Source: Nonomuraea terrae (GTDB lineage: Bacteria > Actinomycetota > Actinomycetes > Streptosporangiales > Streptosporangiaceae). Taken from it: a DNA stretch of 64,000 nucleotides. Under the pieces are notes generated by a model. It did not search any database. It was not told where the DNA came from and saw only the letters and a list, made by a program, of their open reading frames with translations. A program made the translations under genes and the position numbers. Below, one piece after another: positions 1-64,000 of this stretch. Where the stretch lies: contig NZ_SMKQ01000011.1 of NCBI RefSeq assembly GCF_004348995.1, forward strand, positions 1 through 64,000, read 5' to 3'. Every line of letters starts with the position of its first letter. Position 1 is the stretch's first letter.

Positions 1-72
1 GTCCCACCCCTGGGCGATGTACTCGGCGAACGCGGGGATCTCCGACAACCTGGGCAGTTTGCCGTCACTCAC
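1..72 (-). CDS. N-terminal fragment of an unidentified protein, cut by the window edge
   Basis: Only the first 24 codons are visible, reading leftward from a GTG at 72; they begin [15 protein letters not shown]. The GTG overlaps the stop of the iminopeptidase gene upstream (its TGA is at 67-65), which indicates translational coupling in the same operon. The short N-terminus is not enough to name a family. From the context (a peptidase plus the remains of a peptide-transporter ATPase) a second peptidase, for example of the M24 aminopeptidase P type, would be reasonable, but that is inference only. Confidence 0.5.
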   Translation of the reverse strand, partial: MSDGKLPRLSEIPAFAEYIAQGWD

Positions 73-1354
73 CGGTGATTCCTCCTCCCATCTCACGCAC
101 GAGGCCGGTCAGCCGGGTGAAGACCCGGTCGTCGCCGATGCCGTCGTGCTCCCACTCGTTGGTGACCCAGACCTGCGTGTTGCCCACTCGGGCGGCGGTG
201 TCGAGCTGCAGGCCGGCGTCGACGTACATGTCGTCGAAGTAGACGGCGGCGGCCACCGGCGCCTCGTTGGCCGCCAGGCGGTCCAGGTCGTACAGCGGCG
301 GCCACTCCGCCCGCTCGGCGAGCAGCTCGACGGCCGCGCGGAACGGGCGCAGCGCCCGGATCTCCTCGAACATCCAGGGGTAGATCATCTCCCCGGTGAA
401 CAGCAGCGGCCGCGCGTCCTCGGCGAAGGCCGGGTGACGGGCGCGCTCGCGCTGCGCCGCCCAGGCCGTCGCGCCCGGCCCCGAGCCGTAGATGCTCTCC
501 TGCAGCGCGGCGAACAGCGGGTTGTCGGCGTACGACGAGCGGGCCAGCACCTGGTGCAGGAACGTCTCGGGCAGCTCGCCGCGATCGTCCGGCACGGCCT
601 CGTCGAGCAGCCAGTGCATGCGCTCGTAGCCCGGCTTCATGCCGAAGTCTATGCCGAGCGACTGCAGCCGCCGCACGGTGAGCACGTCGCCGTCGGGCAG
701 CAGGACGTCACCCTCGGCCAGCCGGTCGGCCAGCGTCCCCGCCGTCTCGGCGTGTTGCGGGTAGCGGCGGTAGAACGCGGCGTTCTTGGCCGCGACCCGC
801 GGGTAGGTGCGCCGGTAGACCTCCTCGGCGTCCGGGTCGAGCGAAGGCAGGCCGCCGGTGACGTAGCAGGCGGTCAGCCCCTCCGGCGCGGCCGACAGGT
901 AGCGCAGCGTGAGGAAGCCGCCGTAGCTCTGCCCGAGCGTGGACCAGCGCCGCCCACCGAAGATCGTCTTGCGCAGGTGCTCGGCGTCGGCGACGATCGA
1001 GTCCGCCAGGAAGCGCGCGAGATAGTCGGCGCCCTCCTTGGCGCCGAGCGCGCTCATCGCCCGCCCGTCGATGCGCGAGCTGCGGCCCGTGCCGCGCTGG
1101 TCGAGCAGGATCACCCGGTACGTCTCCAGCGCCCGCCCCAGCCAGCCCGACCGGTCGAGCGGCCGGGGGCTCTTGCCGCCGGGGCCGCCCTGCAGGTAGA
1201 GCAGGCACGGCAGGTCCTCGCCGTCGCGGGCGGGGTCGACCACCTCGCGGGCGAACACCGTGATGGTCTCCCCAGGGTCGGACCAGTCGAGCGGCACCTG
1301 CTCGACGTGGTCACGCATCCGCATCCCGGGGATCGTGTAGGTCGCGGTGATCAA
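65..1354 (-). CDS. Proline iminopeptidase-type alpha/beta hydrolase (peptidase family S33)
   Basis: 429 aa, a cytoplasmic serine peptidase expected to release N-terminal proline from short peptides. Visible landmarks are the GGPGG oxyanion segment at residues 56-60, DQRGTGRS at 85-92, and the nucleophile elbow GQSYGG at 141-146 with Ser143; a late HDG near residue 405 supplies the likely catalytic His. All are characteristic of the S33 prolyl aminopeptidases, and the length is in the usual 400-430 range. The start is TTG at 1354, preceded by a strong AGGAGGGAG ribosome site, and it overlaps the stop of the upstream ATPase remnant (TTGA). The gene therefore once belonged to a peptide ABC transporter operon and would have processed imported peptides. 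The upstream operon is now broken, so its present promoter is unclear. Confidence 0.88.
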
Positions 1355-1605
1355 GCTTTCTCCCTCCTGCGGCGGTCCCCCTCCGGGTCGATGCGGGGGA
1401 TGGCCGCCGGCAGCGTGCGCGTGTAATCATCCTGTGGGTCGCCGAAGACCTGCCCGGTGGGGCCGCGTTCGACGATTCTGCCCTTGCTCATCACCGCGAC
1501 CCGCTCCGCGATCTGGCGCACCACGGCCAGGTCGTGCGCGATGAACACGTAGCTGAAGCCGCTTTCGCGCTGCAGCCGCCGCAGCAGGTCGATGATCTGC
1601 GCTCG
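1351..1605 (-). pseudogene. C-terminal remnant of an oligopeptide ABC transporter ATPase (OppF/DppF type)
   Basis: The leftward frame reads [15 protein letters not shown], then [19 protein letters not shown], then an arginine-rich tail ending at 1351. This is the section after Walker B, including the switch histidine of the H-loop (the H in FIAHDL), of the oligopeptide/dipeptide importer ATPases. The Walker A, signature and Walker B segments (about 200 residues) are absent. At about 1600-1606 the frame runs straight into a GH127 remnant instead. The short piece cannot act as an ATPase. Its stop codon still overlaps the TTG start of the iminopeptidase gene, so the original operon order is preserved at this end. 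Confidence 0.8.
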
Positions 1606-2120
1606 CCCGTCTCCCTGTCAGCTCGACCAGCGCCGTCTCCGCCTCGGGATGGCCGCACAGCCCCGACTCCGCGAACCGCTCCACCACCAGGTCCGCGAAG
1701 CGCCGGGCCACGCGCAGCAGCCGGTCGTCGCCCAGCCGGCGGGAGGCCGCGACGGCGGCCTGCACGAGGTGGCCGAGGTGGTACAGCTCGTGCCCCAGGC
1801 CAGGTCCTCCCACGGCTTCTTGGGGCCGGCCGGGTCCTGGAAGGAGGAGTTGAGGTAGCCGTCGTCGGCCTGGACGCGTTCCAGGAGGCCGACGACCTCC
1901 TCGTAGAACTCCCGCGGCCCTTCCTCGCCCTCGCCGAGCTCGTACGCCAGCCCTTCGAGGGTCTTGTACAGATCGGTGTCGAGGAAGGGGTAGCGGCCCC
2001 CGGTACGGCGGCGGATCCTGCTCCAGCGGGCACCTCAGGTCGGCGACGTTGCCGGCCGCGCGGAGCTGCTCGATGATGTGGGGGACCGTGGCCGTGCATC
2101 CCAGTAATGCGTGGCATTGC
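1600..2120 (-). pseudogene. Decayed GH127 (DUF1680) beta-L-arabinofuranosidase fragment
   Basis: Read leftward, three successive frames together give a recognisable GH127 segment. The first is VPHIIEQLRAAGNVADLR followed by EQDPPPYRG. After a one-base shift near 2000 comes RYPFLDTDLYKTLEGLAYEL and VGLLERVQADDGYLNSSFQD. After a second shift near 1797 comes GHELYHLGHLVQAAVAASRR and FADLVVERFAESGLCGHPE. A third shift gives RETGER before the sequence joins the ATPase remnant. GH127 enzymes are normally about 630-700 aa; only about 170 residues remain, without the catalytic cysteine cluster. The multiple frameshifts and truncation at both ends mark this as a dead gene. Confidence 0.82.
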
Positions 2121-2189
2121 ACTGCACCCTAGGTGTCCGGCGGGTGTGTTGCCAAGGTCTGGGTCAAGTACGTAAAGAGAACGTAATTC

Positions 2190-2653
2190 ACCGTATGTCG
2201 CCTGAGGTGGTGATCAGGGTGAAGTTCGGCGCCCAGCGCGACCACGACGGCAACTGGCTGGGCTACGACGGCCGCCCGCCTGTCGGAAGCCGGGGCCACG
2301 ACCATCCGGCGTGCCCGCGCCGTCCACCCCATCGCCGACGTGCAGCTCGAGTACTCCCTGTTGTCGCGGGGCATCGAGCGGGAGATCCTGCCCGTCTGCC
2401 GCGAGCTCGGCGTCGCCGTGACCGCGTACGGCGTGCTGTCCAGGGGGCTGATCAGCGGCCACTGGAGCAAGGAGCGGTCGGCGGCGTCGGGCGACTTCCG
2501 CGGCTTCAGCCCGCGCTTCTCCGGCGGACGCCCTGCGGGTGACCCTGACTGGCGACGATCTGGCCGCGATCGAGGCCGCAGTGCCGCCGGGTAGCGGCCG
2601 CCGGCGGCCGCTACCCCGAGGCGGCCATGGGCGAGCTCGACAGCGAACGCTGA
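2190..2653 (+). pseudogene. Aldo/keto reductase pseudogene with internal deletions
   Basis: Rightward fragments match the AKR fold in order. VVIRVKFGAQRDHDGNWLGY at about 2208 corresponds to the strand and loop around the catalytic Lys. After a jump into another frame near 2280 comes RLSEAGATTIRRARAVHPIA, then VQLEYSLLSRGIEREILPVC and ELGVAVTAYGVLSRGLISGH. Another jump near 2525 leads to ADALRVTLTGDDLAAIEAAV, and after a last frameshift near 2592 the normal C-terminus RYPEAAMGELDSER ends at TGA 2651-2653. The N-terminus (with the catalytic Asp and Tyr) and two internal blocks are missing. The gene faces the GH127 remnant head to head with about 70 bases between. Confidence 0.82.
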
Positions 2654-2657
2654 GGGC

Positions 2658-3398
2658 TCAGCGCTCGATGAGCGTGACCTCCAGGGAGTAGTGGGAGGCC
2701 CGGTAGACGTGGGAGCCGTGCTCGACCGCCCGGCCCTGGTCGTCGTAGGTGGTGCGGATCATCGTCAGCAGCGGAGCGCCCCGGCGCTCCTCCAGCAGCC
2801 GGGCCTCCGCCTGCGTGGCGGCCCGCGCGCCGATGCGCTGGTTGGCCACGCGCATCCGCACGCCCGCCGAGCGCAGCAGCTCGTACAGGCCGCGGCCCTC
2901 CAGATCGGCGGCCGTGAGCGCGGCCAGCCCCACCGGCAGCCAGTTGTGCAGAACCGCCAGCGGCTCGCCCGCCGCGAAGCGCACCCGCTCTAGGTAGAGA
3001 ACCTCGGAACCGGACTCCACGCCGAGGATGCCGGCGACCTCCTCCTCCACCGGGCGCGGCTCCAGCCTCAGCACCTGCGTGGCCGGCTCCTGGCCGGCCC
3101 GGCGCAGGTCGTCGTAGAGGCTGGTCAGCTCGACCGAGCGCTTGACCTGGCCGTGCACCACCTGCGTGCCGACGCCGCGTTTGCGGACCAGCAGGCCCTT
3201 GTCGACGAGGTACTGGATCGCCTGGCGGATCGTGGGCCGCGACAGGCCGAGTTTGTCGGCCAGCAGGATCTCGTTGTCGAGCCGCGAGCCCGGCGCCAGG
3301 TCGCCTCGCCGGATGGCCTCGGCGATCTGCTCGGCCACCTGGAAGTAGAGCGGCACGGGACTGGATCGATCCAGGTCGATGGCGAGATTGGCGGTCAT
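2658..3398 (-). CDS. GntR-family transcriptional regulator, HutC subfamily (UTRA ligand domain)
   Basis: 246 aa. Residues 10-80 form a winged helix-turn-helix with the typical recognition segment LGLSRPTIRQAIQYLVDKGL. Residues from about 95 to the end match the UTRA effector domain, including the late IRTTYDDQGRAVEHGSHVYR motif common to HutC regulators of sugar and amino-acid pathways. The gene is divergent from the inositol-monophosphatase-like gene, and a palindrome of the HutC operator type lies between them at 3425-3434. It probably represses that gene and perhaps itself. The ligand cannot be told from the sequence; an imported sugar or phosphosugar would be normal for the family. Confidence 0.9.
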   Translation of the reverse strand: MTANLAIDLDRSSPVPLYFQVAEQIAEAIRRGDLAPGSRLDNEILLADKLGLSRPTIRQAIQYLVDKGLLVRKRGVGTQVVHGQVKRSVELTSLYDDLRRAGQEPATQVLRLEPRPVEEEVAGILGVESGSEVLYLERVRFAAGEPLAVLHNWLPVGLAALTAADLEGRGLYELLRSAGVRMRVANQRIGARAATQAEARLLEERRGAPLLTMIRTTYDDQGRAVEHGSHVYRASHYSLEVTLIER

Positions 3399-3424
3399 GC
3401 TGATCAGCCTAACTCAGGTCAGAA

Positions 3425-3434
3425 TGTCCAGACA
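3425..3434. promoter_or_regulatory. Candidate HutC/GntR operator, TGTCCAGACA
   Basis: TGTCCAGACA is an interrupted dyad (TGTC-CA-GACA) flanked by A/T bases, close to the GT-N-TA-N-AC type of site known for HutC regulators. It lies between the divergent GntR gene (start 3398) and the phosphatase gene (start 3485), in the position expected for control of both. Assignment to the neighbouring GntR protein is inference from position. Confidence 0.55.
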
Positions 3435-3484
3435 AACGCGCCGACCGGGTGTGCGGCGCGCGCCCGGGAGGTAGGGGAGAGGGC

Positions 3485-4258
3485 ATGGACGCGACGCATC
3501 TGCTCGACACCGCCACCGAGGCCGCCAGGGCCGTCGGCCCCCGTCTGCGCAAGGCCTTCAGATCCCGGCCCGGCGTGGCCACCAAGCGCGACTTCCACGA
3601 CCCCGTGACCGAGCACGACCGGGCCGCCGAGGAGACCATCCGCACCGTCATCGCCTCCCGCGCGCCGGGCAGCACGATCATCGGCGAGGAGGGCGGCACT
3701 ACCGGCGCCGGCGACATCGTCTGGTACGTCGACCCCATCGACGGCACCGCCAACTTCGCCGCCGGCCTGCCGTTCTTCTGCGTCTCCATCGCCGCCGCCG
3801 TCCGCGGGGAGCTGGTGGCGGGAGTCGTTTACGACCCCGTACGCGACGACGAGTTCACCGCCACCCCCGACGGCGCCTGGTGCAACGGCACGCCGCTGCG
3901 CAGCGCCGGAGCCACCCGCGACCGTGAGGCCATGCTGCTGTCGAGCTACCCCACACCGCGCGACCTCGACGCCGACGGCGAGGCCGCGCTCCAGCGCTAC
4001 GGCCGTTTCCTGGCGTCGTTCGCCGCCGTGCGCAAGCCGGGCAGCGCCGCGCTCAAGCTCGCCCACGTCGCCGCCGGCTGGTCCGACGCCGCGTACGGCA
4101 CCCGCTCCAACCCGTGGGACGTGGCCGCCGGGGCGCTGCTCGTGCGCGCGGCCGGCGGCGTCTACCTGGGAGACCCGCTGGCCACGGGCGACTACCTGGC
4201 GCACGTGGGCGGGTTCGACTTAACGTCGTCCGCGCTCGCCGAGGTGGCCCCACACTGA
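3485..4258 (+). CDS. Inositol monophosphatase family phosphatase
   Basis: 257 aa, a Mg-dependent phosphatase of the IMPase/FBPase/CysQ superfamily. The metal sites are visible: GEEG at 67-70, DPIDGTANF at 83-91 and WDVAAGALLVRAAGG near 213-227. The substrate may be a sugar or inositol phosphate, or 3'-phosphoadenosine 5'-phosphate; motifs alone do not decide. The ATG at 3485 is chosen because a purine-rich GGGAGGTAGGGGAG stretch precedes it. The 3' end overlaps the convergent HAD gene by 39 bases. Divergence from a HutC-type regulator suggests an inducible role in sugar or cyclitol catabolism. Confidence 0.85.
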   Translation: MDATHLLDTATEAARAVGPRLRKAFRSRPGVATKRDFHDPVTEHDRAAEETIRTVIASRAPGSTIIGEEGGTTGAGDIVWYVDPIDGTANFAAGLPFFCVSIAAAVRGELVAGVVYDPVRDDEFTATPDGAWCNGTPLRSAGATRDREAMLLSSYPTPRDLDADGEAALQRYGRFLASFAAVRKPGSAALKLAHVAAGWSDAAYGTRSNPWDVAAGALLVRAAGGVYLGDPLATGDYLAHVGGFDLTSSALAEVAPH

Positions 4259-4954
4259 CGCGGCGCCGAGCAGGCCGGACAGCTCCGACAACGAGGTGAT
4301 GCGCGGGAACCCGGCGGGCGCCGGCTCGGCGCCCAGCCGGTCCAGCCAGACCGAGCGCATCCCGGTCGCCGCCGGGGCCGTCACGTCGTTGCGCACGTCG
4401 TCGCCGACCAGCAGCACCTCCTCCGGCGCCAGCCCGAGCGCGGCGGCGGCCCCGGTGTAGGCGGCGGGCACGGGCTTGAAACCGCCGAGCACCTCGCCCG
4501 TCAGCACCGGGCCGACCTGCCCCTCCAGGCCGATCGCGCGGACCTTCGCCTCCTGCATGCGCTGGGCGCCGTTCGTCAGCACCCCGAGCGCGAACCCGCG
4601 CAGTCCCGCCACCGCCTGCGCCGCGTCGGGGAAGGCCGCCCAGCCCCGCCGGTAGCGCCCGGCGAAGTCGTCGAACGCCGCGTCGAGGTCGGCGGGGACG
4701 GCCAGGCCCAGCTCCCGGCACAGGGCGGTCACCCGCAGGCGGCGCTGCTCCTGCACCGTGCACCGGCCCGCCTGCCACATCGCGAGGTACGGGCCCTCCA
4801 TCGCCTCCCACAGCGCGGCCGTCTCGGCCAGGCGCGGGTGGCCGGGCGCGCGGGCCTCGACCCAGGCCACGATCGCGGCGTCGGCGGCGCCCCGGTGGTC
4901 GAGCAGGGTGCCGTCGAGGTCGAACAGGATCCCCTTGACCGGGGAAGACGTCAT
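4220..4954 (-). CDS. HAD superfamily hydrolase (phosphoglycolate-phosphatase-like)
   Basis: 244 aa from the ATG at 4954, which is preceded by GAGGTG. Motif I FDLDGTLLD is at residues 11-19 (nucleophile Asp12, acid Asp14), motif II is VLTNG, the motif III lysine is in GGFKPVPAAY, and motif IV is LVGDDVRND. The helical cap between motifs I and II makes it a type C1 HAD phosphatase of the YjjG/HAD-IA kind. The substrate is unknown; many relatives are housekeeping phosphatases for damaged or surplus phosphometabolites. An in-frame GTG lies further upstream at 5017 but has no clear ribosome site. Confidence 0.87.
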   Translation of the reverse strand: MTSSPVKGILFDLDGTLLDHRGAADAAIVAWVEARAPGHPRLAETAALWEAMEGPYLAMWQAGRCTVQEQRRLRVTALCRELGLAVPADLDAAFDDFAGRYRRGWAAFPDAAQAVAGLRGFALGVLTNGAQRMQEAKVRAIGLEGQVGPVLTGEVLGGFKPVPAAYTGAAAALGLAPEEVLLVGDDVRNDVTAPAATGMRSVWLDRLGAEPAPAGFPRITSLSELSGLLGAASVWGHLGERGRR

Positions 4955-4976
4955 GGGGCACCTCGGGTCGGGGTCG

Positions 4977-5702
4977 TCACTGGCCGGACGCCGTGACGAT
5001 GCGGGCGGCCGTCTCACGGGGAGGGTAGCCCAGCGTGAGACCGCGGACCGACAGCGGGGCCCGTTCGAAGCGCTCCTCGCCCTCCTCGGGCAGCACGTAG
5101 TGCAGCGCGGGGGACAGGGAGCGGTGGGCGGCCAGGGCGGCCGTCTCCGGCTCGGCCAGCTCGCGCGGCAGCGACTCCCGGTAGTCGGCGATCAGCGCGT
5201 CGAGGTCGAACAGCTGCCCGTACCGCTCGGAGGTGCCGGCCACGACCCGCACCAGCTCGCCCTCGACGCGCGCGTGGTAGACGAGGTTCGTGCCGCCGCA
5301 CTTGGCGAACCAGCGCAGCGCCTGCTCGGCGGGCAGCGTGAACGTGCCGTACGGCTTGCGCCCGTAGAGCAGCGCCTCGGCGATCCAGCGGTCGCACCAC
5401 AGCTCGTCGCGGTAGGGGGACGGCGCGGCCGGGTCGAGGGTCAGGCCCTGGGCCAGGACCGGGTTCCACGCCGACACCATCGGGCTGGAGAAACGCGGCA
5501 TGCAGGGGCCGCGCCAGCGGCTGAGCGGGTAGCCGTACCAGATGGTCACGACCTCGACCTGGCGGTCGGGCAGGGCGCGCTCGTAGGTGCCGTTCATGAC
5601 CTGGCCGCCGTCGGGGTGGCGCCACGGCCCGGGGGCGACGGAGGAGTCTGCGGGGACCCGGGGAGTCCGGTAGTCGGGATGCAGGACCCACGTGTCCGCC
5701 AC
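4977..5702 (-). CDS. Hypothetical protein, unknown function
   Basis: 241 aa, beginning MADTWVLHPDYRTPRVPADS. I do not recognise the family. It has no signal peptide or membrane segment and is rich in aromatic residues (Trp, Tyr), with conserved-looking stretches TIWYGYPLSRWRGPCMPRF and LWCDRWIAEALLYGR. The codon usage is strongly GC3-biased like its neighbours, which supports a real gene. It lies 22 bases upstream of the HAD gene on the same strand and may be co-transcribed with it. Confidence 0.65.
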   Translation of the reverse strand: MADTWVLHPDYRTPRVPADSSVAPGPWRHPDGGQVMNGTYERALPDRQVEVVTIWYGYPLSRWRGPCMPRFSSPMVSAWNPVLAQGLTLDPAAPSPYRDELWCDRWIAEALLYGRKPYGTFTLPAEQALRWFAKCGGTNLVYHARVEGELVRVVAGTSERYGQLFDLDALIADYRESLPRELAEPETAALAAHRSLSPALHYVLPEEGEERFERAPLSVRGLTLGYPPRETAARIVTASGQ

Positions 5703-5842
5703 AGTGTCAGCCCCTTCCGATCGACGTGTTCCACGACGTCAGACGCCTAGAGGTGGCCATCGTGCACCACGGGCCACCCCCGTGCAATAGACAGGGTGTA
5801 AACGCTGATTTTTGTCATCGGCGAACGTGACGTACGTCCCTG

Positions 5843-6496
5843 TCAGTGACGCTGGCGGTAGTCGCCGGCGTTGCGGACGTGCTCGATCATGATGCGTTCC
5901 GCGCGCTCGCCGTCGCCCGCCTCCAGGGCGGCCAGGATGCCCTCGTGCGCGTCGAGCTGGATCCTCACCTGGGTCTCGTCGAGCCACAACGACGCCTCGG
6001 CGGGCACCGGGAAGCTGTTGCGCACCGAGCGGGCGTGCTCGCCCAGGAAGGCGGGGCCGCCGATGTCGACGATGCGCAGGTGGAAGCGCCTGCTCTGCTC
6101 GCCGAGCCGCTCGTTCCTGCCGCGGACGGCGTCCTCCGCCATCGCGGCGTGCAGCTCCCGCAGCTCCGCCAGCTCCGCGGCGGTGATCCGGGACGCCGCC
6201 AGCCGCGCCCCCAGCCCCTCGACCACGGCGCGCAGCCCGTAGTACTCGGCCAGCGCCTCGTCGCCGAGGTCGACCACGGTCGCGCCGTGGTGGGCCTCGT
6301 AGCTGATCAGCCGATCCTTCTCCAGCCTCCGCAGCGCCTCGCGGACCGGCGTCACCGACACCCCGAGGCGCTTGGCCACCTCGCCGGCGCGCAGCGCCGT
6401 GCCGCCGGGGATCCGTGAGCTGCGGATCTCCTCCAGGAGCACGGTGTAGACGTATTCGGCCTTGCTCATGGGCGGCCGCGGCTCGCTGGATGACAT
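5843..6496 (-). CDS. GntR-family transcriptional regulator, FCD (FadR) subfamily
   Basis: 217 aa. The N-terminal winged helix at residues 10-80 contains AKRLGVSVTPVREALRRLEK; the C-terminal two-thirds is the helical FCD effector domain, with likely metal ligands Asp and His in the segments around FHLRIVD and the late HEGILAALEAGD and MIEHV. FCD proteins bind organic acids or acyl-CoA intermediates. It diverges from the CoA-transferase gene, and a perfect inverted repeat sits in the 68-base gap. It is therefore the probable regulator of the carboxylate cluster 6565-10381. Confidence 0.9.
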   Translation of the reverse strand: MSSSEPRPPMSKAEYVYTVLLEEIRSSRIPGGTALRAGEVAKRLGVSVTPVREALRRLEKDRLISYEAHHGATVVDLGDEALAEYYGLRAVVEGLGARLAASRITAAELAELRELHAAMAEDAVRGRNERLGEQSRRFHLRIVDIGGPAFLGEHARSVRNSFPVPAEASLWLDETQVRIQLDAHEGILAALEAGDGERAERIMIEHVRNAGDYRQRH

Positions 6497-6538
6497 GCCC
6501 CCAAGTGTCGCTGATTTAGGCCGATCTGTTGACCTATG

Positions 6539-6555
6539 ACTTATTTCTTATAAGT
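6539..6555. promoter_or_regulatory. Inverted repeat ACTTAT-N5-ATAAGT overlapping a likely promoter
   Basis: ACTTAT at 6539-6544 and ATAAGT at 6550-6555 form a perfect 6-bp dyad. It overlaps a promoter-like pair: TTGACC at 6529-6534 and TAAGTT at 6551-6556 (16-base spacer). A start point 7-9 bases past TAAGTT would fall at or just before the ATG at 6565, so the CoA-transferase mRNA may be leaderless; no ribosome site is visible there. A repressor bound here would block the promoter; the adjacent FCD regulator is the natural candidate. Confidence 0.5.
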
Positions 6556-6564
6556 TACATACCC

Positions 6565-7752
6565 ATGACGAGCCTCGCCGACCTGCGGGTCATCGACGCG
6601 GCGACGCTGTTCGCCGGCCCCTCCGCCGCGATGATGCTGGGCGACTTCGGCGCCGACGTGATCAAGATCGAGCACCCCCGGCGTGGCGACCCGTCGCGCG
6701 GCCACGGCGCCTCGGTGAACGGCGTGGGCCTGTGGTGGAAGACGCTGTCCCGCAACAAGCGCGCCGCCGCCGTGGACCTGTCGCACGGCGACGGCCAGGA
6801 GATCCTGCGCCGCCTCGCGCAGCGGTCCGACGTGCTGATCGAGAACTTCCGGCCCGGCACCCTGGAACGCTGGAACCTCGCCCCCGAGGACCTCCTGGAG
6901 CTCAACCCGCGGCTGATCGTGGCGCGGATGACCGGGTTCGGGCAGTTCGGGCCGATGGCGAAGCAGCCCGGCTTCGGCACGCTGGCCGAGGCCATGAGCG
7001 GGTTCGCCGCCATGACCGGGCAGCCCGACGGCCCGCCCACGCTGCCCCCGCTGGCCCTCGCCGACGGCATCGCCGGCCTGGCCATGGCGTACGCGATCAT
7101 GGTGGCGTTGCACGCCCGCGAGCGGACCGGTCGCGGCCAGGTGATCGACATGGCCATCATCGAGCCGATCCTGGGGCTGCTCGGGCCGCAGATGAGCGCG
7201 TACAAGGCGCTCGGGGCCGTGCCTCAGCGGACGGGCAACCGTTCCAGCAGCAACGCGCCGCGCAACACCTACCGCACCCGCGACGGGCGCTGGCTGGCGA
7301 TCTCCACCAGCGCGCAGCCCATCGCCGAGCGCGTGGTCACCCTGGTCGGCCGGCCCGACCTGGTCGAGCAGCCGTGGTTCGCCACCGGTCACGGCCGGGT
7401 GCAGCACGTGGACGAGCTGGACGAGGCCGTCGCGTCGTGGATCGCCGAGCGGGACGCCGACGAGGTCGTCGCCCGCTTCGAGGAGGCACAGGCCGCCGTC
7501 GCGCCCATCTACGACGTCACGGACATCGCCGAGGACCCGCAGTACGCCGCGCTCGGCACGTTCGTCGAGGTACCCGACGAGGAGCTCGGCTCGCTCACCA
7601 TGCAGAACGTCTGCTTCCGCCTGTCGGACACGCCCGGCGAGATCCGCTGGCCGGGCCGCCCGGTCGGCCGCGACACCGACGAGGTGCTCGCGGAGCTGGA
7701 CTACCCGGAGGAGCGCATCGCCGTGCTGCGCTCGGAAGGGGTGATCGCGTGA
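6565..7752 (+). CDS. CaiB/BaiF (class III) CoA transferase
   Basis: 395 aa. Class III transferases move CoA between carboxylic acids through an aspartyl anhydride. Family landmarks are visible: the N-terminal DAATLFAGPSAAMMLGDFGADVIKIEHP, KRAAAVDL, LIENFRPGTLERW and the active-site region LALADGIAGLAMA with the likely catalytic Asp167. The length is normal for one subunit of the interlocked dimer. The start at 6565 is preferred over an upstream ATG at 6529 because the family N-terminus begins right there. It is followed with a 4-base overlap by a CitE-like lyase, suggesting activation of a dicarboxylate or hydroxy acid to its CoA ester and then cleavage. Confidence 0.9.
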   Translation: MTSLADLRVIDAATLFAGPSAAMMLGDFGADVIKIEHPRRGDPSRGHGASVNGVGLWWKTLSRNKRAAAVDLSHGDGQEILRRLAQRSDVLIENFRPGTLERWNLAPEDLLELNPRLIVARMTGFGQFGPMAKQPGFGTLAEAMSGFAAMTGQPDGPPTLPPLALADGIAGLAMAYAIMVALHARERTGRGQVIDMAIIEPILGLLGPQMSAYKALGAVPQRTGNRSSSNAPRNTYRTRDGRWLAISTSAQPIAERVVTLVGRPDLVEQPWFATGHGRVQHVDELDEAVASWIAERDADEVVARFEEAQAAVAPIYDVTDIAEDPQYAALGTFVEVPDEELGSLTMQNVCFRLSDTPGEIRWPGRPVGRDTDEVLAELDYPEERIAVLRSEGVIA

Positions 7753-8744
7753 CGTGGCTTCCTGTCACCTGGCTGTACGTGCCGGGGGACCGTCCTGAGC
7801 GGTTCGCCAAGGCGGTGGCGTCCGGCGCCGACGTGGTGATCCTGGATCTGGAGGACGCCGTCGCGCCCGCCAAGAAGGACGAGGCCCGCGATAACGCCGT
7901 CGCCTACCTGCGGTCGCGGCCCAGGACGGCCGGCCAGGTGCACGTCCGGGTCAACGACCTGGCCACCGCGCGCGGGCGCGACGACCTGGCCGCCGTCGGT
8001 GAGCTGGCCGACGCCGTACGGCTGCCGAAGGTCGAGTCGGCGGCCGCGCTCGACGCGGTCACCGGCGCGCCCGCGTACGCGCTGCTGGAGTCGGCGGCGG
8101 GGATCGTCGCGGCCGGGGAGATCGCCGCGCACCCGCGCGTGGCGGGTGTGGCGCTGGGCGAGCAGGATCTGGCCGCCGAGCTGGCCATCACCGACGAGCA
8201 GCCGATGAACCACCTGCGGCTCCAGGTCGTCCTCGCCGCCGCGGCGGCCGGGCTGCCGCCCGTGCCCATGTCGGTCTATCCGAATGTCAAGGACGAGGTG
8301 GGGCTGCTGGCGTCCTGCCGGGCCGGGCGCGCGATCGGCCTGTTCGGCAGGACGGCGATCCATCCGCGGCAGATCCCGCTGATCCGGCGGGCGTTCCGGC
8401 CGTCGGAGGAGGAGGCGGCCAGGGCCGCCGAGGTCGTCGAGGCCGCCGAACGGGCGGAGGCGGCGGGGCTCGGCGCGGTCGCGCTGCCCGACGGCCGTTT
8501 CGTGGACGCCCCGATCGTCACCCGCGCCCGCCGCACCCTAGCCCTCTCCCGCCGCCTCACCGACCCCCCGGAAGCCGCCGCCGCGGCCCGCGCAGAAGAT
8601 CGCGCGCGAGAGCGAGCGGAAGGCGGGGACGAGGACCCAGGTCGAGCGGAAGGCGCGGACGAGGGCCGCGTGCGAGACCGAGAAGAAGGCCGTCCGGGCG
8701 ACCGGGCGGTGGGTTCGCCGGAGGTGCCCGTCTCTGACGCGTAG
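7749..8744 (+). CDS. CitE-like lyase (HpcH/HpaI aldolase family)
   Basis: 331 aa from the GTG at 7749, overlapping the CoA-transferase stop (GTGA). The N-terminal LYVPGDRPERFAKAV at 9-23 and DLEDAV at 33-38 are the CoA-binding and Mg-binding signatures of the citrate-lyase beta/malyl-CoA/citramalyl-CoA lyase family. ALLESAAGI and LGEQDLAAELA carry further conserved acidic residues. The enzyme should split a 3-hydroxyacyl-CoA to acetyl-CoA or similar plus an oxo acid. After about residue 275 it has an unusual charged tail of Arg, Glu, Asp, Gly and Ala repeats (about 50 residues), not part of the family fold, possibly an in-frame extension. Confidence 0.87.
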   Translation: MTWLPVTWLYVPGDRPERFAKAVASGADVVILDLEDAVAPAKKDEARDNAVAYLRSRPRTAGQVHVRVNDLATARGRDDLAAVGELADAVRLPKVESAAALDAVTGAPAYALLESAAGIVAAGEIAAHPRVAGVALGEQDLAAELAITDEQPMNHLRLQVVLAAAAAGLPPVPMSVYPNVKDEVGLLASCRAGRAIGLFGRTAIHPRQIPLIRRAFRPSEEEAARAAEVVEAAERAEAAGLGAVALPDGRFVDAPIVTRARRTLALSRRLTDPPEAAAAARAEDRARERAEGGDEDPGRAEGADEGRVRDREEGRPGDRAVGSPEVPVSDA

Positions 8745-8800
8745 CCGCCGCCGCGAGCCCGACCACCCCCAGCTCCAACCCCCCTTGGAGGTCGTTCGCC

Positions 8801-10138
8801 ATGGGAGTCGCCGTATGGGCGCTCATCGCCTACATCGCCATCATCGTCATCTGGAACGGAGTGCTGAAACGCAACATCGGTGAGGCGATGCTCATCGGCT
8901 TCGCCGGCGTGTGCCTGTTCGGTGGCACCGGCTTCTTCGAGCTGGCGTGGGCCGGCATCGCCGACGCGCTGGCCGAGGAGGTCGTCTTCGCCGCCCTGGC
9001 GTTCGTCTTCATGGGCTACCTGCTCACCCGCCTCGGGCTCATCCAGCAGCAGGTCACCGTGCTGAACTCGATCTTCGGCCGGCTGCGCGGCGGCGCCGGC
9101 TACGTCTCCACCTCCGCCGCCGCGCTGCTCGGCGGCCCGGCCGGGTCCGGATCCGGCATCGCCGCGTCGGTCGGGTCGGTGACGATCCCGTGGATGACCC
9201 GCTCGAACTGGCGCCCCGACCTGGCCGCCTCGCTCGTGGCCGGCAACGCCGGGCTGGGCATCTCGATCCCGCCCAGCTCGTCGATGTTCCTGCTGCTCGG
9301 CTCGGCCGCCGTCGCGCCGGTGCTGACCGCCGACCAGCTCTTCGTGCCCGCGCTCGTCGGCGGCCTGTGGACGGTGGCGTACCGGTTCCTCGTGGTGTTC
9401 TTGTGGGTGCGGCGGCACAAGATCGCCGCGACCGACGCCTCCGACCTCGTCCCGCTGCGGGTCGCGCTGCGGGAGGGGTGGACGTCGCTGCTGGTGTACG
9501 CGGGCATCCTCGTGCCGGTGCTGATGACCCTGGACTTCGGGGTGGCGCTGATGGAGTCACGCGTCGGCGAGGCCGCCGGTGACGTCAGCATCGTCGTGTG
9601 GATCCCCGTGCTGACCGTGCTGGCCACGTTCGCGGTCGCGTGGAAGCGGCTGCCGCGCACCGCCCGCGGCTGGAGCGAGCTGCTCGGCGACATGGCGCCC
9701 CGGTACGCCGTCATCGGCGCCACGCTCTTCTTCGCCTTCGCCGCCGCCGCCAGTCTGGGCGAGCTGGGCCTGGTCGACCAGCTGACCGCGATCATGAACG
9801 GCCTCGACGCGCCCGCTTTCGTCATCGCGACGCTCGTCGGCCTGCTGCTCGTCGTCATCGCCGCGCCGCTGACCGGCACGGCCACGATCGCCGCCGTCGG
9901 CGGGGTGGCCTTCAGCGCGCTCACGGCCGCCGGGATGGCGCCCGCCGCCGCGGCCACCGCCATCATGATCTTCGCCTCCACCGAGGGCGCGTCACCGCCC
10001 GGCGCGGCCCCGATCTACATCGCCAGCGGCATCGCCCAGGTGGACCCGGCCAGGACGTTCGGCCGGCTGATCCTCTGGTTCGTCATCCCGACCCTGGTCA
10101 TCGGCGTGCTGGTCGCGACCGGCGTGCTGCCGATCTGA
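8801..10138 (+). CDS. TRAP-type (DctM-like) large permease subunit
   Basis: 445 aa, about 12 hydrophobic segments in the cytoplasmic membrane. GSGSGIAASVGSV followed by ISIPPSSSMFLLLG and a second-half PLTGTATIAAVGG pattern are the paired hairpin regions of DctM/TRAP large subunits. An AGGAGGTT-like site (CTTGGAGGTCG) precedes the ATG. TRAP importers normally need a DctQ small subunit and a periplasmic DctP binding protein; neither is present, only a 76-residue membrane protein directly downstream. With the CoA transferase and lyase genes upstream, a carboxylic acid is the likely substrate. Confidence 0.8.
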   Translation: MGVAVWALIAYIAIIVIWNGVLKRNIGEAMLIGFAGVCLFGGTGFFELAWAGIADALAEEVVFAALAFVFMGYLLTRLGLIQQQVTVLNSIFGRLRGGAGYVSTSAAALLGGPAGSGSGIAASVGSVTIPWMTRSNWRPDLAASLVAGNAGLGISIPPSSSMFLLLGSAAVAPVLTADQLFVPALVGGLWTVAYRFLVVFLWVRRHKIAATDASDLVPLRVALREGWTSLLVYAGILVPVLMTLDFGVALMESRVGEAAGDVSIVVWIPVLTVLATFAVAWKRLPRTARGWSELLGDMAPRYAVIGATLFFAFAAAASLGELGLVDQLTAIMNGLDAPAFVIATLVGLLLVVIAAPLTGTATIAAVGGVAFSALTAAGMAPAAAATAIMIFASTEGASPPGAAPIYIASGIAQVDPARTFGRLILWFVIPTLVIGVLVATGVLPI

Positions 10139-10150
10139 GAGGAGCCTTCC

Positions 10151-10381
10151 ATGCTGGAACGCCTCACCATGGCCGCGTTCAAGACCGGCGTCGTCGTCTT
10201 CCTGGTGCTGGGCGTGGTCGTCGTGCTCGTGCAGGCGGTGGGCCTGGTCGCCGGCAGCCCCGGTCTGGTGTCGGGCGCCGTCTCGGCGCTCGGCATGGCG
10301 ATGACCGTCGCCGCGGGGCTGACCGGGTTGCTCGGGTTCGCGATGTCGTACCTGTTCCACTGGAAGCCCGGCGAGGACTGA
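10151..10381 (+). CDS. Small two-span membrane protein, possible permease partner
   Basis: 76 aa with two strong hydrophobic segments (about residues 12-32 and 43-66) and a charged C-terminus HWKPGED. It follows the DctM-like gene by 12 bases with a good GAGGAGCC ribosome site, so it is co-translated with it. It is too short for a normal four-span DctQ subunit. I infer that it stands in for the small subunit, but the sequence itself only shows a small membrane protein. Confidence 0.7.
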   Translation: MLERLTMAAFKTGVVVFLVLGVVVVLVQAVGLVAGSPGLVSGAVSALGMAMTVAAGLTGLLGFAMSYLFHWKPGED

Positions 10382-10383
10382 CG

Positions 10384-11499
10384 TCAGCGGACCGCGCCCG
10401 AGGGGAGCGGCGCCTGGTAGGCCCACTGCCAGGCCAGTTCGAGCGGGCCGCGCTGGAAGCGGCGCAGCCACAGCGAGGCCAGCGCCGCGAACAGCAGGCA
10501 GATGGCCGCCCACGCGACCGGCACCCACCAGGGGCGCAGCCAGTCGAGCTGGGCCGCCAGGCCCAGGCCCCAGCCGTAGCAGAGCGCACTGGCGATCAGG
10601 TTCTGCAGGACGTAGCAGGACAGGGCCGTGCGGCCGACGTTCGTGACGGCCGTGCGGACCGGGCCCGGCTCGCCGCGCAGGCCGAGCACGATCGAGGTGA
10701 TCAGCCCGAGCAGGCCGAGGGCGACCAGGGGCGGCAGGACGTAGCGGTCGACGGCGAACCAGGCGGGGCCGGCGAAGGTCGTGACCAGGTTCAGCGGCGC
10801 GGCGACGCCGAGCCCGAGGAAGGTCAGCCGCCTGCGCAGGGCCGCCCCGCGTTCGTCGAAGACGCCGGCCCGCAGGAGGCGGGCGCCGAGCAGGAACAGC
10901 ACGGTCCCCATCGGGATGATGAGGATCAGCTCCGACCGGTAGACGGCCAGGTTCTGCAGGCGGGCGGCGACCTGGTCGGGCCAGCTGCCCTCGGTGTAGA
11001 GGCTGGTCGCGGTGCCGCTGACCGCGCCGCCGCCGGCCAGCAGGGCCGCGGTCAGCAGCGTCACCAGCAGGACGTGCAGGGCGCCCGCGCCGATCATCCA
11101 GGCCCTGACCACGCGGTCGCTCCTGCCGATCAGGTACGCCACGATCACCGACGTGATCGCGTACCCCATGAGCACGTCGAACTCGAAGATCAGGACGTAG
11201 TGCAGGGCGCCCTCGACGAACAGCAGGGTGGCCCGCCACAGATACCTGCCGGGCCACCTCAGGCCCTTGCGTACGGCGCTGCGGTACTGCAGTTCCAGGC
11301 CGATGCCGAAGAGTAACGTCAGCAGGCCGAGGAACTTGCCGTTGGACAGGAACAGCAGGAACCTCTCCACGACGCCGCCGCCGAGCGCCAAGAAGCCGGC
11401 CGGGCCGTTCGGTTCGGTGAAGATCCAGATGTTGGAGGCGAGCGTGCCCAAGATCGCCACACCTCGGAGCACGTCGAGAGCGTCGATGCGTTTCGTCAC
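10384..11499 (-). CDS. DUF418 (YeiB-like) membrane protein
   Basis: 371 aa with about nine membrane spans. The N-terminus RIDALDVLRGVAILGTLASN is the R-x-x-x-L-D-x-L-R-G signature of the YeiB/DUF418 and heparan-acetyltransferase-like group, and the C-terminal third (VGRTALSCYVLQNLIASALC, GPLELAWQWAYQAPLP) is the DUF418 domain proper. The biochemical role of DUF418 proteins is not established; relatives are thought to be acyl-transferase-like membrane proteins. The start is the GTG at 11499, seven bases after GGGAGG. A strong dyad at 11555-11580 lies upstream. Confidence 0.85.
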   Translation of the reverse strand: MTKRIDALDVLRGVAILGTLASNIWIFTEPNGPAGFLALGGGVVERFLLFLSNGKFLGLLTLLFGIGLELQYRSAVRKGLRWPGRYLWRATLLFVEGALHYVLIFEFDVLMGYAITSVIVAYLIGRSDRVVRAWMIGAGALHVLLVTLLTAALLAGGGAVSGTATSLYTEGSWPDQVAARLQNLAVYRSELILIIPMGTVLFLLGARLLRAGVFDERGAALRRRLTFLGLGVAAPLNLVTTFAGPAWFAVDRYVLPPLVALGLLGLITSIVLGLRGEPGPVRTAVTNVGRTALSCYVLQNLIASALCYGWGLGLAAQLDWLRPWWVPVAWAAICLLFAALASLWLRRFQRGPLELAWQWAYQAPLPSGAVR

Positions 11500-11554
11500 A
11501 CTTCACAGCCTCCCGGCCGGCGCGCCCGGCGACCTCCTCACCTGGGGCGAATAC

Positions 11555-11580
11555 GGCCGTACACAGAACGATGTACGGCC
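11555..11580. promoter_or_regulatory. Inverted repeat, 9-bp arms (GGCCGTACA / TGTACGGCC)
   Basis: The arms GGCCGTACA (11555-11563) and TGTACGGCC (11572-11580) are perfect and separated by 8 bases. The site is 56 bases upstream of the DUF418 start. This size and spacing suit a dimeric repressor operator of the TetR kind; no regulator gene is adjacent, so the factor is unknown. Confidence 0.5.
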
Positions 11581-11666
11581 TTACGCCTTTGGCCACGCAC
11601 GGCACGTCTTCGGTCACGCGGGGCCGCAGGCGTCCTTCCCCGGCGGGCCGCCGGGCTCTAATCCGG

Positions 11667-11703
11667 TGGACGGGTCCCGAGGGCTTTCACTAGGGTGTCG
11701 CCC
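11667..11703 (+). promoter_or_regulatory. Likely promoter of the exporter leader transcript
   Basis: TAGGGT at 11691-11696 is a good actinobacterial -10 (TANNNT), and TGGACG at 11667-11672 is a weaker -35 match with an 18-base spacer. A start 7-8 bases after TAGGGT falls on the GTG at 11704, so the transcript would begin directly with the leader peptide codon. A short A/T patch (TAAT at 11659-11662) sits just upstream of the -35. That recalls WhiB7-type antibiotic-response promoters, but this is only a resemblance. Confidence 0.5.
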
Positions 11704-11733
11704 GTGTCCAGTCCTGAGGCGTCAAGACGCTAG
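11704..11733 (+). CDS. Leader peptide (9 codons) upstream of the chloramphenicol-exporter gene
   Basis: GTG at 11704 opens a mini-ORF reading MSSPEASRR and closing at TAG 11731-11733. It starts exactly where the likely transcript would begin and ends at the base of a perfect 7-bp hairpin (11734-11750). The arrangement of leaderless mini-ORF, hairpin series and resistance gene is the hallmark of antibiotic-induced ribosome-stalling attenuators such as those of erm genes and cmlA-type exporters. Translation of this peptide is inferred, not proven. Confidence 0.55.
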   Translation: MSSPEASRR

Positions 11734-11966
11734 CCACCGGTCTCCGGTGGCCTGTCGAGGTGTCACGCGGACGCGCCGTCGCTGAGGCGCGCCATCTGCC
11801 GCCGTGCCCGCCGCCGGATCACCGTCGTACGGACTGATTCTTCCCCGTGACTCCGCCACCCCGCGGGTGGCGTAGAGCCGGGTCTCCTGCACACGGCAGC
11901 GCCGGCGTGCGCCCGATTTCCGCACGTGCTGCCGTTTCACATCGACGGCTCTGGAGTTGTCCGCTC
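11734..11966 (+). promoter_or_regulatory. Structured 5' leader of the exporter mRNA (candidate attenuator)
   Basis: 233 bases contain no further gene but four clear hairpins: CCACCGG-TCT-CCGGTGG at 11734-11750; CGCGCC / GGCGCG at 11772-11777 and 11786-11791; GCCACCC-CGC-GGGTGGC at 11855-11871; and a long one with outer arms ACGGCAGC / GCTGCCGT (11893-11900 and 11928-11935) and inner arms CGTGCG / CGCACG. The last is followed by TTT and could act as a terminator or sequester the ribosome site (TCTGGAG at 11950-11956). Drug-stalled translation of the leader peptide would disturb the first hairpin and shift the folding downstream. Confidence 0.5.
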
Positions 11967-13157
11967 ATGCCTTTCGCCATCTACGTCCTCGGACTGGCGG
12001 TATTCGCCCAGGCGACCTCTGAATTCATGCTTTCCGGGCTCATTCCGGATATCGCCGCTGAACTGAACGTGTCCCTTTCGGCCGCCGGCGCGCTGACGTC
12101 CGCCTTCGCCGTGGGAATGATCGTCGGAGCACCGCTCATGGCGGTCCTCAGCCTGCGCTGGCCGCGCCGCCGGGCGCTGCTCGTCTTCCTGACCGCGTTC
12201 GTGGTCGTGCACGTCATCGGCGCGGTCACCACCGACTTCTCCGTGCTCCTGGCGACCAGGGTGCTCGGGGCGCTGGCCAACGCCGGTTTCCTCGCCGTGG
12301 GGCTCGCGGCGGCGACCGGCATGGTCGCGCCGGACGCCAAGGGACGGGCGACCTCCGTCCTGCTCACGGGCACCACGCTCGCCTGCGTCGCGGGTGTGCC
12401 CGCCGGCGCCGTGCTCGGCCAGGCGTACGGCTGGCGGGCGGCGTTCTGGGCCGTCGCCCTGATCTGCCTGCCGGCCGTCCTCGCCGTGCTGCGGTCCGTG
12501 CCCGCCACGACCTCCGCCGGCGCCGCCCGTCCCAGCGCCCGGCACGAGCTGCGGGCGCTGCGCCGCCCGCGCCTGCTGGTGGTGCTGCTGGTCGCCGCGC
12601 TGGTGAACGCCGCCACCTTCTGCGCCTTCACCTACCTGGCGCCGGTGGTCACCGAGGTCGGCGGGTTCTCCGAAGGGTGGGTGCCGGTGATGCTGGCGCT
12701 GTTCGGCCTCGGGGCGTTCGCCGGGGTGACCGTCGGCGGGCGCCTGTCCGACGCGCGGCCGATGTGGGTCCTGGTTCCCGGCGGGGTCGCGTTGCTCGCC
12801 GGATGGGGGCTCTTCACGACCACGGCGGGCAGCCCCGCCGCCGTGTTCGTGCTCGTCTTCGTCCAGGGCACCCTGTCGTTCGCGGTCGGCTCGACCCTGA
12901 TCGCGCGGGTGATGTACGCGGCGCCGGAGGCGCCCTCGCTCGGCGGCTCGTTCGCGACCGCGGCCTTCAACGTGGGCGCGGCGGCCGGCCCCGCCGTCGG
13001 CGGCCTCGCCCTCGCCGCCGGGCTGGGATATCGCTCGCCGCTGTGGGTCAGCGCCCTGCTGGTGGCGGCGGCGCTGGTCACGGCCGGGCTGGCCTGGGCG
13101 GTGCGGCCCCTGCGCCGTGGAAAACCCGTGGACAGGCGGGTCCGCGGCGCACTGTGA
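11967..13157 (+). CDS. cmx: Cmx/CmlR-type chloramphenicol efflux transporter (MFS, DHA1)
   Basis: 396 aa, 12 membrane spans. The opening MPFAIYVLGLAVFAQATSEF and ELNVSLSAAGALTSAFAVGM followed by LRWPRRRALL are characteristic of the actinobacterial chloramphenicol exporters (Cmx of transposons in Corynebacterium, CmlR/CmlV of Streptomyces), which expel the drug by proton antiport. The ATG at 11967 is chosen since it matches the family N-terminus exactly; an upstream in-frame ATG at 11847 lies inside the structured leader. The leader peptide and hairpins argue that expression is drug-inducible. Substrate assignment is from family resemblance. Confidence 0.87.
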   Translation: MPFAIYVLGLAVFAQATSEFMLSGLIPDIAAELNVSLSAAGALTSAFAVGMIVGAPLMAVLSLRWPRRRALLVFLTAFVVVHVIGAVTTDFSVLLATRVLGALANAGFLAVGLAAATGMVAPDAKGRATSVLLTGTTLACVAGVPAGAVLGQAYGWRAAFWAVALICLPAVLAVLRSVPATTSAGAARPSARHELRALRRPRLLVVLLVAALVNAATFCAFTYLAPVVTEVGGFSEGWVPVMLALFGLGAFAGVTVGGRLSDARPMWVLVPGGVALLAGWGLFTTTAGSPAAVFVLVFVQGTLSFAVGSTLIARVMYAAPEAPSLGGSFATAAFNVGAAAGPAVGGLALAAGLGYRSPLWVSALLVAAALVTAGLAWAVRPLRRGKPVDRRVRGAL

Positions 13158-13208
13158 TAGGTCGCGGCCGTCCGCCGTGGCAGCGGACCGATCGCAGGAG
13201 GCGCTCTG

Positions 13209-14078
13209 TTGACGACCACCGACACCCGCCCGGTGATCACCGCCGCACTGGTCAGGCGGCTGGTCGACACGCAGTTCCCGCAGTGGGCCGGGTTGCCGCT
13301 GCGGCTCGTCGACCCCGCCGGCTCCGACCACGTGATCTATCGGCTCGGCGACGAGCTGTCCGTCCGGCTGCCCCGCCACGCCGGGGCGATCGGGCAGGCC
13401 AGGAAGGAGCTCGAGTGGCTGCCCCGGCTCGCCCCGCACCTGCCCCTGGCCATCCCGGTGCCGGTGGACGTGGGCCGGCCGGCCTTCGGTTACCCCTGGC
13501 ACTGGGCGGTGTCCCGCTGGCTGGACGGCGAGGTGGTGACCGTCGAGGCGCTGGGCGGCTCCTCCGCGGCCGCCGTCGAGCTGGCGGAGTTCCTGACCGC
13601 CCTGCAGCGGTTCGGGGACGCGCCCGCGGGGCTCGCCGGCCGGCCGCTCGCCGACCGCGATCGCGCGACGCGGGCCGCCATCGCGCGGGTCGGCGGCGTG
13701 TTCGACAGGGCGGCCATGACCCAGTTGTGGGACACGGCGCTGGGCGCCCCGGAATGGGACCGCCCTGCGGTCTGGTTCCACGGCGACTTCCACACCGGCA
13801 ACCTGCTGACCGTCGGCGGCCGCCTGAGCGCGGTCATCGACTTCGGCGGGCTCGGCGCCGGCGACCCGGCCTGCGACCTGGTCATCGCGTTCACCCTGAT
13901 GTCGGCCGGCAGCCGCGCCGTCTTCCGGGCCGCGCTCGGCGTGGACGAGGCGACCTGGACGCGCGGCCGCGGCTGGGCCCTGGCCACCGGTCTGAACGCC
14001 TACACCGCCTACGCCGCCACCGACGCCCGGGTGGCCGCGCAGACCACCCGCCAGATCACCGAGGCCCTCATCGGCTAG
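13209..14078 (+). CDS. Aminoglycoside phosphotransferase (APH) family protein
   Basis: 289 aa. The kinase motifs are clear: HGDFHTGNLL at 191-200 (catalytic Asp193) and IDFGGLGAGDPACDL from 210 (metal-binding Asp211). The N-terminal lobe has RLPRHAGAIGQARKELEWLP. The start is TTG at 13209, placed 8-9 bases after GCAGGAGG. It belongs to the group commonly annotated as aminoglycoside phosphotransferase, but many members phosphorylate other small molecules. It follows the chloramphenicol exporter by 51 bases on the same strand, so the two may form a drug-resistance operon. Confidence 0.83.
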   Translation: MTTTDTRPVITAALVRRLVDTQFPQWAGLPLRLVDPAGSDHVIYRLGDELSVRLPRHAGAIGQARKELEWLPRLAPHLPLAIPVPVDVGRPAFGYPWHWAVSRWLDGEVVTVEALGGSSAAAVELAEFLTALQRFGDAPAGLAGRPLADRDRATRAAIARVGGVFDRAAMTQLWDTALGAPEWDRPAVWFHGDFHTGNLLTVGGRLSAVIDFGGLGAGDPACDLVIAFTLMSAGSRAVFRAALGVDEATWTRGRGWALATGLNAYTAYAATDARVAAQTTRQITEALIG

Positions 14079-14163
14079 AGAGGAAACACTTCTGGCGGCC
14101 TTTTCCGAAAGCGCGCGCCGAATCCTCGTATGAGCTCGTGCGGGCAGCCGAATGCTCATGACT

Positions 14164-14338
14164 CGACAAGGAGGACCGCTTCCCGCGCACCCTCGACCGG
14201 ATGCTCTGTTTCCTGGCGCCGGTGATCATGGTGATGCCGGCGTTCTCGATCGTGCCGTTCGCGCCGATGGTCGACCTGTTCGGCGTGCGGACGCCGCCGC
14301 AGCTGGTCGACCTGCCGGTGGCGGTGCTGTGGCAGATT
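14164..14338 (+). pseudogene. Fragment of NADH-quinone oxidoreductase subunit H (NuoH)
   Basis: The frame reads DKEDRFPRTLDRMLCFLAPV, then MVMPAFSIVPFAPMV, then LFGVRTPPQLVDLPVAVL and stops with a TGA at 14341-14343 shortly after losing similarity. This is the segment of NuoH that contains the K-E-D motif and the loop and span that follow. NuoH normally has about 320-450 residues with eight spans; only about 57 remain, with no start. It is an orphan remnant, far from any nuo gene in this window. Confidence 0.72.
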
Positions 14339-14811
14339 TATGACAGCCACCGGGGGCGCTGTACGCGTCCGTGGTCGAGGGAGCCGCGCGCCCGCTCGAA
14401 CACCTCGCCGAGACGGCGGCCAGGCACGGCCACGATCGAGCGGACGCACGTCAGGGCCTGGCCCGGTACGCGCCCGAGCCCACCGACAGCCGGTACGGCT
14501 CCCGGCAGGAACGCAACAGGGCCGAACCGCCGGACTTGAAGACGGCTCTGACTGAAGCGCTCACCGCCGCCGGGCTTGCGCTCGCCGTTCCGGCCATCCG
14601 ATCCGGCGCCGCCGTCGCCCCGGCCCCGAACGGCGTGGATGGTGGACGGCCGGACCGAGACTCGCGGGTTGGCATCTATCGCAACGGCGGCCGGGACCTG
14701 ACGATCAACCAGCCGGGCTCGCCCGTGGTGTCGATCCACGCTCCGGCCACGGCGGCACGCCGAGCTCGTGAGCGCCCTTTTCTGGACAACTCGCACGTTC
14801 ACCTGATCAAC

Positions 14812-14825
14812 TTCGGACGTCCGAA
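14812..14825. promoter_or_regulatory. Perfect 14-bp palindrome TTCGGACGTCCGAA
   Basis: TTCGGACGTCCGAA is fully self-complementary and lies 33 bases before the ATG of the helix-turn-helix gene at 14859. Position and symmetry suggest an operator, possibly for that protein itself. There is no direct evidence for binding. Confidence 0.5.
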
Positions 14826-14858
14826 CGCAGCTGACCGAAGAGAGGGCCTCACGAGCCC

Positions 14859-15491
14859 ATGCCCCTCACCCTGCGGCAAGCCGCCGCCCACCTCAACCTC
14901 TCCTACGACGCTCTGCGGAAGATCACGGCTGCGGGTCTGCTTCCTGCGGCCGGTCAATCCGGCGGCAAAGTGCTCATCCCTACGGATGTGGCGCAACGAA
15001 TCCAGGCTCGCTCCGCTGTGGCGCTACATCGCCTGCTGCCCACCGCAACGGGCAGCACCACGATGGCAGTGTTACGCGTCGACGTGGCGAAGCCTGTCCC
15101 ACAAGAAGATCGCTCCTTCATCGGCTTTCACGCTGATCTGCCATCCGCGGACCTGTTGGAGGCGCTGCGCGGATGGTGGATGGGCAGACCGGAGAAGATC
15201 GCCCAGGCCGGGGTTCTCACGGTGACACTCGGCGGTTTCGTCGTCGCCGTACTGACGGGGCTGAGCGACTGGGACACCAAACTGACCGACAATGGCCGGG
15301 TCCGTCATCGTTTCGACGCCAGACTCGCCGGCTACATCAGCGACCTCGACACGTCCGTCAACATGATCACGGCCGGCACAGCCGACGACCTGCGCATCGC
15401 CGAACTCCTTCTCGGCAAGCGCCTCGAATCCCTGGCCGGCGGCCCGATCGCCTACGTGAGCGCGGCCGCCGCCCCACCAGCCGGCCTCTGA
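14859..15491 (+). CDS. Helix-turn-helix (excisionase/MerR-like) protein of unknown role
   Basis: 210 aa. Residues 3-50 (LTLRQAAAHLNLSYDALRKI and the following AGLLPAAGQSGGKVLIPT) look like the winged helix-turn-helix of excisionase/MerR-type DNA-binding domains. The C-terminal 150 residues contain a possible compact domain, including VTLGGFVVAVLTGLSDWDTKL and RFDARLAGYISDLDTSVNMI, that I do not recognise. The ATG at 14859 follows GAGAGGG by 10 bases. GC3 bias is lower than in neighbouring genes, and the flanking DNA contains debris, which together hint at acquisition by transfer. Confidence 0.65.
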   Translation: MPLTLRQAAAHLNLSYDALRKITAAGLLPAAGQSGGKVLIPTDVAQRIQARSAVALHRLLPTATGSTTMAVLRVDVAKPVPQEDRSFIGFHADLPSADLLEALRGWWMGRPEKIAQAGVLTVTLGGFVVAVLTGLSDWDTKLTDNGRVRHRFDARLAGYISDLDTSVNMITAGTADDLRIAELLLGKRLESLAGGPIAYVSAAAAPPAGL

Positions 15492-15771
15492 GACCACTGA
15501 CCCCGGGGCGCGAGCCCGCCGTTCGTCATTGACCGACTCACGCCGGCAGTCCAGCATGCCGACGGCACGCCGGCGGATCTTCGGCAATGAACGCCGGCTG
15601 CATGGATTCCGCTCAGCAAATCGCCACCTTCCGACCCCCGCACGGGCGGACGCGCGCTCCTGGCCAGCCGTATATATGATTAGCTCTTGACAAAATATCG
15701 CTAGCCCGCATCATTATTAACCGATGGCCGGCCGTGGAACGCCGGTGAGTGGCTGTCGATAAGGAGCGCGC
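15492..15771. other. Intergenic region carrying the permease-operon promoter
   Basis: 280 bases. The first two-thirds show no gene, only GC-rich sequence with scattered CGCCGGC repeats. The last third turns markedly A/T-rich (TATATATGATTAG around 15671-15683) and holds the promoter at 15687-15718. A GATAAGGAG ribosome site (15759-15767) precedes the ATG at 15772. Confidence 0.7.
15687..15718 (+). promoter_or_regulatory. Promoter copy 1 of the alpha-galactoside locus
   Basis: TTGACA at 15687-15692 is a consensus -35. CATCAT (16-base spacer) or CATTAT (19-base spacer) within CATCATTATT provides the -10. The 32-base block matches the block at 19133-19164 at 25 of 32 positions, including all of TTGACAAA and CATCATTATT. 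The permease operon and the binding-protein gene therefore share one promoter type and probably one repressor, presumably the ROK protein at 22217-23374. Confidence 0.65.
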
Positions 15772-16722
15772 ATGCACGCGGTTGAGCCACGACTCGATGC
15801 TGGGGCCGGCCGGCGTGCGGGGCTTCCCGGCCGCCGCGGCGGCCCACGGAAGCGGCGGGACGATCGGCTCGTCGGGTGGTTGTTCCTGCTGCCGGTGATC
15901 GTCGGCTTCCTCGTCTTCTACGCCTACCCGACGGTCCGCGGCGTGTGGTACTCGTTCACCGACTACAGCCTGCTCAACGATCCGTCGTACGTGGGCGCCG
16001 ACAACTACAAGAAGCTCATCACCGACGATCAGTTCTGGAACGCGCTGAAGGTCACGGGCTACTACGTGGTCGTGAACATCGTCTCGCAGACGGTGGTGGC
16101 ACTGGGCCTGGCGGCGTTGATGCACCGGCTGACCCGGTCGATCGTGCTGCGTGCGGCGCTCCTGGTGCCGTGGCTGGTGCCCAACGTGACGATCGGCCTG
16201 TTATGGGCGTGGCTGTTGGATCCCGACCTCGGATTCGTCAACCACCTCCTCGACCTCGCCGGACTCGACACGACCCTGTCGTTCAACTCCCCGACCTGGG
16301 CGATGCCGCTGGTGGCTCTGGTCAACAGCTGGGCCTACACCGGCTACACCGCGCTGCTGCTCTACGCCGGGATGCTGCAGATACCGCAACATCTGTACGA
16401 GGGTGCGGCGATCGACGGCGCCGGCGAGCTGCGGATGTTCCGATCGATCACCCTGCCGCTCCTGCGGCCGATCCTGGCGCTGGTGCTGGTGGTGTCGCTG
16501 ATCGGCTCGTTCCAGATCTTCGACACGGTCGCGGTCGTGTACGGCGGCAAACCGCCCATTCCGGAGACCCGCGTCATTTACTACTACATCTACCAGCAGG
16601 CCTTCACCTACTTCCACATGGGATACGCCGCCGCTGTGGCGATGGTCCTCGTGGTCATCCTCGGCGTGCTGACTGCCGTCCAGATGCGGATGCTGCGCGC
16701 GTCGCGCTCGGACCTGGGTTAA
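15772..16722 (+). CDS. Carbohydrate ABC transporter permease (MalF type)
   Basis: 316 aa. After a 40-residue arginine-rich cytoplasmic tail come six membrane spans. The ATPase-contact EAA loop is EGAAIDGAGELRMFRSITLP near residues 206-225. This is the first membrane subunit of a CUT1-type sugar importer, and the partner permease follows 11 bases later. The downstream binding protein and GH36 alpha-galactosidase indicate alpha-galactosides (melibiose, raffinose-type) as substrate. No dedicated ATPase gene is in the locus; a shared MsiK-type ATPase from elsewhere in the genome is the usual actinobacterial solution. Confidence 0.9.
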   Translation: MHAVEPRLDAGAGRRAGLPGRRGGPRKRRDDRLVGWLFLLPVIVGFLVFYAYPTVRGVWYSFTDYSLLNDPSYVGADNYKKLITDDQFWNALKVTGYYVVVNIVSQTVVALGLAALMHRLTRSIVLRAALLVPWLVPNVTIGLLWAWLLDPDLGFVNHLLDLAGLDTTLSFNSPTWAMPLVALVNSWAYTGYTALLLYAGMLQIPQHLYEGAAIDGAGELRMFRSITLPLLRPILALVLVVSLIGSFQIFDTVAVVYGGKPPIPETRVIYYYIYQQAFTYFHMGYAAAVAMVLVVILGVLTAVQMRMLRASRSDLG

Positions 16723-16733
16723 GGAGCCTTCTG

Positions 16734-17615
16734 ATGTTCTCCGGATTGAAGATCGGCAGAGGCGTCACCTGGTTCGCCCTCATCGCCGCGGTCGTGCTCA
16801 CCATCTTCCCCTTCTACTGGATGGTCCGTACGGCCCTCACTCCCGCGGCCGACCTCTACAGCGACTCGACCGGGCTGTGGCCCCAGAACCCCACATTGAT
16901 CAACTTCGCCCGGATCCTGGGCCTGGTCGACGCCGAACAGGCCAGAGCCGCCGGCGGGTCGGGCGCGCAGATCGACTTCCTGCGGTACACGATCAACTCG
17001 CTCGTCTACAGCGGACTGATCGCCGCCGTACAGACCTTCTGCTGCGCCATGGCCGGCTACGCCTTCGCCCGGCTGCGCTTCCCGGGCAGGGACCTGGTGT
17101 TCGGAATCGTCGTGGCCGCGCTGATGGTGCCGCCGATCTTCACGCTCCTGCCGAACTTCGTCCTCGTCAAGCAGCTGGGGATCCTCAACACCATTCCTGG
17201 CATGGTCCTGCCCAGCCTGTTGATGACCCCGTTCGCGGTGTTCTTCCTGCGCCAGTTCTTCCTGTCCATCCCCAGGGACGTGGAGGAGGCCGCGACACTC
17301 GAGGGCATCAGCCGGTGGGGGATGTTCTGGAGGATCGTGCTCCCGATGAGCCGGGGTCCGCTGATCACCATCGGGCTGACCACCATCGTGTGGAGCTGGA
17401 AGGACTATCTGTGGCCGTTGCTGGTCGGGAAGGGCGAGAGCACCCGTGTCCTCACGGTCGGCCTGGGCGTGTTCCTCCAGCAGTCCCCGAACCGGGCACC
17501 GGACTGGAGCGGGCTCATGGCCGGATCGGTGTTGTCCATCCTGCCGGTGCTCCTCCTGCTCGTCTTCCTCGGCAGGCGGCTGGTGCAGTCCATGAACTTC
17601 TCCGGCATGAAGTGA
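16734..17615 (+). CDS. Carbohydrate ABC transporter permease (MalG type)
   Basis: 293 aa, six membrane spans. The EAA loop is EEAATLEGISRWGMFWRIVL. It starts at ATG 16734 after AAGGAGCC and pairs with the preceding MalF-type subunit in a CUT1 importer. A loop between spans 1 and 2 (about residues 45-85) is longer than usual and contains AEQARAAGGSGAQIDFLRYT. The gene ends at a strong convergent terminator. Confidence 0.9.
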   Translation: MFSGLKIGRGVTWFALIAAVVLTIFPFYWMVRTALTPAADLYSDSTGLWPQNPTLINFARILGLVDAEQARAAGGSGAQIDFLRYTINSLVYSGLIAAVQTFCCAMAGYAFARLRFPGRDLVFGIVVAALMVPPIFTLLPNFVLVKQLGILNTIPGMVLPSLLMTPFAVFFLRQFFLSIPRDVEEAATLEGISRWGMFWRIVLPMSRGPLITIGLTTIVWSWKDYLWPLLVGKGESTRVLTVGLGVFLQQSPNRAPDWSGLMAGSVLSILPVLLLLVFLGRRLVQSMNFSGMK

Positions 17616-17624
17616 ACGGCACGA

Positions 17625-17653
17625 GACCCCGGACCGGTGACCGGCCCGGGGTC
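17625..17653. terminator. Bidirectional hairpin terminator between convergent genes
   Basis: GACCCCGG-A-CCGG-TGA-CCGG-C-CCGGGGTC forms a 12-bp stem with one mismatch and a 3-base loop. It lies between the permease stop (17615) and the stop of the DUF4832 gene (17697) and would serve both. There is no T-run, as is common for actinobacterial terminators. Confidence 0.75.
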
Positions 17654-17696
17654 GGTTACGGGTGCCAGCCCGCCGGTGATTCCGTCGGGGCCGAGG

Positions 17697-19088
17697 TCAG
17701 GAGATCCTGGTCCGGCCCAGCGTGAGCCAGCCGGAAACGGTGGTGTCCTGGCCGGCGTTGGCGAAGCGCAGCGGCATGCCGTGCCGCAGGGGGTTGGCGG
17801 CCCGCAGCACCAGCGTGTAGTCGCCCTTCCGCAGGTCCTCGGTGGACAGGGCGGCGCTGAGCTCGGCCGGGACGCCGGGCATGATGCCGGTCAGCCGCCA
17901 CGAGGTCGTCCAGGCCCGGGCGATCCGGCCGTCGCTGCCGACGGCGGCCACCTGCAGTGGCCAGTCGTAGGCGAACGGGGCGACGCCGTCGTTCCTGATC
18001 CGGACGGCGAGGTCGAGGCCGCGGTGCCGGGCCTCGCTCCTCACGGCGGTGACCTGCAGCTCGTAGCCCAGTGACTTCGCTGCGGCCAGAGCGTTGCCGT
18101 AGGCGGCGCCCGTGTAGCCGGGGCTGAAGGCGTAGTGGTTGAGCAGCCAGGTGGCGTGGGTCTGGGCGACGCTGGTGGCGAAGTCCTTGTCCCCGTCACC
18201 GGCACAGTCCATCGGCGTGTTGAAGAGGCAGCCCTGCAGCTCGGGCCGCAACTCGCCGGCGACCGTGTTGCTCTTCCACTTGTCGGTGGTCCCGGCCTGC
18301 CGCATCAGGTCCATGAAGTGCCAGCCGGGTCCGGGCAGGGTGGAGTAGGCGAAGGAATCGTCGTGGTAACCCAGGTCGTGCGCCTTGTTGTCGGCGCCGG
18401 GGTAGCGGACCATGAGCCTGGTCTCGTCGAAGGCCGCGTCGTACGCGTTCAGCATCCTGAGCTGCTGGGCCGGGGACGCGAACCAGTTCTCCGTTCCGTC
18501 GCCGTTGTACGGCCAGGTGTGCCACTCGCCCCAGAAGCCCAGCAGGCCGAGCTGGACGAACCCCACCCGCGGATCTCCGTCGTAGCGCCGGCCGAGCGCG
18601 GCGATGAACCGGTCGAGCGCGGCGACCAGGTTCGGGTCGTCGTAGTCGGGCGACACGCTCTGCCCGTTGTTGCCGAAGTCGTCGTACGGGCGGGTCATCA
18701 GGCCCTGGTCGAGCAGGAACTGCGGGATGCCGCTGGGCTTGCTCGGATAGTCCAGATAGAACCGGAACGCCGCCTGGTGGCCTCGGGCGGCGATCGTGTT
18801 CAGCTGCTCTTCCAGGGGCCGCCAGTCGAACCGGTGGGGACCGGTCATCACCGCGTTCAGCGGCAGGTAGAACCACTCCATCGAGTGCGGGAACGTCGTA
18901 TAGGCGCCCGCGTACGGGATGAAGCCCTTCAGCGGATTGGCGTCCGGAGCCTCCGCCGCCGCCAGGGGCCGCCAGCCCGGCTGTGTGGCCGCGGTCGAGC
19001 CGGTGGCGGGCAGCGCCGCCGCCACGACCGCGGCCAGGACGGTGACGATCGCCAGCCGGGCGTTCCGCTTCATCGGAGAGTGGACCAT
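17697..19088 (-). CDS. Secreted DUF4832-domain protein (putative glycoside hydrolase-like)
   Basis: 463 aa. A signal peptide is clear: basic start MVHSPMKRNAR, hydrophobic core, and cleavage near STAATQ. The mature part reads NPLKGFIPYAGAYTTFPHSM, then FDWRPLEEQLN, GFVQLGLLGFWGEWHTWPYN and MVRYPGADN, which fit the DUF4874/DUF4832 pair, a TIM-barrel-like enzyme family next to glycan genes in many bacteria, with a C-terminal beta domain (about 350-463). Conserved acids such as the E in WGEWHTW could be catalytic. The ATG at 19088 follows TGGAGG at ideal spacing. It diverges from the binding-protein gene and interrupts the transporter locus, so it is probably induced by the same sugar and acts outside the cell. 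Confidence 0.82.
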   Translation of the reverse strand: MVHSPMKRNARLAIVTVLAAVVAAALPATGSTAATQPGWRPLAAAEAPDANPLKGFIPYAGAYTTFPHSMEWFYLPLNAVMTGPHRFDWRPLEEQLNTIAARGHQAAFRFYLDYPSKPSGIPQFLLDQGLMTRPYDDFGNNGQSVSPDYDDPNLVAALDRFIAALGRRYDGDPRVGFVQLGLLGFWGEWHTWPYNGDGTENWFASPAQQLRMLNAYDAAFDETRLMVRYPGADNKAHDLGYHDDSFAYSTLPGPGWHFMDLMRQAGTTDKWKSNTVAGELRPELQGCLFNTPMDCAGDGDKDFATSVAQTHATWLLNHYAFSPGYTGAAYGNALAAAKSLGYELQVTAVRSEARHRGLDLAVRIRNDGVAPFAYDWPLQVAAVGSDGRIARAWTTSWRLTGIMPGVPAELSAALSTEDLRKGDYTLVLRAANPLRHGMPLRFANAGQDTTVSGWLTLGRTRIS

Positions 19089-19132
19089 CGAAGCCTCCAC
19101 ATGACGTCCGTCAAGGCACTTATGAGCTAGCC

Positions 19133-19164
19133 TTGACAAATTTTCGATGAGCCACATCATTATT
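19133..19164 (+). promoter_or_regulatory. Promoter copy 2 of the alpha-galactoside locus
   Basis: TTGACA at 19133-19138 with CATCAT at 19155-19160 (16-base spacer) repeats the block at 15687-15718 (25 of 32 identical). It drives the binding-protein gene and lies in the divergent gap to the DUF4832 gene. TCGAT occurs at 19144-19148 and again at 19164-19168, flanking the -10, and might mark repressor contacts. Confidence 0.65.
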
Positions 19165-19235
19165 CGATAGAGCGAACAAGGCAAGAGGGACTTTTCGCGG
19201 CCCTCGGCCCACTCCCCCCAGGAAGAGGCACCTCG

Positions 19236-20594
19236 ATGATCAACAGGAAGCGGATCGGCGCGGCGCTGCTGTGCGGGCTGCTGGCGGGCACCGCGCTCAC
19301 CGCGTGCAGCGGCTCGGAGACCGGCGAGGCGGCGGACGGCCAGGTCACGCTCGACTACTGGCTGTGGGACGACAACCAGCAGGCCTCCTACCAGGCCTGC
19401 GCCGATGCCTTCCACAAAACGAACCCGAACATCACCGTCAAGATCACTCAGACGGCCTGGGCGCAGTACTGGCAGAACCTGACCACGCAGCTGGCCGCCG
19501 GCGGAGCCCCGGACGTGTGGACCAACCAGGTGTCGTACTACCCGCAGTTCGTGTCCAGCCAGCAGATCCTCGACATCCAGCCCTACGTCGACGCCGACAA
19601 GATCGACCTGAGCCAGTACCAGGAGGGGCTGGCGGAGCTCTGGACCAAGGACGGCCGCCGGTACGGCCTGCCCAAGGACTGGGACACCGAGGCGATCGTC
19701 TACAACAGCGAGATGCTCGAGAAGGCCGGCGTCAAGCCCGAGGAGCTGGCCGACCTCACCTGGAACCCCACCGACGGCGGCACCTTCGAGGAGGTCATCG
19801 CCAGGCTCACCACCGACGAGCAGGGCCGCAACGGCCTGGACCCGGCCTTCGACAAGGACAACGTCGCGGTCTACGGATACCAGCCGGAATGGAACGACGG
19901 CTCCCAGGGCCAGAACGGATGGGGCGAGCTGGCCGCCGCCAACGGCTTCACCTACCTGGACAAGAACCCGTGGGGCACCCAGTACAAGTACGACGACCCC
20001 AAACTGATCGAGACCATCAGCTGGTACAAGGCCCTGACAGACAAGGGATACGCGGCCCCGTTCGAGACGCAGTCGACGCTCGGCATCGACGCGGTGATGA
20101 ACTCGGGGAAGGCCGCGCTGACGATCGCGGGCTCCTGGACCATCAACACCTACCTGGGTGACGGCGCCAAGCAGAAGTTCGCGCTCGCACCGCTGCCCGT
20201 CGGCCCGGTCGGCGTCCGCAAGAGCGCCATCAACGGCCTGTCGGACGCGATCTGGGCGGGCACCGAGAACAAGGACGCCGCGTGGAAGTGGGTGAAGTAC
20301 CTCGGGTCGGCCGACTGCCAGGACCTGGTCGCCGGTAACGCCGTGGTCTTCCCCGCGATCAAGACCTCGACCGAGAAGGCGCTGGCCGCGCACCTGGCCA
20401 AGGGCCGTGACGTGCAGGTGTACGTCGATTACACCAAGACTCCCGAGGGCACGTTCCTCCTGCCGATCACCGAGCACGGCACCGAGATCAGCCAGATCGT
20501 GCAGGACGCCCTGCAGTCGGTCATCCTCGGTCAGATCGAGCCCGCTGAGGCCCTGACGAAAGCCAATCAGCAGGTCAACGCCCTGTTCGGCTGA
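19236..20594 (+). CDS. Sugar ABC transporter substrate-binding lipoprotein
   Basis: 452 aa. The signal sequence ends in the lipobox LTAC with Cys24, so the mature protein is anchored to the outer face of the membrane. The mature part has the CUT1 family (SBP type 1) layout: LDYWLWDDNQQASYQACADA, GGAPDVWTNQVSYYPQF, KDWDTEAIVYNSEMLEKAG and SWTINTYLGDG. Aromatic residues in the likely pocket fit an oligosaccharide. The ATG follows AGGAAGAGG. It has its own promoter (19133-19164) separate from the permeases, allowing an excess of binding protein, and is followed by the alpha-galactosidase. Confidence 0.92.
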   Translation: MINRKRIGAALLCGLLAGTALTACSGSETGEAADGQVTLDYWLWDDNQQASYQACADAFHKTNPNITVKITQTAWAQYWQNLTTQLAAGGAPDVWTNQVSYYPQFVSSQQILDIQPYVDADKIDLSQYQEGLAELWTKDGRRYGLPKDWDTEAIVYNSEMLEKAGVKPEELADLTWNPTDGGTFEEVIARLTTDEQGRNGLDPAFDKDNVAVYGYQPEWNDGSQGQNGWGELAAANGFTYLDKNPWGTQYKYDDPKLIETISWYKALTDKGYAAPFETQSTLGIDAVMNSGKAALTIAGSWTINTYLGDGAKQKFALAPLPVGPVGVRKSAINGLSDAIWAGTENKDAAWKWVKYLGSADCQDLVAGNAVVFPAIKTSTEKALAAHLAKGRDVQVYVDYTKTPEGTFLLPITEHGTEISQIVQDALQSVILGQIEPAEALTKANQQVNALFG

Positions 20595-20673
20595 CCGTTC
20601 CATCATCTGCCCCGTTCGGCGGGATCCACGCTGAGCATCCCGCCGGACGGTCACCGCTGCTCGAAGGAGAACC

Positions 20674-22167
20674 ATGCCCCTGCTCGTCAACCTGGCCGGC
20701 CGCGACTTCGCGGTCGAGCTGACCGGTTCCGAGCCCCCGACGCCCGTCGCCGGCGGTCTGATCCTGCCGCCGGGCCGGGTCGCGATCCTGCACGGCCTCG
20801 CCGACGCCCTGTTCTACCGCCACGGCCAGAACTCCTGGAGCCCCTGCGGATGGCGCCGCCTCAGCGAGCCCCCCTTGCGGATCGCCGGCCCCGAACGGCG
20901 CCTGACCGCCGACGACACCGTCTGGGACGACCCGGCCCGTCATCACTCCTCGGCCCTGGCCGCGCTGCAGGGCGCCGACGGCCGCGTGCTGCTGCTGGGC
21001 TCTCTCGGGCTGGGCACCCCGCGGCTGGCCGCCGACCACGACACCCTCGCCGGCTGGTGCGAGGACGACGGGGCCCCCTGGTTCCTCGCCTACGGTCCCG
21101 AGCAGGAGGTCTTCGCCCAGTACGCCGAGCAGCTGGCCGAGCGGCTGGGCAGCAGCGACCGGCGCGCGGGCAACGTGTGGTGCACCTGGTACGCCTACTA
21201 CGAAGGCATCACCGAACAGGTGCTGAACAAGGACATCGACGAACTGGCCGGCCTGCCGTTCGACGTCGTCCAGATCGACGACGGCTGGGAGCTGGCGGTC
21301 GGAGACTGGGAGCCCAACGACAAGTTCCCCTCCGGCATGCGGGCCCTGACCGAACGGATCATCGCCATCGGGATGAACCCGGGCCTCTGGCTGGCGCCGT
21401 TCATCGTGCTGCCCACGTCGGCGACGGCCCGCGAACACCCCGAGTTCCTCCTGCGCGGCGCAGACGGGCAGCCCGTCGTCGCCGGCCACAACTGGGGCAC
21501 CTCCTACTGGGCCCTGGACCTCACCCACCCCGGCGTCCAGGAGCATCTCACCCGGCTGATCAACCGCGTCGTGCACGAATGGGGCTTCAGCTACCTCAAG
21601 ATCGACTTCATCAACGCCGGCGCCGTCCCCGGCGTCCGGCACTCCGGGGCACCTCGCGAGCAGGCGTACCGGGACGCGCTCGCCCTGATCCGGCGCGTCG
21701 CGGGTCCGGAGGTCTACCTGCTCGGCAGCGGAGGCCTGCTGCTGCCCTCGCTCGGACTGGTCGACGGGCTGCGCAGCGGCCCCGACGTCGCCCCGCTGTG
21801 GACCAACTACGCCAGCGACGACCCCTCGGACGCGATGGCCTACAACGCCGTCGTGAACACGCTGCACCGGCTGTGGCAGTCGCGTCTCCTTCAGGTCGAC
21901 CCCGACGTCGTGTACTTCCGCAGCCGCCTCAACCTGCTCACCGAGACCCAGACGAGCTGGTTGCAGGACCTGGCCGCGATCTGCGGGTTCAAGGCCGTCT
22001 CCGACCCGCCGTCCTGGCTCAGCCCGGACGAACTCGAGCGCATGGCCGCCTACCTCGGCGAGCAGCCCGAGATCCGCCAGGAAGGCCGATACAGTTTCGC
22101 CATCGACGGCCGCACGGTCGACTTCACCGCCGCGCTCGACGCGGGGCAGCAGTACCCGATCTCGTGA
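20674..22167 (+). CDS. Alpha-galactosidase, glycoside hydrolase family 36 (clan GH-D)
   Basis: 497 aa, no signal peptide, so it acts on imported oligosaccharides in the cytoplasm. The catalytic barrel shows WCTWYAYYEGITE, QIDDGWELAVGDWEPNDKF, YLKIDFIN with the likely nucleophile Asp311, and RSGPDVAPLW with the likely acid/base Asp371. The N-terminal beta domain is short compared with classic 700-residue GH36 enzymes, so this is a compact subgroup whose specificity might also include alpha-N-acetylgalactosamine. It lies 79 bases after the binding-protein gene behind GAAGGAG. Confidence 0.88.
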   Translation: MPLLVNLAGRDFAVELTGSEPPTPVAGGLILPPGRVAILHGLADALFYRHGQNSWSPCGWRRLSEPPLRIAGPERRLTADDTVWDDPARHHSSALAALQGADGRVLLLGSLGLGTPRLAADHDTLAGWCEDDGAPWFLAYGPEQEVFAQYAEQLAERLGSSDRRAGNVWCTWYAYYEGITEQVLNKDIDELAGLPFDVVQIDDGWELAVGDWEPNDKFPSGMRALTERIIAIGMNPGLWLAPFIVLPTSATAREHPEFLLRGADGQPVVAGHNWGTSYWALDLTHPGVQEHLTRLINRVVHEWGFSYLKIDFINAGAVPGVRHSGAPREQAYRDALALIRRVAGPEVYLLGSGGLLLPSLGLVDGLRSGPDVAPLWTNYASDDPSDAMAYNAVVNTLHRLWQSRLLQVDPDVVYFRSRLNLLTETQTSWLQDLAAICGFKAVSDPPSWLSPDELERMAAYLGEQPEIRQEGRYSFAIDGRTVDFTAALDAGQQYPIS

Positions 22168-22180
22168 GGGGACCGCTAGA

Positions 22181-22203
22181 ATTTCGCTTCAACGAAGCAT
22201 AAT
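22181..22203. promoter_or_regulatory. Dyad at the ROK repressor gene (candidate autoregulatory operator)
   Basis: Centred on GCTTC-AAC-GAAGC (22186-22198), the symmetry extends outward to ATT and AAT at the ends (22181 and 22203), with mismatches between. It overlaps CATAAT (22198-22203), a plausible -10 for the GTG at 22217. The TTTCG edge resembles the TTTCG at 19142-19146 and TATCG at 15696-15700 in the two transporter promoters, suggesting related binding sites. This is inference from position and symmetry. Confidence 0.5.
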
Positions 22204-22216
22204 TGGGGGGTAAGCG

Positions 22217-23374
22217 GTGCCCGAGGCGGCCGGAGCCGATGTCAGCAAGCTGCGCGAACTCAACTCGCTCAGCATCGTCCGGGCGATGCGTGGTCAGCCA
22301 CCTGCCACCGTCACCGAGCTCGCCGCACGCACCGGCCTGTCCCGTCCGGGGACCGACGTCGTGGTCCGCGGGCTGGTCACCGACGGGTGGGTGCAGGTCG
22401 TCGAACCCGACGGCAGCAGCGTCGGCCGCCCGGCTCGCCGCTACCGCTTCAACGCCGGCGCAGGACACGTGCTCGGCGTCGACGTCGGCGGCCACAAGAT
22501 CCTGGTCCTCCTCGCCGACCTCGAAGGACAGGTGCTGCGCAGCCACCGGCTGCCGGTCGACCCGGACGCGGCCCCGGCCGCACGGCTGGAGGCCGTCGAC
22601 ACCGCCATCTCCCAGTGCCTGTCAGCCGCCGGTATGCGGCCCGACCAGATCTGGGCGGTGACGGTCGGGGTGACCGGCCCGGTCGACGCCACCGGCCGCA
22701 CCACGCTGTTCACCCCGCTGCCGGGCTGGGCGAGCGTCTCTCCCGCCGAGCACCTCGCGGCCCGCTTCAGCTGCCCGATCCTGGTCGAGAACGACTGCAA
22801 GCTCGCCGCCGTCGCCGAACGCTGGCAGGGTGCCGCGCAGGACGCCGACGACATCGTCTACCTGCTGGCGGGCATGCGGACCGGCGCCGGTCTCATCCTC
22901 GACGGCACCCTGCGACGCGGCTACGGCGGAGCGGCCGGGGAGATCGGCGCACTCAAGGCGGTCCGCTGGCTCTCCGCCCCCTCCCACATCGAGAACTGTC
23001 CCGGGGTGCCCGAGGGCATCCACCCGAACGACAAGGCCGCCTGGGTCTTCGAACGCGCCCGCGAAGGCGACCGCGACGCCAGAACCGCGCTCCGCCGCTA
23101 TGTCAAAGACCTGGCCGTGGGGGCGGCGGCCCTCGTGCTGACCCTCGACCCGCAGGTCGTCATCCTCGGCGGCGGCTACTCCCGTTCCGCCGACCTCCTC
23201 ATCGACCCCCTGGAGCGGGAGCTGCGCCGCCTCTGCCTGCGCGTCCCCGAGATCAGGGCGTCCCATCTGGGCGCGGACAGCGTCGCCCTCGGCGCACTAC
23301 GCGTCGCCTTGGACGAGGTCGACTCCCGACTGTTCACCGACGGCATGCCCGCACCTCTCACCCCCCAGAACTGA
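22217..23374 (+). CDS. ROK-family transcriptional repressor
   Basis: 385 aa from the GTG at 22217, after a GGGGGG run. The N-terminal helix-turn-helix is at residues 15-75 (TVTELAARTGLSRPGTDVVV). The sugar-kinase-like ROK domain follows: VLGVDVGGHKILVLLADLEG, VTVGVTGPVDATG, VENDCKLAAVAERW and VVILGGGYSRSADLL. The zinc motif CxCGxxGC of many ROK proteins is not present. As in XylR/NagC-type regulators, it should bind the imported sugar or its product and release DNA. It closes the alpha-galactoside locus and is its most likely regulator. Confidence 0.9.
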   Translation: MPEAAGADVSKLRELNSLSIVRAMRGQPPATVTELAARTGLSRPGTDVVVRGLVTDGWVQVVEPDGSSVGRPARRYRFNAGAGHVLGVDVGGHKILVLLADLEGQVLRSHRLPVDPDAAPAARLEAVDTAISQCLSAAGMRPDQIWAVTVGVTGPVDATGRTTLFTPLPGWASVSPAEHLAARFSCPILVENDCKLAAVAERWQGAAQDADDIVYLLAGMRTGAGLILDGTLRRGYGGAAGEIGALKAVRWLSAPSHIENCPGVPEGIHPNDKAAWVFERAREGDRDARTALRRYVKDLAVGAAALVLTLDPQVVILGGGYSRSADLLIDPLERELRRLCLRVPEIRASHLGADSVALGALRVALDEVDSRLFTDGMPAPLTPQN

Positions 23375-23378
23375 GATC

Positions 23379-23415
23379 GTTCTGGAGCCGTCAGTTCTCC
23401 TGCCGGTTCCAGAAC
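23379..23415. terminator. Hairpin between convergent genes (GTTCTGGA / TCCAGAAC)
   Basis: Perfect 8-bp arms at 23379-23386 and 23408-23415 lie directly after the ROK stop, 79 bases from the convergent amidohydrolase stop. A second nested pair GAACTG / CAGTTC overlaps (23368-23373 and 23391-23396), so alternative stems are possible. It probably serves as a terminator. Confidence 0.5.
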
Positions 23416-23493
23416 TGGCGCGTCCCGTCGCGGACCTCGGAAGGAGAGTGCTGAGCGCGGCCGGAGTGGGCAGGGGAGTGCGTACCGGTTCGG

Positions 23494-24555
23494 TCAGCGG
23501 ACCAGGCGGCCGCGCACGATGACGCGGCTCGGCCGGTCCAGGACGTCGAGCCGGCGGCGGGGGTCGGTGGCGAAGGCGAGGATGTCGGCGGGCGCGCCTT
23601 CCTCGATGCCCGGCAGGCCGAGCCACGCGCGGGCCGTCCACGACGCCGCGCCGACGGCGACGTCACCGGGCAGGCCGGCCTCCGCCAGCCACCGGATCTC
23701 GTCGGTGAGGTGACCCGGCGGCAGGTCGGTGCCCGCCAGGACGGTCACCCCGGCCTCGTACGCGGCGCGGGCCAGGCCGGGATGCCGCCGCCATCCCTCG
23801 CCGAACCACGTACGCGTGCCCGCCGGCACCTGCGGATCGGCCATCAGTGGCGCGAGCTGCGCGAAGGCCGTCGCGGTGGGGACCAGCGCCGTGCCCTGAG
23901 CGGCCATGGTGGCCAGCAGGTGCTCCGGCAGGTGCATGCCGTGCTCGACGGAGTCGACGCCGGCCAGCACCGCGGCGGTGCCGCCGCCGGCGTGCTGGGT
24001 GTGCGCCGCCACCCGGCCGCCGGCCTGCCGGACCGCCCGCGTCGCCGCGGCCACGACCTCGGGGGACATGGTGGGGGCGTACCCGTCGTCGCCGGTCAGC
24101 CAGTCGACGATGAGCTTGCACCAGCCGCCCGAGGCTTGTGACTCCTCCACCGCGGCCGCGGGGATCCGTTCCTGCGGGAGCTGCCGGCCCCAGCCGGGGA
24201 AGAAGCCTCCCTCCGCGGCGACGGCCAGACCGGCCTCCCACACCCGCGGAAGACCGGGATCGGCGCCGAACCAGGACGGCAGCCGGCCCGCCGACCCCGG
24301 CACCCGGACCGCGGCCACGCCGGCCGCGCGCAGCTGCTCGCCGTGGGTGCGCAGCAGCCGCTCGTCCAGCGGCTCACCGATCCCCGAGGTGCCCGGATGG
24401 CAGTGGGCGTCGACGAGGCCCGGCAGGAGATAGCCGCCGTCGGCGACGGTCTCGGCGCCGGCGACCGGCGTGAACGTGATCCGGTCGCCGTCCACGTAGA
24501 CCTCGCCCGGCTCGCCGGCCGGCAGGATGATCCCTCTCAACCGCCACACCGGCAC
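23494..24555 (-). CDS. Amidohydrolase-family metal-dependent hydrolase
   Basis: 353 aa. Metal-site motifs appear in order: LVDAHCHPG (HxH near residue 51), a Lys in GGWCKLIVDWLTG, HTQHAGGGT, SVEHGMHLPEH and LAGTDLPPG. The last segment ILAFATDPRRRLDVLDRPSR with VIVRGRLVR is the closing beta-sandwich strand typical of dihydroorotase/imidazolonepropionase-like amidohydrolases. The substrate is unknown. It starts at GTG 24555, 26 bases after the phosphodiesterase gene, on the same strand, and is the last gene of the ebo-like operon. Confidence 0.82.
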   Translation of the reverse strand: MPVWRLRGIILPAGEPGEVYVDGDRITFTPVAGAETVADGGYLLPGLVDAHCHPGTSGIGEPLDERLLRTHGEQLRAAGVAAVRVPGSAGRLPSWFGADPGLPRVWEAGLAVAAEGGFFPGWGRQLPQERIPAAAVEESQASGGWCKLIVDWLTGDDGYAPTMSPEVVAAATRAVRQAGGRVAAHTQHAGGGTAAVLAGVDSVEHGMHLPEHLLATMAAQGTALVPTATAFAQLAPLMADPQVPAGTRTWFGEGWRRHPGLARAAYEAGVTVLAGTDLPPGHLTDEIRWLAEAGLPGDVAVGAASWTARAWLGLPGIEEGAPADILAFATDPRRRLDVLDRPSRVIVRGRLVR

Positions 24556-24581
24556 GCCGGCCCCTTCCGTCGCGCCCCAGC

Positions 24582-25916
24582 CTACGTCGCGCGCCGGCGC
24601 GCCAGCCCGGCCAGCAGCTCCTTGACGTCGGTGGCCTCGTAGGCGTCCCCCTCGAACGGCCCGATGAGCACGGGGCCGTCCTCGGCGGCGTCGGGCAGCC
24701 GGCCGTGGCTGCCCCGCACCGGCGCCGGGTCCAGCGGCACCACCGACATCGTGTAGCGGAACCCCAGGGTCTTCCTGGCCAGGGCCGCGGCCGCACGCAG
24801 CTTGACGAAGGGGTCACGCGGGTCCATGAACAGCTCGGCCGGGTCGTAGCCGGGCTTGCGGTGGATCTCCACGAGCCTGGCGAAGTCCGGGGCCCGGTCG
24901 TCCGACAGCCAGTAGTAGTAGGTGAACCAGGCGTCGGGCTCCGCCACCGCGACCAGCTCACCGGCGCGCTCGTGGTCGAGCCCGTACTTCGCCTTGCCCG
25001 CCTGGTCGAGCACCTCGTCCACGCCGGGCAGCCCGGCGACGACGTCGCGGGCGCGGGCGAGGTCGGCCGGGTCGCGTACGTACACGTGGGCCACCTGGTG
25101 GTCGGCCACGGCGAACGCCCGCGACGCCCACGGGTCGAGGTACTCCATCCCCTCCTGGGTGTAGACCTCCAGCAGTCCCGCACCGCGCAGCGCCCGGTTG
25201 ACGTCGACCGGGCGGGACGCCGGCGTGATGCCGTACTCCGACAGCACCACCACCTCGGCGTCCTCGGCGAGCAGCGGCGCCAGCGCGGCGTCCACGGCGC
25301 GGGCGGCGGCGATCGCCTCGGAACCGTCGGGGCCGTACCGCTGCAGGTCGTAGTCGAGGTGCGGGACGTAGACCAGCATCAGGTCGGGCCGCTCACGCTC
25401 GAGGATGCGGCGGGCCGCGCCGATGATCCATTCGGACGAGGCGATCCCCGCGGTCGGGCCCCAGTAGTTGAACAGCGGGAACGTGCCCAGCGCGGATTCG
25501 AGGTCGTCGTGGAGCGAGGGCGGCCTGGTGTAGCAGTCGGGCGACTTGCGGCCGTCGGCGTGGTAGATCGGGCGCGGGGTGACGAGCAGGTCGCTGGCCG
25601 CGCCCATCGCGTACCACCAGCAGACGTTGGCGGTGCGCAGGCCCGGCACGGCGGTCCACAGCTGGTCGCCCTGGATGAGCGCGTTGTGCTGGCGCCACAG
25701 GAAGACCTCGCCGAGGTCGCGGAAGTACCAGCCGTTGCCGACGATGCCGTGCTCGCGCGGCATCGCGCCGGTCAGCAGGGTGGCCTGCATCGAGCAGGTG
25801 ACGGCCGGGAGCACGGGCCGCAGCGTGGCCGCCGCGCCCACCTTGGCCACGTTCGGCATGTGCGCCAGCAGGCGCGGGGTCAGCCCCACCACGTTGATCA
25901 CGACGAGCGGTGCCAT
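24582..25916 (-). CDS. eboF: EboF-like alkaline phosphatase superfamily (nucleotide pyrophosphatase/phosphodiesterase type)
   Basis: 444 aa. LVVINVVGLTPRLLAHMPNV opens the fold, AVTCSMQATLLTGAMPREHG carries the likely nucleophilic Thr, and HGIVGNGWYFRDLGEVFLWR, YVPHLDYDLQRYGP, VVLSEYGI and VADHQVAHVYV supply the bimetal ligands of NPP-type phosphodiesterases. There is no signal peptide, so it is probably cytoplasmic or moves by another route. In ebo clusters a gene of this class follows EboE, as here (the ATG overlaps the EboE stop). The length of about 440-460 aa is typical. The physiological ester is unknown. Confidence 0.83.
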   Translation of the reverse strand: MAPLVVINVVGLTPRLLAHMPNVAKVGAAATLRPVLPAVTCSMQATLLTGAMPREHGIVGNGWYFRDLGEVFLWRQHNALIQGDQLWTAVPGLRTANVCWWYAMGAASDLLVTPRPIYHADGRKSPDCYTRPPSLHDDLESALGTFPLFNYWGPTAGIASSEWIIGAARRILERERPDLMLVYVPHLDYDLQRYGPDGSEAIAAARAVDAALAPLLAEDAEVVVLSEYGITPASRPVDVNRALRGAGLLEVYTQEGMEYLDPWASRAFAVADHQVAHVYVRDPADLARARDVVAGLPGVDEVLDQAGKAKYGLDHERAGELVAVAEPDAWFTYYYWLSDDRAPDFARLVEIHRKPGYDPAELFMDPRDPFVKLRAAAALARKTLGFRYTMSVVPLDPAPVRGSHGRLPDAAEDGPVLIGPFEGDAYEATDVKELLAGLARRRAT

Positions 25917-27028
25917 CACTGCTCCTTCAGTCCCAGCGAGGCCAGCCGGCCCCGCATCCAGTCGAGCTCGGCGGCGATGCCGGCGGCGAGGTCCGGCGGC
26001 GCGTCCGGGAGCACGGCCCAGGTGTAGGTCTCCACCTCGACGTGCCGGGTCAGCGGGGCGGCGCCGCCGAGGAGCGTGCGCAGCAGCCCGTCCAGGTACG
26101 GCGCGCTGGTCGTGAGCGGCGCGGGCGGGTCGGCGTGCAGCGGGACGTGGAAGTGCACCCGCCAGCTCTCGTCCGCGGGCAGGCCGCCGGCCAGCGCCTC
26201 TCCGAGGTCGTCGGTGAACCCGCCGGCGGAGCGCGTCTGGTGCAGGAACCTGGGCTCGTCGAACGCCGCGAGCGCCCGCTGCGCCCCTGGCGGGGCCTCC
26301 AGCGCGCACGACGCCTGGAGCTTGACGATCGGCAGCCCCGTACGGGCGCCGGCGCCCGGCTCCTCGAACCCGACGGCCATGTGGCAGGCGTCCAGGCACA
26401 GGCCCAGGTAGTCGTGGTCGACGTCGCCGAGCAGCGGACCGGCCTGGGGGGTCGTCTCGATGAGGCAGCCGGGCTCCGGCTCGAAGCCCAGCCGGATCAC
26501 CTTGCCGGTCCTGGCGGTCAGCGCCCGCAGCCCCTGGGCGGCCGCGTCCACGTTGGCCATGACCGCCGCCGCCTTGTCCGCCGTCCAACCGGTACGCCAG
26601 GCGAGCGGGAGCGTCGAGATCGTGCCCTCGGTGACGTCGTCCGGCAGCAGCGCGGCCAGGATCTCGGCCAGCCCGAGCGTGTACCGCAGCCGCTCCGCCT
26701 CGGCCCAGTCGGGCTGGTACACGCGGTACTTCACGACCTCGTCGTGGAAGCCGCGGTACGGGAACCCGTTGAGGGTCACGACCTCCAGCCCGAGCGCGGT
26801 CAGCTGCTCGCGCAGCGCGGCCAGGTCGTCGCGCCGGGCGAGCAGCTCGGCCGCGGCCCGCTGGGGCAGCCAGAGGCCGACGCCGAGCCGGTCGGTGCCG
26901 AGCAGCGCCCTGACCCGCGCGGCGACGCCGGAGAGCTGGCGGCGGATGCCGGGCAGATCCTCCGCGGGGTGCACGTTGGTGCAGTAGGACAGGTGGACGG
27001 CCGAGCCGTCCGGATGCCGCAGCCGCAT
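25916..27028 (-). CDS. eboE: EboE-like TIM-barrel protein (metabolite traffic protein EboE)
   Basis: 370 aa, a xylose-isomerase-like TIM barrel. Signature stretches are LSYCTNVHPAEDLPGIRRQL, VVTLNGFPYRGFHDEVVKYR, VYQPDWAEAERLRYTLGLAE, LGFEPEPGCLIETT and CLDACHMAVGFEEP, which together identify the EboE family rather than general sugar isomerases. Acidic and His residues in EPEPG, DACH and HFHVPL are in the places of metal ligands. EboE acts in an unidentified precursor-processing step in ebo-bearing bacteria. Two bases separate it from EboB, and its stop overlaps the next start (ATGA). Confidence 0.88.
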   Translation of the reverse strand: MRLRHPDGSAVHLSYCTNVHPAEDLPGIRRQLSGVAARVRALLGTDRLGVGLWLPQRAAAELLARRDDLAALREQLTALGLEVVTLNGFPYRGFHDEVVKYRVYQPDWAEAERLRYTLGLAEILAALLPDDVTEGTISTLPLAWRTGWTADKAAAVMANVDAAAQGLRALTARTGKVIRLGFEPEPGCLIETTPQAGPLLGDVDHDYLGLCLDACHMAVGFEEPGAGARTGLPIVKLQASCALEAPPGAQRALAAFDEPRFLHQTRSAGGFTDDLGEALAGGLPADESWRVHFHVPLHADPPAPLTTSAPYLDGLLRTLLGGAAPLTRHVEVETYTWAVLPDAPPDLAAGIAAELDWMRGRLASLGLKEQ

Positions 27029-27030
27029 GG

Positions 27031-27876
27031 TCAGCCCCGCTTGATCGTGTTGCCGGCGTAGTCGGGACCCGCCTCGGCGCCCGCCTCCAGGCTGAGCCGC
27101 CCGCTCTGCCCGTAGAAGGCCACCGGGTTGCGCCAGAGCACCTGCTCCACGTCGTCCGCGCCGAAGCCGGCCGCCAGCATGGCGTCGGCGACCGCGCGCG
27201 TCTTCAGCGGATCGCTGCGGCCCCAGTCGGCGGCCGAGTTCACCAGCATCCTGGCGGTGCCGTACTGCCTGAGCACGGCCACCATCCGCTCCGGGTCCAT
27301 CTTGGTGTCCGGGTAGATCGAGAACCCCATCCAGCAGCCGGAGTCCGCTACCAGGCCGACGGTCACCTCGTTGAGGTGGTCGACGAGCACCCGCTCGGGA
27401 GGCGTCCCCGAGGCCCGCACCACGTCGAGCGTGCGGCGGGTGCCGGCGGCCTTGTCCCGGTGCGGCGTGTGCACCAGGACGGGCAGGTCGTTCTCCCGGG
27501 CGAGGGTGAGCTGGGTCTCGAAGGCGTGCTCCTCCTCGGCCGTCATCGAGTCGTAGCCGACCTCGCCGACCGCGACCACGGAGTCCTTCAGCAGGTAGCG
27601 CGGCAACTCGGCCAGCACGCCCGCGCAGCGCCGGTCGTTCGCCTCCTTCGGGTTGAGCGCGAGCGCGCAGTGGTGGCGGATGCCGTACTGCGCGGCGCGG
27701 TACGGCTCCCAGCCGAGCAGCGCGTCGAAGTAGTCGAGGAAGCTGCCCACGTTGGTGCGCGGCTGGCCCAGCCAGAAGGCTGGCTCCACCACGGCGCGTA
27801 CTCCCGCGGCGTGCATGCGCTCGTAGTCGTCGGTGGTCCGGGAGGTCATGTGGATGTGCGGGTCGAAGATGCGCAT
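27031..27876 (-). CDS. eboB: EboB-like TatD-family metal-dependent hydrolase
   Basis: 281 aa. The N-terminal FDPHIHMTSRTTDDYERMHA contains the HxH metal pair of the TatD/amidohydrolase superfamily; VGEVGYDSMTAEEEHAFETQ supplies the bridging Glu, VLVHTPHRDK the next His pair and VNSAADWGRSDP the last Asp. These variants are those of the EboB subgroup, not of the general DNase TatD. It begins immediately after the EboA stop, consistent with the eboA-eboB order. Function in the pathway is not established. Confidence 0.87.
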   Translation of the reverse strand: MRIFDPHIHMTSRTTDDYERMHAAGVRAVVEPAFWLGQPRTNVGSFLDYFDALLGWEPYRAAQYGIRHHCALALNPKEANDRRCAGVLAELPRYLLKDSVVAVGEVGYDSMTAEEEHAFETQLTLARENDLPVLVHTPHRDKAAGTRRTLDVVRASGTPPERVLVDHLNEVTVGLVADSGCWMGFSIYPDTKMDPERMVAVLRQYGTARMLVNSAADWGRSDPLKTRAVADAMLAAGFGADDVEQVLWRNPVAFYGQSGRLSLEAGAEAGPDYAGNTIKRG

Positions 27877-28395
27877 TCAGATCCTCTCCATGACGTCATG
27901 CGGGACGGGCCGGCCGGCCGCCCGCAGCTCCGCCGCGTAGTCCGACAACATGCGGGCGAGCTCGGCGTCGAACCGGCGCTCCAGGCCCGCGACCGAGGCC
28001 AGCGGGATCCCCATGAAGACGCACTTGAGCACGCCCTGGCGGAAGGAGTGGTCGTCCAGCCACGCCGAGCCGTAGGGGCCGAGGGCGGCGGCGACCAGCC
28101 GGGTGTCGTTGGTGCGCAGCGCGTCCTCCACCAGCCCCACCGCCTCCGGTCCCGCGTCGAGATCGGGCAGCGCGGACAGGATCGCCAGCCGTTCGCCGCT
28201 GTCGCCGCGTACGTACAGGTCGCTGATCACCGCGCTGATCACGGCGCTGTCGCCGCGCAGCGCCCGCAGCAGCGCGCCGCGGGCGTCGGGGCCGCCGCGC
28301 CGCTCGGCCTGCGGGAAGAGCAGGTGGATCGCCCGCGGGTCAGCCTCCACCCGCCGGACCGCCTGCGCCAGCCACTCGTGCTCCGCCTGACTCAT
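27877..28395 (-). CDS. eboA: EboA-domain protein
   Basis: 172 aa, all-helical. DARGALLRALRGDSAVISAV, GERLAILSALPDLD, LVEDALRTNDTRLVAAALGP, LDDHSFRQGVLKCVFMGIPL and LDRRFDAELARMLSDYAAELR-type segments follow the EboA domain pattern. EboA proteins are the defining members of ebo clusters and have no known activity. The gene overlaps the end of the sugar-isomerase gene by 56 bases, and its ATG follows a perfect GAGGAGG site located inside that gene. Confidence 0.85.
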   Translation of the reverse strand: MSQAEHEWLAQAVRRVEADPRAIHLLFPQAERRGGPDARGALLRALRGDSAVISAVISDLYVRGDSGERLAILSALPDLDAGPEAVGLVEDALRTNDTRLVAAALGPYGSAWLDDHSFRQGVLKCVFMGIPLASVAGLERRFDAELARMLSDYAAELRAAGRPVPHDVMERI

Positions 28396-29206
28396 GTGCC
28401 CTCCTCAGGAAATCGATCGATCGGCGGGCGACCTGCGGGGCCGCGTGACCGTGCCGGGCCAGCTCGACCGCCACCAGGCCGGAGTAGCCGCGGAGCTCGG
28501 CGAGCACGCGAGGGAAGTCGATCTCGCCCTCGCCGAACTCCAGGTGCTCGTGGACCCCGCGGCGCATGTCCTCGATCTGCACGTGCACGGTGTACGGCAG
28601 CGCCCGCCGCGCGCACGCGGCCACGTCGTCCCGCTCCACGCAGTGGGCGTGGCCGACGTCGAAGGTGAGACCGAAGCGCGGGTGGGCGCCGAGCAGCGCG
28701 CGCAGCCGCTCGAAGCCGTCCAGGTCCTGGACGAGCATCCCGGGCTCCGGCTCGAACCCCAGGGTGACGCCGGTCTGGTCCGCCTCGTCGAGGAGCCGTT
28801 CGCACCGGCCGGCCAGGCGGGCGTAGGCCTCCTGCTCGGTCACGCCGTCCGGCCGGGCCCCGCTCCACAGGTGCACCACGGGGGCGCCCAGGTCGGCGGC
28901 GATCCGCATCGCCGTCGTGAGGAACGCGGAACGGCGCTCCGCGCCGTCGCTGATGAGAGTCGGATGGTGCTTGCGCCAGGGATCGAGGGTGTAGCGCCCG
29001 CCCGTCTCTACGACAGCGGACAGGCCCAGCCGGTCGAGCAGCCCGGCGATCCTGGACACCTCGGCGGCCAGACCGGGGGAGTACGGGTCCAGGTGCCCCC
29101 GGTCGAGCGTGATCGCCGCACCGGCGTAACCCAGCTCGGCCAGGACCTCGAGGGCCTCGGTGAGCCGGTGGTCGCCGAAGCCGTTGGTGCAGTAGGCCCA
29201 CTTCAT
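28340..29206 (-). CDS. Sugar phosphate isomerase/epimerase (AP-endonuclease-2-type TIM barrel)
   Basis: 288 aa from the ATG at 29206. MKWAYCTNGFGDHRLTEALE starts the barrel; LGFEPEPGMLVQDLDGFERL, LTFDVGHAHCVERDD, VHVQIEDMRRGVHEHLEFG and VAVELARHGH carry the Glu, Asp, His and Glu ligands of the xylose-isomerase-like metal site. It probably isomerises or epimerises a sugar or cyclitol (inosose-type) intermediate. Its start overlaps the prenyltransferase stop and its end overlaps EboA by 56 bases. It occupies, with the inositol-phosphate-synthase-like gene, the place of the missing EboD. Confidence 0.85.
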   Translation of the reverse strand: MKWAYCTNGFGDHRLTEALEVLAELGYAGAAITLDRGHLDPYSPGLAAEVSRIAGLLDRLGLSAVVETGGRYTLDPWRKHHPTLISDGAERRSAFLTTAMRIAADLGAPVVHLWSGARPDGVTEQEAYARLAGRCERLLDEADQTGVTLGFEPEPGMLVQDLDGFERLRALLGAHPRFGLTFDVGHAHCVERDDVAACARRALPYTVHVQIEDMRRGVHEHLEFGEGEIDFPRVLAELRGYSGLVAVELARHGHAAPQVARRSIDFLRRAHESGGARVAGAGGPAGGG

Positions 29207-30048
29207 GACGTCGCCATCCTTGACGAGAGCCACCGGCCCACGGGCAGCGAGCACAGCAGCGCGCCCGCCGCCGCGAACCGGCCGTTCCCCGCGACCGCCG
29301 CCGCCTGGAGCGGGATCAGCGCGAGGATGCTCAGGCGGACGGCTCGCCGTACGCTCTCGGGGTCGGGGCTGGCCCGTAACCCGGCCTGGACCGGCAGCGT
29401 CGAGGCGAGATACCCGGCGATGAGGACGCCCGCGCCCGCCCGGGCGGCGGCGTCGCCGCGCAGGCTGGAGGCGACCGCCAGGCCGGCCGCCGCCCCGCTG
29501 GCGGCCAGCGCGCGCCCGGCGGTCGCGGGCGACGCCCCCGTCACCTCGGCGCGGCCCAGGACACTGATCCCGTACGTGTGCGCGCCGACCGCCAGCGCCA
29601 TCGGCACGGCGGCTCGCGCCTGCGCGCCCGCGCCCATGAGCACGTCGAGGGCGCGGCAGGCCGCCATCGACGCCGGGCCCGCCGCCGTCCGCTTGAGGCC
29701 CAGGTCGTACGCCCACACCGCGCCGGCCAGCAGCCCGGCGGTGGTGAGGCCGCGGCGCCCGCCGGCGACGGCGGCGACGGCCAGGCCGGCCCCCGTGAGG
29801 GCGACCGCGAGGCCGAGCGCGGTGCCCGGACGGATCCTGCCGGACGGGATCGGCCGCTCCGGCCGCTCGGCGGCGTCGGCCTCGCGGTCGGCCCAGTCGT
29901 TGAGCGCCATGCCCGACCAGTACATGAGCACCGACGCCAGGGCCAGTCCGGCGTTCGGGCACCGGCCCGCGGCGGCCGCTCCGGCCATGGTGTCGCCGGG
30001 CACCGACAGCGCGGCCGGGGCCCGGACCAGCTCCAGCAGCGCCCTCAC
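29203..30048 (-). CDS. eboC: EboC-like UbiA-family prenyltransferase
   Basis: 281 aa, about eight membrane spans. MALNDWADREADAAERPERP followed by IPSGRI is the first Asp-rich motif of UbiA prenyltransferases (N-D-x-x-D-x-x-x-D, then R-P-I-P-S-G), and YDLGLKRT marks the second region. It should attach a polyprenyl diphosphate to an acceptor in the cytoplasmic membrane. The GTG at 30048 overlaps the stop of the upstream gene (GTGA). EboC is a standard ebo-cluster member; here the upstream partner makes a cyclitol phosphate, so the acceptor may be a cyclitol. Confidence 0.85.
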   Translation of the reverse strand: MRALLELVRAPAALSVPGDTMAGAAAAGRCPNAGLALASVLMYWSGMALNDWADREADAAERPERPIPSGRIRPGTALGLAVALTGAGLAVAAVAGGRRGLTTAGLLAGAVWAYDLGLKRTAAGPASMAACRALDVLMGAGAQARAAVPMALAVGAHTYGISVLGRAEVTGASPATAGRALAASGAAAGLAVASSLRGDAAARAGAGVLIAGYLASTLPVQAGLRASPDPESVRRAVRLSILALIPLQAAAVAGNGRFAAAGALLCSLPVGRWLSSRMATS

Positions 30049-31196
30049 GACAGCTCCTCGGCGAACGCGCGCAGCCGGGCGTACTGGGCGGCCAGCGCGT
30101 GCTCGCCGCCGCCCAGCGGGTTCTTGAAGAAGTAGCCGAGCTCGGGCAGCGGGCCGTGCCGTCCCTTCTCGTGCGCGCGGGCCACCAGCCGGGCCAGGTC
30201 CAGCACGAGCGGGGCGGCCAGCGCCGAGTCGCAGCCCTGCCAGGTGAACTGCAGCGCCATCCGCACCCCGAGGAAGCCCTCGAAGGTGACGTGGTCCCAG
30301 GCGGTCTTCCACTCGCCGAGGTCGGCGACGAAGTCGATGTGCGTCTGCCCCTCGACGGGCTCGTCGAAGACGCCGGCGACGACCTGGTCCTTGGACAGCT
30401 GCTTGCTGGATCGGGCGGCCGGATCGGCGAGCGTGGCGCCGTCGCCCCCGCCGAGCAGGTTGAGCCCGGACCAGGAGCGCACGCGCAGCGCCCGGCTCGC
30501 GAACATGGGCGCCAGCGCGCTCTTGACCAGCGTCTCGCCGGTCTTGCCGTCCCGCCCTGCGTACGGCACCTGCCGTAAGGCGGCCAGTTCGGCCAGCGCG
30601 GGCAGGGTGGGACCGGTGGACGGGGTGAACTCCACGTAGCCGCAGCCGGCCTGGAAGGCGGCGTAGGCGTACAGACTGCTCGGCGGCAGGACGTCGTCGC
30701 CGGCCGCGAGCCGCTCCTCCAGGTCGGCCAGCCGGGCGAACTCCGGGCGGTCGGCGGCGGGCGGCTCGGTGGAGGAGACGTTGACGACGACGACCCGGGC
30801 CAGGTGGTGGCGGGTGCGGAAGGCGGCGATGTCGTCACCCAGGCGGGCGGCGGCGGCCGCCTGGTCACGGTCGCCGGGCACGTCGCCGGGCACGTGGCCG
30901 GGGCGGATCTCGGCGTCGGCGGCGTCGAGGTCGGCGGCGATCAGGTCGGGCAGGTGAGGGGGGACGACTCCGGCTCTGCCGAGTTGCTCGGCGCGTTTGC
31001 GCAGAGGCGTCTCGGTGATGTCGTGACCGCCGAAGACGAGGCCGGCGAGCGGGACGAGCGTTGCGGGGAAGTTGGGGGATTCGGTCACGCATCCCTGGGG
31101 GGGTGCGAGTCCGGCTTTGATCGCGGCGGCGCCGGCGGTCGCGGTGGTCGCCACGGATCCGCGTGCGCCGATGAGCCACACACCGACCTTGTCCAT
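30045..31196 (-). CDS. Inositol-3-phosphate synthase-like protein (MIPS family)
   Basis: 383 aa. VGVWLIGARGSVATTATAGA is the NAD-binding start of myo-inositol-1-phosphate synthases. Further family landmarks are VVVVNVSSTEP, GCGYVEFTPSTGP, VPYAGRDGKTGETLVKSALA (the phosphate and Lys site), WSGLNLLGGGDGATLADP and the late SALAAPLVLDLARLVARAHE. MIPS cyclises glucose 6-phosphate to inositol 3-phosphate. The sequence is of the actinobacterial/ebo-associated branch and could use another phosphosugar. It is the first gene of the eight-gene leftward operon; CAGGAG precedes its ATG. Confidence 0.87.
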   Translation of the reverse strand: MDKVGVWLIGARGSVATTATAGAAAIKAGLAPPQGCVTESPNFPATLVPLAGLVFGGHDITETPLRKRAEQLGRAGVVPPHLPDLIAADLDAADAEIRPGHVPGDVPGDRDQAAAAARLGDDIAAFRTRHHLARVVVVNVSSTEPPAADRPEFARLADLEERLAAGDDVLPPSSLYAYAAFQAGCGYVEFTPSTGPTLPALAELAALRQVPYAGRDGKTGETLVKSALAPMFASRALRVRSWSGLNLLGGGDGATLADPAARSSKQLSKDQVVAGVFDEPVEGQTHIDFVADLGEWKTAWDHVTFEGFLGVRMALQFTWQGCDSALAAPLVLDLARLVARAHEKGRHGPLPELGYFFKNPLGGGEHALAAQYARLRAFAEELS

Positions 31197-31224
31197 GGAA
31201 GCTCCTGTGTGTCGGGCTTCATGC

Positions 31225-31248
31225 CATATGCGAGGTGCATACGGTATG
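31225..31248. promoter_or_regulatory. Symmetric elements in the ebo-like operon promoter
   Basis: CATATG (31225-31230) and the perfect dyad CATAC-G-GTATG (31238-31248) lie 29-52 bases upstream of the first operon gene, where a promoter is expected. Read leftward, CATATG could also serve as a -10. A binding site for an unidentified regulator is plausible; no regulator gene is contained in the operon. Confidence 0.4.
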
Positions 31249-31391
31249 TCAGTTAAGAGCGACTTTTACCGATGGTCAAGCAGAAGTTGATCGAGGTTCG
31301 TCCTATCGCCCGCGCCTTAGGACCGCCGCCGCCTGAACTGCCGCTCGCTCCGGCGTATTTCCGGCGCCGGCACGAGCGGACGTCTCACCGA

Positions 31392-31407
31392 AGTGGTCCG
31401 GACCACT
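31392..31407. promoter_or_regulatory. DasR-like GntR operator, perfect palindrome AGTGGTCCGGACCACT
   Basis: The 16-base palindrome AGTGGT-CCGG-ACCACT closely resembles the DasR/NagR responsive element (ACTGGTCTAGACCAGT-like) bound by GntR/HutC regulators of amino sugar genes. It lies 95 bases upstream of the first secreted glycosidase gene (start 31502). A matching site is found at 44988-45003, and a DasR-like regulator is encoded at 41170-41886. Confidence 0.75.
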
Positions 31408-31445
31408 ATCGTCAAGTGGGCTTTATCCTGGGATATCGCCTCTTT

Positions 31446-31461
31446 ACTTGTACGGACCACT
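31446..31461. promoter_or_regulatory. Second, weaker site of the same operator type
   Basis: ACTTGT-ACGG-ACCACT keeps the right half-site exactly and 4 of 6 bases of the left. It is 54 bases (about five helical turns) from the centre of the strong site and 41 bases before the GTG at 31502, suitable for cooperative repression by looping or side-by-side binding. Confidence 0.5.
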
Positions 31462-31501
31462 ACGCCAGACTCCTGACACCATTCGCTGATCAGGAGGATT
31501 C

Positions 31502-33901
31502 GTGCGCACTCGACGATGGGGCACCGCACTGCTGGGCGCCGCCGCGCTGACATTCCCGACGGCCGGTCCGGTCCACGCGGCCCAGGAGCCGGCGAGCGGC
31601 CCTGGAGTGATCGCCGCCGACGGTGTCCGCCAGGAGATCACCGCCATCGACCCGCCCAGCAGGGCCGCCGGCGTCCTGGCCCTGTACACCCCGGCCTTCC
31701 AGCCCACCACGGGCACCAACGCGTTCGGCGCCGAGGCCGTGCTGCGCCGGACGGCGGAACGGGACGTGTACGAGGTGCTCGACGTGTGCACCGCGCTGAC
31801 CAGCCCCGCATGCCCCAACCCCGGCGACAACGCGATCCCCGCCGACGGCGCGGTCCTGTCCGCCTCCCCGGGCGGCAGCCCGGACGTGCGCCTCTTCCTG
31901 CGCGACCACGTGCGCAAGGGCGACCGGATCCGGCTGGACGGCATGCTGTTCAGAAGCGTCTCCGCCACTCTGGACGCGATGAATCCGACGGCCGCCGGCA
32001 ACCCCGGCGGCGTCGACCCCGCCACCGGCGCGTGCTTCCCCGGGTGCCGCGGCGCCGAGCAGCTCCTCGCCTACATCAGCTCGCCGACGCAGGGCGAGCG
32101 CACCGGCACGAACGCCAACGGCTTCGAGGTCACCGTGGTGGACGGCAGGGTGACCGCCCGGGGCGGCGGCGACAGCCTCATCCCGCCGGGCGGCTTCGTG
32201 CTCAGCGGTCACGGCTCCAAGGGCGAATGGTTGTCGGCCAACGCCGTGCTCGGCGCGTCCGTCACCCTCGACGCCGGCCGGGTCACCGTCTCCGTGGACG
32301 CGGGGACGTACGCGCGCGGCGCCGAGCAGCAGATCGCCGCCGCCGAGGCCGGGCTCGCCGAAGCCGAGGGGAGTTGCCTGCCCGTCGACGCCGAGGCCGC
32401 CGGGCGGCACCTCGCCGAGGCCCGCGACCTGCTCGGCCGGGCCGGGGCGGAGCCGGACGAGCGGGCCGCCGCGGAGCTGGCCCAGCGGGCCGGGCAGGCC
32501 GCCGTACGGGCGTGGTACCGCACCAGGGAATCCCGCCCGGCCGAAGGGCGCGGCCTCTGGGTGCGCCCGACCGAGACGACCGCGGAGCAGATCGAGAAGT
32601 CCCTCGACCGCATCCAGAGCACCGGCGTCAACCTGATCTTCCTGGAGACGCTCTGGCAGGGCTACACGATCTTCCCGAGCGAGGTGGCCGCGAAGTGGGG
32701 GGTCGAGGCGCAACGCCCGAACATGAAGGGGTTCGACCCGCTCCAGGTGTGGATCGACGGCGCCCACCGGCGCGGCATCGAGCTGCACGCCTGGGTGCAC
32801 ACCTTCTACGCCGGGCACCAGAGCGCGAACGGCGGTCCCGGCCCGATCCTCACCGCGCACCCCGAGTGGGCCGCGGTCGAGCGCGAGGACGTCGGCAAGG
32901 CGGGGCCGCAGCCGTCGTCGCAGGAGGCCGGCTACTACTTCCTCGATCCGGCCATGCCGGAGCCCAGGCAGTACGTCAAGGAGGTCTTCCGGGAGATCCT
33001 GACCCGCTACCGGACCGACGGACTGCACCTGGACTACATCCGCTACCCCGTGTCGGTGCCGTACCAGGCGTCCTTCTCCTACAGCGACCACAGCAGGGCG
33101 GCCTTCGCCCGGGAGCACGACGGGGCGGACCCGTACACGCTGACCATGGACGATCCGCGCTGGACGCAGTGGAACGCCTGGCGCGAGCGTCAGGTGACGT
33201 CGTTCGTCTCCGAGGTGCGGGCGCTGCAGCGCGAGGCGGCCCCTGAGACGCGACTGTAGGCCGCGGTCTTCCCCGACCCGGGCGACGGGCTCGACAAGAA
33301 GTTCCAGAACTGGGCCGACTGGGTCGGCAAGGGCTACGTGGACGTGCTGACCGGGATGGCCTTCGGGACGTCCGCCGACGCGGTGGCCGGCGACACGGCC
33401 AAGATGCGCGCCTCGGTCGGCGCGGACAACCTCCTCTACACCGCCACGTACGGCCCCTACCGCGGCAGCTCGCCCGACACCGTCACCGACCAGGTGCAGG
33501 CGGTGCGCGAGGCCGACTCCGACGGCGCGGCGCTGTTCTCCTACGTCCAGCTCCGCAACGACCAGGCGGCCGCCGTCGGCGAGGGCGTCTTCCGGACCGG
33601 GGCCGTGGTGCCGCACGCCGACCCCGAGGCCGCCGTCCGCGCCGGCATCGCCTACACCAGCGGCCAGCTCGGCGGGGCGTGCGCGCCCGCCGCGACGGCC
33701 AAGCGGATGGGCAAGGACCTGGCCGCCGCCGACCGCTGGACCCGGCTCGGCAGGCCGGAGCGCGCCCACGCCTCCCTCGACGCCGCGGCCGCCCGCCTCC
33801 GCGCGGCCTCGGCGGAGGGGGGGACCGAGCCGCGCTTCCGTGCCCGTGTGCTGCGCGACCTGTCCATGTACCAGCGCTGGCTGGGGGTCAGCGCACCCTG
33901 A
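31502..33901 (+). pseudogene. Secreted GHL10-type glycoside hydrolase interrupted by one in-frame TAG
   Basis: An open frame from the GTG at 31502 (behind CAGGAGG) runs 585 codons to a TAG at 33257-33259, then continues in the same frame without any shift to TGA 33899-33901, 799 codons in all. A signal peptide is followed by a region with VLSGHGSKGEWLSANAVLGA, then a helical linker (residues 275-345), and the GHL10 barrel from about 355: RGLWVRPTETTAEQIEKSLD, GVNLIFLETLWQGYTIFPSE, HAWVHTFYAGHQ and LHLDYIRYPV. The TAG sits inside the barrel (before AAVFPDPGDGLDKKFQNWAD), so a protein ending there loses barrel strands and the C-terminal region. GHL10 relatives such as DigH cleave peptidoglycan-like glycans. 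It could be a recent nonsense mutation, a sequencing error or suppressed. Confidence 0.8.
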
Positions 33902-36410
33902 ACGTGCGCAGCGCGTACGGCGGCAGCTCGAACTCCTCGAGGGCGAGCTCCGCCGCCGGGTACGCCGTCTCGTCCAGGCGGGCCTCGCTCACCTGAGCAC
34001 CCTCGGGCAGGGTCAGGCCCGCCGTCACCGTCTCACCCGTCGGGTTCGACACGCGCAGCACGTAGCCGTCGCCGTCCTCGGCGGGTTTGAGCGCGGTCAG
34101 CAGGCCGCCCGCGAGGCGCGGTCCGGCGTGCCGCGGCGCGACCGCCGTGCCGGGCCTGGCCTGCACGGCCCGCATCGGCGCCCGGGCCTGGGCGGCGGCG
34201 TGCGCCAGCGTCAGGTCGTCCGCGTCGCCGAGCCGGACGACCAGGCCGAACCGTTGCGGGCCGCGGCACTGCGCCTCGGGGACGGGCAGCTGCGGCCCGG
34301 CCCCCGTCGTACGCGTGCGCAGGTCGAAGCGCGACAACCAGCCGACCGCGCGCAGCAGCGTGACGGCGAGCACGTCACCGTCGCGGCCGGGCAGGCCCTG
34401 CATCTCGGGCAGGCCCGGCGCGGCGACGAAGACCCGCGCGGCGCCGGAGCCCGCCGAGCCGAACGTCTGCGCCGGCGCCACCGGGTGCCGGGCCTCCATG
34501 GCCGGCTCGTCGGGCAGCGGACCCAGCTCCGGCTCGACGGGGCGGCGCACGAGCGAGAAGTGCGCGTCCGCGAGCCACTCGCCTGGCGCGTTCCCGGCGG
34601 GGAACAACAGGCGCAGCCGGTGGTCGCCGGCCCGGTTGTCCAGGCGTACGTCCCAGTGCAGCTCCGGCGTCCCGTGCCAGCAGGTGACGTCGACGGTCAC
34701 CGGCACGGCCACCGCGTCGCGGGAGCGGCGCTCGCGCGAGTCGTCCAGTCCGGCGGGCAGGTCGAGCACGGCCCGCAGCGACAGCCGGGTGCGGACGGGG
34801 GAGACGGTCACGGACGAGCCGTACAGGCGGGCGTGCACCGGGGCGTCGGGCACCGGATCGAAGGTGTAGGCGTCGCCGCGGTCGCCCATGTCCTCCAGCA
34901 GGCCGAGCCCGGCGAAGACCCGCCCGCCGCCGCTGACCGTGACCGTGGCGTCGCCGGCGGCCTCCAGCGTGTACGGGCCCGCCTGCGCGCGGCGGCCGGG
35001 CGAGGTCTCCGGGACCGCCACGGGCTCGCCGCCCAGCTCGATCCGGTACGCCGCCCAGCCCAGCGGCGGCACCTCCTCGGCGAGGAGGGCCACCCGGTGC
35101 CGGAGCGCGTCCCGCGTGTCGGGCAGCAGGTCGAGGTCCGCCTCGAACGCCTTCTCCGGCCCGATCGTGACCGACTCGAAGGGCACGCTCTCGCCGTCCG
35201 GGCCGTACACCGCGCGCGGGTAGCGCCCGGGCGCCGTCAGCACGTCGGCCTCCACGCCCTGGGTGACCGGGCCGCCGTGCGGGTTCAGCACGGCCAGCAC
35301 CGCCTCGTCCGCGCACGGGTCGCCGTACAGCCGCACGTCCAGCCCCAGCGCGCCCAGGCAGCGGTTGAGCACCTGCTCGCCCACCGAGGTGACGCGGTCG
35401 AAGCGGGTCAGGTTCTCCCGGTGCACCTCGTCCACGCTGCAGCCGCAGATGGAGTCGTGCGGCGCGTTCTTCAGCAGCAGGTCCCAGGCGTGACGCAGGT
35501 TCGGCACCTGCTCGGCACGCCCCGACAGCGCCGTGTACGGCTCGGCCCAGCGCTCCAGCAGCGTCTGGGCGCGCCAGTTGGCCTGCTTGAGCGGGGTTCG
35601 CGCGCTGAGCGTGCCCGGCAGCAGGAACGTGAGCCTCCCGCCGGGATGCCGCAGCTCGCCCGTCACCAGCGGCGGCTCGGGGTCGGCCGCCCTGGCGGCG
35701 GCGAAGAACGCCGGCAGCGTGCTCTCCCGCAGCGGCCCGCCCAGCTCGGCCACCCGGGCGGTGGTGCCGGACGGTGCCAGGTGGTCGCCGCCGTTCAGCA
35801 GCAGCCACGGCCCGTCGCCGCACCGCTCCCGCTCCCTGTCCAGGAACGCGGCCAGGCGCCGCTCGGCGTCCGCCCACAGCACCTCGGCCTCGTGGTAGGC
35901 CTGGTTGACCGCGTACACCTCCGAGCCGTCCGGCGCCCGCCAGCGGAACCGCGCCGCCCCGGCGGGCGCGCCGCGCCACACCAGCGCGGTGTCCAGCCCG
36001 AAGCCGCGCAGCACGCGCGGCAGGTCGCCGGGATGGCCGAAGGCGTCCGGCGAGTAGCCGATCGGGGTGAGCCCGCCGACCGGCTCGGCCGCGCGCCGCG
36101 CCGCGAACAGGTTGCGGATCATGTTCTCGCCCGAGACGAGCTGGTTGTCGGCCAGGACGTGCCAGGGGCCGATGGTCAGGCGGCCCGCGACGACGTGCCG
36201 CCTGATCCGTCCGGCGAGGTCGGGCCGGACGGTCAGCACGTCGGACAGGGTGACGGTCTGCCCGTCCAGGTGGAAGCCCGCCATCGCGCCGGACTCGAGC
36301 TCCGCGCAGACGTGCTCCACCAGCTCCACGAGGCGGGAGCGGAACGACTCGAACGTGCGGTACCACTCGCGGTCCCAGTGCACGTGGCTGACGACATGGC
36401 AGACGGTCAC
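33888..36410 (-). CDS. Alpha-mannosidase, glycoside hydrolase family 38 (MngB-like)
   Basis: 840 aa, without signal peptide, so cytoplasmic. VSHVHWDREWYRTFESFRSR holds the first zinc ligands (His, Asp); GYSPDAFGHPGDLPRVLRGF contains the likely nucleophile Asp; KNAPHDSICGCSVDEVHREN contains the late zinc-ligand His. The C-terminal half is the beta-rich GH38 domain. The length is normal (830-1000). The closest type is the bacterial mannosylglycerate-hydrolase/alpha-mannosidase branch. The GTG at 36410 overlaps the NanE stop. It is the last gene of the nine-gene operon, and its end overlaps the convergent GHL10 gene by 14 bases. Activity on alpha-linked N-acetylmannosamine is an untested possibility from context. 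Confidence 0.88.
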   Translation of the reverse strand: MTVCHVVSHVHWDREWYRTFESFRSRLVELVEHVCAELESGAMAGFHLDGQTVTLSDVLTVRPDLAGRIRRHVVAGRLTIGPWHVLADNQLVSGENMIRNLFAARRAAEPVGGLTPIGYSPDAFGHPGDLPRVLRGFGLDTALVWRGAPAGAARFRWRAPDGSEVYAVNQAYHEAEVLWADAERRLAAFLDRERERCGDGPWLLLNGGDHLAPSGTTARVAELGGPLRESTLPAFFAAARAADPEPPLVTGELRHPGGRLTFLLPGTLSARTPLKQANWRAQTLLERWAEPYTALSGRAEQVPNLRHAWDLLLKNAPHDSICGCSVDEVHRENLTRFDRVTSVGEQVLNRCLGALGLDVRLYGDPCADEAVLAVLNPHGGPVTQGVEADVLTAPGRYPRAVYGPDGESVPFESVTIGPEKAFEADLDLLPDTRDALRHRVALLAEEVPPLGWAAYRIELGGEPVAVPETSPGRRAQAGPYTLEAAGDATVTVSGGGRVFAGLGLLEDMGDRGDAYTFDPVPDAPVHARLYGSSVTVSPVRTRLSLRAVLDLPAGLDDSRERRSRDAVAVPVTVDVTCWHGTPELHWDVRLDNRAGDHRLRLLFPAGNAPGEWLADAHFSLVRRPVEPELGPLPDEPAMEARHPVAPAQTFGSAGSGAARVFVAAPGLPEMQGLPGRDGDVLAVTLLRAVGWLSRFDLRTRTTGAGPQLPVPEAQCRGPQRFGLVVRLGDADDLTLAHAAAQARAPMRAVQARPGTAVAPRHAGPRLAGGLLTALKPAEDGDGYVLRVSNPTGETVTAGLTLPEGAQVSEARLDETAYPAAELALEEFELPPYALRTFRVR

Positions 36411-37093
36411 GACCGGGCCTCCTTCAGGACGCGGGAGAACCGCAGGGTGATGTCGGCCGGCCGGGTGATGGCGCCGCCGACGACGACGGCGTGCGCGCCC
36501 AGCTCCAGGGCCCGCGCGGCCTCGGCGGGGGTGCTGATGCGGCCTTCGGCGAAGAGCGGGACGTCCAGCTTGCCCGCCAGCTCGGCCACCAGCTCCAGGT
36601 CCGGCCCGTGGAGACGGGGCGAGGCGGGCGTGTAGCCGGACAACGTCGTCGAGACGCAGTCCGCGCCGAGCTCCGCGGCGGCCACCCCCTCCGCCGCGGT
36701 GGAGACGTCCGCCATGACCAGCGCGCCCGCCTCGTGGACGCGGGCGATCGTCTCGGCCAGCCCGAGACCGTCGGGCCGGGGACGCGAGGTGGCGTCGAGC
36801 GCGACGATGTCCGCGCCCGCCCGCGCGATCGTCAGCGCGTGCTCGGCGGTGGGGGTGATGTAGACGTCGCCGTCGCCGTCCTTCCACAGACCGATCAACG
36901 GGACCGGCACGGCCGCCCGAACGGCCTCGACGTCGGCCGGGCCGTTGACCCGCACGCCGGCCGCGCCCCCCAGCACCACGGATCGCGCCATCGCGGTCAT
37001 GAACCGCGGCCCGTGCAACGGCTCGCCCTCGTAGGCCTGGCAGGAGACCACTAGGCCACCACGCAGCAGGCCGAGCATCTCGACGCCGGTCAT
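36407..37093 (-). CDS. nanE: N-acylmannosamine-6-phosphate 2-epimerase (NanE)
   Basis: 228 aa TIM barrel. LVVSCQAYEGEPLHGPRFMT, GAAGVRVNGPADVEAVRA, PLIGLWKDGDGDVYITPT with the catalytic Lys, and DVPLFAEGRISTPAEAA with the catalytic Glu are the NanE signatures. It converts ManNAc-6-phosphate into GlcNAc-6-phosphate, which can enter general amino sugar catabolism (NagA, NagB, not in this window). Its ATG overlaps the stop of the FAD oxidoreductase (TCATGCC context, 4-base overlap). Confidence 0.92.
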   Translation of the reverse strand: MTGVEMLGLLRGGLVVSCQAYEGEPLHGPRFMTAMARSVVLGGAAGVRVNGPADVEAVRAAVPVPLIGLWKDGDGDVYITPTAEHALTIARAGADIVALDATSRPRPDGLGLAETIARVHEAGALVMADVSTAAEGVAAAELGADCVSTTLSGYTPASPRLHGPDLELVAELAGKLDVPLFAEGRISTPAEAARALELGAHAVVVGGAITRPADITLRFSRVLKEARS

Positions 37094-38754
37094 GCCGTTC
37101 CTCCCCCTCCGGCGAGCGTGCTCGCCGCGTCGGCCCAGGTCCGTCCCGGGTCCGAGGTCATGTCGTGCCGGCCCAGACGGGCGGCGGCCGCGCGCAGCAC
37201 CGTGCGATCGGCCTCGGTCAGCGGTTGATCGGGCCGTACGTCCAGGCTGTCCGGCCGGACGGCGCCCGCCGCCGCCAGCAGCTGCACCGGCGCGAACAGC
37301 GGGTCGCTGGGGGCGACGTCGAGCACCCAGGCGATCGGCGCCCCGCGCGCCACCAGGCTCCGCCGCACCGCCAGGAGCTCGGCGGGCGCGCTCAACCGGC
37401 CGGGCCGGATGCTTCGGCGCACGCAGTGGGCGGCGGCCGTGCCCGCGGCCTCGCCGACCGCCCACTCGCCGTGGTGCACCCGGTAGGCCGAGGCGGCGGC
37501 CTGGGTGGCGCCCAGGTTCTTGGCGGCGGCCAGCAGGTTGCCCGGCTCCGGGGCGACCAGCGCCGACAGCGGGATCTGGAACGGCGCCGTGTCGGCGTAG
37601 TGGCTGCCGGGATGGCCCACCCGCGCGTGAATGTCCATGTGGTACCAGGCCACGCCCACGGCGTCGGGCATCGCCGCGGCCCGCGCCTGCCCGGGCACCG
37701 GCCGCAGGTGGTGCTCGGTCACCGGGCCGGGCACGGCCAGCCGCCGCGACTCGCGCACGTACGGGTGCCGGGCCAGGCCCCCGCTCGTGCCGGGCGCCTC
37801 GGCGGCCAGCCGCAGCCCGGGGAAGCCGGCCTCGGTCTGCAGCCAGTGCAGGAACGCCAGCGACAGCAGGCGCGCCCCGGCCGCCGCCTCCCCGGGCTCG
37901 TGGATCAGCGACCGGTCGGCGTAGTCGTTGCCCGCCCAGTTGATCAGCACCAGGTCGCGGCCGCCGAGCACCGCGCCGTCGCGCAGCCGCCGGTAGGTCC
38001 AGAACGGCGGGTGGCCGTCGGGACCGTCCTCGAACATGCGGTAGCGGTGCGTCCTGCCGTCCCAGCCGTCGATCTCCAGCGTGAACGGCTGGCCGTCCCG
38101 CCAGCGCTCGTAACCCGGCGGCCGCGGCACCGTGTGGTCCTCTCCCGGCAGGTGCTCGACCAGGAAGCCCGTCGTGCACGACTGCACGGCCCGCGGGCGC
38201 GGGGCGCCCTCGACGGCCAGCGACTCGCCGTAGGCGTCGCCGCCCTCCGAACCGCACACCCACGGGGCTCCGGCCAGGACGAGCAGGTCGCCCAGCTCGG
38301 TGGCGTCGCAGAACACCTCGCCGGCGACGCTCTGCCCGGTGGTGAGCGTCACCGCCTCGATGAGGCCCGCATGCAGGCGGACGCCGGCCGGCGCGGCGCC
38401 GGTGACGACGGTGAGCCGCCCGCTTTCCACATGCGGGGCCAGCAGGTCCGCGATCGCCTTCGCGCCGGCGTGCGGCTCGAAGCACAACCGGCTCACCCAG
38501 CCGCCGCCGGGGTTGGCGACGCCGCCGTACCCGGCGCGGACGAGCTCGCGCAGCCGCGTGTAGGAGGCCGAGACACCGCCGGTCTCCACGTGCGGGTGCT
38601 CGTCCAGCGCGGGCACGAGCTGGCTGGTGATCTGCCCGCCCGGCTCCTCCTCCGCGCAGGTGAGCACCACGCTGCGCCCCGACTCGGCGGCCGCGAGCGC
38701 GGCGGCCACGCCGCCCAGCCCGCCCCCGATGACCACGACGTCGGCTGTCAGCAC
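37090..38754 (-). CDS. FAD-dependent oxidoreductase (FAD_oxidored family)
   Basis: 554 aa. The N-terminal VVVIGGGLGGVAAALAAAES is a Rossmann GxGxxG dinucleotide site, followed by EEPGGQITSQLVPALDEH, VFCDATELGDLLVLAGAPWV and the late LAAAKNLGATQAAASAYRVH with GEAAGTAAAHC, all typical of the PF12831 family. Members occur in glycan-utilisation loci of soil bacteria; the reaction is generally unassigned, with sugar or glycoside oxidation a fair guess. The GTG at 38754 overlaps the DUF4127 stop by 7 bases. No signal peptide. Confidence 0.85.
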   Translation of the reverse strand: MLTADVVVIGGGLGGVAAALAAAESGRSVVLTCAEEEPGGQITSQLVPALDEHPHVETGGVSASYTRLRELVRAGYGGVANPGGGWVSRLCFEPHAGAKAIADLLAPHVESGRLTVVTGAAPAGVRLHAGLIEAVTLTTGQSVAGEVFCDATELGDLLVLAGAPWVCGSEGGDAYGESLAVEGAPRPRAVQSCTTGFLVEHLPGEDHTVPRPPGYERWRDGQPFTLEIDGWDGRTHRYRMFEDGPDGHPPFWTYRRLRDGAVLGGRDLVLINWAGNDYADRSLIHEPGEAAAGARLLSLAFLHWLQTEAGFPGLRLAAEAPGTSGGLARHPYVRESRRLAVPGPVTEHHLRPVPGQARAAAMPDAVGVAWYHMDIHARVGHPGSHYADTAPFQIPLSALVAPEPGNLLAAAKNLGATQAAASAYRVHHGEWAVGEAAGTAAAHCVRRSIRPGRLSAPAELLAVRRSLVARGAPIAWVLDVAPSDPLFAPVQLLAAAGAVRPDSLDVRPDQPLTEADRTVLRAAAARLGRHDMTSDPGRTWADAASTLAGGGGTA

Positions 38755-40298
38755 GCGCCGTCCCCCTCCTCGCTGTTGTCGGTGATGTCGAAATCCACTT
38801 CGAACGTGCGCTCCCACGGCAGGCCGACCCCGCTCACGCGCAACCCCTCGAACCCGGGCAGCCGCAGCCCGTCCAGCGCCGCGACGATCTCCCGCAGCAC
38901 CGGATGCCCGGCCGGGACGTGGTCGTGCCGGGCCGGGTCGCTGCCCAGCCGGGCGCGGGCCGCCGCGCGCGCTCCGGTCATGTAGCCGTAGTCCTCGACC
39001 AGGCGGCGCATCAGCAGGCGGCGGTGCGCCCGCGCGTCGAACGTGCCCGCCCGCTGCCCGGCGACCACCGCCACCGCGTGCGCCACCGCCGTGCCGATCG
39101 TGTTGCCCGCGGTGTTCCAGCCGGCGTACGCGGTCAGCCGGTGCAGCAGTCCGCGCCCGGCCAGCGCCGCCACCAGGGCCGGGTCGGCGCCGTTGGGCTG
39201 GCCGCAGTCCGCCACGGCGACCCGCCGCCCCTCGCCGAGCAGCCGCTCGACGAGCGCGGCGACCTTCTCGGCCGCCCGGGCGTCGGTCGCCGCGGGAGGG
39301 GCCACCGCCCAGTCGGCGCCGCTCTGGTCGGGCACGTGGACCACCAGGCACACGTCACTGCCCGCGACCCCGCCGCAGGCCGCGATCTGGCCGAGGGCGG
39401 TCCGCTCGACGGGCATGTTCTCGTACGGCGCCACCCGGTCCAGCGGGCCCGCGGCCTCCACGGAGAAGCCGACGGGCGTTCCGCCGGACAACACGCGGGC
39501 GACCAGCGTCGAGACCGCCTCGTCCGCGCCCGGCCGCACGCTGACGCGCCCGTCGCCCAGCCAGGAGGCCCACGACCGCAGCCAGCCCAGCTCGGCCGTC
39601 GCCAGGCCCCAGACGGCGGTGTCGTCGGCGCCGATGACCAGCGACTCCAGGGTCCCGTCGGCGAGCAGGCCGAGCGCGGTCAGGTTGAGCGTGTGGTTGC
39701 GTAGCCGCCGCCGCAGGAAGTCCCCGCGAACGTCATCCGGCACCTCCGGCTCGCCCGGCATACCGGCGCCCGGCGCACCCACGCCTGGTACGCCCATGCC
39801 CAGCGCGCTCGACGTATCCGGAACGTCGGGTATGCCAGGTACATCCGACGGGCGAGAGGCGTCCTGGCCGGCGGAGAGCCGGTGCAGGGAGGCCGAGAGC
39901 CGGTGCAGCGCGGGCCCGTGGGCCGACCAGTAGCCGGGCTCCTCCATGGCGTCGTCCGAGTCGGGCGTCCTGGTGACCAGGGTGACGGCGTGCACCGGCG
40001 CGCGCACCTCACGCAGCGCCGCCCACCTGCCGGCGACCTCCTCCACCGTGGCCGGAACCGTCCGGGACGCGATCAGCCCGCCGTACCCGAGGGTCTCCAG
40101 CGCCACCACCGCGGCGTCGCAGCGTACTGACCGGAGCCAGCCCGCGAGCGCGGCGGTGTCACCGGCGCGGCGGACGCGCGGCAGCGCGGACGGCGGCGGC
40201 AGGAGCACGCGTGCCCCCGCGACCGCGGCGATCTCACGGGGCAACGCGGCGCAGGCGGGCCGCTCGTCCAACGGGACGAGGGCCAGCGTGAGCGTCAT
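38748..40298 (-). CDS. DUF4127 family protein
   Basis: 516 aa. TLALVPLDERPACAALPREI is the start signature of DUF4127, and AYAGWNTAGNTIGTAVAHAV the other hallmark; VVALETLGYGGLIASRTV lies between. DUF4127 proteins are of unknown function and often lie next to sugar importers and glycosidases. This one has an unusual insertion at about 150-190, rich in Pro, Gly, Val and Met (VPGIPDVPDTSSALGMGVPG and more), with low complexity. It overlaps the kinase and FAD genes, confirming operon membership. Confidence 0.87.
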   Translation of the reverse strand: MTLTLALVPLDERPACAALPREIAAVAGARVLLPPPSALPRVRRAGDTAALAGWLRSVRCDAAVVALETLGYGGLIASRTVPATVEEVAGRWAALREVRAPVHAVTLVTRTPDSDDAMEEPGYWSAHGPALHRLSASLHRLSAGQDASRPSDVPGIPDVPDTSSALGMGVPGVGAPGAGMPGEPEVPDDVRGDFLRRRLRNHTLNLTALGLLADGTLESLVIGADDTAVWGLATAELGWLRSWASWLGDGRVSVRPGADEAVSTLVARVLSGGTPVGFSVEAAGPLDRVAPYENMPVERTALGQIAACGGVAGSDVCLVVHVPDQSGADWAVAPPAATDARAAEKVAALVERLLGEGRRVAVADCGQPNGADPALVAALAGRGLLHRLTAYAGWNTAGNTIGTAVAHAVAVVAGQRAGTFDARAHRRLLMRRLVEDYGYMTGARAAARARLGSDPARHDHVPAGHPVLREIVAALDGLRLPGFEGLRVSGVGLPWERTFEVDFDITDNSEEGDGAC

Positions 40299-41173
40299 CC
40301 GCGCCCCCGCTGCCCACCGGCGGCCAGGGCCGCTCCGATCAGTACCGCGTCGTCACCCAGGCGGGCCGAGGCGATGGGCACTCCGGTCAGCACGGGCAGG
40401 ATCCCGGCGGCCAGCGCCTCGCGGAGCGGCGCCAGGTAGAGATCCCCGGCGGCCAGGACGCCGCCGCCGATGATCACGACCTGCGGGTCCCACACGTTCA
40501 CCACGCCCGCCAGCGCCCGGCCCAGGGCCCGGCCGCCGCGCGCCAGCACGCCGGCCGCCGCCACGTCACCTGCCTCGGCCCGCTCGACCACCTGGCGCAG
40601 ATCGCGCTCTCCCGAGGCGGCCGCCATGGCGGGCCCGGCGGCGACGGCCTCGACGTGGCCTTCCGCGCCACAGGAGCAGGCCAGCCCCTCGGCCTCGGGC
40701 ACCGGCACGTGCCCCAGGTGACCGGCGGCGCCGCGCGAGCCGGGCACGACGCGGCCGTCCAGGGCGAGCGCCCCGCCGACGCCGGTGCCGACGGTCACAC
40801 CCAGCGCCGAGCGCCACACGGTGCCCGCCAGCTCTCCCGCGAGGAACGCCTGCACGTCGTTGCGCACCAGCACCGGCAGCCGGAGCTCGTCCTCCAGCAG
40901 CCGGGCCAGCGGAGTGCCGGCCCAGTCGCGGATCGCGTCGGTCGCCCCGACGATCTCCCGGCCGCCGGGGTCCACGACGCCCGCCGTGCCCACCCCGGCC
41001 GAGGCGACGCCGTCCAGGCCGAGACCGCGGGCCAGCTCCGCCACCGTCCGCACGACCGCGCGCGGCCCCCGCGCGGCCGGCGTCGGCGCGCACGCCCGCC
41101 GGTGGACGGTGCCGTCCCGCGTGACCAGCCCGACGGCGATCTTCGTGCCGCCGATGTCGACGCCCAGCCTCAC
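40295..41173 (-). CDS. ROK-family sugar kinase (probable N-acetylmannosamine kinase)
   Basis: 292 aa, no helix-turn-helix. RLGVDIGGTKIAVGLVTRDG is the ATP phosphate-binding start, VGTAGVVDPGG and VLVRNDVQAFLAGELA the sugar and catalytic (Asp) regions, and GHLGHVPVPEAEG plus CSCGAEGHVEAVAAG the zinc site; the usual third cysteine (GC) is replaced by His (GH). NVWDPQVVIIGGGVL closes the domain. Next to nanE, phosphorylation of ManNAc to ManNAc-6-phosphate is the best guess, but related kinases use GlcNAc or glucose. Overlaps the GntR stop (ATGA). Confidence 0.85.
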   Translation of the reverse strand: MRLGVDIGGTKIAVGLVTRDGTVHRRACAPTPAARGPRAVVRTVAELARGLGLDGVASAGVGTAGVVDPGGREIVGATDAIRDWAGTPLARLLEDELRLPVLVRNDVQAFLAGELAGTVWRSALGVTVGTGVGGALALDGRVVPGSRGAAGHLGHVPVPEAEGLACSCGAEGHVEAVAAGPAMAAASGERDLRQVVERAEAGDVAAAGVLARGGRALGRALAGVVNVWDPQVVIIGGGVLAAGDLYLAPLREALAAGILPVLTGVPIASARLGDDAVLIGAALAAGGQRGRG

Positions 41174-41886
41174 TTTCTGCGGCCTCTCGCGATCGACAGC
41201 CGGTAGTCGTAGCGGTCGGCGCGGTACAGGCTGATCGCGCGCTCCACCACCCGGCCGCGCGCGTCGTGCGTCACCCGTGAGACGCGCAGCGCCGGGAAGT
41301 TGTTCGGCACGCCGAGCAGCTCCGCCTGCTCACGGTTGACGACCGTGGCCGAGATCGTCTGGTCGGCGTGCTCGGGCGCGGCGCCGGCCGCCTCCAGCAC
41401 GTCGTACAGGCTCTCCACCTGTCCCCGCGAGGCCAGGTCCGGCACCAGGTGCTCGGGCACCCAGGCGTTCTCCAGGCACATCGGCTCGCCGTCGGCGGTG
41501 CGCAGCCGGGTGATGTGCACCACCGGCGTGCCGGGCTCCACGAACAGGTCGCGGGCCACGTCGATCTCGGCGGGCTCGCTCTCCAGCCGCAGCAGCTTGC
41601 CGCCCGGCACCATGCGCCGGGCCCTGATGTCCTCGCTGAACGAGCTGAACGTCAGCGACTTGGTGATCTTCCCTGAGTCGGTGACGAACGTGCCCGCCCC
41701 CTGGACGCGGTAGACGCGCCCGTCGCGCACCAGGCCCTCCACGGCCTGACGCACGGTCATGCGGCTCACGCCGTAGCGCTGCATCAGCTCCCGCTCGCTC
41801 GGCAACGGGTCGTGCGGCGCCATGTTCGTGTCGATGAGCTCGGCGAGAACGCGCCGGAGCGTCTCGTACTTGGTCTCCTGCGTCAT
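41170..41886 (-). CDS. GntR/HutC-family regulator, DasR-like
   Basis: 238 aa. The winged helix (residues 5-72) contains LPSERELMQRYGVSRMTVRQ; residues 75-235 are a UTRA domain, with SFSEDIRARRMVPGGKLLRL, GEPMCLENAWVPEHLVPDL and ISLYRADRYDYRLSIARGRR. It resembles DasR/NagR repressors, which respond to GlcNAc-6-phosphate or GlcN-6-phosphate and bind AGTGGTCTAGACCACT-like sites. Such sites occur at 31392, 44988 and (weaker) 31446 and 45064, just upstream of the three units of this locus. NanE's product is the expected effector. The gene lies inside the operon it probably regulates. Confidence 0.9.
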   Translation of the reverse strand: MTQETKYETLRRVLAELIDTNMAPHDPLPSERELMQRYGVSRMTVRQAVEGLVRDGRVYRVQGAGTFVTDSGKITKSLTFSSFSEDIRARRMVPGGKLLRLESEPAEIDVARDLFVEPGTPVVHITRLRTADGEPMCLENAWVPEHLVPDLASRGQVESLYDVLEAAGAAPEHADQTISATVVNREQAELLGVPNNFPALRVSRVTHDARGRVVERAISLYRADRYDYRLSIARGRRK

Positions 41887-42728
41887 CCTTTGACCGCTCC
41901 CTCTCCGACGCCCCGGAAGAAGAATCTCTGCAGGGCGAAGAACAACGCCAGCAACGGAACAACCGCGATCATTGTGCCCGCCGCGATGACCCGCTGGTCC
42001 GCGGTGAACGTCCCCGACAGGTACTGGATGCCCACGGTCAGCGTGTAGTTGTCCGGGGTGGACAGCACGATGAGCGGCCACAGGAACTCGTCCCAGGCGA
42101 AGACGAAGCTGAAGATCGCGACCACGGCGAGCGTGCCGCGCACCGACGGCAGGGCGACGCGCCAGAACCGCTGCCATTCGCCGGCCCCGTCGAGCATCGC
42201 CGCCTCCTCCACCTCCATCGGCAGGTTGAGGAAGCCGTTACGGCACAGCAGCACCGACAGGCCGGTCACCGCGGTCGGCAGCACCACCCCGAGCAGGGTG
42301 TCGACCAGGCCCAGCGACCGCGAGGTGAGGAAGACCGACACCATGATGACCTCGAACGGGATGATCATCGTGCCCAGGAACGCGGCGAAGACGAGCTTGC
42401 GGCCCCTGAAGTTCATCCTGGCCAGCGCGTAGCCGGCCATGGCGCCGAACACGCAGTTCGTGACGGCCGAGAGCACGGCCACGACCAGGGAGTTGAGGCC
42501 GTAGCGCCAGACGGGCACCGTGTCGGCGGCCTTGGCGTAGTTGCGCAGGGTGGGCTCGTCCGGCCACAGGTCGGGCGGGTAGCTGAAGATGCTCTCGCCC
42601 AGCCCCTTGAGCGAGGTGGACAACTGCCAGGCGAACGGGCCGATCAGCACCACGAGGACCACGAGCAGCAGCAGGTAGCGGACGGTCCGGCCGGCGATCC
42701 GGCGGGCCGCCGCGAGGGCGGGGGTCAC
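41883..42728 (-). CDS. Carbohydrate ABC transporter permease (MalG type)
   Basis: 281 aa with six membrane spans; the EAA loop reads EEAAMLDGAGEWQRFWRVAL. It begins at GTG 42728, overlapping the previous permease stop, and its end overlaps the GntR start. It forms the second membrane subunit of the locus importer (CUT1 family). As in the alpha-galactoside locus, no ATPase gene is included, so a general sugar-transport ATPase is needed. Confidence 0.9.
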   Translation of the reverse strand: MTPALAAARRIAGRTVRYLLLLVVLVVLIGPFAWQLSTSLKGLGESIFSYPPDLWPDEPTLRNYAKAADTVPVWRYGLNSLVVAVLSAVTNCVFGAMAGYALARMNFRGRKLVFAAFLGTMIIPFEVIMVSVFLTSRSLGLVDTLLGVVLPTAVTGLSVLLCRNGFLNLPMEVEEAAMLDGAGEWQRFWRVALPSVRGTLAVVAIFSFVFAWDEFLWPLIVLSTPDNYTLTVGIQYLSGTFTADQRVIAAGTMIAVVPLLALFFALQRFFFRGVGEGAVKG

Positions 42729-43603
42729 AGGCTCTCCTCCCGTCGGTTGAGCCGGGTGACCAGCAGCGAGAAGCCGAGCGTGGCGAAGAAGAGCACCAGG
42801 CTCATCGCCGAGGCGTAGCCGGCCTCGCCGCCCAGGCCGAGCCCGGCTTCGCGGATGTAGTAGACGATGCTGGCGGCCTGGCCGCCGGGGCCGGCCGAGC
42901 CGTTGCCGAGCACGTAGATCTCGGCGAACACCTTCGCGGAGGCGACCGCCGCCAGCGTGCCCACGAGCACCATGGTCGGGCGGATGGCCGGCACCGTCAC
43001 CGACCAGAACCTGCGGACCGCGCCCGCGCCGTCCACCTGGGCGGCCTCGTGGTGCTCGCGCGGCACGTTCGCCAGAGCGGCCAGGTAGACGACCATGTAG
43101 TAGCCGAGCCCCTTCCAGATCGTCACGCCGATCGCGCTGAGCAGCAGCAGGTCGGCGTCGGTCAGGAAGGGCAGCGGCTCGCTGATCAGGTGCAGGCCGC
43201 GCAGCGCGGCGTTGACCAGGCCGTCGCTCGACAGCAGCCACGACCAGATCAGGCCGACGACCACCATGGAGGCGACGACCGGCGAGTAGAACAGCGCGCG
43301 GAAGAACCCGACGGCGAAGATCTTCTTCTCCACCAGCAGCGCCAGCAGCAGCGGCAGCGTGACCATCGCGGGGACGCAGACGACGACGTACAACCCGGTG
43401 TTGCGCAGCGCCTGCCAGAAGCGTTCGTCCTCGGCCAGCCGGGAGAAGTTCTCCAGGCCGGTGAACGTGCCGCCGCCCAGCGTCGTGGCGTTGGTGAAGG
43501 CCAGCACGGCCGTGTTGACGAACGGCCCGAGCGAGAAGACGAGCGCGACCACCAGGGCCGGGGCGACGAACAACCATGGGGTGGCCGGTCGGCGGCCGAT
43601 CAT
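42725..43603 (-). CDS. Carbohydrate ABC transporter permease (MalF type)
   Basis: 292 aa, six spans. The N-terminus PWLFVAPALVVALVFSLGPF and the EAA-like loop EAAQVDGAGAVRRFWSVTVP (about 195-215) mark the MalF/UgpA class. It starts 61 bases after the binding-protein gene and overlaps the MalG partner by four bases. Confidence 0.9.
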   Translation of the reverse strand: MIGRRPATPWLFVAPALVVALVFSLGPFVNTAVLAFTNATTLGGGTFTGLENFSRLAEDERFWQALRNTGLYVVVCVPAMVTLPLLLALLVEKKIFAVGFFRALFYSPVVASMVVVGLIWSWLLSSDGLVNAALRGLHLISEPLPFLTDADLLLLSAIGVTIWKGLGYYMVVYLAALANVPREHHEAAQVDGAGAVRRFWSVTVPAIRPTMVLVGTLAAVASAKVFAEIYVLGNGSAGPGGQAASIVYYIREAGLGLGGEAGYASAMSLVLFFATLGFSLLVTRLNRREESL

Positions 43604-43664
43604 GGGAGGACCTTTCGTGAGGAGCGGGCCGGTCCCGGCGCGGACGTCCGGGACCGGGGCGGGA

Positions 43665-44960
43665 TCAGGAGCCGGTGATCTGGCCGGCCTCCTCCACCGC
43701 CTGGTCCAGCGCCTCCTTGGCGCTCAGCTCGCCCTGCAGCGCGAGCTGGACCTTGCCGACGACCATCTTCTTGACCCGGTCGTCGTACTCCACGGGGGTC
43801 AGGTTCGCGGCGTTCTGCATCGCGGCGGCCGACAGCTTGCGCGCCTCGCCCTCGGGCGTGCCGTCGCTCGACGCGAAGTACGGGTCCTTCAGCGCCTCGC
43901 TCACGCTCGGCAGCACCGTGGTGACCTTGGCGAAGGCGAGCTGGTTCGCGCCGTCGGTCATGTACTTGGCGAACTTGATGGCGGCCGCCTGGTTCGGGCT
44001 GGACTTCGGCACCAGCAGGCCCATCACCGACATGTTCGCCACGCCGTCGGGGCCGGTGATCTGGGGGCCGACGCCGGTCGCCGCGGCGATGTCCGGGGCG
44101 TTCTCCTTGACGATCGTCAGGAAGTTCGGCCCGCTCGGGTAGAGCGCGATCTTGCCGGCCTGGTAGGCCTCGTTCTCCTTGGCGTGGTCCTGGGTGAGGG
44201 AGTCCTTGGCGAACGCGCCGTCCTGGTAGAGCTTGGCCAGCCGCTCGACGTGGGCGACCGCCTCGGGGGTGTTGAACGCCCACGAGCCGCTCTCGTCCAG
44301 CATCGGGACGCCGAGCTTGGCCAGGTCGGTGTGGAAGCGGTTCTCCAGCGCGGGGTGCAGCCCGTAGAAGTCGCCCTTGCCCTTTTCGGCGATCTTCTCC
44401 GCGGTGGCGTAGAGCTCGTCCAGCGTCGCCGGCGGCTTGTCCGGGTCCAGGCCCGCCTGCTCGAAGAGCTTCTTGTTGTACATGGTCACCTCGGAGGTGA
44501 GGTACCAGGGGAAGCCGAACGAGCCGGTCAGGCCGCGCACCTTGAAGGCGTCCCAGGCGCCGGGCACGTACAGGGGCTTGGCGTCGGCCGCCGCGCTCTC
44601 CAGGTCGACGAAGACACCCTGGGCCTCCAGCGGCTGGGCGAAGCTGGGGTTGAGGTTGACGACGTCGGGCAGCTTGCCGGCTGCCGCGTCGGCGACCAGC
44701 TTCTCCTGTGCGCCCTGGAAGGGGATGTCGACCCACTCGACGTCGATGTCCTTGTTCGCCGACTCGAACGCGGCCACCGTCTTCTCGATGTAGTCGGTGA
44801 ACGTCGGCTTGAGCTGCAGGGTCTGGAAAACGATCTTCGCGGGGCCGGTCGACTGCTGCTGCGGGGTCTGCTGCTCGGCGCCGCCGAGGCCGCAGGCGGA
44901 CACGGCCAGGGCGAGCCCGGCCAGGCCGGCGGCCAGCCGGACGGGAACGGTCGTACGCAT
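43665..44960 (-). CDS. Sugar ABC transporter substrate-binding lipoprotein
   Basis: 431 aa from the ATG at 44960 (CTGGAG upstream). The signal sequence ends in the lipobox VSAC with Cys23. The mature protein shows QTLQLKPTFTDYIEKTVAAF, VEWVDIPFQGAQEKLVADAA, GKLPDVVNLNPSFAQPLEAQ, GFPWYLTSEVTMYNKKLFEQ and KITLYPSGPNF-like stretches of the CUT1 binding proteins. It is the first gene of the nine-gene operon and has a strong operator 28 bases upstream. The ligand is inferred to be an oligosaccharide released by the two secreted glycosidases. Confidence 0.9.
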   Translation of the reverse strand: MRTTVPVRLAAGLAGLALAVSACGLGGAEQQTPQQQSTGPAKIVFQTLQLKPTFTDYIEKTVAAFESANKDIDVEWVDIPFQGAQEKLVADAAAGKLPDVVNLNPSFAQPLEAQGVFVDLESAAADAKPLYVPGAWDAFKVRGLTGSFGFPWYLTSEVTMYNKKLFEQAGLDPDKPPATLDELYATAEKIAEKGKGDFYGLHPALENRFHTDLAKLGVPMLDESGSWAFNTPEAVAHVERLAKLYQDGAFAKDSLTQDHAKENEAYQAGKIALYPSGPNFLTIVKENAPDIAAATGVGPQITGPDGVANMSVMGLLVPKSSPNQAAAIKFAKYMTDGANQLAFAKVTTVLPSVSEALKDPYFASSDGTPEGEARKLSAAAMQNAANLTPVEYDDRVKKMVVGKVQLALQGELSAKEALDQAVEEAGQITGS

Positions 44961-44987
44961 GGTGCTCCAGGGGGGAGGGGTGGGCGA

Positions 44988-45003
44988 AGTGGTCCGTACC
45001 ACT
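44988..45003. promoter_or_regulatory. DasR-like GntR operator AGTGGTCCGTACCACT
   Basis: AGTGGT-CCGT-ACCACT has perfect 6-base arms, the same as at 31392-31407. It lies 28 bases upstream of the binding-protein start (leftward operon) and 143 bases upstream of the rightward glycosidase start, so it can govern both directions. Confidence 0.75.
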
Positions 45004-45063
45004 AGCCGGAAAGTGTGGACGTACTGGCAATTACCTGTCAATATGCTGCCTGATCGATTCGGA

Positions 45064-45079
45064 ATCTGTCCGTACCACT
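45064..45079. promoter_or_regulatory. Weaker operator copy in the same divergent region
   Basis: ATCTGT-CCGT-ACCACT keeps the right arm exactly, the same CCGT centre as the strong site, and 3 of 6 bases in the left arm. It lies 67 bases upstream of the glycosidase ATG at 45146 and 76 bases from the strong copy, repeating the strong-plus-weak pattern seen at 31392 and 31446. Confidence 0.5.
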
Positions 45080-45145
45080 TCTTTCAATGGTCTGGGCCCC
45101 GCGTGCCCCACGGCCGGCATCGATCCCCCTTGAGATGGGAGTCCT

Positions 45146-46849
45146 ATGCGGATGCTCACCCCCCACGCCCTGCGCGGACGGCTCGTCGCCGCGGCCTGCC
45201 TGGCGGTCGCGCTCGTCGTGTCCCTGGCCCCGCCGGCGAGCGCCTCACCGCCCGCGGACCGGGCGCGCCACGCACTCCTGGAAAGCCTGTACGGCCACGC
45301 GTACTGGAATTCGCGGATCCTCTGGTACGACCTCGCGGCGAACCTGAAGCGGCTCGACACCCGCGCGGAGGTGCGCGACATCGTCGCCAAGACCGCGCAG
45401 GCCGGCTTCGACACCGTCGTGGTGGACGTGAAGAACTACACCGGCTACGTCGCCTACGACTCGGCGATCGCGCCGCACCTGTCCACCACGAAGATCCCGT
45501 CGTACCAGGGCTATCCGGCCGGCTACGACCTGCTGCGCACCGTGATCGAGGAGGGTCACGCGGCCGGGCTCGACGTGATCGCCGCGGTCAACGTCTTCAG
45601 CGAGGGCCAGAACACCTACAAGGACGGGCCGGCCTTCGAACACCCCGAGTGGCAGACCAGGTACCAGCACGCCAGGCGGGTGGTGACCGCGCCCAGCGGG
45701 GCGACGCACCCGCTGTCCGGAGTCGACGGCGCGCGCGGTGACCAGCAGCTCGTCGCCTTCACCCCGGCGGCGTACGAGGTCTCGCCGGCGAACCAGTGGG
45801 GTGTCGAGGCGCAGGTGCGCGACGGCGTGGTCACCCAGCTGACCGACCGGCGCGGCGGCGCCCCCGCGGTGGCGGTGCCCGACGACGGGTACGTGCTGTC
45901 CGGCCACGGAGCCGCGGCCGACTGGCTGCTCGCCCACCTAAACGTGGGCGACGAGGCCGGCGTCTCCGCCGAGACCTCGATCGTCCCCGCCGCCGAGTAC
46001 CCGACCTCCTCCACGTTCGTCAACCCGATCAACCCGGACGTGCAGCGGTACGAGCTGAGCGTGATCGAGGAGATCGCCCGCGAGTACGACGTGGACGGCA
46101 TCTCACTGGACCGCACCCGCTACTCCAACGTCGACGCCGACTTCAGCGACGCCAGCCGGCAGGCGTTCGAGCGCTACCTCGGCAGCGAGGTGCGGAACTG
46201 GCCCTCCGACGTGTTCCGGTACGAGCTGGACGGCTTCACCCAGAAGCGCGTCGAGGGCCAGCTCTACAAGAAGTGGATCGAGTGGCGGGCGGGCAACATC
46301 GGCGCGTTCTTCGAGCGTGCCGAGCGGCTCGTCCACGGCATCGACCCCGGCCTGATCTACACCGACTACGTCGGGGCCTGGTATCCCGAGTACTACGCGG
46401 AAGGGGTCAACTGGGGCAGCCGCCATTACCACCCGCCGTACGCGTGGGCGAGCGAGGACTACCACCGCACCGGGTACGCGGAGACGATGGACTTCCTGAT
46501 GACCGGGACGTACTTCACGGCCATCACGAAGGACGAGGCGGTGGCCGAGGGCCAGCCGGCCCCGTGGTACTCCGTGGAGGGCTCCGCCGAGCTCGCCACC
46601 GAGGCGATCGACGAGGCCACGTTCACCTACGCGAGCCTCTACCTCCTGCAGTACGAGGGCGATCCGGACAAGTTCCGCCGCGCGCTGCGGATGGCGCTGG
46701 ACAAGACGCACGGCATCATGCTCTTCGACCTCGTCTACCTGGAGCAGTACGACTGGTGGGACGTGGTCGCGGACGAGTTCGGCCACGGCCCGCACCGCCC
46801 CCCGCACGAGAACCCGGCCTACCGGGCCATGCTCACCAACGACCGCTGA
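45146..46849 (+). CDS. Secreted GHL10-type glycoside hydrolase
   Basis: 567 aa. The signal peptide has an Arg-rich start, a hydrophobic core and cleavage near ASASPP (residue 33). The barrel is visible from about residue 47: SRILWYDLAANLKRL, GFDTVVVDVKNYTGYVAYDS, LDVIAAVNVFSEGQNTY, EYDVDGISLDRTRYSNVDAD with conserved Asp, and MDFLMTGTYFTA. A module with DGYVLSGHGAAADWLLAHLN (about 250-270) is inserted in the barrel and resembles the VLSGHG module in the 31502 protein. GHL10 proteins in other bacteria cleave peptidoglycan or related glycans. ATG after GGGAG. Divergent from the importer operon with GntR sites between, so it is the intact extracellular enzyme of the regulon. Confidence 0.85.
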   Translation: MRMLTPHALRGRLVAAACLAVALVVSLAPPASASPPADRARHALLESLYGHAYWNSRILWYDLAANLKRLDTRAEVRDIVAKTAQAGFDTVVVDVKNYTGYVAYDSAIAPHLSTTKIPSYQGYPAGYDLLRTVIEEGHAAGLDVIAAVNVFSEGQNTYKDGPAFEHPEWQTRYQHARRVVTAPSGATHPLSGVDGARGDQQLVAFTPAAYEVSPANQWGVEAQVRDGVVTQLTDRRGGAPAVAVPDDGYVLSGHGAAADWLLAHLNVGDEAGVSAETSIVPAAEYPTSSTFVNPINPDVQRYELSVIEEIAREYDVDGISLDRTRYSNVDADFSDASRQAFERYLGSEVRNWPSDVFRYELDGFTQKRVEGQLYKKWIEWRAGNIGAFFERAERLVHGIDPGLIYTDYVGAWYPEYYAEGVNWGSRHYHPPYAWASEDYHRTGYAETMDFLMTGTYFTAITKDEAVAEGQPAPWYSVEGSAELATEAIDEATFTYASLYLLQYEGDPDKFRRALRMALDKTHGIMLFDLVYLEQYDWWDVVADEFGHGPHRPPHENPAYRAMLTNDR

Positions 46850-46878
46850 CCCAGCGGACGCGTCCACCCCTCACGCTG

Positions 46879-46914
46879 ACCCGCGGCCTGCCCACGATCG
46901 GCAGGGCCGCGGGT
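46879..46914 (+). terminator. Terminator hairpin after the secreted glycosidase
   Basis: Arms ACCCGCGGCCTGCC (46879-46892) and GGCAGGGCCGCGGGT (46900-46914) pair along almost their whole length with one bulge and a 7-base loop. It lies 30 bases past the stop. There is no T-run. The rest of the gap to 47033 shows nothing else. Confidence 0.7.
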
Positions 46915-47033
46915 CGAGGCGTGCGCGCGAGGGAAAACCCGCCCTGACCGACAGCTGGCGGCCTGGAAGACGCACGAGACCGTCGGTCCTGGCCTGGCTC
47001 AAGCGGCCACGAGAGGAATGCGCCGGGGCGCGG

Positions 47034-47498
47034 TCAGGTGGCGTCACCCACCTGTTCGGTCAGCCGCTCCAGACCGCTCTTGATGAGCCGCCCGTACTCG
47101 TCGTCGCCGAGCGCGCCGATCTGGGCCCGCGCCTGCTGGAGGTGCTCGCGGGCGCGGCCGAGATCGCCCAGCTTGCGATAGCACTCGCTCAGGTTGAGAT
47201 GCAACGACGGATACAGGCCGGCCACCGAAAGCGGCACCCCCGCTTGGGCCACCCGCTCATCGGTGATCAGGCCGACGGCGGCAAGCGCCCGCAGATCCCA
47301 CATCAGCTCCTCGTGCACGTCGTCCTGCACGTCGGCCATCGAGTGGGCAAGGACGCAAACATGCAGCGGGTCGCCTTGCTCGCCGCCGATGTCGTCCCAG
47401 ATCTGCGCGAACAGCTCGCGAGCGGCTTCGCGCTCACCTCGGTGGTGATGCAGCTCCACCCCCTGGCCGATCCGGGTGAGCGTCGGGTCGGTGTTCAT
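47034..47498 (-). CDS. Small tetratricopeptide-repeat-like protein
   Basis: 154 aa, helical. Residues 1-45 and 80-145 have paired-helix spacing, notably PSLHLNLSECYRKLGDLGRA followed by EHLQQARAQIGALGDDEYGR, a TPR-like unit. The family is a common actinobacterial small TPR protein of unknown function. The ATG at 47498 follows AAGGAG at good spacing; an upstream extension is open but lacks coding character. It is probably cytoplasmic and monocistronic. Confidence 0.75.
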   Translation of the reverse strand: MNTDPTLTRIGQGVELHHHRGEREAARELFAQIWDDIGGEQGDPLHVCVLAHSMADVQDDVHEELMWDLRALAAVGLITDERVAQAGVPLSVAGLYPSLHLNLSECYRKLGDLGRAREHLQQARAQIGALGDDEYGRLIKSGLERLTEQVGDAT

Positions 47499-47819
47499 GA
47501 GCGGCTCCTTCTCCGGCGTGGTATCCGCGTGCCAGCCTACTTGGCTGACGTGGCTTGATGACCTTCGAATTTCTGGCCTGGCCAGGTCGCTCGACAACCC
47601 CGGACGAGCGGCTTCCGCCGACGCGTCTCGGTGGAGTCCCCGCCACGAAAAGTGCCCGCAGCGACCCCTGGACGGCGGGGCATCCGGGGCCGGCCGCCGC
47701 TGATCCCTGCTCGACCAGCCGCCCCCAAGGCCCCATCCCCTCTCGCGCTGGACGTCTCCTATGCAACCGCATAGCATCCTGTCCGCACGAACAATTCTCT
47801 ATGCGAATGGACAGGAGCC
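47499..47819. other. Divergent intergenic region upstream of the TetR gene
   Basis: 321 bases between the TPR-like gene and the TetR gene. I see no gene in it; several short frames are open but lack codon bias. The right end contains the TetR-type dyad (47759-47774) and a second partial copy (CTATGCG at 47799-47805). An inverted pair CTGTCC / GGACAG (47779-47784 and 47809-47814) spans the likely promoter. Confidence 0.6.
47759..47774. promoter_or_regulatory. Candidate TetR operator CTATGC-AACC-GCATAG
   Basis: Perfect 6-bp arms with a 4-base centre lie 46 bases before the TetR start; CTATGC recurs at 47799-47804. TetR regulators of exporters normally repress their own operon, so this is the likely operator for 47820-51026. 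Confidence 0.6.
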
Positions 47820-48515
47820 ATGGGCAGTGACGACATCAGACCGGACCCTGAGGACCTGACCGCTCGCGCGCGGATCAGAGACGCGGCCCTGCGGCATTTC
47901 GGGGAGCACGGCTTCGAGAGGGCGACAACCCGGGCGATCGCCGAGACCGCGGGCGTCTCCCCGGGACTGCTGCGCCATCACTTCGGGTCCAAGCAGGCGC
48001 TGCGCGAGGCGTGCGACGCCCACCTGGTCAAGCTGATCAGCAGGATCAACGAGCAGGTAGGCGCCGACACGGCCGCCGGCGGCATGAACGGCGTGAACTA
48101 CGTCGCGGCCTCCATGGCGGCCCTCGGCCCCTACCAGCGATACCTGGCGCGCGCCCTGACCGAGGGATGGGCCGAGCCGGTGTTCGACGCGATGGTCCAG
48201 ATGAGCGAGCAGTGGCTCGCGGGGCTCGACGAGCGCCGCTCCGATCCTCCCTTCACCGACCGCAAGGCCAGGGCGACGGTGGGCACGGCGATGGCGCTGG
48301 CCGTCGGAATCCTCCGCCGACACGTGTCCCGAGGGCTGGGCGTCGACGTGTCCAGCCAGGAAGGCGCCCACCTGCTCGCCCTGACCGTGCTCGACCTCTA
48401 CTCCCACCCCTGGCTCAGCCCTGAGGAGGCCGCCGCGTACCGCGACGCCCTGGACAGGACCCGGACAGACCCCGGAGCCGCACTCCGTTCGCCCGAGGAG
48501 CATCCCGATGAGTGA
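47820..48515 (+). CDS. TetR-family transcriptional regulator
   Basis: 231 aa. The helix-turn-helix is at residues 15-62: [53 protein letters not shown]. The C-terminal ligand domain contains a [20 protein letters not shown] segment. It overlaps the ABC ATPase gene by 8 bases, so the three genes are one operon and it most likely senses the exported compound. Confidence 0.9.
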
Positions 48516-49431
48516 CGCGATGTCGGTAACAGGCCTGGTCAAGACGTTCGGCACCACCCGCGCGCTGGACGGGCTCGATCTCGTCGTGGGAACCGGAGAG
48601 GTGCACGGCTTCCTGGGGCCCAACGGCGCGGGCAAGAGCACCGCGATCCGCATCCTGCTCGGCCTGCTTCGCGCCGACGCGGGCACCGCCCGGCTGCTCG
48701 GCGGCGATCCGTGGGCCGACGCGACGCGGCTGCACCGCAGGCTGGCCTACGTGCCCGGAGACGTCACGCTGTGGCCTCAGTTGTCCGGCGGCGAGGTGAT
48801 CGACCTGCTCGGACGGCTGCGCGGCGGGCTCGACGAGCGGCGCCGCGCCGAGCTGCTGGAGCGCTTCGACCTGGACCCCCGCAAGAAGTGCCGTGCCTAC
48901 TCCAAGGGCAACCGGCAGAAGGTCGCCCTGATCGCCGCGCTGGCCTCCGACGTCGAGCTGCTCATCCTCGACGAGCCCACCAGCGGTCTGGACCCCCTGA
49001 TGGAGGAGGTCTTCCGCGAGACGGTACGCCAGGAGCAGCGCCGCGGAAACCGGACCGTACTGCTGTCCAGCCACATCCTGGCCGAGGTCGAGGCGCTGTG
49101 CGACCGGGTGACCATCATCAAGGACGGGCGCACGGTCGAAACCGGCACCCTGGCCGGCCTGCGCCATCTCACCCGCACCTCCATCCAGGCCGACCTGGCG
49201 GCGCCGCCGGAGGGGCTGGCCGGCCTGCCCGGCGTGCACGACCTGCGCACCGAGGGCAGCCGGGTGTGGTTCGACGTCGACACCACGGACCTGGACGCCG
49301 TGCTGCGCCACCTCACCGGCACCGGCGTACGCGGTCTTGTCAGCCGGCCCCCCACCCTGGAGGAGCTGTTCCTTCGGCACTACGACCGCACCGGCAGGAA
49401 CGACGGGCGACAGGTAGGAGCGGCACGATGA
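48508..49431 (+). CDS. ABC exporter ATP-binding protein
   Basis: 307 aa. Walker [10 protein letters not shown] (about residues 37-45), an unusual signature segment [20 protein letters not shown] in place of LSGGQ, Walker [13 protein letters not shown], and the switch His in LSSHIL. The C-terminal 90 residues ([20 protein letters not shown]) form the regulatory extension of the drug-exporter (DrrA/CcmA-like) group. It pairs with the large permease downstream (ATGA overlap). Confidence 0.9.
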
Positions 49432-51026
49432 CCTCTTTCACGGGCGCCGGTCACCTCGCCCGCCTGGCGCTGCGCCGCGAACGGGCCATCGCCCCTTGGT
49501 GGATCCTGCTGATCGCGACCCTGGCCCTGACGATGGTCGCCTACATCAACAGGAACATGGGCACCTACGAGCTGAAACTCGCCTACATCGAGATCATCCG
49601 CAGCAACGCCTTCCTCCAAGGGTTAGGCGGTGGATTCGCCGAACCGCGGCTGGAGGTGCTCGCCACGTGGCGCAGCGGCGGGTTCCTCCATCTGGCGAGC
49701 GCGTTGGCGGCGGTCATGTCAGTCGTCCGGCACACTCGCGGGGAGGAGGACGCCGGCCGCAGCGAGCTGGTCCGCTCCGCCGTGGTGAGCCGCCACGCTC
49801 AGCTGATCGCCGCCATGCTGGTGGCGGCGGGGATCAGTCTGCTCGGTGGGCTGGTGGCGGCCGTCGTGCTGATCGGGGTCGGGCTCGAACCCGTCGGATC
49901 GCTGGCCTACGGGGCCGCCATCACGGTGGCGGGCTGGGTGTTCGCGGGCGTCGCCGCCGTCGCCGCCCAACTGGCGCACGACGCCCGTACGGCCACCGTG
50001 ATCGGCCTGTCCGTGCTCGCCATCTCCTTCGTGATGCGCTATGCCGGTGATGCGAGCGCCCAGTACTGGCTGAAGTACCTGTCCCCGATCGGCTGGAGCC
50101 ATCTGGTGCAGCCCTACCAGGACGAACGGTGGTGGATGCTCGGGATCTCGATCCTGGCCGGCGCCGTCCTGTCCGCCGTCGCCTCTCAGCTGCTCGGCCA
50201 CCGTGACCTCGGCGCCGGGCTGTTGCCCGAACGCCTCGGGCGCGCGACGGCACCGGAGCTGCGCGGCCCGATCAGTTTGGCCTGGCGGCTGCACCGCGGC
50301 CTGCTGCTGAAATGGACGGCCGGGGTCGCGTTCTTCGCGGCGGCGGCAGCCGGGTTGAGCCCGCTGGGCCGGGATCTGCTCTCGCGACCGAGCATCGTGG
50401 CCGACAACATCAGGAACACCCTCGGCGTACCCGCAGATCAGACGCTCGGCGCCTACTCCTGGTACATGCTTCTGATCCTCGCCTACGCCATCGCCCTCTA
50501 CCCGGTGCTCATGACACTGCGGCTGCGCTCGGAGGAGACCTCAGGCCGCGCGCAGGTCGTCCAGGCCACCGCGGTGACCCGGCTCCGGTGGGCGGCCGGG
50601 CACCTGGTCGTGACCGGGTTCGGCACGACGGCGCTGATGGCCGCCGCCGGGCTCGTGTTCGGCACGCTGTACTCGGTGCTCGTGGGCGACCTCGCCACCG
50701 ACCTGCCCCGCTTTCTGGCCGGGGCGCTGGGCGCCGTGCCGGCCGCCTGGTGCGTCGGGGCGGTGTGCCTGCTCGCTTACGCGACGCTGCCGCGGGCGAG
50801 CGCGGCGATCTCCTGGGCCGTCTGGATCCTGACCGTCGCGCTCGGGCAGGTCGCCGGCCCCCTGTACGGGCGGTGGGGCGGCAGCCCGCTGGAGCCGTTC
50901 CACTACATCCCCAACGCCTTCGCCGCAGCACCCATGGACGCTGGACCGATCCTGGCCCTGCTCGCCGTCACGGCGGTCCTGCTCGGCGGCGGACTGCTCG
51001 CCCTCCGCCGCCGCGACTTCGGGTGA
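49428..51026 (+). CDS. ABC exporter permease, 'polyketide antibiotic transporter' type
   Basis: 532 aa with about 12 membrane spans in two similar halves: [20 protein letters not shown] starts the first and [20 protein letters not shown] the second, so it is an internally duplicated ABC-2 permease. [20 protein letters not shown] and [20 protein letters not shown] are matching cytoplasmic loops. This group is usually labelled as antibiotic exporters; the cargo is unproven. Together with TetR and the ATPase it forms a self-contained efflux operon. Confidence 0.87.
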
Positions 51027-51070
51027 GCCCACAGGGACGCCGGCAGCCGCCTGGTGGACGGGCCCTCCGG

Positions 51071-51168
51071 GGTGGCAGGACGTGCGCGCCGGTCAGCGCC
51101 GCGGTGCCGCCCGGCTGGAGGTGGCAGGACGAGCGCGCCGGTCAGCGCAGCCGGGCGGCCCGGCTGAG
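51071..51168. repeat. Tandem 49-bp imperfect repeat at the end of a transporter gene
   Basis: Two adjacent units begin GGTGGCAGGACG (51071 and 51120), share GCGCGCCGGTCAGCGC and end near CCCGGCTG; about 40 of 49 positions agree. The second unit contains the stop and last codons of the leftward ATPase gene (51142), and the first unit is a non-coding copy behind it. A local duplication of the gene end is the simplest explanation. Confidence 0.75.
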
Positions 51169-51933
51169 GCGGGGGACGCTCGCGATGAGCTTGCGCGTGT
51201 ACGGGTGCGCGGGGGAGCCGAGCACGTCCGCCGTCGCCCCCTGCTCCACCACGCGCCCCTGCTCGATGACCGCCGTCTCCGCGCACAGCGCCGCCACCAG
51301 GCTGAGGTCGTGCGAGACCACCACCACCGTCAGGCCGTGGCTCTCCGCCAGACCGGCGAGCAGCTCCACCACGCGCGCCCGCGTCGACACGTCGAGCGCG
51401 CTGACCGGCTCGTCGGCGAGCAGCACGCGCGGCCGGCACACGATGGCCCGGGCGATCGCGATGCGCTGCCGCTGGCCGCCCGAGAACTCGTGCGGGTACC
51501 GGCGGGCCGCGTCGGCGGGCAGCTCCACCGAGCGCAGCGCCTCGGCCACCCGATCGGCGGCCTCCTCGCGCCGGGCCGCCCGGGAGCCGGACAGCAGGCC
51601 GAGCGAGCGCAGGGGCTCGGAGACGATCCGCTCGACCCGCTGGCGCGGATCGAGCGAGGAGTACGGATCCTGGAACACCGGCTGCACGGCCCGCCGGAAC
51701 GCCCGGTCGCGCGGGGCGATCGGGGCGCCGTCGAAGAGCACCTGACCGGCCGTCGGCCTGGCCAGGCCCAGCAGCAGCCGCAGCAGTGTGGTCTTGCCGG
51801 CTCCCGACTCGCCGACCAGCGCCAGGTTGCGCCCCGTCGTCACGGAGACCGAGACGTCCTCCAGCACCGGACGGCCGCCGCGGTAGGCGAAGCCCACCTC
51901 GCGCGCCGCCAGCACCTCCGTCGGCCCCTTCAT
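51142..51933 (-). CDS. Oligopeptide ABC transporter ATP-binding protein (OppF/DppF type)
   Basis: 263 aa. Walker [10 protein letters not shown] (about 36-44), [20 protein letters not shown] of the Q-loop typical for peptide importers, signature [16 protein letters not shown], Walker [13 protein letters not shown]. The C-terminal peptide-specific extension is shortened. It is the last gene of a five-gene leftward operon and overlaps OppD by four bases. It energises uptake together with its partner ATPase. Confidence 0.9.
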
Positions 51934-52721
51934 GGAGCCAGCCGATCCAGCGCGCCCTCCAGCGCCCGCGCGCTGTCCACGAGTGCGCGCGTGTACGGGT
52001 GGCGGGGCTCGCGCACGATGTCACGCGTCCTTCCCGACTCCACGCCGGAGCCGTCCTTGAGCACGATCACCCGGTCGGCCACGTCCGCGACGACCGCCAG
52101 GTCGTGGCTGATGAACAGCAGCGCCATGTCCCGCCCGGCGACCAGCCGGTCCAGCAGCGTGAGGATCTCGGCCTGCACCGTGACGTCCAGCGCCGTGGTG
52201 GGCTCGTCGGCGATCAGCACCTCGGGCTCGCACGCCAGCGCCATGGCGATGGCCACCCGCTGCCGCTGCCCGCCGGAGATCTCGTGCGGGTAGGCGCGGG
52301 CGAGGCTCTCCGGCAGGCGTACCTCGCCCAGCGCCGCGGCGACGGCGGCGCGCAGCGGTGCGCCGCGCAGCCCGCGACGGCGGCGGATCGGCCCCGCGAT
52401 CTGCCGGCCGACGCGCATCAACGGGTCCAGGGCCGTCAGCGGCTCCTGGAAGACCACGCCGACCCTGCGTCCGCGCACCCGGTCCAGCTCCTTGTCGCGG
52501 GCTCCGACCACCTGCGTCCCGGCCAGCGTCACGCTGCCGTGCGCGGTCATGCCCGCGGGCAGCAGGCCCATGACGGCCAGCGCGGTCAACGACTTGCCGG
52601 AGCCCGACTCGCCGATGAGGCCGAGCCGCTCGCCGGGGGCGAGGGTGAAGGACAGGTCGCGCACCAGGTCGCGGCCGTCGGCGCGGCGCACCGACAGGCC
52701 GGCGACGTCCAGCAGCGTCAT
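51930..52721 (-). CDS. Oligopeptide ABC transporter ATP-binding protein (OppD/DppD type)
   Basis: 263 aa. Walker [10 protein letters not shown] (about 36-44), [21 protein letters not shown]-loop, signature [16 protein letters not shown], Walker [13 protein letters not shown], and switch His in [10 protein letters not shown]. It lacks the iron-sulfur or zinc C-terminal motif of some OppD proteins. The gene overlaps both neighbours by four bases. Confidence 0.9.
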
Positions 52722-53530
52722 CGGCTCCTCCTGCGCGTCGGGTCGGCCAGGTCACGGAAGCCGTCGGCCAGCAGGTTCACGCCCACCACGAGGACGACGA
52801 GCAGCACGCCGGGCGCGACGGCGCCCAGGGGCGCGGTCAGCACGGTGGCCTGCGCCTCCTGCAGCAGCCGGCCCCACGAGGCGTTCGGCGGCGGAGGCCC
52901 CAGCCCGAGGTAGGACAGCGACGCCTCGGCCAGCACGGCCAGCCCGAGCTGGAGGGAGAGGTTGACCAGCAGCGTGGGCCAGATGTTCGGCAGCACGTGC
53001 TCGATCACCACGCGCGGCCACGAGGTGCCCGAGGTGCGTGCGGCCGTGACGTAGTCCTGCGCGAGCACGCGCATGACCAGCACCCGGGTCAGCCGGGCCA
53101 CGATCGCCGACATGGCCAGCCCGATCGCCAGCACCGCCGACCCGAGCGATGCCTCGCGCGCCGCCACCACCAGCATGGCGAGCAGCAGTGTCGGGAACGC
53201 GATGAGGATGTCGAGCGCCGCCGACAGCGCGTCGTCCAGCCAGTCGCTCGCGAACCCGGCCAGCAGCCCGCCGGCCACCCCGAGCAGCGCGCCGAGGAGC
53301 ACGGAGCCGATCCCGACGGTCAGCGCGATGCGGGCGCCGACCATGAGCTGCGTCAGCAGGTCGCGGCCCAGCTTGTCGGTGCCCAGCAGGTGGCCGTCGC
53401 CCGGCGGCGCGAGCCGCCCGCCCGTGGTGTCGGACGGGTCGTACGGCAGCCAGACCAGCGACAGCGCGGCCATGGCGAGGATCAGCCCGGCCAGCACGCA
53501 GCCGATCACGAACGCGGTCCGGCCCCTCAT
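52718..53530 (-). CDS. Oligopeptide ABC transporter permease (OppC/DppC type)
   Basis: 270 aa, six spans. The signature HLLGTDKLGRDLLTQLMVGA (about 48-67) and the EAA loop ARTSGTSWPRVVIEHVLPN are characteristic of DppC. It overlaps the OppB-type gene and the OppD-type gene by four bases each. Confidence 0.9.
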   Translation of the reverse strand: MRGRTAFVIGCVLAGLILAMAALSLVWLPYDPSDTTGGRLAPPGDGHLLGTDKLGRDLLTQLMVGARIALTVGIGSVLLGALLGVAGGLLAGFASDWLDDALSAALDILIAFPTLLLAMLVVAAREASLGSAVLAIGLAMSAIVARLTRVLVMRVLAQDYVTAARTSGTSWPRVVIEHVLPNIWPTLLVNLSLQLGLAVLAEASLSYLGLGPPPPNASWGRLLQEAQATVLTAPLGAVAPGVLLVVLVVGVNLLADGFRDLADPTRRRSR

Positions 53531-54492
53531 GGACGTCCTCCGCCCACGTGGGCCCGCAGCCGCGGGTCGATCAGCCGCTGGACGAGGTCGGCGGCGAAGC
53601 CGATCACCAGCACCGCGAACGTGCTCACCACCAGCACGCCCTGGATGACCGGATAGTCGTGCTCGGCGATGCCCTCGACCAGCATCGTGCCGAGCCCCGG
53701 CAGCGTGAACACACTCTCCACGACCACCGCGCCGAGGAACGTCGTGGCCAGCTCGATGCCGAGGATGGACACGACGGGCACCGCCGCGTTGCGCAGCCCG
53801 TGCCGCCACATGGCGCCCGCGAACGACGAGCCGAGCGCCCGGGCCGTGCGCAGGTAGTCGCTGCCGAGCACGTCGAGGGTGGCCGAGCGGACGTAGCGGA
53901 TCAGCGAGGCCGACATGACCAGCGCGATCGTGACGACCGGCAGCGCCAGCGAGGTCAGCGCCCTGCCGGGCTCGGCCCAGTCGTCGCGCGGGAACCCGCC
54001 CGCCGGCAGCAGCCGCAACCGCAGCGCGAACACCGTCACCAGCAACATTCCGATCCAGAACGCGGGGACCGCGATGCCGAGCTGCGAGACGCCGTTCAGC
54101 AGGAGGCCGTACCAGCGGTCGGACCGCCAGGCCGCGACGAACCCGACCGGCAGCGCGATCACCACCGCCAGGACGAACGCCAGCAGCGTCAGCGGCACGG
54201 TCACGACCAGCCGCGCGGCGATCTCCGGGCCGACGGGCAGCCTGCTGACGAACGACGTGCCGAGATCCAGCCGCGCCAGCCCGGCCAGCCACGAGCCGAA
54301 CTGCTGCAGCAGCGGCAGGTCCGAGCCGATCTGCCGGCGCGCCGCCGCGATCTGCTCGGGCGTGGCGCCGACGGACAGCAGCGCGTTCGCCGGGTCGCCG
54401 GGCAGCAGCCGCAGCAGCACGAACAGCAGCGCGGCCGCCGCCAGCAGCGAGCCGAGCAGGAAGGCGGTACGGCGCAGCAGGTAGCGCCCCAT
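53527..54492 (-). CDS. Oligopeptide ABC transporter permease (OppB/DppB type)
   Basis: 321 aa, six spans. RRTAFLLGSLLAAAALLFVL, LRLLPGDPANALLS and DLGTSFVSRLPVG are the DppB N-terminal marks; ARALGSSFAGAMWRHGLRNA is the EAA loop. The ATG shares a base with the binding-protein stop (TGATG). Confidence 0.9.
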   Translation of the reverse strand: MGRYLLRRTAFLLGSLLAAAALLFVLLRLLPGDPANALLSVGATPEQIAAARRQIGSDLPLLQQFGSWLAGLARLDLGTSFVSRLPVGPEIAARLVVTVPLTLLAFVLAVVIALPVGFVAAWRSDRWYGLLLNGVSQLGIAVPAFWIGMLLVTVFALRLRLLPAGGFPRDDWAEPGRALTSLALPVVTIALVMSASLIRYVRSATLDVLGSDYLRTARALGSSFAGAMWRHGLRNAAVPVVSILGIELATTFLGAVVVESVFTLPGLGTMLVEGIAEHDYPVIQGVLVVSTFAVLVIGFAADLVQRLIDPRLRAHVGGGRP

Positions 54493-56003
54493 CAGCCCTT
54501 CTTGATGCCGTAGGCGTAGAACTGCGAGTTCAGGCCGTTGACCGGGTAGCCCGACAGGTCGGAGGCCGCCACGACGATCTGCGGGTAGAGGTAGATCCAG
54601 TCGCTGGCGGCGTCCTCGGCGATCCGCCGGTTGGCCTTCTTCAGCAGCTCGGTCTGCTCCTCGGCGGTCCTGGCCTGCTCGGCCTGCTCGATCCAGTCGG
54701 TGACCTGCTTGTTGTCGTAGCCCCAGTAGAAGTCGGGGTCGCCGTACCAGACCACGTCGCGGTCGTTGACGTGCTCCTGCAGCGTCGCCGCGAAGTCGTG
54801 GTTCTTGTACACCTTCGTGTACCACTCGTCGGCGGTGATGACGTTGATGTCGACCGTGATGCCCACCTTGGCCAGCTCGCTCTTGATGAACGTGGCCGCC
54901 GTCGGGTGCGGGTCGTAGTTGGGCGTGTCGAGGGTGAACCGGAAGCCGTCGGCGTACCCGGCCTGCGCGAGCTGCTTCTTGGCCAGCTCGACGTCGTACG
55001 GGTTGACCGAGGTCAGGTCCTCGTACCACGGGTCGGTGGGGGGCACCATCGAGCCGATCACGCTGCCGTGACCGGCCCAGACCGACTCCAGCAGCTTGGC
55101 GTCGTCGACGGCCGAGGAGACGGCCTTGCGCACCAGCGGCTCGTCGAACGGCGCCTTGCGGTCGTTGAAGGCCAGCAGCAGCTTGGTCGTCGAGTGGCCT
55201 TCACTGATCTTGTAGTCGGGGTTGCCGGTGAACTGCGCCAGCGCGTCGGGGCTCTGCTGGCTGGTGACGATGTCCACGGCTCCGGTGATCAGGGCGTTGT
55301 TGAGCGCCGTGGCGTCGGTGAAGTAGTGGAACACCACGCCGCCGTTGGCGGGAGCCGTACCCCAGTACCCGGGGAAGGGCTCCAGGCTGAGGGTGGAGCC
55401 ACGCTTCCAGCTGCCCAGCCTGTACGGCCCCGTGCCGTCCTCGCCCGTCGTCAGGTCCTTGCCTTCGGCGTTGACGACCCAGACGTAGCTCAGGTTGTAG
55501 ACCAGTGAGATCGACCGGCTCGACAGCTTGACCACGACCGTGGCGTCGTCGGGCGCCTCGACGGACTCGATCGCCGTGAGGCTGCTCTTGCGCGCCGACT
55601 GCGAATCGTCGGAGATGACCCGCTCGATGCTGGTCTTCGCGTCGGCGGCGGTCAGCGCCTTGCCGGAGTGGAACGTCACGCCCTGACGGAGCTTGAAGGT
55701 GTAGGTCAGGCCGTCGTCGGAGACCTCGTAGCTCTCGGCCAGCAGGTTCTCCACCTTGCCGTCGTCGGTCAGCTTGAACAGGCCCTCGTAGACGTTGCCG
55801 TTGAAGGCCTCCGTCACGCCTTGACCGCCGCCGGCGGTGTTGTCGAGGTTCTGCGGCTCGTACAGCGAGCCGATCTCGATCGTCGCGCCGGCGTCGGGCG
55901 TCCCGGCCGGACCGCCGCCCGGCTCGCCGCCGCCGGATCCGCACGCGGCGAGAGCGAGGGCGAGCGCGGCGATCACGCCGACGAACTTGCTGGTCAACGT
56001 CAC
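54492..56003 (-). CDS. Peptide ABC transporter substrate-binding lipoprotein (SBP family 5)
   Basis: 503 aa. The signal sequence ends in the lipobox LAAC with Cys21. The mature protein has the family 5 layout: SLYEPQNLDNTAGGGQGVTE, LAESYEVSDDGLTYTFKLRQ, GVTFHSGKALTAADAKTSIE, GTGPYRLGSWKRGSTLSLEP and AVSSAVDDAKLLESVWAGHG. The GTG at 56003 directly follows GGA, which leaves no room for a ribosome site. A TTG at 55997 would sit five bases after GGAG and is an equally plausible start (MTSKF). First gene of the peptide operon; it diverges from the sulfonate operon, so the two may share sulfur or nutrient control. Confidence 0.9.
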   Translation of the reverse strand: MTLTSKFVGVIAALALALAACGSGGGEPGGGPAGTPDAGATIEIGSLYEPQNLDNTAGGGQGVTEAFNGNVYEGLFKLTDDGKVENLLAESYEVSDDGLTYTFKLRQGVTFHSGKALTAADAKTSIERVISDDSQSARKSSLTAIESVEAPDDATVVVKLSSRSISLVYNLSYVWVVNAEGKDLTTGEDGTGPYRLGSWKRGSTLSLEPFPGYWGTAPANGGVVFHYFTDATALNNALITGAVDIVTSQQSPDALAQFTGNPDYKISEGHSTTKLLLAFNDRKAPFDEPLVRKAVSSAVDDAKLLESVWAGHGSVIGSMVPPTDPWYEDLTSVNPYDVELAKKQLAQAGYADGFRFTLDTPNYDPHPTAATFIKSELAKVGITVDINVITADEWYTKVYKNHDFAATLQEHVNDRDVVWYGDPDFYWGYDNKQVTDWIEQAEQARTAEEQTELLKKANRRIAEDAASDWIYLYPQIVVAASDLSGYPVNGLNSQFYAYGIKKG

Positions 56004-56142
56004 TCCATAAAAACTCAGTAGGTTTAGTGGACTATACCTTCCAAATTCTCACAAACCTCGCTTGTCGCACGACGGACGCTAGCAGGACGTATTCCAGGGA
56101 ATCCCTATTGACTTAGAGGGTAATACTGCGCAGCATGGCGGT
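56004..56142. promoter_or_regulatory. Divergent promoter region of the peptide and sulfonate operons
   Basis: This 139-base gap is A/T-rich compared with its surroundings. Rightward, TTGACT (56108-56113) and TAATAC (56121-56126) are promoter-like but spaced too closely to be one promoter; TATT...AATA around 56106-56124 is a loose dyad. Leftward, TATAGT (complement of 56032-56037) is a good -10 for the peptide operon. Shared regulation is possible but not shown. Confidence 0.4.
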
Positions 56143-56958
56143 ATGGCCTCCACCGAGCTCGATCTCCCCGCGGCGTCCAGGGCGGCGCCCGTCCGATGGC
56201 GTCTTCCCGGCACAGGGTGGCGGCTGGTCAGTCCGCTGGCGCTGCTCGCGCTCTGGCAGCTCGCCAGCTCCACGGGGCTGCTGCCGGAGCGCCTGCTCGC
56301 CGCTCCCTCCGCCGTCGCCGCCACCGCGCTCGACCTCGTGAGCTCCGGGACGCTGCCCGAGGCCCTGGCCGTCTCGCTGGGCCGCGTCGCCGCCGGGTTC
56401 TCCGTCGGCGCGGTCGCCGGAGTCGGCCTCGCGCTCGTCGCGGGGCTCAGCCGGGCGGGGGAGTACGCCGTGGACCCGCCCATGCAGATGCTCCGCGCCC
56501 TGCCGCTGTTCGGGCTGATCCCGCTGTTCATCCTGTGGTTCGGGATCGGCGAGACGCCCAAGGTCACGCTGCTGGCGCTCGGGGTGGCGTTCCCGCTCTA
56601 CCTCAACACCTTCGCCGGGATCAGGGGAGTGGACGCCAAGCTGGCCGAGGTCGCCGAGGTGCTGCGGCTGAGCCGCGGCGAGCTGATCCGGCACGTCGTA
56701 CTGCCGGGCGCGCTGCCGCAGGTGCTCGTGGGGTTGCGGCAGAGCCTGGGCGTGGGCTGGCTGGTGCTCATCGTGGCCGAGCAGGTCAACGCCGACTCCG
56801 GCCTCGGCTACATGATCAACGATGCCCGGGAGTTCCTGCGGACCGATGTGATCGTGGTCGGCCTGCTCGTGTACTGCGCGCTCGGCCTCGTCACCGACTG
56901 GCTCGTCCGGCTGCTGGAGAGGAGGGCGCTGGCATGGCGACGCGGGCTGCTCGGCTGA
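56143..56958 (+). CDS. ssuC: Aliphatic sulfonate ABC transporter permease (SsuC-like)
   Basis: 271 aa, six spans. The EAA loop EVAEVLRLSRGELIRHVVLP with GALPQVLVGLRQSLGVGWLV, then EQVNADSGLGYMINDAREFL, are SsuC/TauC hallmarks. It is the first gene of a four-gene operon with an ATPase, a binding protein and a monooxygenase. It imports alkanesulfonates as a sulfur source. Confidence 0.9.
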   Translation: MASTELDLPAASRAAPVRWRLPGTGWRLVSPLALLALWQLASSTGLLPERLLAAPSAVAATALDLVSSGTLPEALAVSLGRVAAGFSVGAVAGVGLALVAGLSRAGEYAVDPPMQMLRALPLFGLIPLFILWFGIGETPKVTLLALGVAFPLYLNTFAGIRGVDAKLAEVAEVLRLSRGELIRHVVLPGALPQVLVGLRQSLGVGWLVLIVAEQVNADSGLGYMINDAREFLRTDVIVVGLLVYCALGLVTDWLVRLLERRALAWRRGLLG

Positions 56959-57680
56959 GCGCGGAGCCGGCCGCCGGGCAGGCGGCCACCGTACGCGGCC
57001 TGACCCGGAGCTTCGGCGACCGGCGCGTCCTCGGCGGCATCGACCTCGACATCGCGCGCGGCGAGTTCGTGGCGCTGCTCGGGCGCAGCGGCTCGGGCAA
57101 GTCCACGCTGCTGCGCGTGCTGGCCGGGCTCGACCGCGAGGCGCGCGGCGAGATCGGCGTGGACGCGGCGGTGGCGGTGTCGTTCCAGGAGCCCCGGCTG
57201 GTGCCGTGGAAGCGGGTCCTCGCCAACGTCGCGCTCGGGCTGCGCGGCCACGACCCCGTGGGGCGGGCGCGCGCCGCGCTGGCCGAGGTGGGACTGACCA
57301 AGCACCTGAACGCCTGGCCGCTGACCTTGTCAGGCGGCGAGGCCCAGCGCGTCTCGCTGGCGCGCGCCCTGGTGCGCGAGCCCGCTCTGCTCCTGCTGGA
57401 CGAGCCGTTCGGCGCGCTCGACGCGCTCACCCGGATCTCCATGCACCGGCTCGTCCTCGACCTGTGGGAACGCCACCGGCCCGGCATCCTGCTCGTCACC
57501 CACGACGTGGACGAGGCCCTGCTGCTGGCCGACCGGGTGCTCGTGCTCGACGAGGGCCGCATCGCCCACGAGAGCGCCGTGCCGCTGGCCAGGCCCCGGC
57601 ATCGCGACCACCACGACCTCGTCGCCCTGCGCGCCGGCCTGCTGCGGCGGCTCGGCGTCGACCCGGAGGAGACCGCGTGA
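56934..57680 (+). CDS. ssuB: Aliphatic sulfonate ABC transporter ATP-binding protein (SsuB-like)
   Basis: 248 aa. Walker A GRSGSGKST, the SsuB-type Q-loop VAVSFQEPRLVPWKRVLANV, signature LSGGEAQRVSLARAL, Walker B LLLLDEPFGALD, switch His in LVTHDVDEALLLADR. The ATG at 56934 lies within the end of the permease gene (25-base overlap) behind GGAGAGGAGG. Confidence 0.92.
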   Translation: MATRAARLSAEPAAGQAATVRGLTRSFGDRRVLGGIDLDIARGEFVALLGRSGSGKSTLLRVLAGLDREARGEIGVDAAVAVSFQEPRLVPWKRVLANVALGLRGHDPVGRARAALAEVGLTKHLNAWPLTLSGGEAQRVSLARALVREPALLLLDEPFGALDALTRISMHRLVLDLWERHRPGILLVTHDVDEALLLADRVLVLDEGRIAHESAVPLARPRHRDHHDLVALRAGLLRRLGVDPEETA

Positions 57681-58657
57681 AAGCCATCAGAGCTGTCGTG
57701 CTCGCCGTCATGCTCGCCTGCGCGGCGGCCTGCGGCGGATCCGGCGGCGCCGCCGACGCGGCCGACGCGGCCGACGGCGGGCGGGTGACGCTGCGCGTCG
57801 GCGACCAGAAGGGAACCGGCATGCAGGCCCTGCTCGAAGCCTCCGGCCAGCTCAAGGACGTTCCCTACGACATCACCTGGTCGCAGTTCACCTCCGGGCC
57901 GCCCATGCTGGAGGCCGTCAACGCCGGCTCCGTCGACGTCGGCACCGTGGGGAACGCGCCGCCCGTCTTCGCCGCCGCGGCCGGGTCGAAGATCACCATC
58001 GTCGGGGTGTCGGAGAAGGGCCTCGGCGGGCAGGCCGTCGTGGTGCCGTCCGGCTCGCCCATCACGACCGTCGCCGGGCTCAAGGGCAAGAAGATCGCGG
58101 TCGCCAAGGGCAGCTCGGCGAACTACCACCTGCTCGCCGTACTGAAGAAGAACGGGCTGAGCTTCGCCGACATCAGCCCGCAGTACCTGCAGCCACCCGA
58201 CGCGCTGGCCGCCCTGTCCACCGGTCGCGTCGACGCGTGGGCGATCTGGGACCCGTACACCGCCCAGGCCCAGCACCAGATCGGCGCGCGCATCCTGGTG
58301 GACGCCACCGGGTACGCCAACGGCTTCGAGTTCCAGATCGCCGGGACCGACGCCCTCGGCGACCCCGCCAGGGCCAGGGCGCTGGGCGACTTCGTGGCCC
58401 GCGTCCGGCGCGCCCACACCTGGGCCAACGAACACCCCGCGGAGTGGACCGAGGTCTACGCCCGGCTCACCGGGCTGCCCCCCGGCGTCATCGCCACGGC
58501 GGTGCCGCGCAACCGCTACACCGACCTCAAGCTCGACGCCGACGTCATCGGCCGCGAACAGCAGGTCGCCGACGCCTTCGCCGAAGCCGGGCTGATCCCC
58601 GGCACCGTCGAGATCGCCGACATCACCGACGCCAGGTACAACGAGGGAGCGCAGTGA
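57677..58657 (+). CDS. ssuA: Aliphatic sulfonate-binding lipoprotein (SsuA-like)
   Basis: 326 aa. The lipobox AAAC (Cys19) ends the signal sequence. LRVGDQKGTGMQALLEASGQ, DITWSQFTSGPPMLEAVNAG, SVDVGTVGNAPPVFAAAAGS and VDAWAIWDPYTAQAQHQIGA are the conserved ligand-binding parts of the SsuA/TauA family. GTG start overlaps the SsuB stop (GTGA). Confidence 0.92.
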   Translation: MKAIRAVVLAVMLACAAACGGSGGAADAADAADGGRVTLRVGDQKGTGMQALLEASGQLKDVPYDITWSQFTSGPPMLEAVNAGSVDVGTVGNAPPVFAAAAGSKITIVGVSEKGLGGQAVVVPSGSPITTVAGLKGKKIAVAKGSSANYHLLAVLKKNGLSFADISPQYLQPPDALAALSTGRVDAWAIWDPYTAQAQHQIGARILVDATGYANGFEFQIAGTDALGDPARARALGDFVARVRRAHTWANEHPAEWTEVYARLTGLPPGVIATAVPRNRYTDLKLDADVIGREQQVADAFAEAGLIPGTVEIADITDARYNEGAQ

Positions 58658-59742
58658 AGTTCCACTGGTTTCTGCCCACGAACGGAGACAGCAGGCAGCT
58701 CGTCGGGGGCGGTCACGGCCTGACCCGTGACCACGGGCACCGAGGCGGCCTCCGTGAGCCCGACATCGAATACCTCGCCCAGGTCGCCCGCTCGGCCGAG
58801 CAGCTCGGCTTCGAGGCCGTGCTCACGCCCACCGGCACGTGGTGCGAGGACGCCTGGCTCGTCACCGCCGCGCTGACCCGGGAGACCGAACGGCTGAAGT
58901 TCCTGGTCGCCTTCCGGCCCGGCTTCCTGTCGCCCACGCTCGCCGCGCAGATGGCCGCCACGTACCAGCGCATGTCGCGCGGCAGGCTGCTGCTGAACGT
59001 CGTCACCGGCGGCGAGGACGCCGAGCAGCGCCGCTTCGGCGACCACCTGTCGCACGACGAGCGGTACACGCGTACCGACGAGTTCCTCGGCATCGTGCGG
59101 GGCGCGTGGAGCGGCACGCCGTACGACTTCAAGGGCGAGCACTACCACGTGGACGGAGCGACCGTCTCGATCCCGCCCGACCCGCTGCCGCAGATCTACT
59201 TCGGCGGCTCCTCGCCCGCCGCGGGGCCGGTGGCCGCCCGGCACGTCGACGTCTACCTCACCTGGGGCGAGCCGCCCGCGCAGGTCGCCGGCAAGATCGC
59301 CTGGATGCGGGAGCTGGCCGCGGCGGAGGGCCGCGAGCTGCGCTTCGGGATCAGGCTGCACGTCATCTCCCGCGACACGGACGCCGCCGCCTGGGCCGAG
59401 GCGGAGCGGCTGCTGTCGGCGATCGACCCCGCCGACATCGCCCGCGCCCGTACGGTGCTGGGCCGCAGCTCGTCGGTCGGGCAGCAGCGCATGCTGGCGT
59501 TGCAGGCCGGCTTCGACGGCGGTGACGTCAGGTCCCTGGAGATCCACCCCGGGCTGTGGGCGGGCGTCGGGCTGGTGCGCGGCGGGGCCGGCACGGCCCT
59601 GGTCGGCAGCCACGCCCGGGTGGCCGAGCTGGTGGAGGAGTACGCCTCGCTGGGCGTCGAGGAGTTCGTCCTGTCGGGCTACCCGCACCTGGAGGAGGCC
59701 TACTGGTTCGGTGAAGGAGTCCTGCCCCGCTTCACCCGCTGA
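58654..59742 (+). CDS. ssuD: FMNH2-dependent alkanesulfonate monooxygenase (SsuD-like)
   Basis: 362 aa, a luciferase-like TIM barrel that releases sulfite from alkanesulfonates with reduced FMN and oxygen. FHWFLPTNGDSRQLVGGGHG, EQLGFEAVLTPTGTWCEDAW, KFLVAFRPGFLSPTLAAQMA, LLLNVVTGGEDAEQRRFGDH and QIYFGGSSPAAGPVAARHVD are SsuD signatures, with the Cys equivalent to the E. coli active-site region present in TWCEDAW. The GTG overlaps the SsuA stop. The flavin reductase SsuE is not in the operon. Confidence 0.92.
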   Translation: MKFHWFLPTNGDSRQLVGGGHGLTRDHGHRGGLREPDIEYLAQVARSAEQLGFEAVLTPTGTWCEDAWLVTAALTRETERLKFLVAFRPGFLSPTLAAQMAATYQRMSRGRLLLNVVTGGEDAEQRRFGDHLSHDERYTRTDEFLGIVRGAWSGTPYDFKGEHYHVDGATVSIPPDPLPQIYFGGSSPAAGPVAARHVDVYLTWGEPPAQVAGKIAWMRELAAAEGRELRFGIRLHVISRDTDAAAWAEAERLLSAIDPADIARARTVLGRSSSVGQQRMLALQAGFDGGDVRSLEIHPGLWAGVGLVRGGAGTALVGSHARVAELVEEYASLGVEEFVLSGYPHLEEAYWFGEGVLPRFTR

Positions 59743-60553
59743 CGCCCGGGTCCGTCGTCCCGGGGTTGTCGAAGCGGCGCCGGGACGCCTCGATGTGGTC
59801 GAGGTGGCGGCGGGACGCACCGGCCGGGCCGCCGTCAACGGGACGAAGCTGCACTACCGGACGGCCGGCTCGGGGCCGGCGGTGGTGCTGCTGCACGGGG
59901 TGCCCAAGACCGGCTACCACTGGCGGTACCTCGTCCCGAGGCTCACGGCCCGGCACACCGTCGTCGTGCCGGACCTGCGCGGCCTCGGCGACTCCGACCA
60001 TCCGGCGGACGGGTACGACTCCGCGACGATGAGCGACGACATCGCCGCGTTGACGGCCTTTCTCGGGCACGACTCCTACGGCGTGATGGGCGAGGACTGG
60101 GGGCCGTGATCGGCTACCAGCTGGCCGCCCGGCACCGTGGACGCGTCAACGCCCTGGTGTTCGCCGAGGCGTTGTTCCCCGGGTTCGGCTTCGAGGACCA
60201 CACGGCGCTGACCGTGGAGAACGTCTCGGGCGGGCTGTTCCTGTGGCACCTCGGTTTCTACTTCCAGCCGGACGTGCCCGAGATGCTGATCGCCGGGCAC
60301 GAACGCGAGCTCATCACGTACATGATCAAGAACGAGCGCCCGCGCGGATGCTGCTCGCCGGCCTGGAGAGCGGCGGAGAGCTGCGGGACCTGGAGCTGCC
60401 GACGTCGTTCGACCCCGGCGACAGCATCCGTCCCGCACGCTGATCACCGGGTTCGCCTCGGCCACCGCGTTCCGCGAGCGCTTCGAACGCGTCGAACGCG
60501 TCGTCGGCCGCACCCCTCCCGCCGCTCGTCCTTCAGATCTCGTCGAGCGGGGG
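59743..60553. other. Intergenic stretch of gene remnants
   Basis: This 811-base gap between the ssu operon and the deoxyribose operon holds no intact gene. It comprises the broken alpha/beta hydrolase (59795 to about 60350) and then two out-of-phase rightward pieces: MLLAGLESGGELRDLELPTS with FDPGDSIRP ending near 60440, and TLITGFASATAFRERFERVE with RVVGRTPP to about 60520. The last two probably belonged to one gene. I do not recognise it. Confidence 0.65.
59795..60350 (+). pseudogene. Alpha/beta hydrolase (epoxide hydrolase/haloacid dehalogenase-like) pseudogene
   Basis: From GTG 59795 the frame reads NGTKLHYRTAGSGPAVVLLH, then VVVPDLRGLGDSDHPADGYD and YGVMGEDWG, where a lost base in a G-run near 60103-60108 produces a TGA. 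In the next frame the protein goes on as VIGYQLAARHRGRVNALVFA, then LFLWHLGFYFQPDVPEMLIA and ERELITYMIKNERP. The HG oxyanion region and the nucleophile position in GEDWG are typical of epoxide hydrolases and fluoroacetate dehalogenases. The last about 100 residues (with the catalytic His) are missing, so the gene is dead. Confidence 0.8.
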
Positions 60554-61447
60554 TCAGCGGCCGATCGGGTGCCAGACCGTCTTGGTCTCCACGAACGGCC
60601 TGATGCGCGACAGCCCGGGGTCCGGGTCGGCCCAGTCGTCCTGGCCGGGCCGCAGGACCCGCTTGAGCGTGGTCGCCGCCAGGGCCTCCAGCTCGGCCGC
60701 CAGCGCGCCCGCGCCGGTCAGGTCGAGGGCGTTCACGTCGGCGTGGCCGGCCAGCGGCGGGGCGAGCTCGGCCAGGCGGCCGGTCAGGATGTTCGCGACG
60801 CCCGCCGGCAGGTCGGAGGTGGCCAGCGCCTCGGCCAGCGTGACGGCCGGCAGCGGGGCGCGTTCGCTCGCCACCAGCACCGCCGTGTTGCCGCAGGTGA
60901 TCACCGGCGCGAGCACCGAGACCAGCCCGAGCAGCGGCGATCCGGGCGGCGCGAAGACGCCCACGACGCCCGTCGGCTCCGGCTGGGACAGGTTGAAGTA
61001 CGGGCCGGACACCGGGTTGGCGCCGCCCAGCACCTGGCCGAACTTGTCGGCCCACCCGGCGTAGTGCACCCAGCGGTCGACGGCCGCCGACACGATCGCC
61101 TGTGCCCTGCCCGCGCTCACCCCTTCCGCCGCGGCGACCTCGTCGGCGAACTGCGCCCGCCGCCCTTCCATCATCTCGGCGATCCGGTAGAGGATCTGCC
61201 CCCGGTTGTACGCCGTCCGGCCAGACCAGCCGGGGAACGCCTCGCGGGCGGCCACCACGGCGTCGCGCACGTCCTTGCGGGAGGCCAGGGCGGCGTTGGC
61301 GAGGTGCACTCCTGCCGACGACGTCACGGGATACGACCTGCCTGATTCCGAGCGCGGGAACGCGCCTCCGACATAGAGCTTGTACGTCCTGCGCACGGGA
61401 ATGCGCGGGGGGATGCGCGGGGGGATGCGCGGGGGGATGTCAGCCAC
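60554..61447 (-). CDS. Short aldehyde dehydrogenase homologue lacking the catalytic cysteine
   Basis: 297 aa against the usual 480-500. It begins with a proline-rich PPRI repeat tail, then KLYVGGAFPRSESGRSYPVT, AREAFPGWSGRTAYNRGQIL and PTGVVGVFAPPGSPLLGLVS, which match the first NAD-binding half. The oxyanion and Cys segment (FFNQGHVCC in the neighbour) and the C-terminal catalytic half are absent; it ends with RPGQDDWADPDPG and WHPIGR. GTG at 61447 follows GGGAGG. It has good codon bias throughout and no frameshift, so it looks maintained: probably a non-catalytic partner of the full-length enzyme just upstream, as in other actinobacterial deoC operons. Confidence 0.82.
   Translation of the reverse strand: MADIPPRIPPRIPPRIPVRRTYKLYVGGAFPRSESGRSYPVTSSAGVHLANAALASRKDVRDAVVAAREAFPGWSGRTAYNRGQILYRIAEMMEGRRAQFADEVAAAEGVSAGRAQAIVSAAVDRWVHYAGWADKFGQVLGGANPVSGPYFNLSQPEPTGVVGVFAPPGSPLLGLVSVLAPVITCGNTAVLVASERAPLPAVTLAEALATSDLPAGVANILTGRLAELAPPLAGHADVNALDLTGAGALAAELEALAATTLKRVLRPGQDDWADPDPGLSRIRPFVETKTVWHPIGR
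61401..61436 (-). repeat. Three exact 12-bp tandem repeats coding for PPRI
   Basis: ATGCGCGGGGGG occurs three times in a row (61401-61412, 61413-61424, 61425-61436) and encodes PPRI units at the extreme N-terminus of the short aldehyde dehydrogenase. Replication slippage is the likely cause; copy number may differ between strains. Confidence 0.85.
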
Positions 61448-61476
61448 GGTAAGCCTCCCGCATCGGCGTGATCCGT

Positions 61477-62910
<1,434 letters not shown>

Positions 62911-62918
62911 GCCTCTCC

Positions 62919-63848
62919 CTAGTCGATGGTGTAGTAGTCGGGGCCGCCGTAGTGGCCGGTGCCGAGCTTGGTGCGCTGCATGAGCAGGTCGTTCAGCAGC
63001 GTCGAGGCGCCGAGTCGGAACCACGCCGAGTCCAGCCAGTCGTCCCCGGCGATCTCCTTGACCAGCACCAGGTAGCGGATCGCGTCCTTGGCGGTGCGGA
63101 TGCCGCCGGCCGCTTTCACCCCCGCCTGCCGTCCGGTGGCGGCCCGGTAGTCCCTGACGGCCTCCAGCATGACCAGGGTGACCGGCAGGGTCGCGGCGGG
63201 CGTGACCTTGCCGGTGGAGGTCTTGATGAAGTCGGCCCCGGCGTGCAGCGCCAGCCAGGACGCCCGGCGAACGTTGTCGTAGGTGACCAGTTCGCCGGTC
63301 TCCAGGATCACCTTCAGGTGGGCGTCGCCGCAGGCGGCCTTCACTGCGGTGATCTCGTCGAAGACCTTGCCGTAGTCGCCCGCCAGGAACGCCCCCCGGT
63401 CGATGACCATGTCGATCTCGGTGGCGCCGGCGGCCACCGCCGCCCGGGTGTCGGCCAGCTTGACCTCCAGCGGCGTACGCCCGGCCGGGAAGCCCGTGGC
63501 GACCGAGGCGAGGCCGACCCCGCTGCCCGCCAGGGCCTGCGCGGCCACTCCGATCATGTCGGGGTACACGCACAGCGCGGCGACCGGGGGAGCGGTGGGG
63601 TCGGCCGGGTCGGGCCGCCTGGCCTTGGCGGCCAGCGCGCGCACCTTGCCCGGGGTGTCCGCCCCTTCCAGGGTGGTCAGGTCGACCATCCGGATGGCCA
63701 GGTCGAGCGCCGCCCGCTTGGCCGTGGTCTTGATGGACCGGGTGGCCAGGTCGGCGGCCCGCCGGCGGACGCCGACCTCGTCGACGCCGGGCAGGCCGTG
63801 CAGGTAGCTCCGCAACGAGCCGGGGATGGTGTCAGGCACGAGCGCCAC
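62919..63848 (-). CDS. deoC: Deoxyribose-phosphate aldolase (DeoC)
   Basis: 309 aa, class I aldolase. The Schiff-base lysine is in GADFIKTSTGKVTPAATLPV, the proton-relay Lys in AGVKAAGGIRTAKDAIRYL, and VILETGEL and DMVIDRGAFLAG are further conserved parts. It cleaves 2-deoxyribose 5-phosphate to glyceraldehyde 3-phosphate and acetaldehyde. It is longer than the E. coli enzyme (259 aa), as usual for the actinobacterial and eukaryote-like branch. The GTG at 63848 overlaps the permease end by 17 bases. Confidence 0.93.
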   Translation of the reverse strand: MALVPDTIPGSLRSYLHGLPGVDEVGVRRRAADLATRSIKTTAKRAALDLAIRMVDLTTLEGADTPGKVRALAAKARRPDPADPTAPPVAALCVYPDMIGVAAQALAGSGVGLASVATGFPAGRTPLEVKLADTRAAVAAGATEIDMVIDRGAFLAGDYGKVFDEITAVKAACGDAHLKVILETGELVTYDNVRRASWLALHAGADFIKTSTGKVTPAATLPVTLVMLEAVRDYRAATGRQAGVKAAGGIRTAKDAIRYLVLVKEIAGDDWLDSAWFRLGASTLLNDLLMQRTKLGTGHYGGPDYYTID

Positions 63849-64000
63849 GCCTCTCGATGAGCATGTTGAGGACGAGGGCGACCAGCAGGATGAGTCCGGT
63901 CACCACCATCTGGAAGAAGGAGCCGAGGCCGAGCAGGTTGCACAGGTTCCGCAGCACCGACAGCAGCAGCACCGCCACGAACGTGCCGAACACGCCGCCC
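63832..64000 (-). CDS. C-terminal part of an RbsC-type sugar ABC transporter permease, cut by the window edge
   Basis: The last 55 codons read GGVFGTFVAVLLLSVLRNLC and LGSFFQMVVTGLILLVALVL and end in NMLIERRGARA. The GG-x-FGT...LLLSVLRNLCNLL...F-x-Q-x-V-x-G-x-I-L pattern is the final pair of spans of ribose/autoinducer-2-type (CUT2) permeases. It is the upstream neighbour of deoC and most likely imports deoxyribose or a related pentose/nucleoside product. Confidence 0.85.
   Translation of the reverse strand, partial: GGVFGTFVAVLLLSVLRNLCNLLGLGSFFQMVVTGLILLVALVLNMLIERRGARA

What the first reader, a model, noticed from the sequence alone, without database searches (positions are those of the whole stretch)
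11667..11966. Leaderless 9-codon leader peptide plus hairpin cascade: probable drug-sensing attenuator of a chloramphenicol exporter
The -10-like TAGGGT is placed so that transcription would begin on the GTG of a mini-ORF (MSSPEASRR). It is followed at once by a perfect 7-bp hairpin and three more hairpins before the exporter ATG, 263 bases from the GTG. Ribosome-stalling leaders are established for cmlA, cat and erm genes. Here the leader peptide sequence and the multi-hairpin layout may represent an undescribed actinobacterial version, possibly under WhiB7-type control (A/T patch by the -35).
Basis: partly seen in the sequence, partly recalled or inferred. Interest (0 to 1): 0.72.

Follow-up and report, generated by a model that had tools for sequence, protein, structure and literature searches.

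The report
Chloramphenicol-sensing leader of cmx exporters
Upstream of an actinobacterial chloramphenicol-export gene sits a nine-codon mini-gene plus hairpin that is kept in front of this exporter across many actinobacteria and on resistance plasmids, and whose codons fit the known rule for where chloramphenicol stalls ribosomes, so it is very probably a built-in drug sensor that switches the exporter on.

Summary
The window encodes a Cmx/CmrA exporter (11967-13157, NF033135) preceded by a leaderless mini-ORF MSSPEASRR (11704-11733) whose stop codon runs into an 8-bp hairpin. Of 163 cmx loci with readable upstream DNA, 161 carry the same leader (144 distinct), with -10 box TANNNT 5-9 nt before the start codon. 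This covers Streptosporangiales, Streptomyces, Pseudonocardiales, Kribbella, Rhodococcus, Micrococcales and cmx on Corynebacterium and Pseudomonas plasmids. Codons 2-8 change mostly synonymously.

The residue at position 6 is Ala, Ser or Thr in 144/144, the residues that make chloramphenicol stall when penultimate. When it is the weaker Ser/Thr, position 7 is usually Asp, a known potentiator (24/29 versus 8/115). A stall there puts the ribosome on the hairpin's 5' arm. A second leader class has a different hairpin sequence at the same place and an alternative pairing with a compensatory change.

Best reading: chloramphenicol-induced ribosome-stalling attenuation, probably translational, behind a WhiB7/WblC-type promoter. 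Nothing here was measured. For the window itself folding does not show how the ribosome-binding site is freed, and the extra "hairpin cascade" is not above chance. No open-access paper found describes it.

The parts
11659..11662 (+). A/T-rich patch (TAAT) just upstream of the -35, WhiB7/WblC-type position
   Evidence: sequence; A/T peak at this position across 120 leaders; WblC motif GAAAWY 3 nt upstream of -35 in PMC7157823
11666..11671 (+). -35-like GTGGAC
   Evidence: most common -35 hexamer among 120 leaders (35 copies; TTGGAC 17), spacer mostly 18-19
11691..11696 (+). -10 box TAGGGT, 7 nt before the GTG (leaderless start)
   Evidence: TANNNT at 6-9 nt from the start codon in 120/120 leaders
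11704..11733 (+). leader mini-ORF GTG...TAG, MSSPEASRR; predicted chloramphenicol stall with Ala6 penultimate, Ser7 in P site, Arg8 (AGA) in A site
   Evidence: conserved in 161/163 cmx loci, residue 6 A/S/T in 144/144; synonymous changes dominate in frame
11709..11714 (+). P0 5' strand CAGTCC inside the mini-ORF, complementary to GGACTG 11831-11836
   Evidence: third base of codon 3 covaries with the partner: T/A 11, C/G 12, T/G 3, C/A 2 (Fisher p=0.0018)
11733..11740 (+). arm A of the leader hairpin (GCCACCGG), begins in the stop codon
11744..11751 (+). arm B (CCGGTGGC), pairs with A or with C1
   Evidence: 8/8 pairs in 91 of 100 leaders
11810..11817 (+). element C1 (GCCGCCGG), second copy of arm A, can pair with B
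   Evidence: B:C1 duplex -17.7 kcal/mol, 2% of shuffles as good in the window; 39% of 88 leaders at p<=0.05
11831..11836 (+). P0 3' strand GGACTG
11849..11854 (+). predicted anti-SD part X1 (GACTCC), pairs with GGAGTT 11953-11958
   Evidence: duplex scan, constrained folds; seen also in the closest relative L009
11874..11879 (+). predicted anti-SD part X2 (AGAGCC), pairs with GGCTCT 11947-11952
11947..11958 (+). element D with the exporter's Shine-Dalgarno GGAG (11953-11956)
   Evidence: sequence; GGAG-type SD before the start in most relatives
11967..13157 (+). cmx: Cmx/CmrA-family chloramphenicol efflux MFS transporter, 396 aa
   Evidence: NF033135 529 bits, cut-off 400; PF07690

Best explanation
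The region is the 5' regulatory leader of a cmx chloramphenicol exporter. Transcription probably starts at or next to the GTG of the mini-ORF from a WhiB7/WblC-type promoter (inferred from conserved spacing). Ribosomes load on the leaderless mini-ORF. Chloramphenicol stalls the ribosome with Ala6 penultimate, Ser7 in the P site and the Arg8 (AGA) codon in the A site. The stalled ribosome covers arm A of the hairpin, which frees arm B to pair with a downstream copy of A (element C). This refolding exposes the exporter's Shine-Dalgarno, so the exporter is made only when the drug is present. Shown by comparison: conservation of mini-ORF, promoter geometry, stall-context residues, hairpin position, and in a second leader class mutually exclusive A:B + C:D and B:C pairings. 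Inferred: transcription start, drug-dependent stalling, and (for the window in particular) the Shine-Dalgarno switch.
For: (1) Leader present in 161 of 163 cmx loci, 144 distinct; all genus-level hits with a readable downstream gene precede cmx; single strong site in the own genome. (2) Coding selection: codons 2-8 show 2006 synonymous vs 1310 non-synonymous pairwise changes in frame against 278/3695 and 564/3413 in the two other frames. (3) Chloramphenicol context rule (penultimate Ala > Ser/Thr; Asp at position 0 potentiates; Gly at 0 or +1 abolishes: PMC11832420): position 6 is A 115, S 28, T 1 of 144 without having been selected for; no Gly at 7 or 8; Asp at 7 in 24/29 with Ser/Thr6 but 8/115 with Ala6 (Fisher p = 7e-16, not corrected for relatedness). 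The CmlA leader arrest motif KNAD has the same Ala-Asp (PMC10192921). (4) Arm A starts at nt 29-30, within reach of a ribosome with codon 7 in its P site; class II (Corynebacterium, Micrococcales and others) has an unrelated hairpin sequence at the same place. (5) Class II pairings on 18 leaders: A:B 100%, C:D 96.5%, B:C 99.5% of cells paired, with one C-G/U-A compensatory pair in B:C (22/500 shuffles reach the score), at a column left unpaired in A:B; the sets exclude one another. (6) B:C duplexes stronger than shuffles in 39% of 88 leaders at p<=0.05. (7) CmlR2 belongs to the WblC regulon (PMC7157823).
Against: No experiment was possible. For the window, simple folding with the ribosome blocking nt 1-36 does not expose the SD (opening 0.7 to 1.5 kcal/mol), and states with the SD open or closed lie within 1-2 kcal/mol. 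Over 78 leaders the opening cost falls only from 5.9 to 5.3 kcal/mol on average, lower in 54% and higher in 23%. C:D pairing is only mildly better than shuffles over all leaders (17% at p<=0.05). A:B and C:D in class II have no two-sided changes. Relatives are not independent samples.
Confidence: 0.82

Rival explanations
1. Transcriptional attenuation: the leader controls premature termination rather than SD access. Stalling on the mini-ORF prevents an intrinsic or Rho-dependent terminator in the leader, as in actinobacterial ABC-F (are5sc, tiaA) and wblC leaders.
For: Known Streptomyces uORF systems act on transcription (PMC12421871). Leaders are long in the window's group, and some Streptomyces leaders have ACGGC-loop-GCCGT followed by TTTTC.
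Against: No terminator-like site in the window; the U-tract hairpin is not conserved between leader classes; the shortest leaders (73 nt, Kribbella) have room only for an SD-sequestering hairpin; class II C:D pairing includes the CGG of the SD.
Confidence: 0.25
2. The mini-ORF is a constitutive or general translation-stress device (responding to any ribosome inhibitor or to Arg limitation at the near-invariant AGA codon) rather than a chloramphenicol-specific sensor.
For: Codon 8 is AGA in 77/78 leaders although AGA is 0 of 96 Arg codons in four window genes; WhiB7/WblC regulons answer to many ribosome drugs (PMC7157823).
Against: Class II leaders replace Arg8 by Lys, Thr, Glu, Leu or Ala while keeping A/S/T at 6; the Ser/Thr6-Asp7 pairing matches the chloramphenicol rule specifically; the downstream gene is always cmx.
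Confidence: 0.12
3. The conserved DNA is a protein-binding or promoter element, or a stable 5' mRNA hairpin, and the reading frame is incidental.
For: Promoter and hairpin DNA are strongly conserved.
Against: Third-position entropy 0.79 against 0.31-0.39 bits at first and second positions, TCC/AGC serine switches and an in-frame excess of synonymous change.
Confidence: 0.03

Closest known systems
Chloramphenicol-inducible translational attenuation of cmlA and cat (cat-86) genes
   Same: A nine-codon leader, drug-induced stalling at a set codon, hairpin refolding that frees the SD of a chloramphenicol resistance gene (PMC12190993); Ala-Asp at the arrest point of the CmlA leader (KNAD, PMC10192921).
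   Different: Leader peptide sequence is different (MSSPEASRR family); the mini-ORF is leaderless with no SD of its own; WhiB7/WblC-type promoter; exporter of the Cmx/CmrA family; four-segment layout with a repeated arm.
ermC-type macrolide attenuators
   Same: 1:2 and 3:4 pairing against 2:3, with arm 3 a copy of arm 1 (here C a copy of A); the ermC scheme itself is from general knowledge.
   Different: Drug, leader peptide and gene differ; the switch is supported by comparison mainly in class II, not proven in the window.
Actinobacterial uORF attenuators of ABC-F genes (are5sc, tiaA, lmrC) and wblC/whiB7
   Same: Actinobacterial, drug-responsive uORF in a long 5' UTR (PMC12421871).
   Different: Those stall at the start codon or respond broadly and act on transcription termination; unrelated peptides (MLV, MVGDDDISG).

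Membership tests
Cmx/CmrA chloramphenicol exporters | NCBIfam NF033135 above curated cut-off | tested here: met
   529 bits against cut-off 400
Drug-induced translational attenuation (cat/cmlA kind) | short translated leader ORF directly upstream | tested here: met
   conserved frame, synonymous excess, 161/163 loci; translation itself not measured
Drug-induced translational attenuation (cat/cmlA kind) | stall-permissive codon context for the cognate drug | tested here: met
   A/S/T at -1 in 144/144, Asp at 0 with weak -1, never Gly at 0/+1 (rule from PMC11832420)
Drug-induced translational attenuation (cat/cmlA kind) | hairpin that sequesters the SD and is opened by the stalled ribosome | tested here: inconclusive
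   well supported in class II; not shown by folding for the window
Drug-induced translational attenuation (cat/cmlA kind) | drug-dependent stalling and induction | not testable with these tools
   needs toeprinting and reporters
WhiB7/WblC regulon promoter | A/T-rich box about 3 nt upstream of the -35 | tested here: met
   A/T 0.64-0.88 at that place vs 0.31 overall; the window has TAATCC rather than full GAAAWY
WhiB7/WblC regulon promoter | WhiB7 binding and dependence | not testable with these tools
   only published for CmlR2 of S. coelicolor (PMC7157823)
Known Rfam leader families | match at gathering score | tested here: not met
   none in the window; best sub-threshold match is a spurious microRNA at E 0.05

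The most novel reading that the evidence does not exclude
An undescribed, phylum-wide family of leaderless chloramphenicol-sensing leader peptides dedicated to cmx exporters. Its two RNA architectures share one stall peptide, and evolution has itself written the drug's context rule (Ala alone, or Ser/Thr plus Asp). It also travels with the mobile cmx gene into clinical Corynebacterium and Pseudomonas plasmids.
Probability: 0.6. Interest if true: 0.75.

Novelty: new variant of a known kind. Interest (0 to 1): 0.63.

Why it matters
It predicts that cmx/cmlR-type exporters, including the mobile cmx on Corynebacterium and Pseudomonas plasmids, are drug-inducible through a ribosome-stalling leader. 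Such inducibility could hide in uninduced susceptibility tests. [quoted passage not shown] It also gives a clear case of a leaderless uORF acting as a drug sensor, which raises the question of how leaderless initiation and stalling interact.

Tried and rejected
Rfam at gathering and relaxed thresholds: nothing. Generic sigma-70 and terminator scan: nothing. Constrained folding as proof of a switch in the window: not supportive. RNAalifold on the ten long leaders closest in element C gave no consistent SD-sequestering helix. Phylum-wide pattern scan of 396 genomes was too sparse (4 genomes with a match, the downstream gene cmx in each). A second match in G439 was tested as a possible non-cmx use of the leader and rejected as a fragment without promoter or hairpin. 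The 46% identical cmx paralogue contig C217 of the own genome shows no such leader in the part read. First-pass 'missing' leaders were artefacts of a too strict peptide pattern; a promoter-based scan found all but two. Literature searches for the peptide or a cmx/cmlR/cmr attenuator found none in the open library. Older subscription papers on cmr of Rhodococcus fascians, cml of S. lividans and Tn5564 (known to me from memory only) could not be read and might mention an attenuator for single genes.

Full report
What is there. The exporter ORF runs from ATG 11967 to 13157 and is a Cmx/CmrA chloramphenicol efflux MFS protein (NF033135, 529 bits, cut-off 400). Upstream lie GTGGAC 11666-11671, TAGGGT 11691-11696, and seven bases later the mini-ORF GTG-TCC-AGT-CCT-GAG-GCG-TCA-AGA-CGC-TAG at 11704-11733. 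The stop codon's G opens an 8-bp hairpin, GCCACCGG-TCT-CCGGTGGC, 11733-11751.

Conservation. 80 named relatives plus genus, class, family and plasmid relatives were read upstream of the start codon. The final scan asked only for TANNNT, 5-9 nt, a start codon, a short ORF and [STGC]P[EK]. It found the leader in 161 of 163 cmx loci, 144 distinct sequences; the exceptions are L036 and L052. Named hosts span Nonomuraea, Microtetraspora, Microbispora, Streptosporangium, Actinomadura, Streptomyces, Amycolatopsis, Prauserella, Pseudonocardia, Kribbella and Rhodococcus. It also covers plasmid cmx of Corynebacterium striatum pTP10, Micrococcus luteus and Pseudomonas aeruginosa. 37 of 55 genomes of the window's genus have it, and every fetched one with a readable downstream gene leads into cmx.

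It is a translated frame, as judged by its changes. Among 78 leaders, Pro4 is 78/78, Glu5 76/78 and Arg8 77/78. Variation is concentrated in third positions, and in-frame pairwise codon changes are mostly synonymous (2006:1310) while the other two frames give 278:3695 and 564:3413. Codon 8 is AGA in 77/78 of these leaders although AGA is absent from the four window genes counted (0 of 96 Arg codons). This could reflect RNA pairing or a slow A-site codon.

Promoter. In 120 of 120 leaders TANNNT ends 6-9 nt before the start codon (77 at 7 nt). The -35 is usually GTGGAC or TTGGAC with a 17-20 nt spacer, and A/T content peaks at 0.84-0.88 a few bases upstream of the -35 against 0.31 overall. This is the layout reported for WblC targets (GAAAWY 3 nt upstream of the -35), and CmlR2 is listed in the S. 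coelicolor WblC regulon (PMC7157823). The start site itself is inferred.

Stall site. Chloramphenicol blocks peptide transfer when the penultimate residue is Ala, less so Ser or Thr; Asp at the P-site residue potentiates; Gly at the P-site residue or incoming abolishes (PMC11832420). With codon 7 in the P site, the leaders have at the penultimate place Ala 115, Ser 28, Thr 1 and nothing else, though that residue was not used to select them. They never have Gly at residue 7 or 8, and they combine the weaker Ser/Thr with Asp7 in 24 of 29 cases against 8 of 115 for Ala. The p value (7e-16) ignores relatedness, so it should be read as descriptive. The CmlA leader arrest motif KNAD shares Ala-Asp at the same places (PMC10192921).

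RNA switch. In class I (the window's kind) arm B (CCGGUGGC) can pair with arm A or with a second copy, element C1 (GCCGCCGG, 11810-11817). Over 88 leaders the best B partner downstream is on average 2.3 kcal/mol stronger than in shuffles, with 39% at p<=0.05. A further helix, P0, joins CAGYCC in the mini-ORF to GGRCUG just after C1, with covariation at a synonymous position (T/A 11, C/G 12, T/G 3, C/A 2). In class II (Corynebacterium, Micrococcales and others) the hairpin sequence is unrelated but sits at the same place. On 18 leaders A:B is paired in 100% of cells, C:D (which takes in the CGG of the SD) in 96.5%, and the competing B:C in 99.5%. B:C has one compensatory C-G/U-A/U-G column that is left unpaired in A:B. 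These pairings exclude each other, which is the ermC-like arrangement.

Limits in the window. The SD region GGCUCUGGAGUU (11947-11958) can pair with GACUCC (11849-11854) and AGAGCC (11874-11879) around a small hairpin (duplex -17.8 kcal/mol, 4% of shuffles as good; similar in L009). But free, SD-open and SD-closed folds differ by at most about 2 kcal/mol, B:C1 and this anti-SD helix can coexist, and blocking the 5' 36 nt does not open the SD in the model. So the step from stalling to exporter translation is inferred for the window by analogy with class II and with cat/cmlA, and transcriptional attenuation remains a real rival.

Novelty. It works like the cat/cmlA leaders (also nine codons, PMC12190993), but with its own peptide, a leaderless start, a WhiB7/WblC-type promoter and a four-segment RNA. 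None of the open-access papers searched contains the peptide or describes a cmx attenuator. A paper that notes leader peptides for erm(X) and tet(W) on a Corynebacterium plasmid describes cmx on the same plasmid, and the passages found mention no leader for it (PMC3350403). Older subscription papers were out of reach, so priority is not claimed.

Noticed in passing
window 13209-14078: An APH-family phosphotransferase gene (PF01636) starts 51 nt after cmx on the same strand and may share its transcript. The pair is kept in the closest relative L009 (89% identity) and, among the 80 named relatives searched, nowhere else next to cmx in that orientation.
   Followed up: partly
window 11725-11727 and relatives: The rare Arg codon AGA is fixed at codon 8 (77/78 leaders) while AGA is 0 of 96 Arg codons in four window genes; in class II leaders codon 8 becomes AGG, AAG, ACG and others.
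   Followed up: partly
L017, L018, L023-L025 and other Streptomyces leaders: The stop codon TAG is replaced by CGG, so the mini-ORF reads through the hairpin (MSSPEASRLRPPALRWLF...) and ends about 12 codons later; peptide and hairpin are both kept.
   Followed up: partly
L072 and L079 (Kribbella): Minimal 73-nt leaders in which the end of the mini-ORF appears to pair directly with the SD, a possible two-arm form of the switch.
   Followed up: partly
L163 (G439:C6 about 565666-565693): A lone MSSPEASRR-like 28-nt match without -10 box, hairpin or cmx downstream, perhaps a relic.
   Followed up: yes
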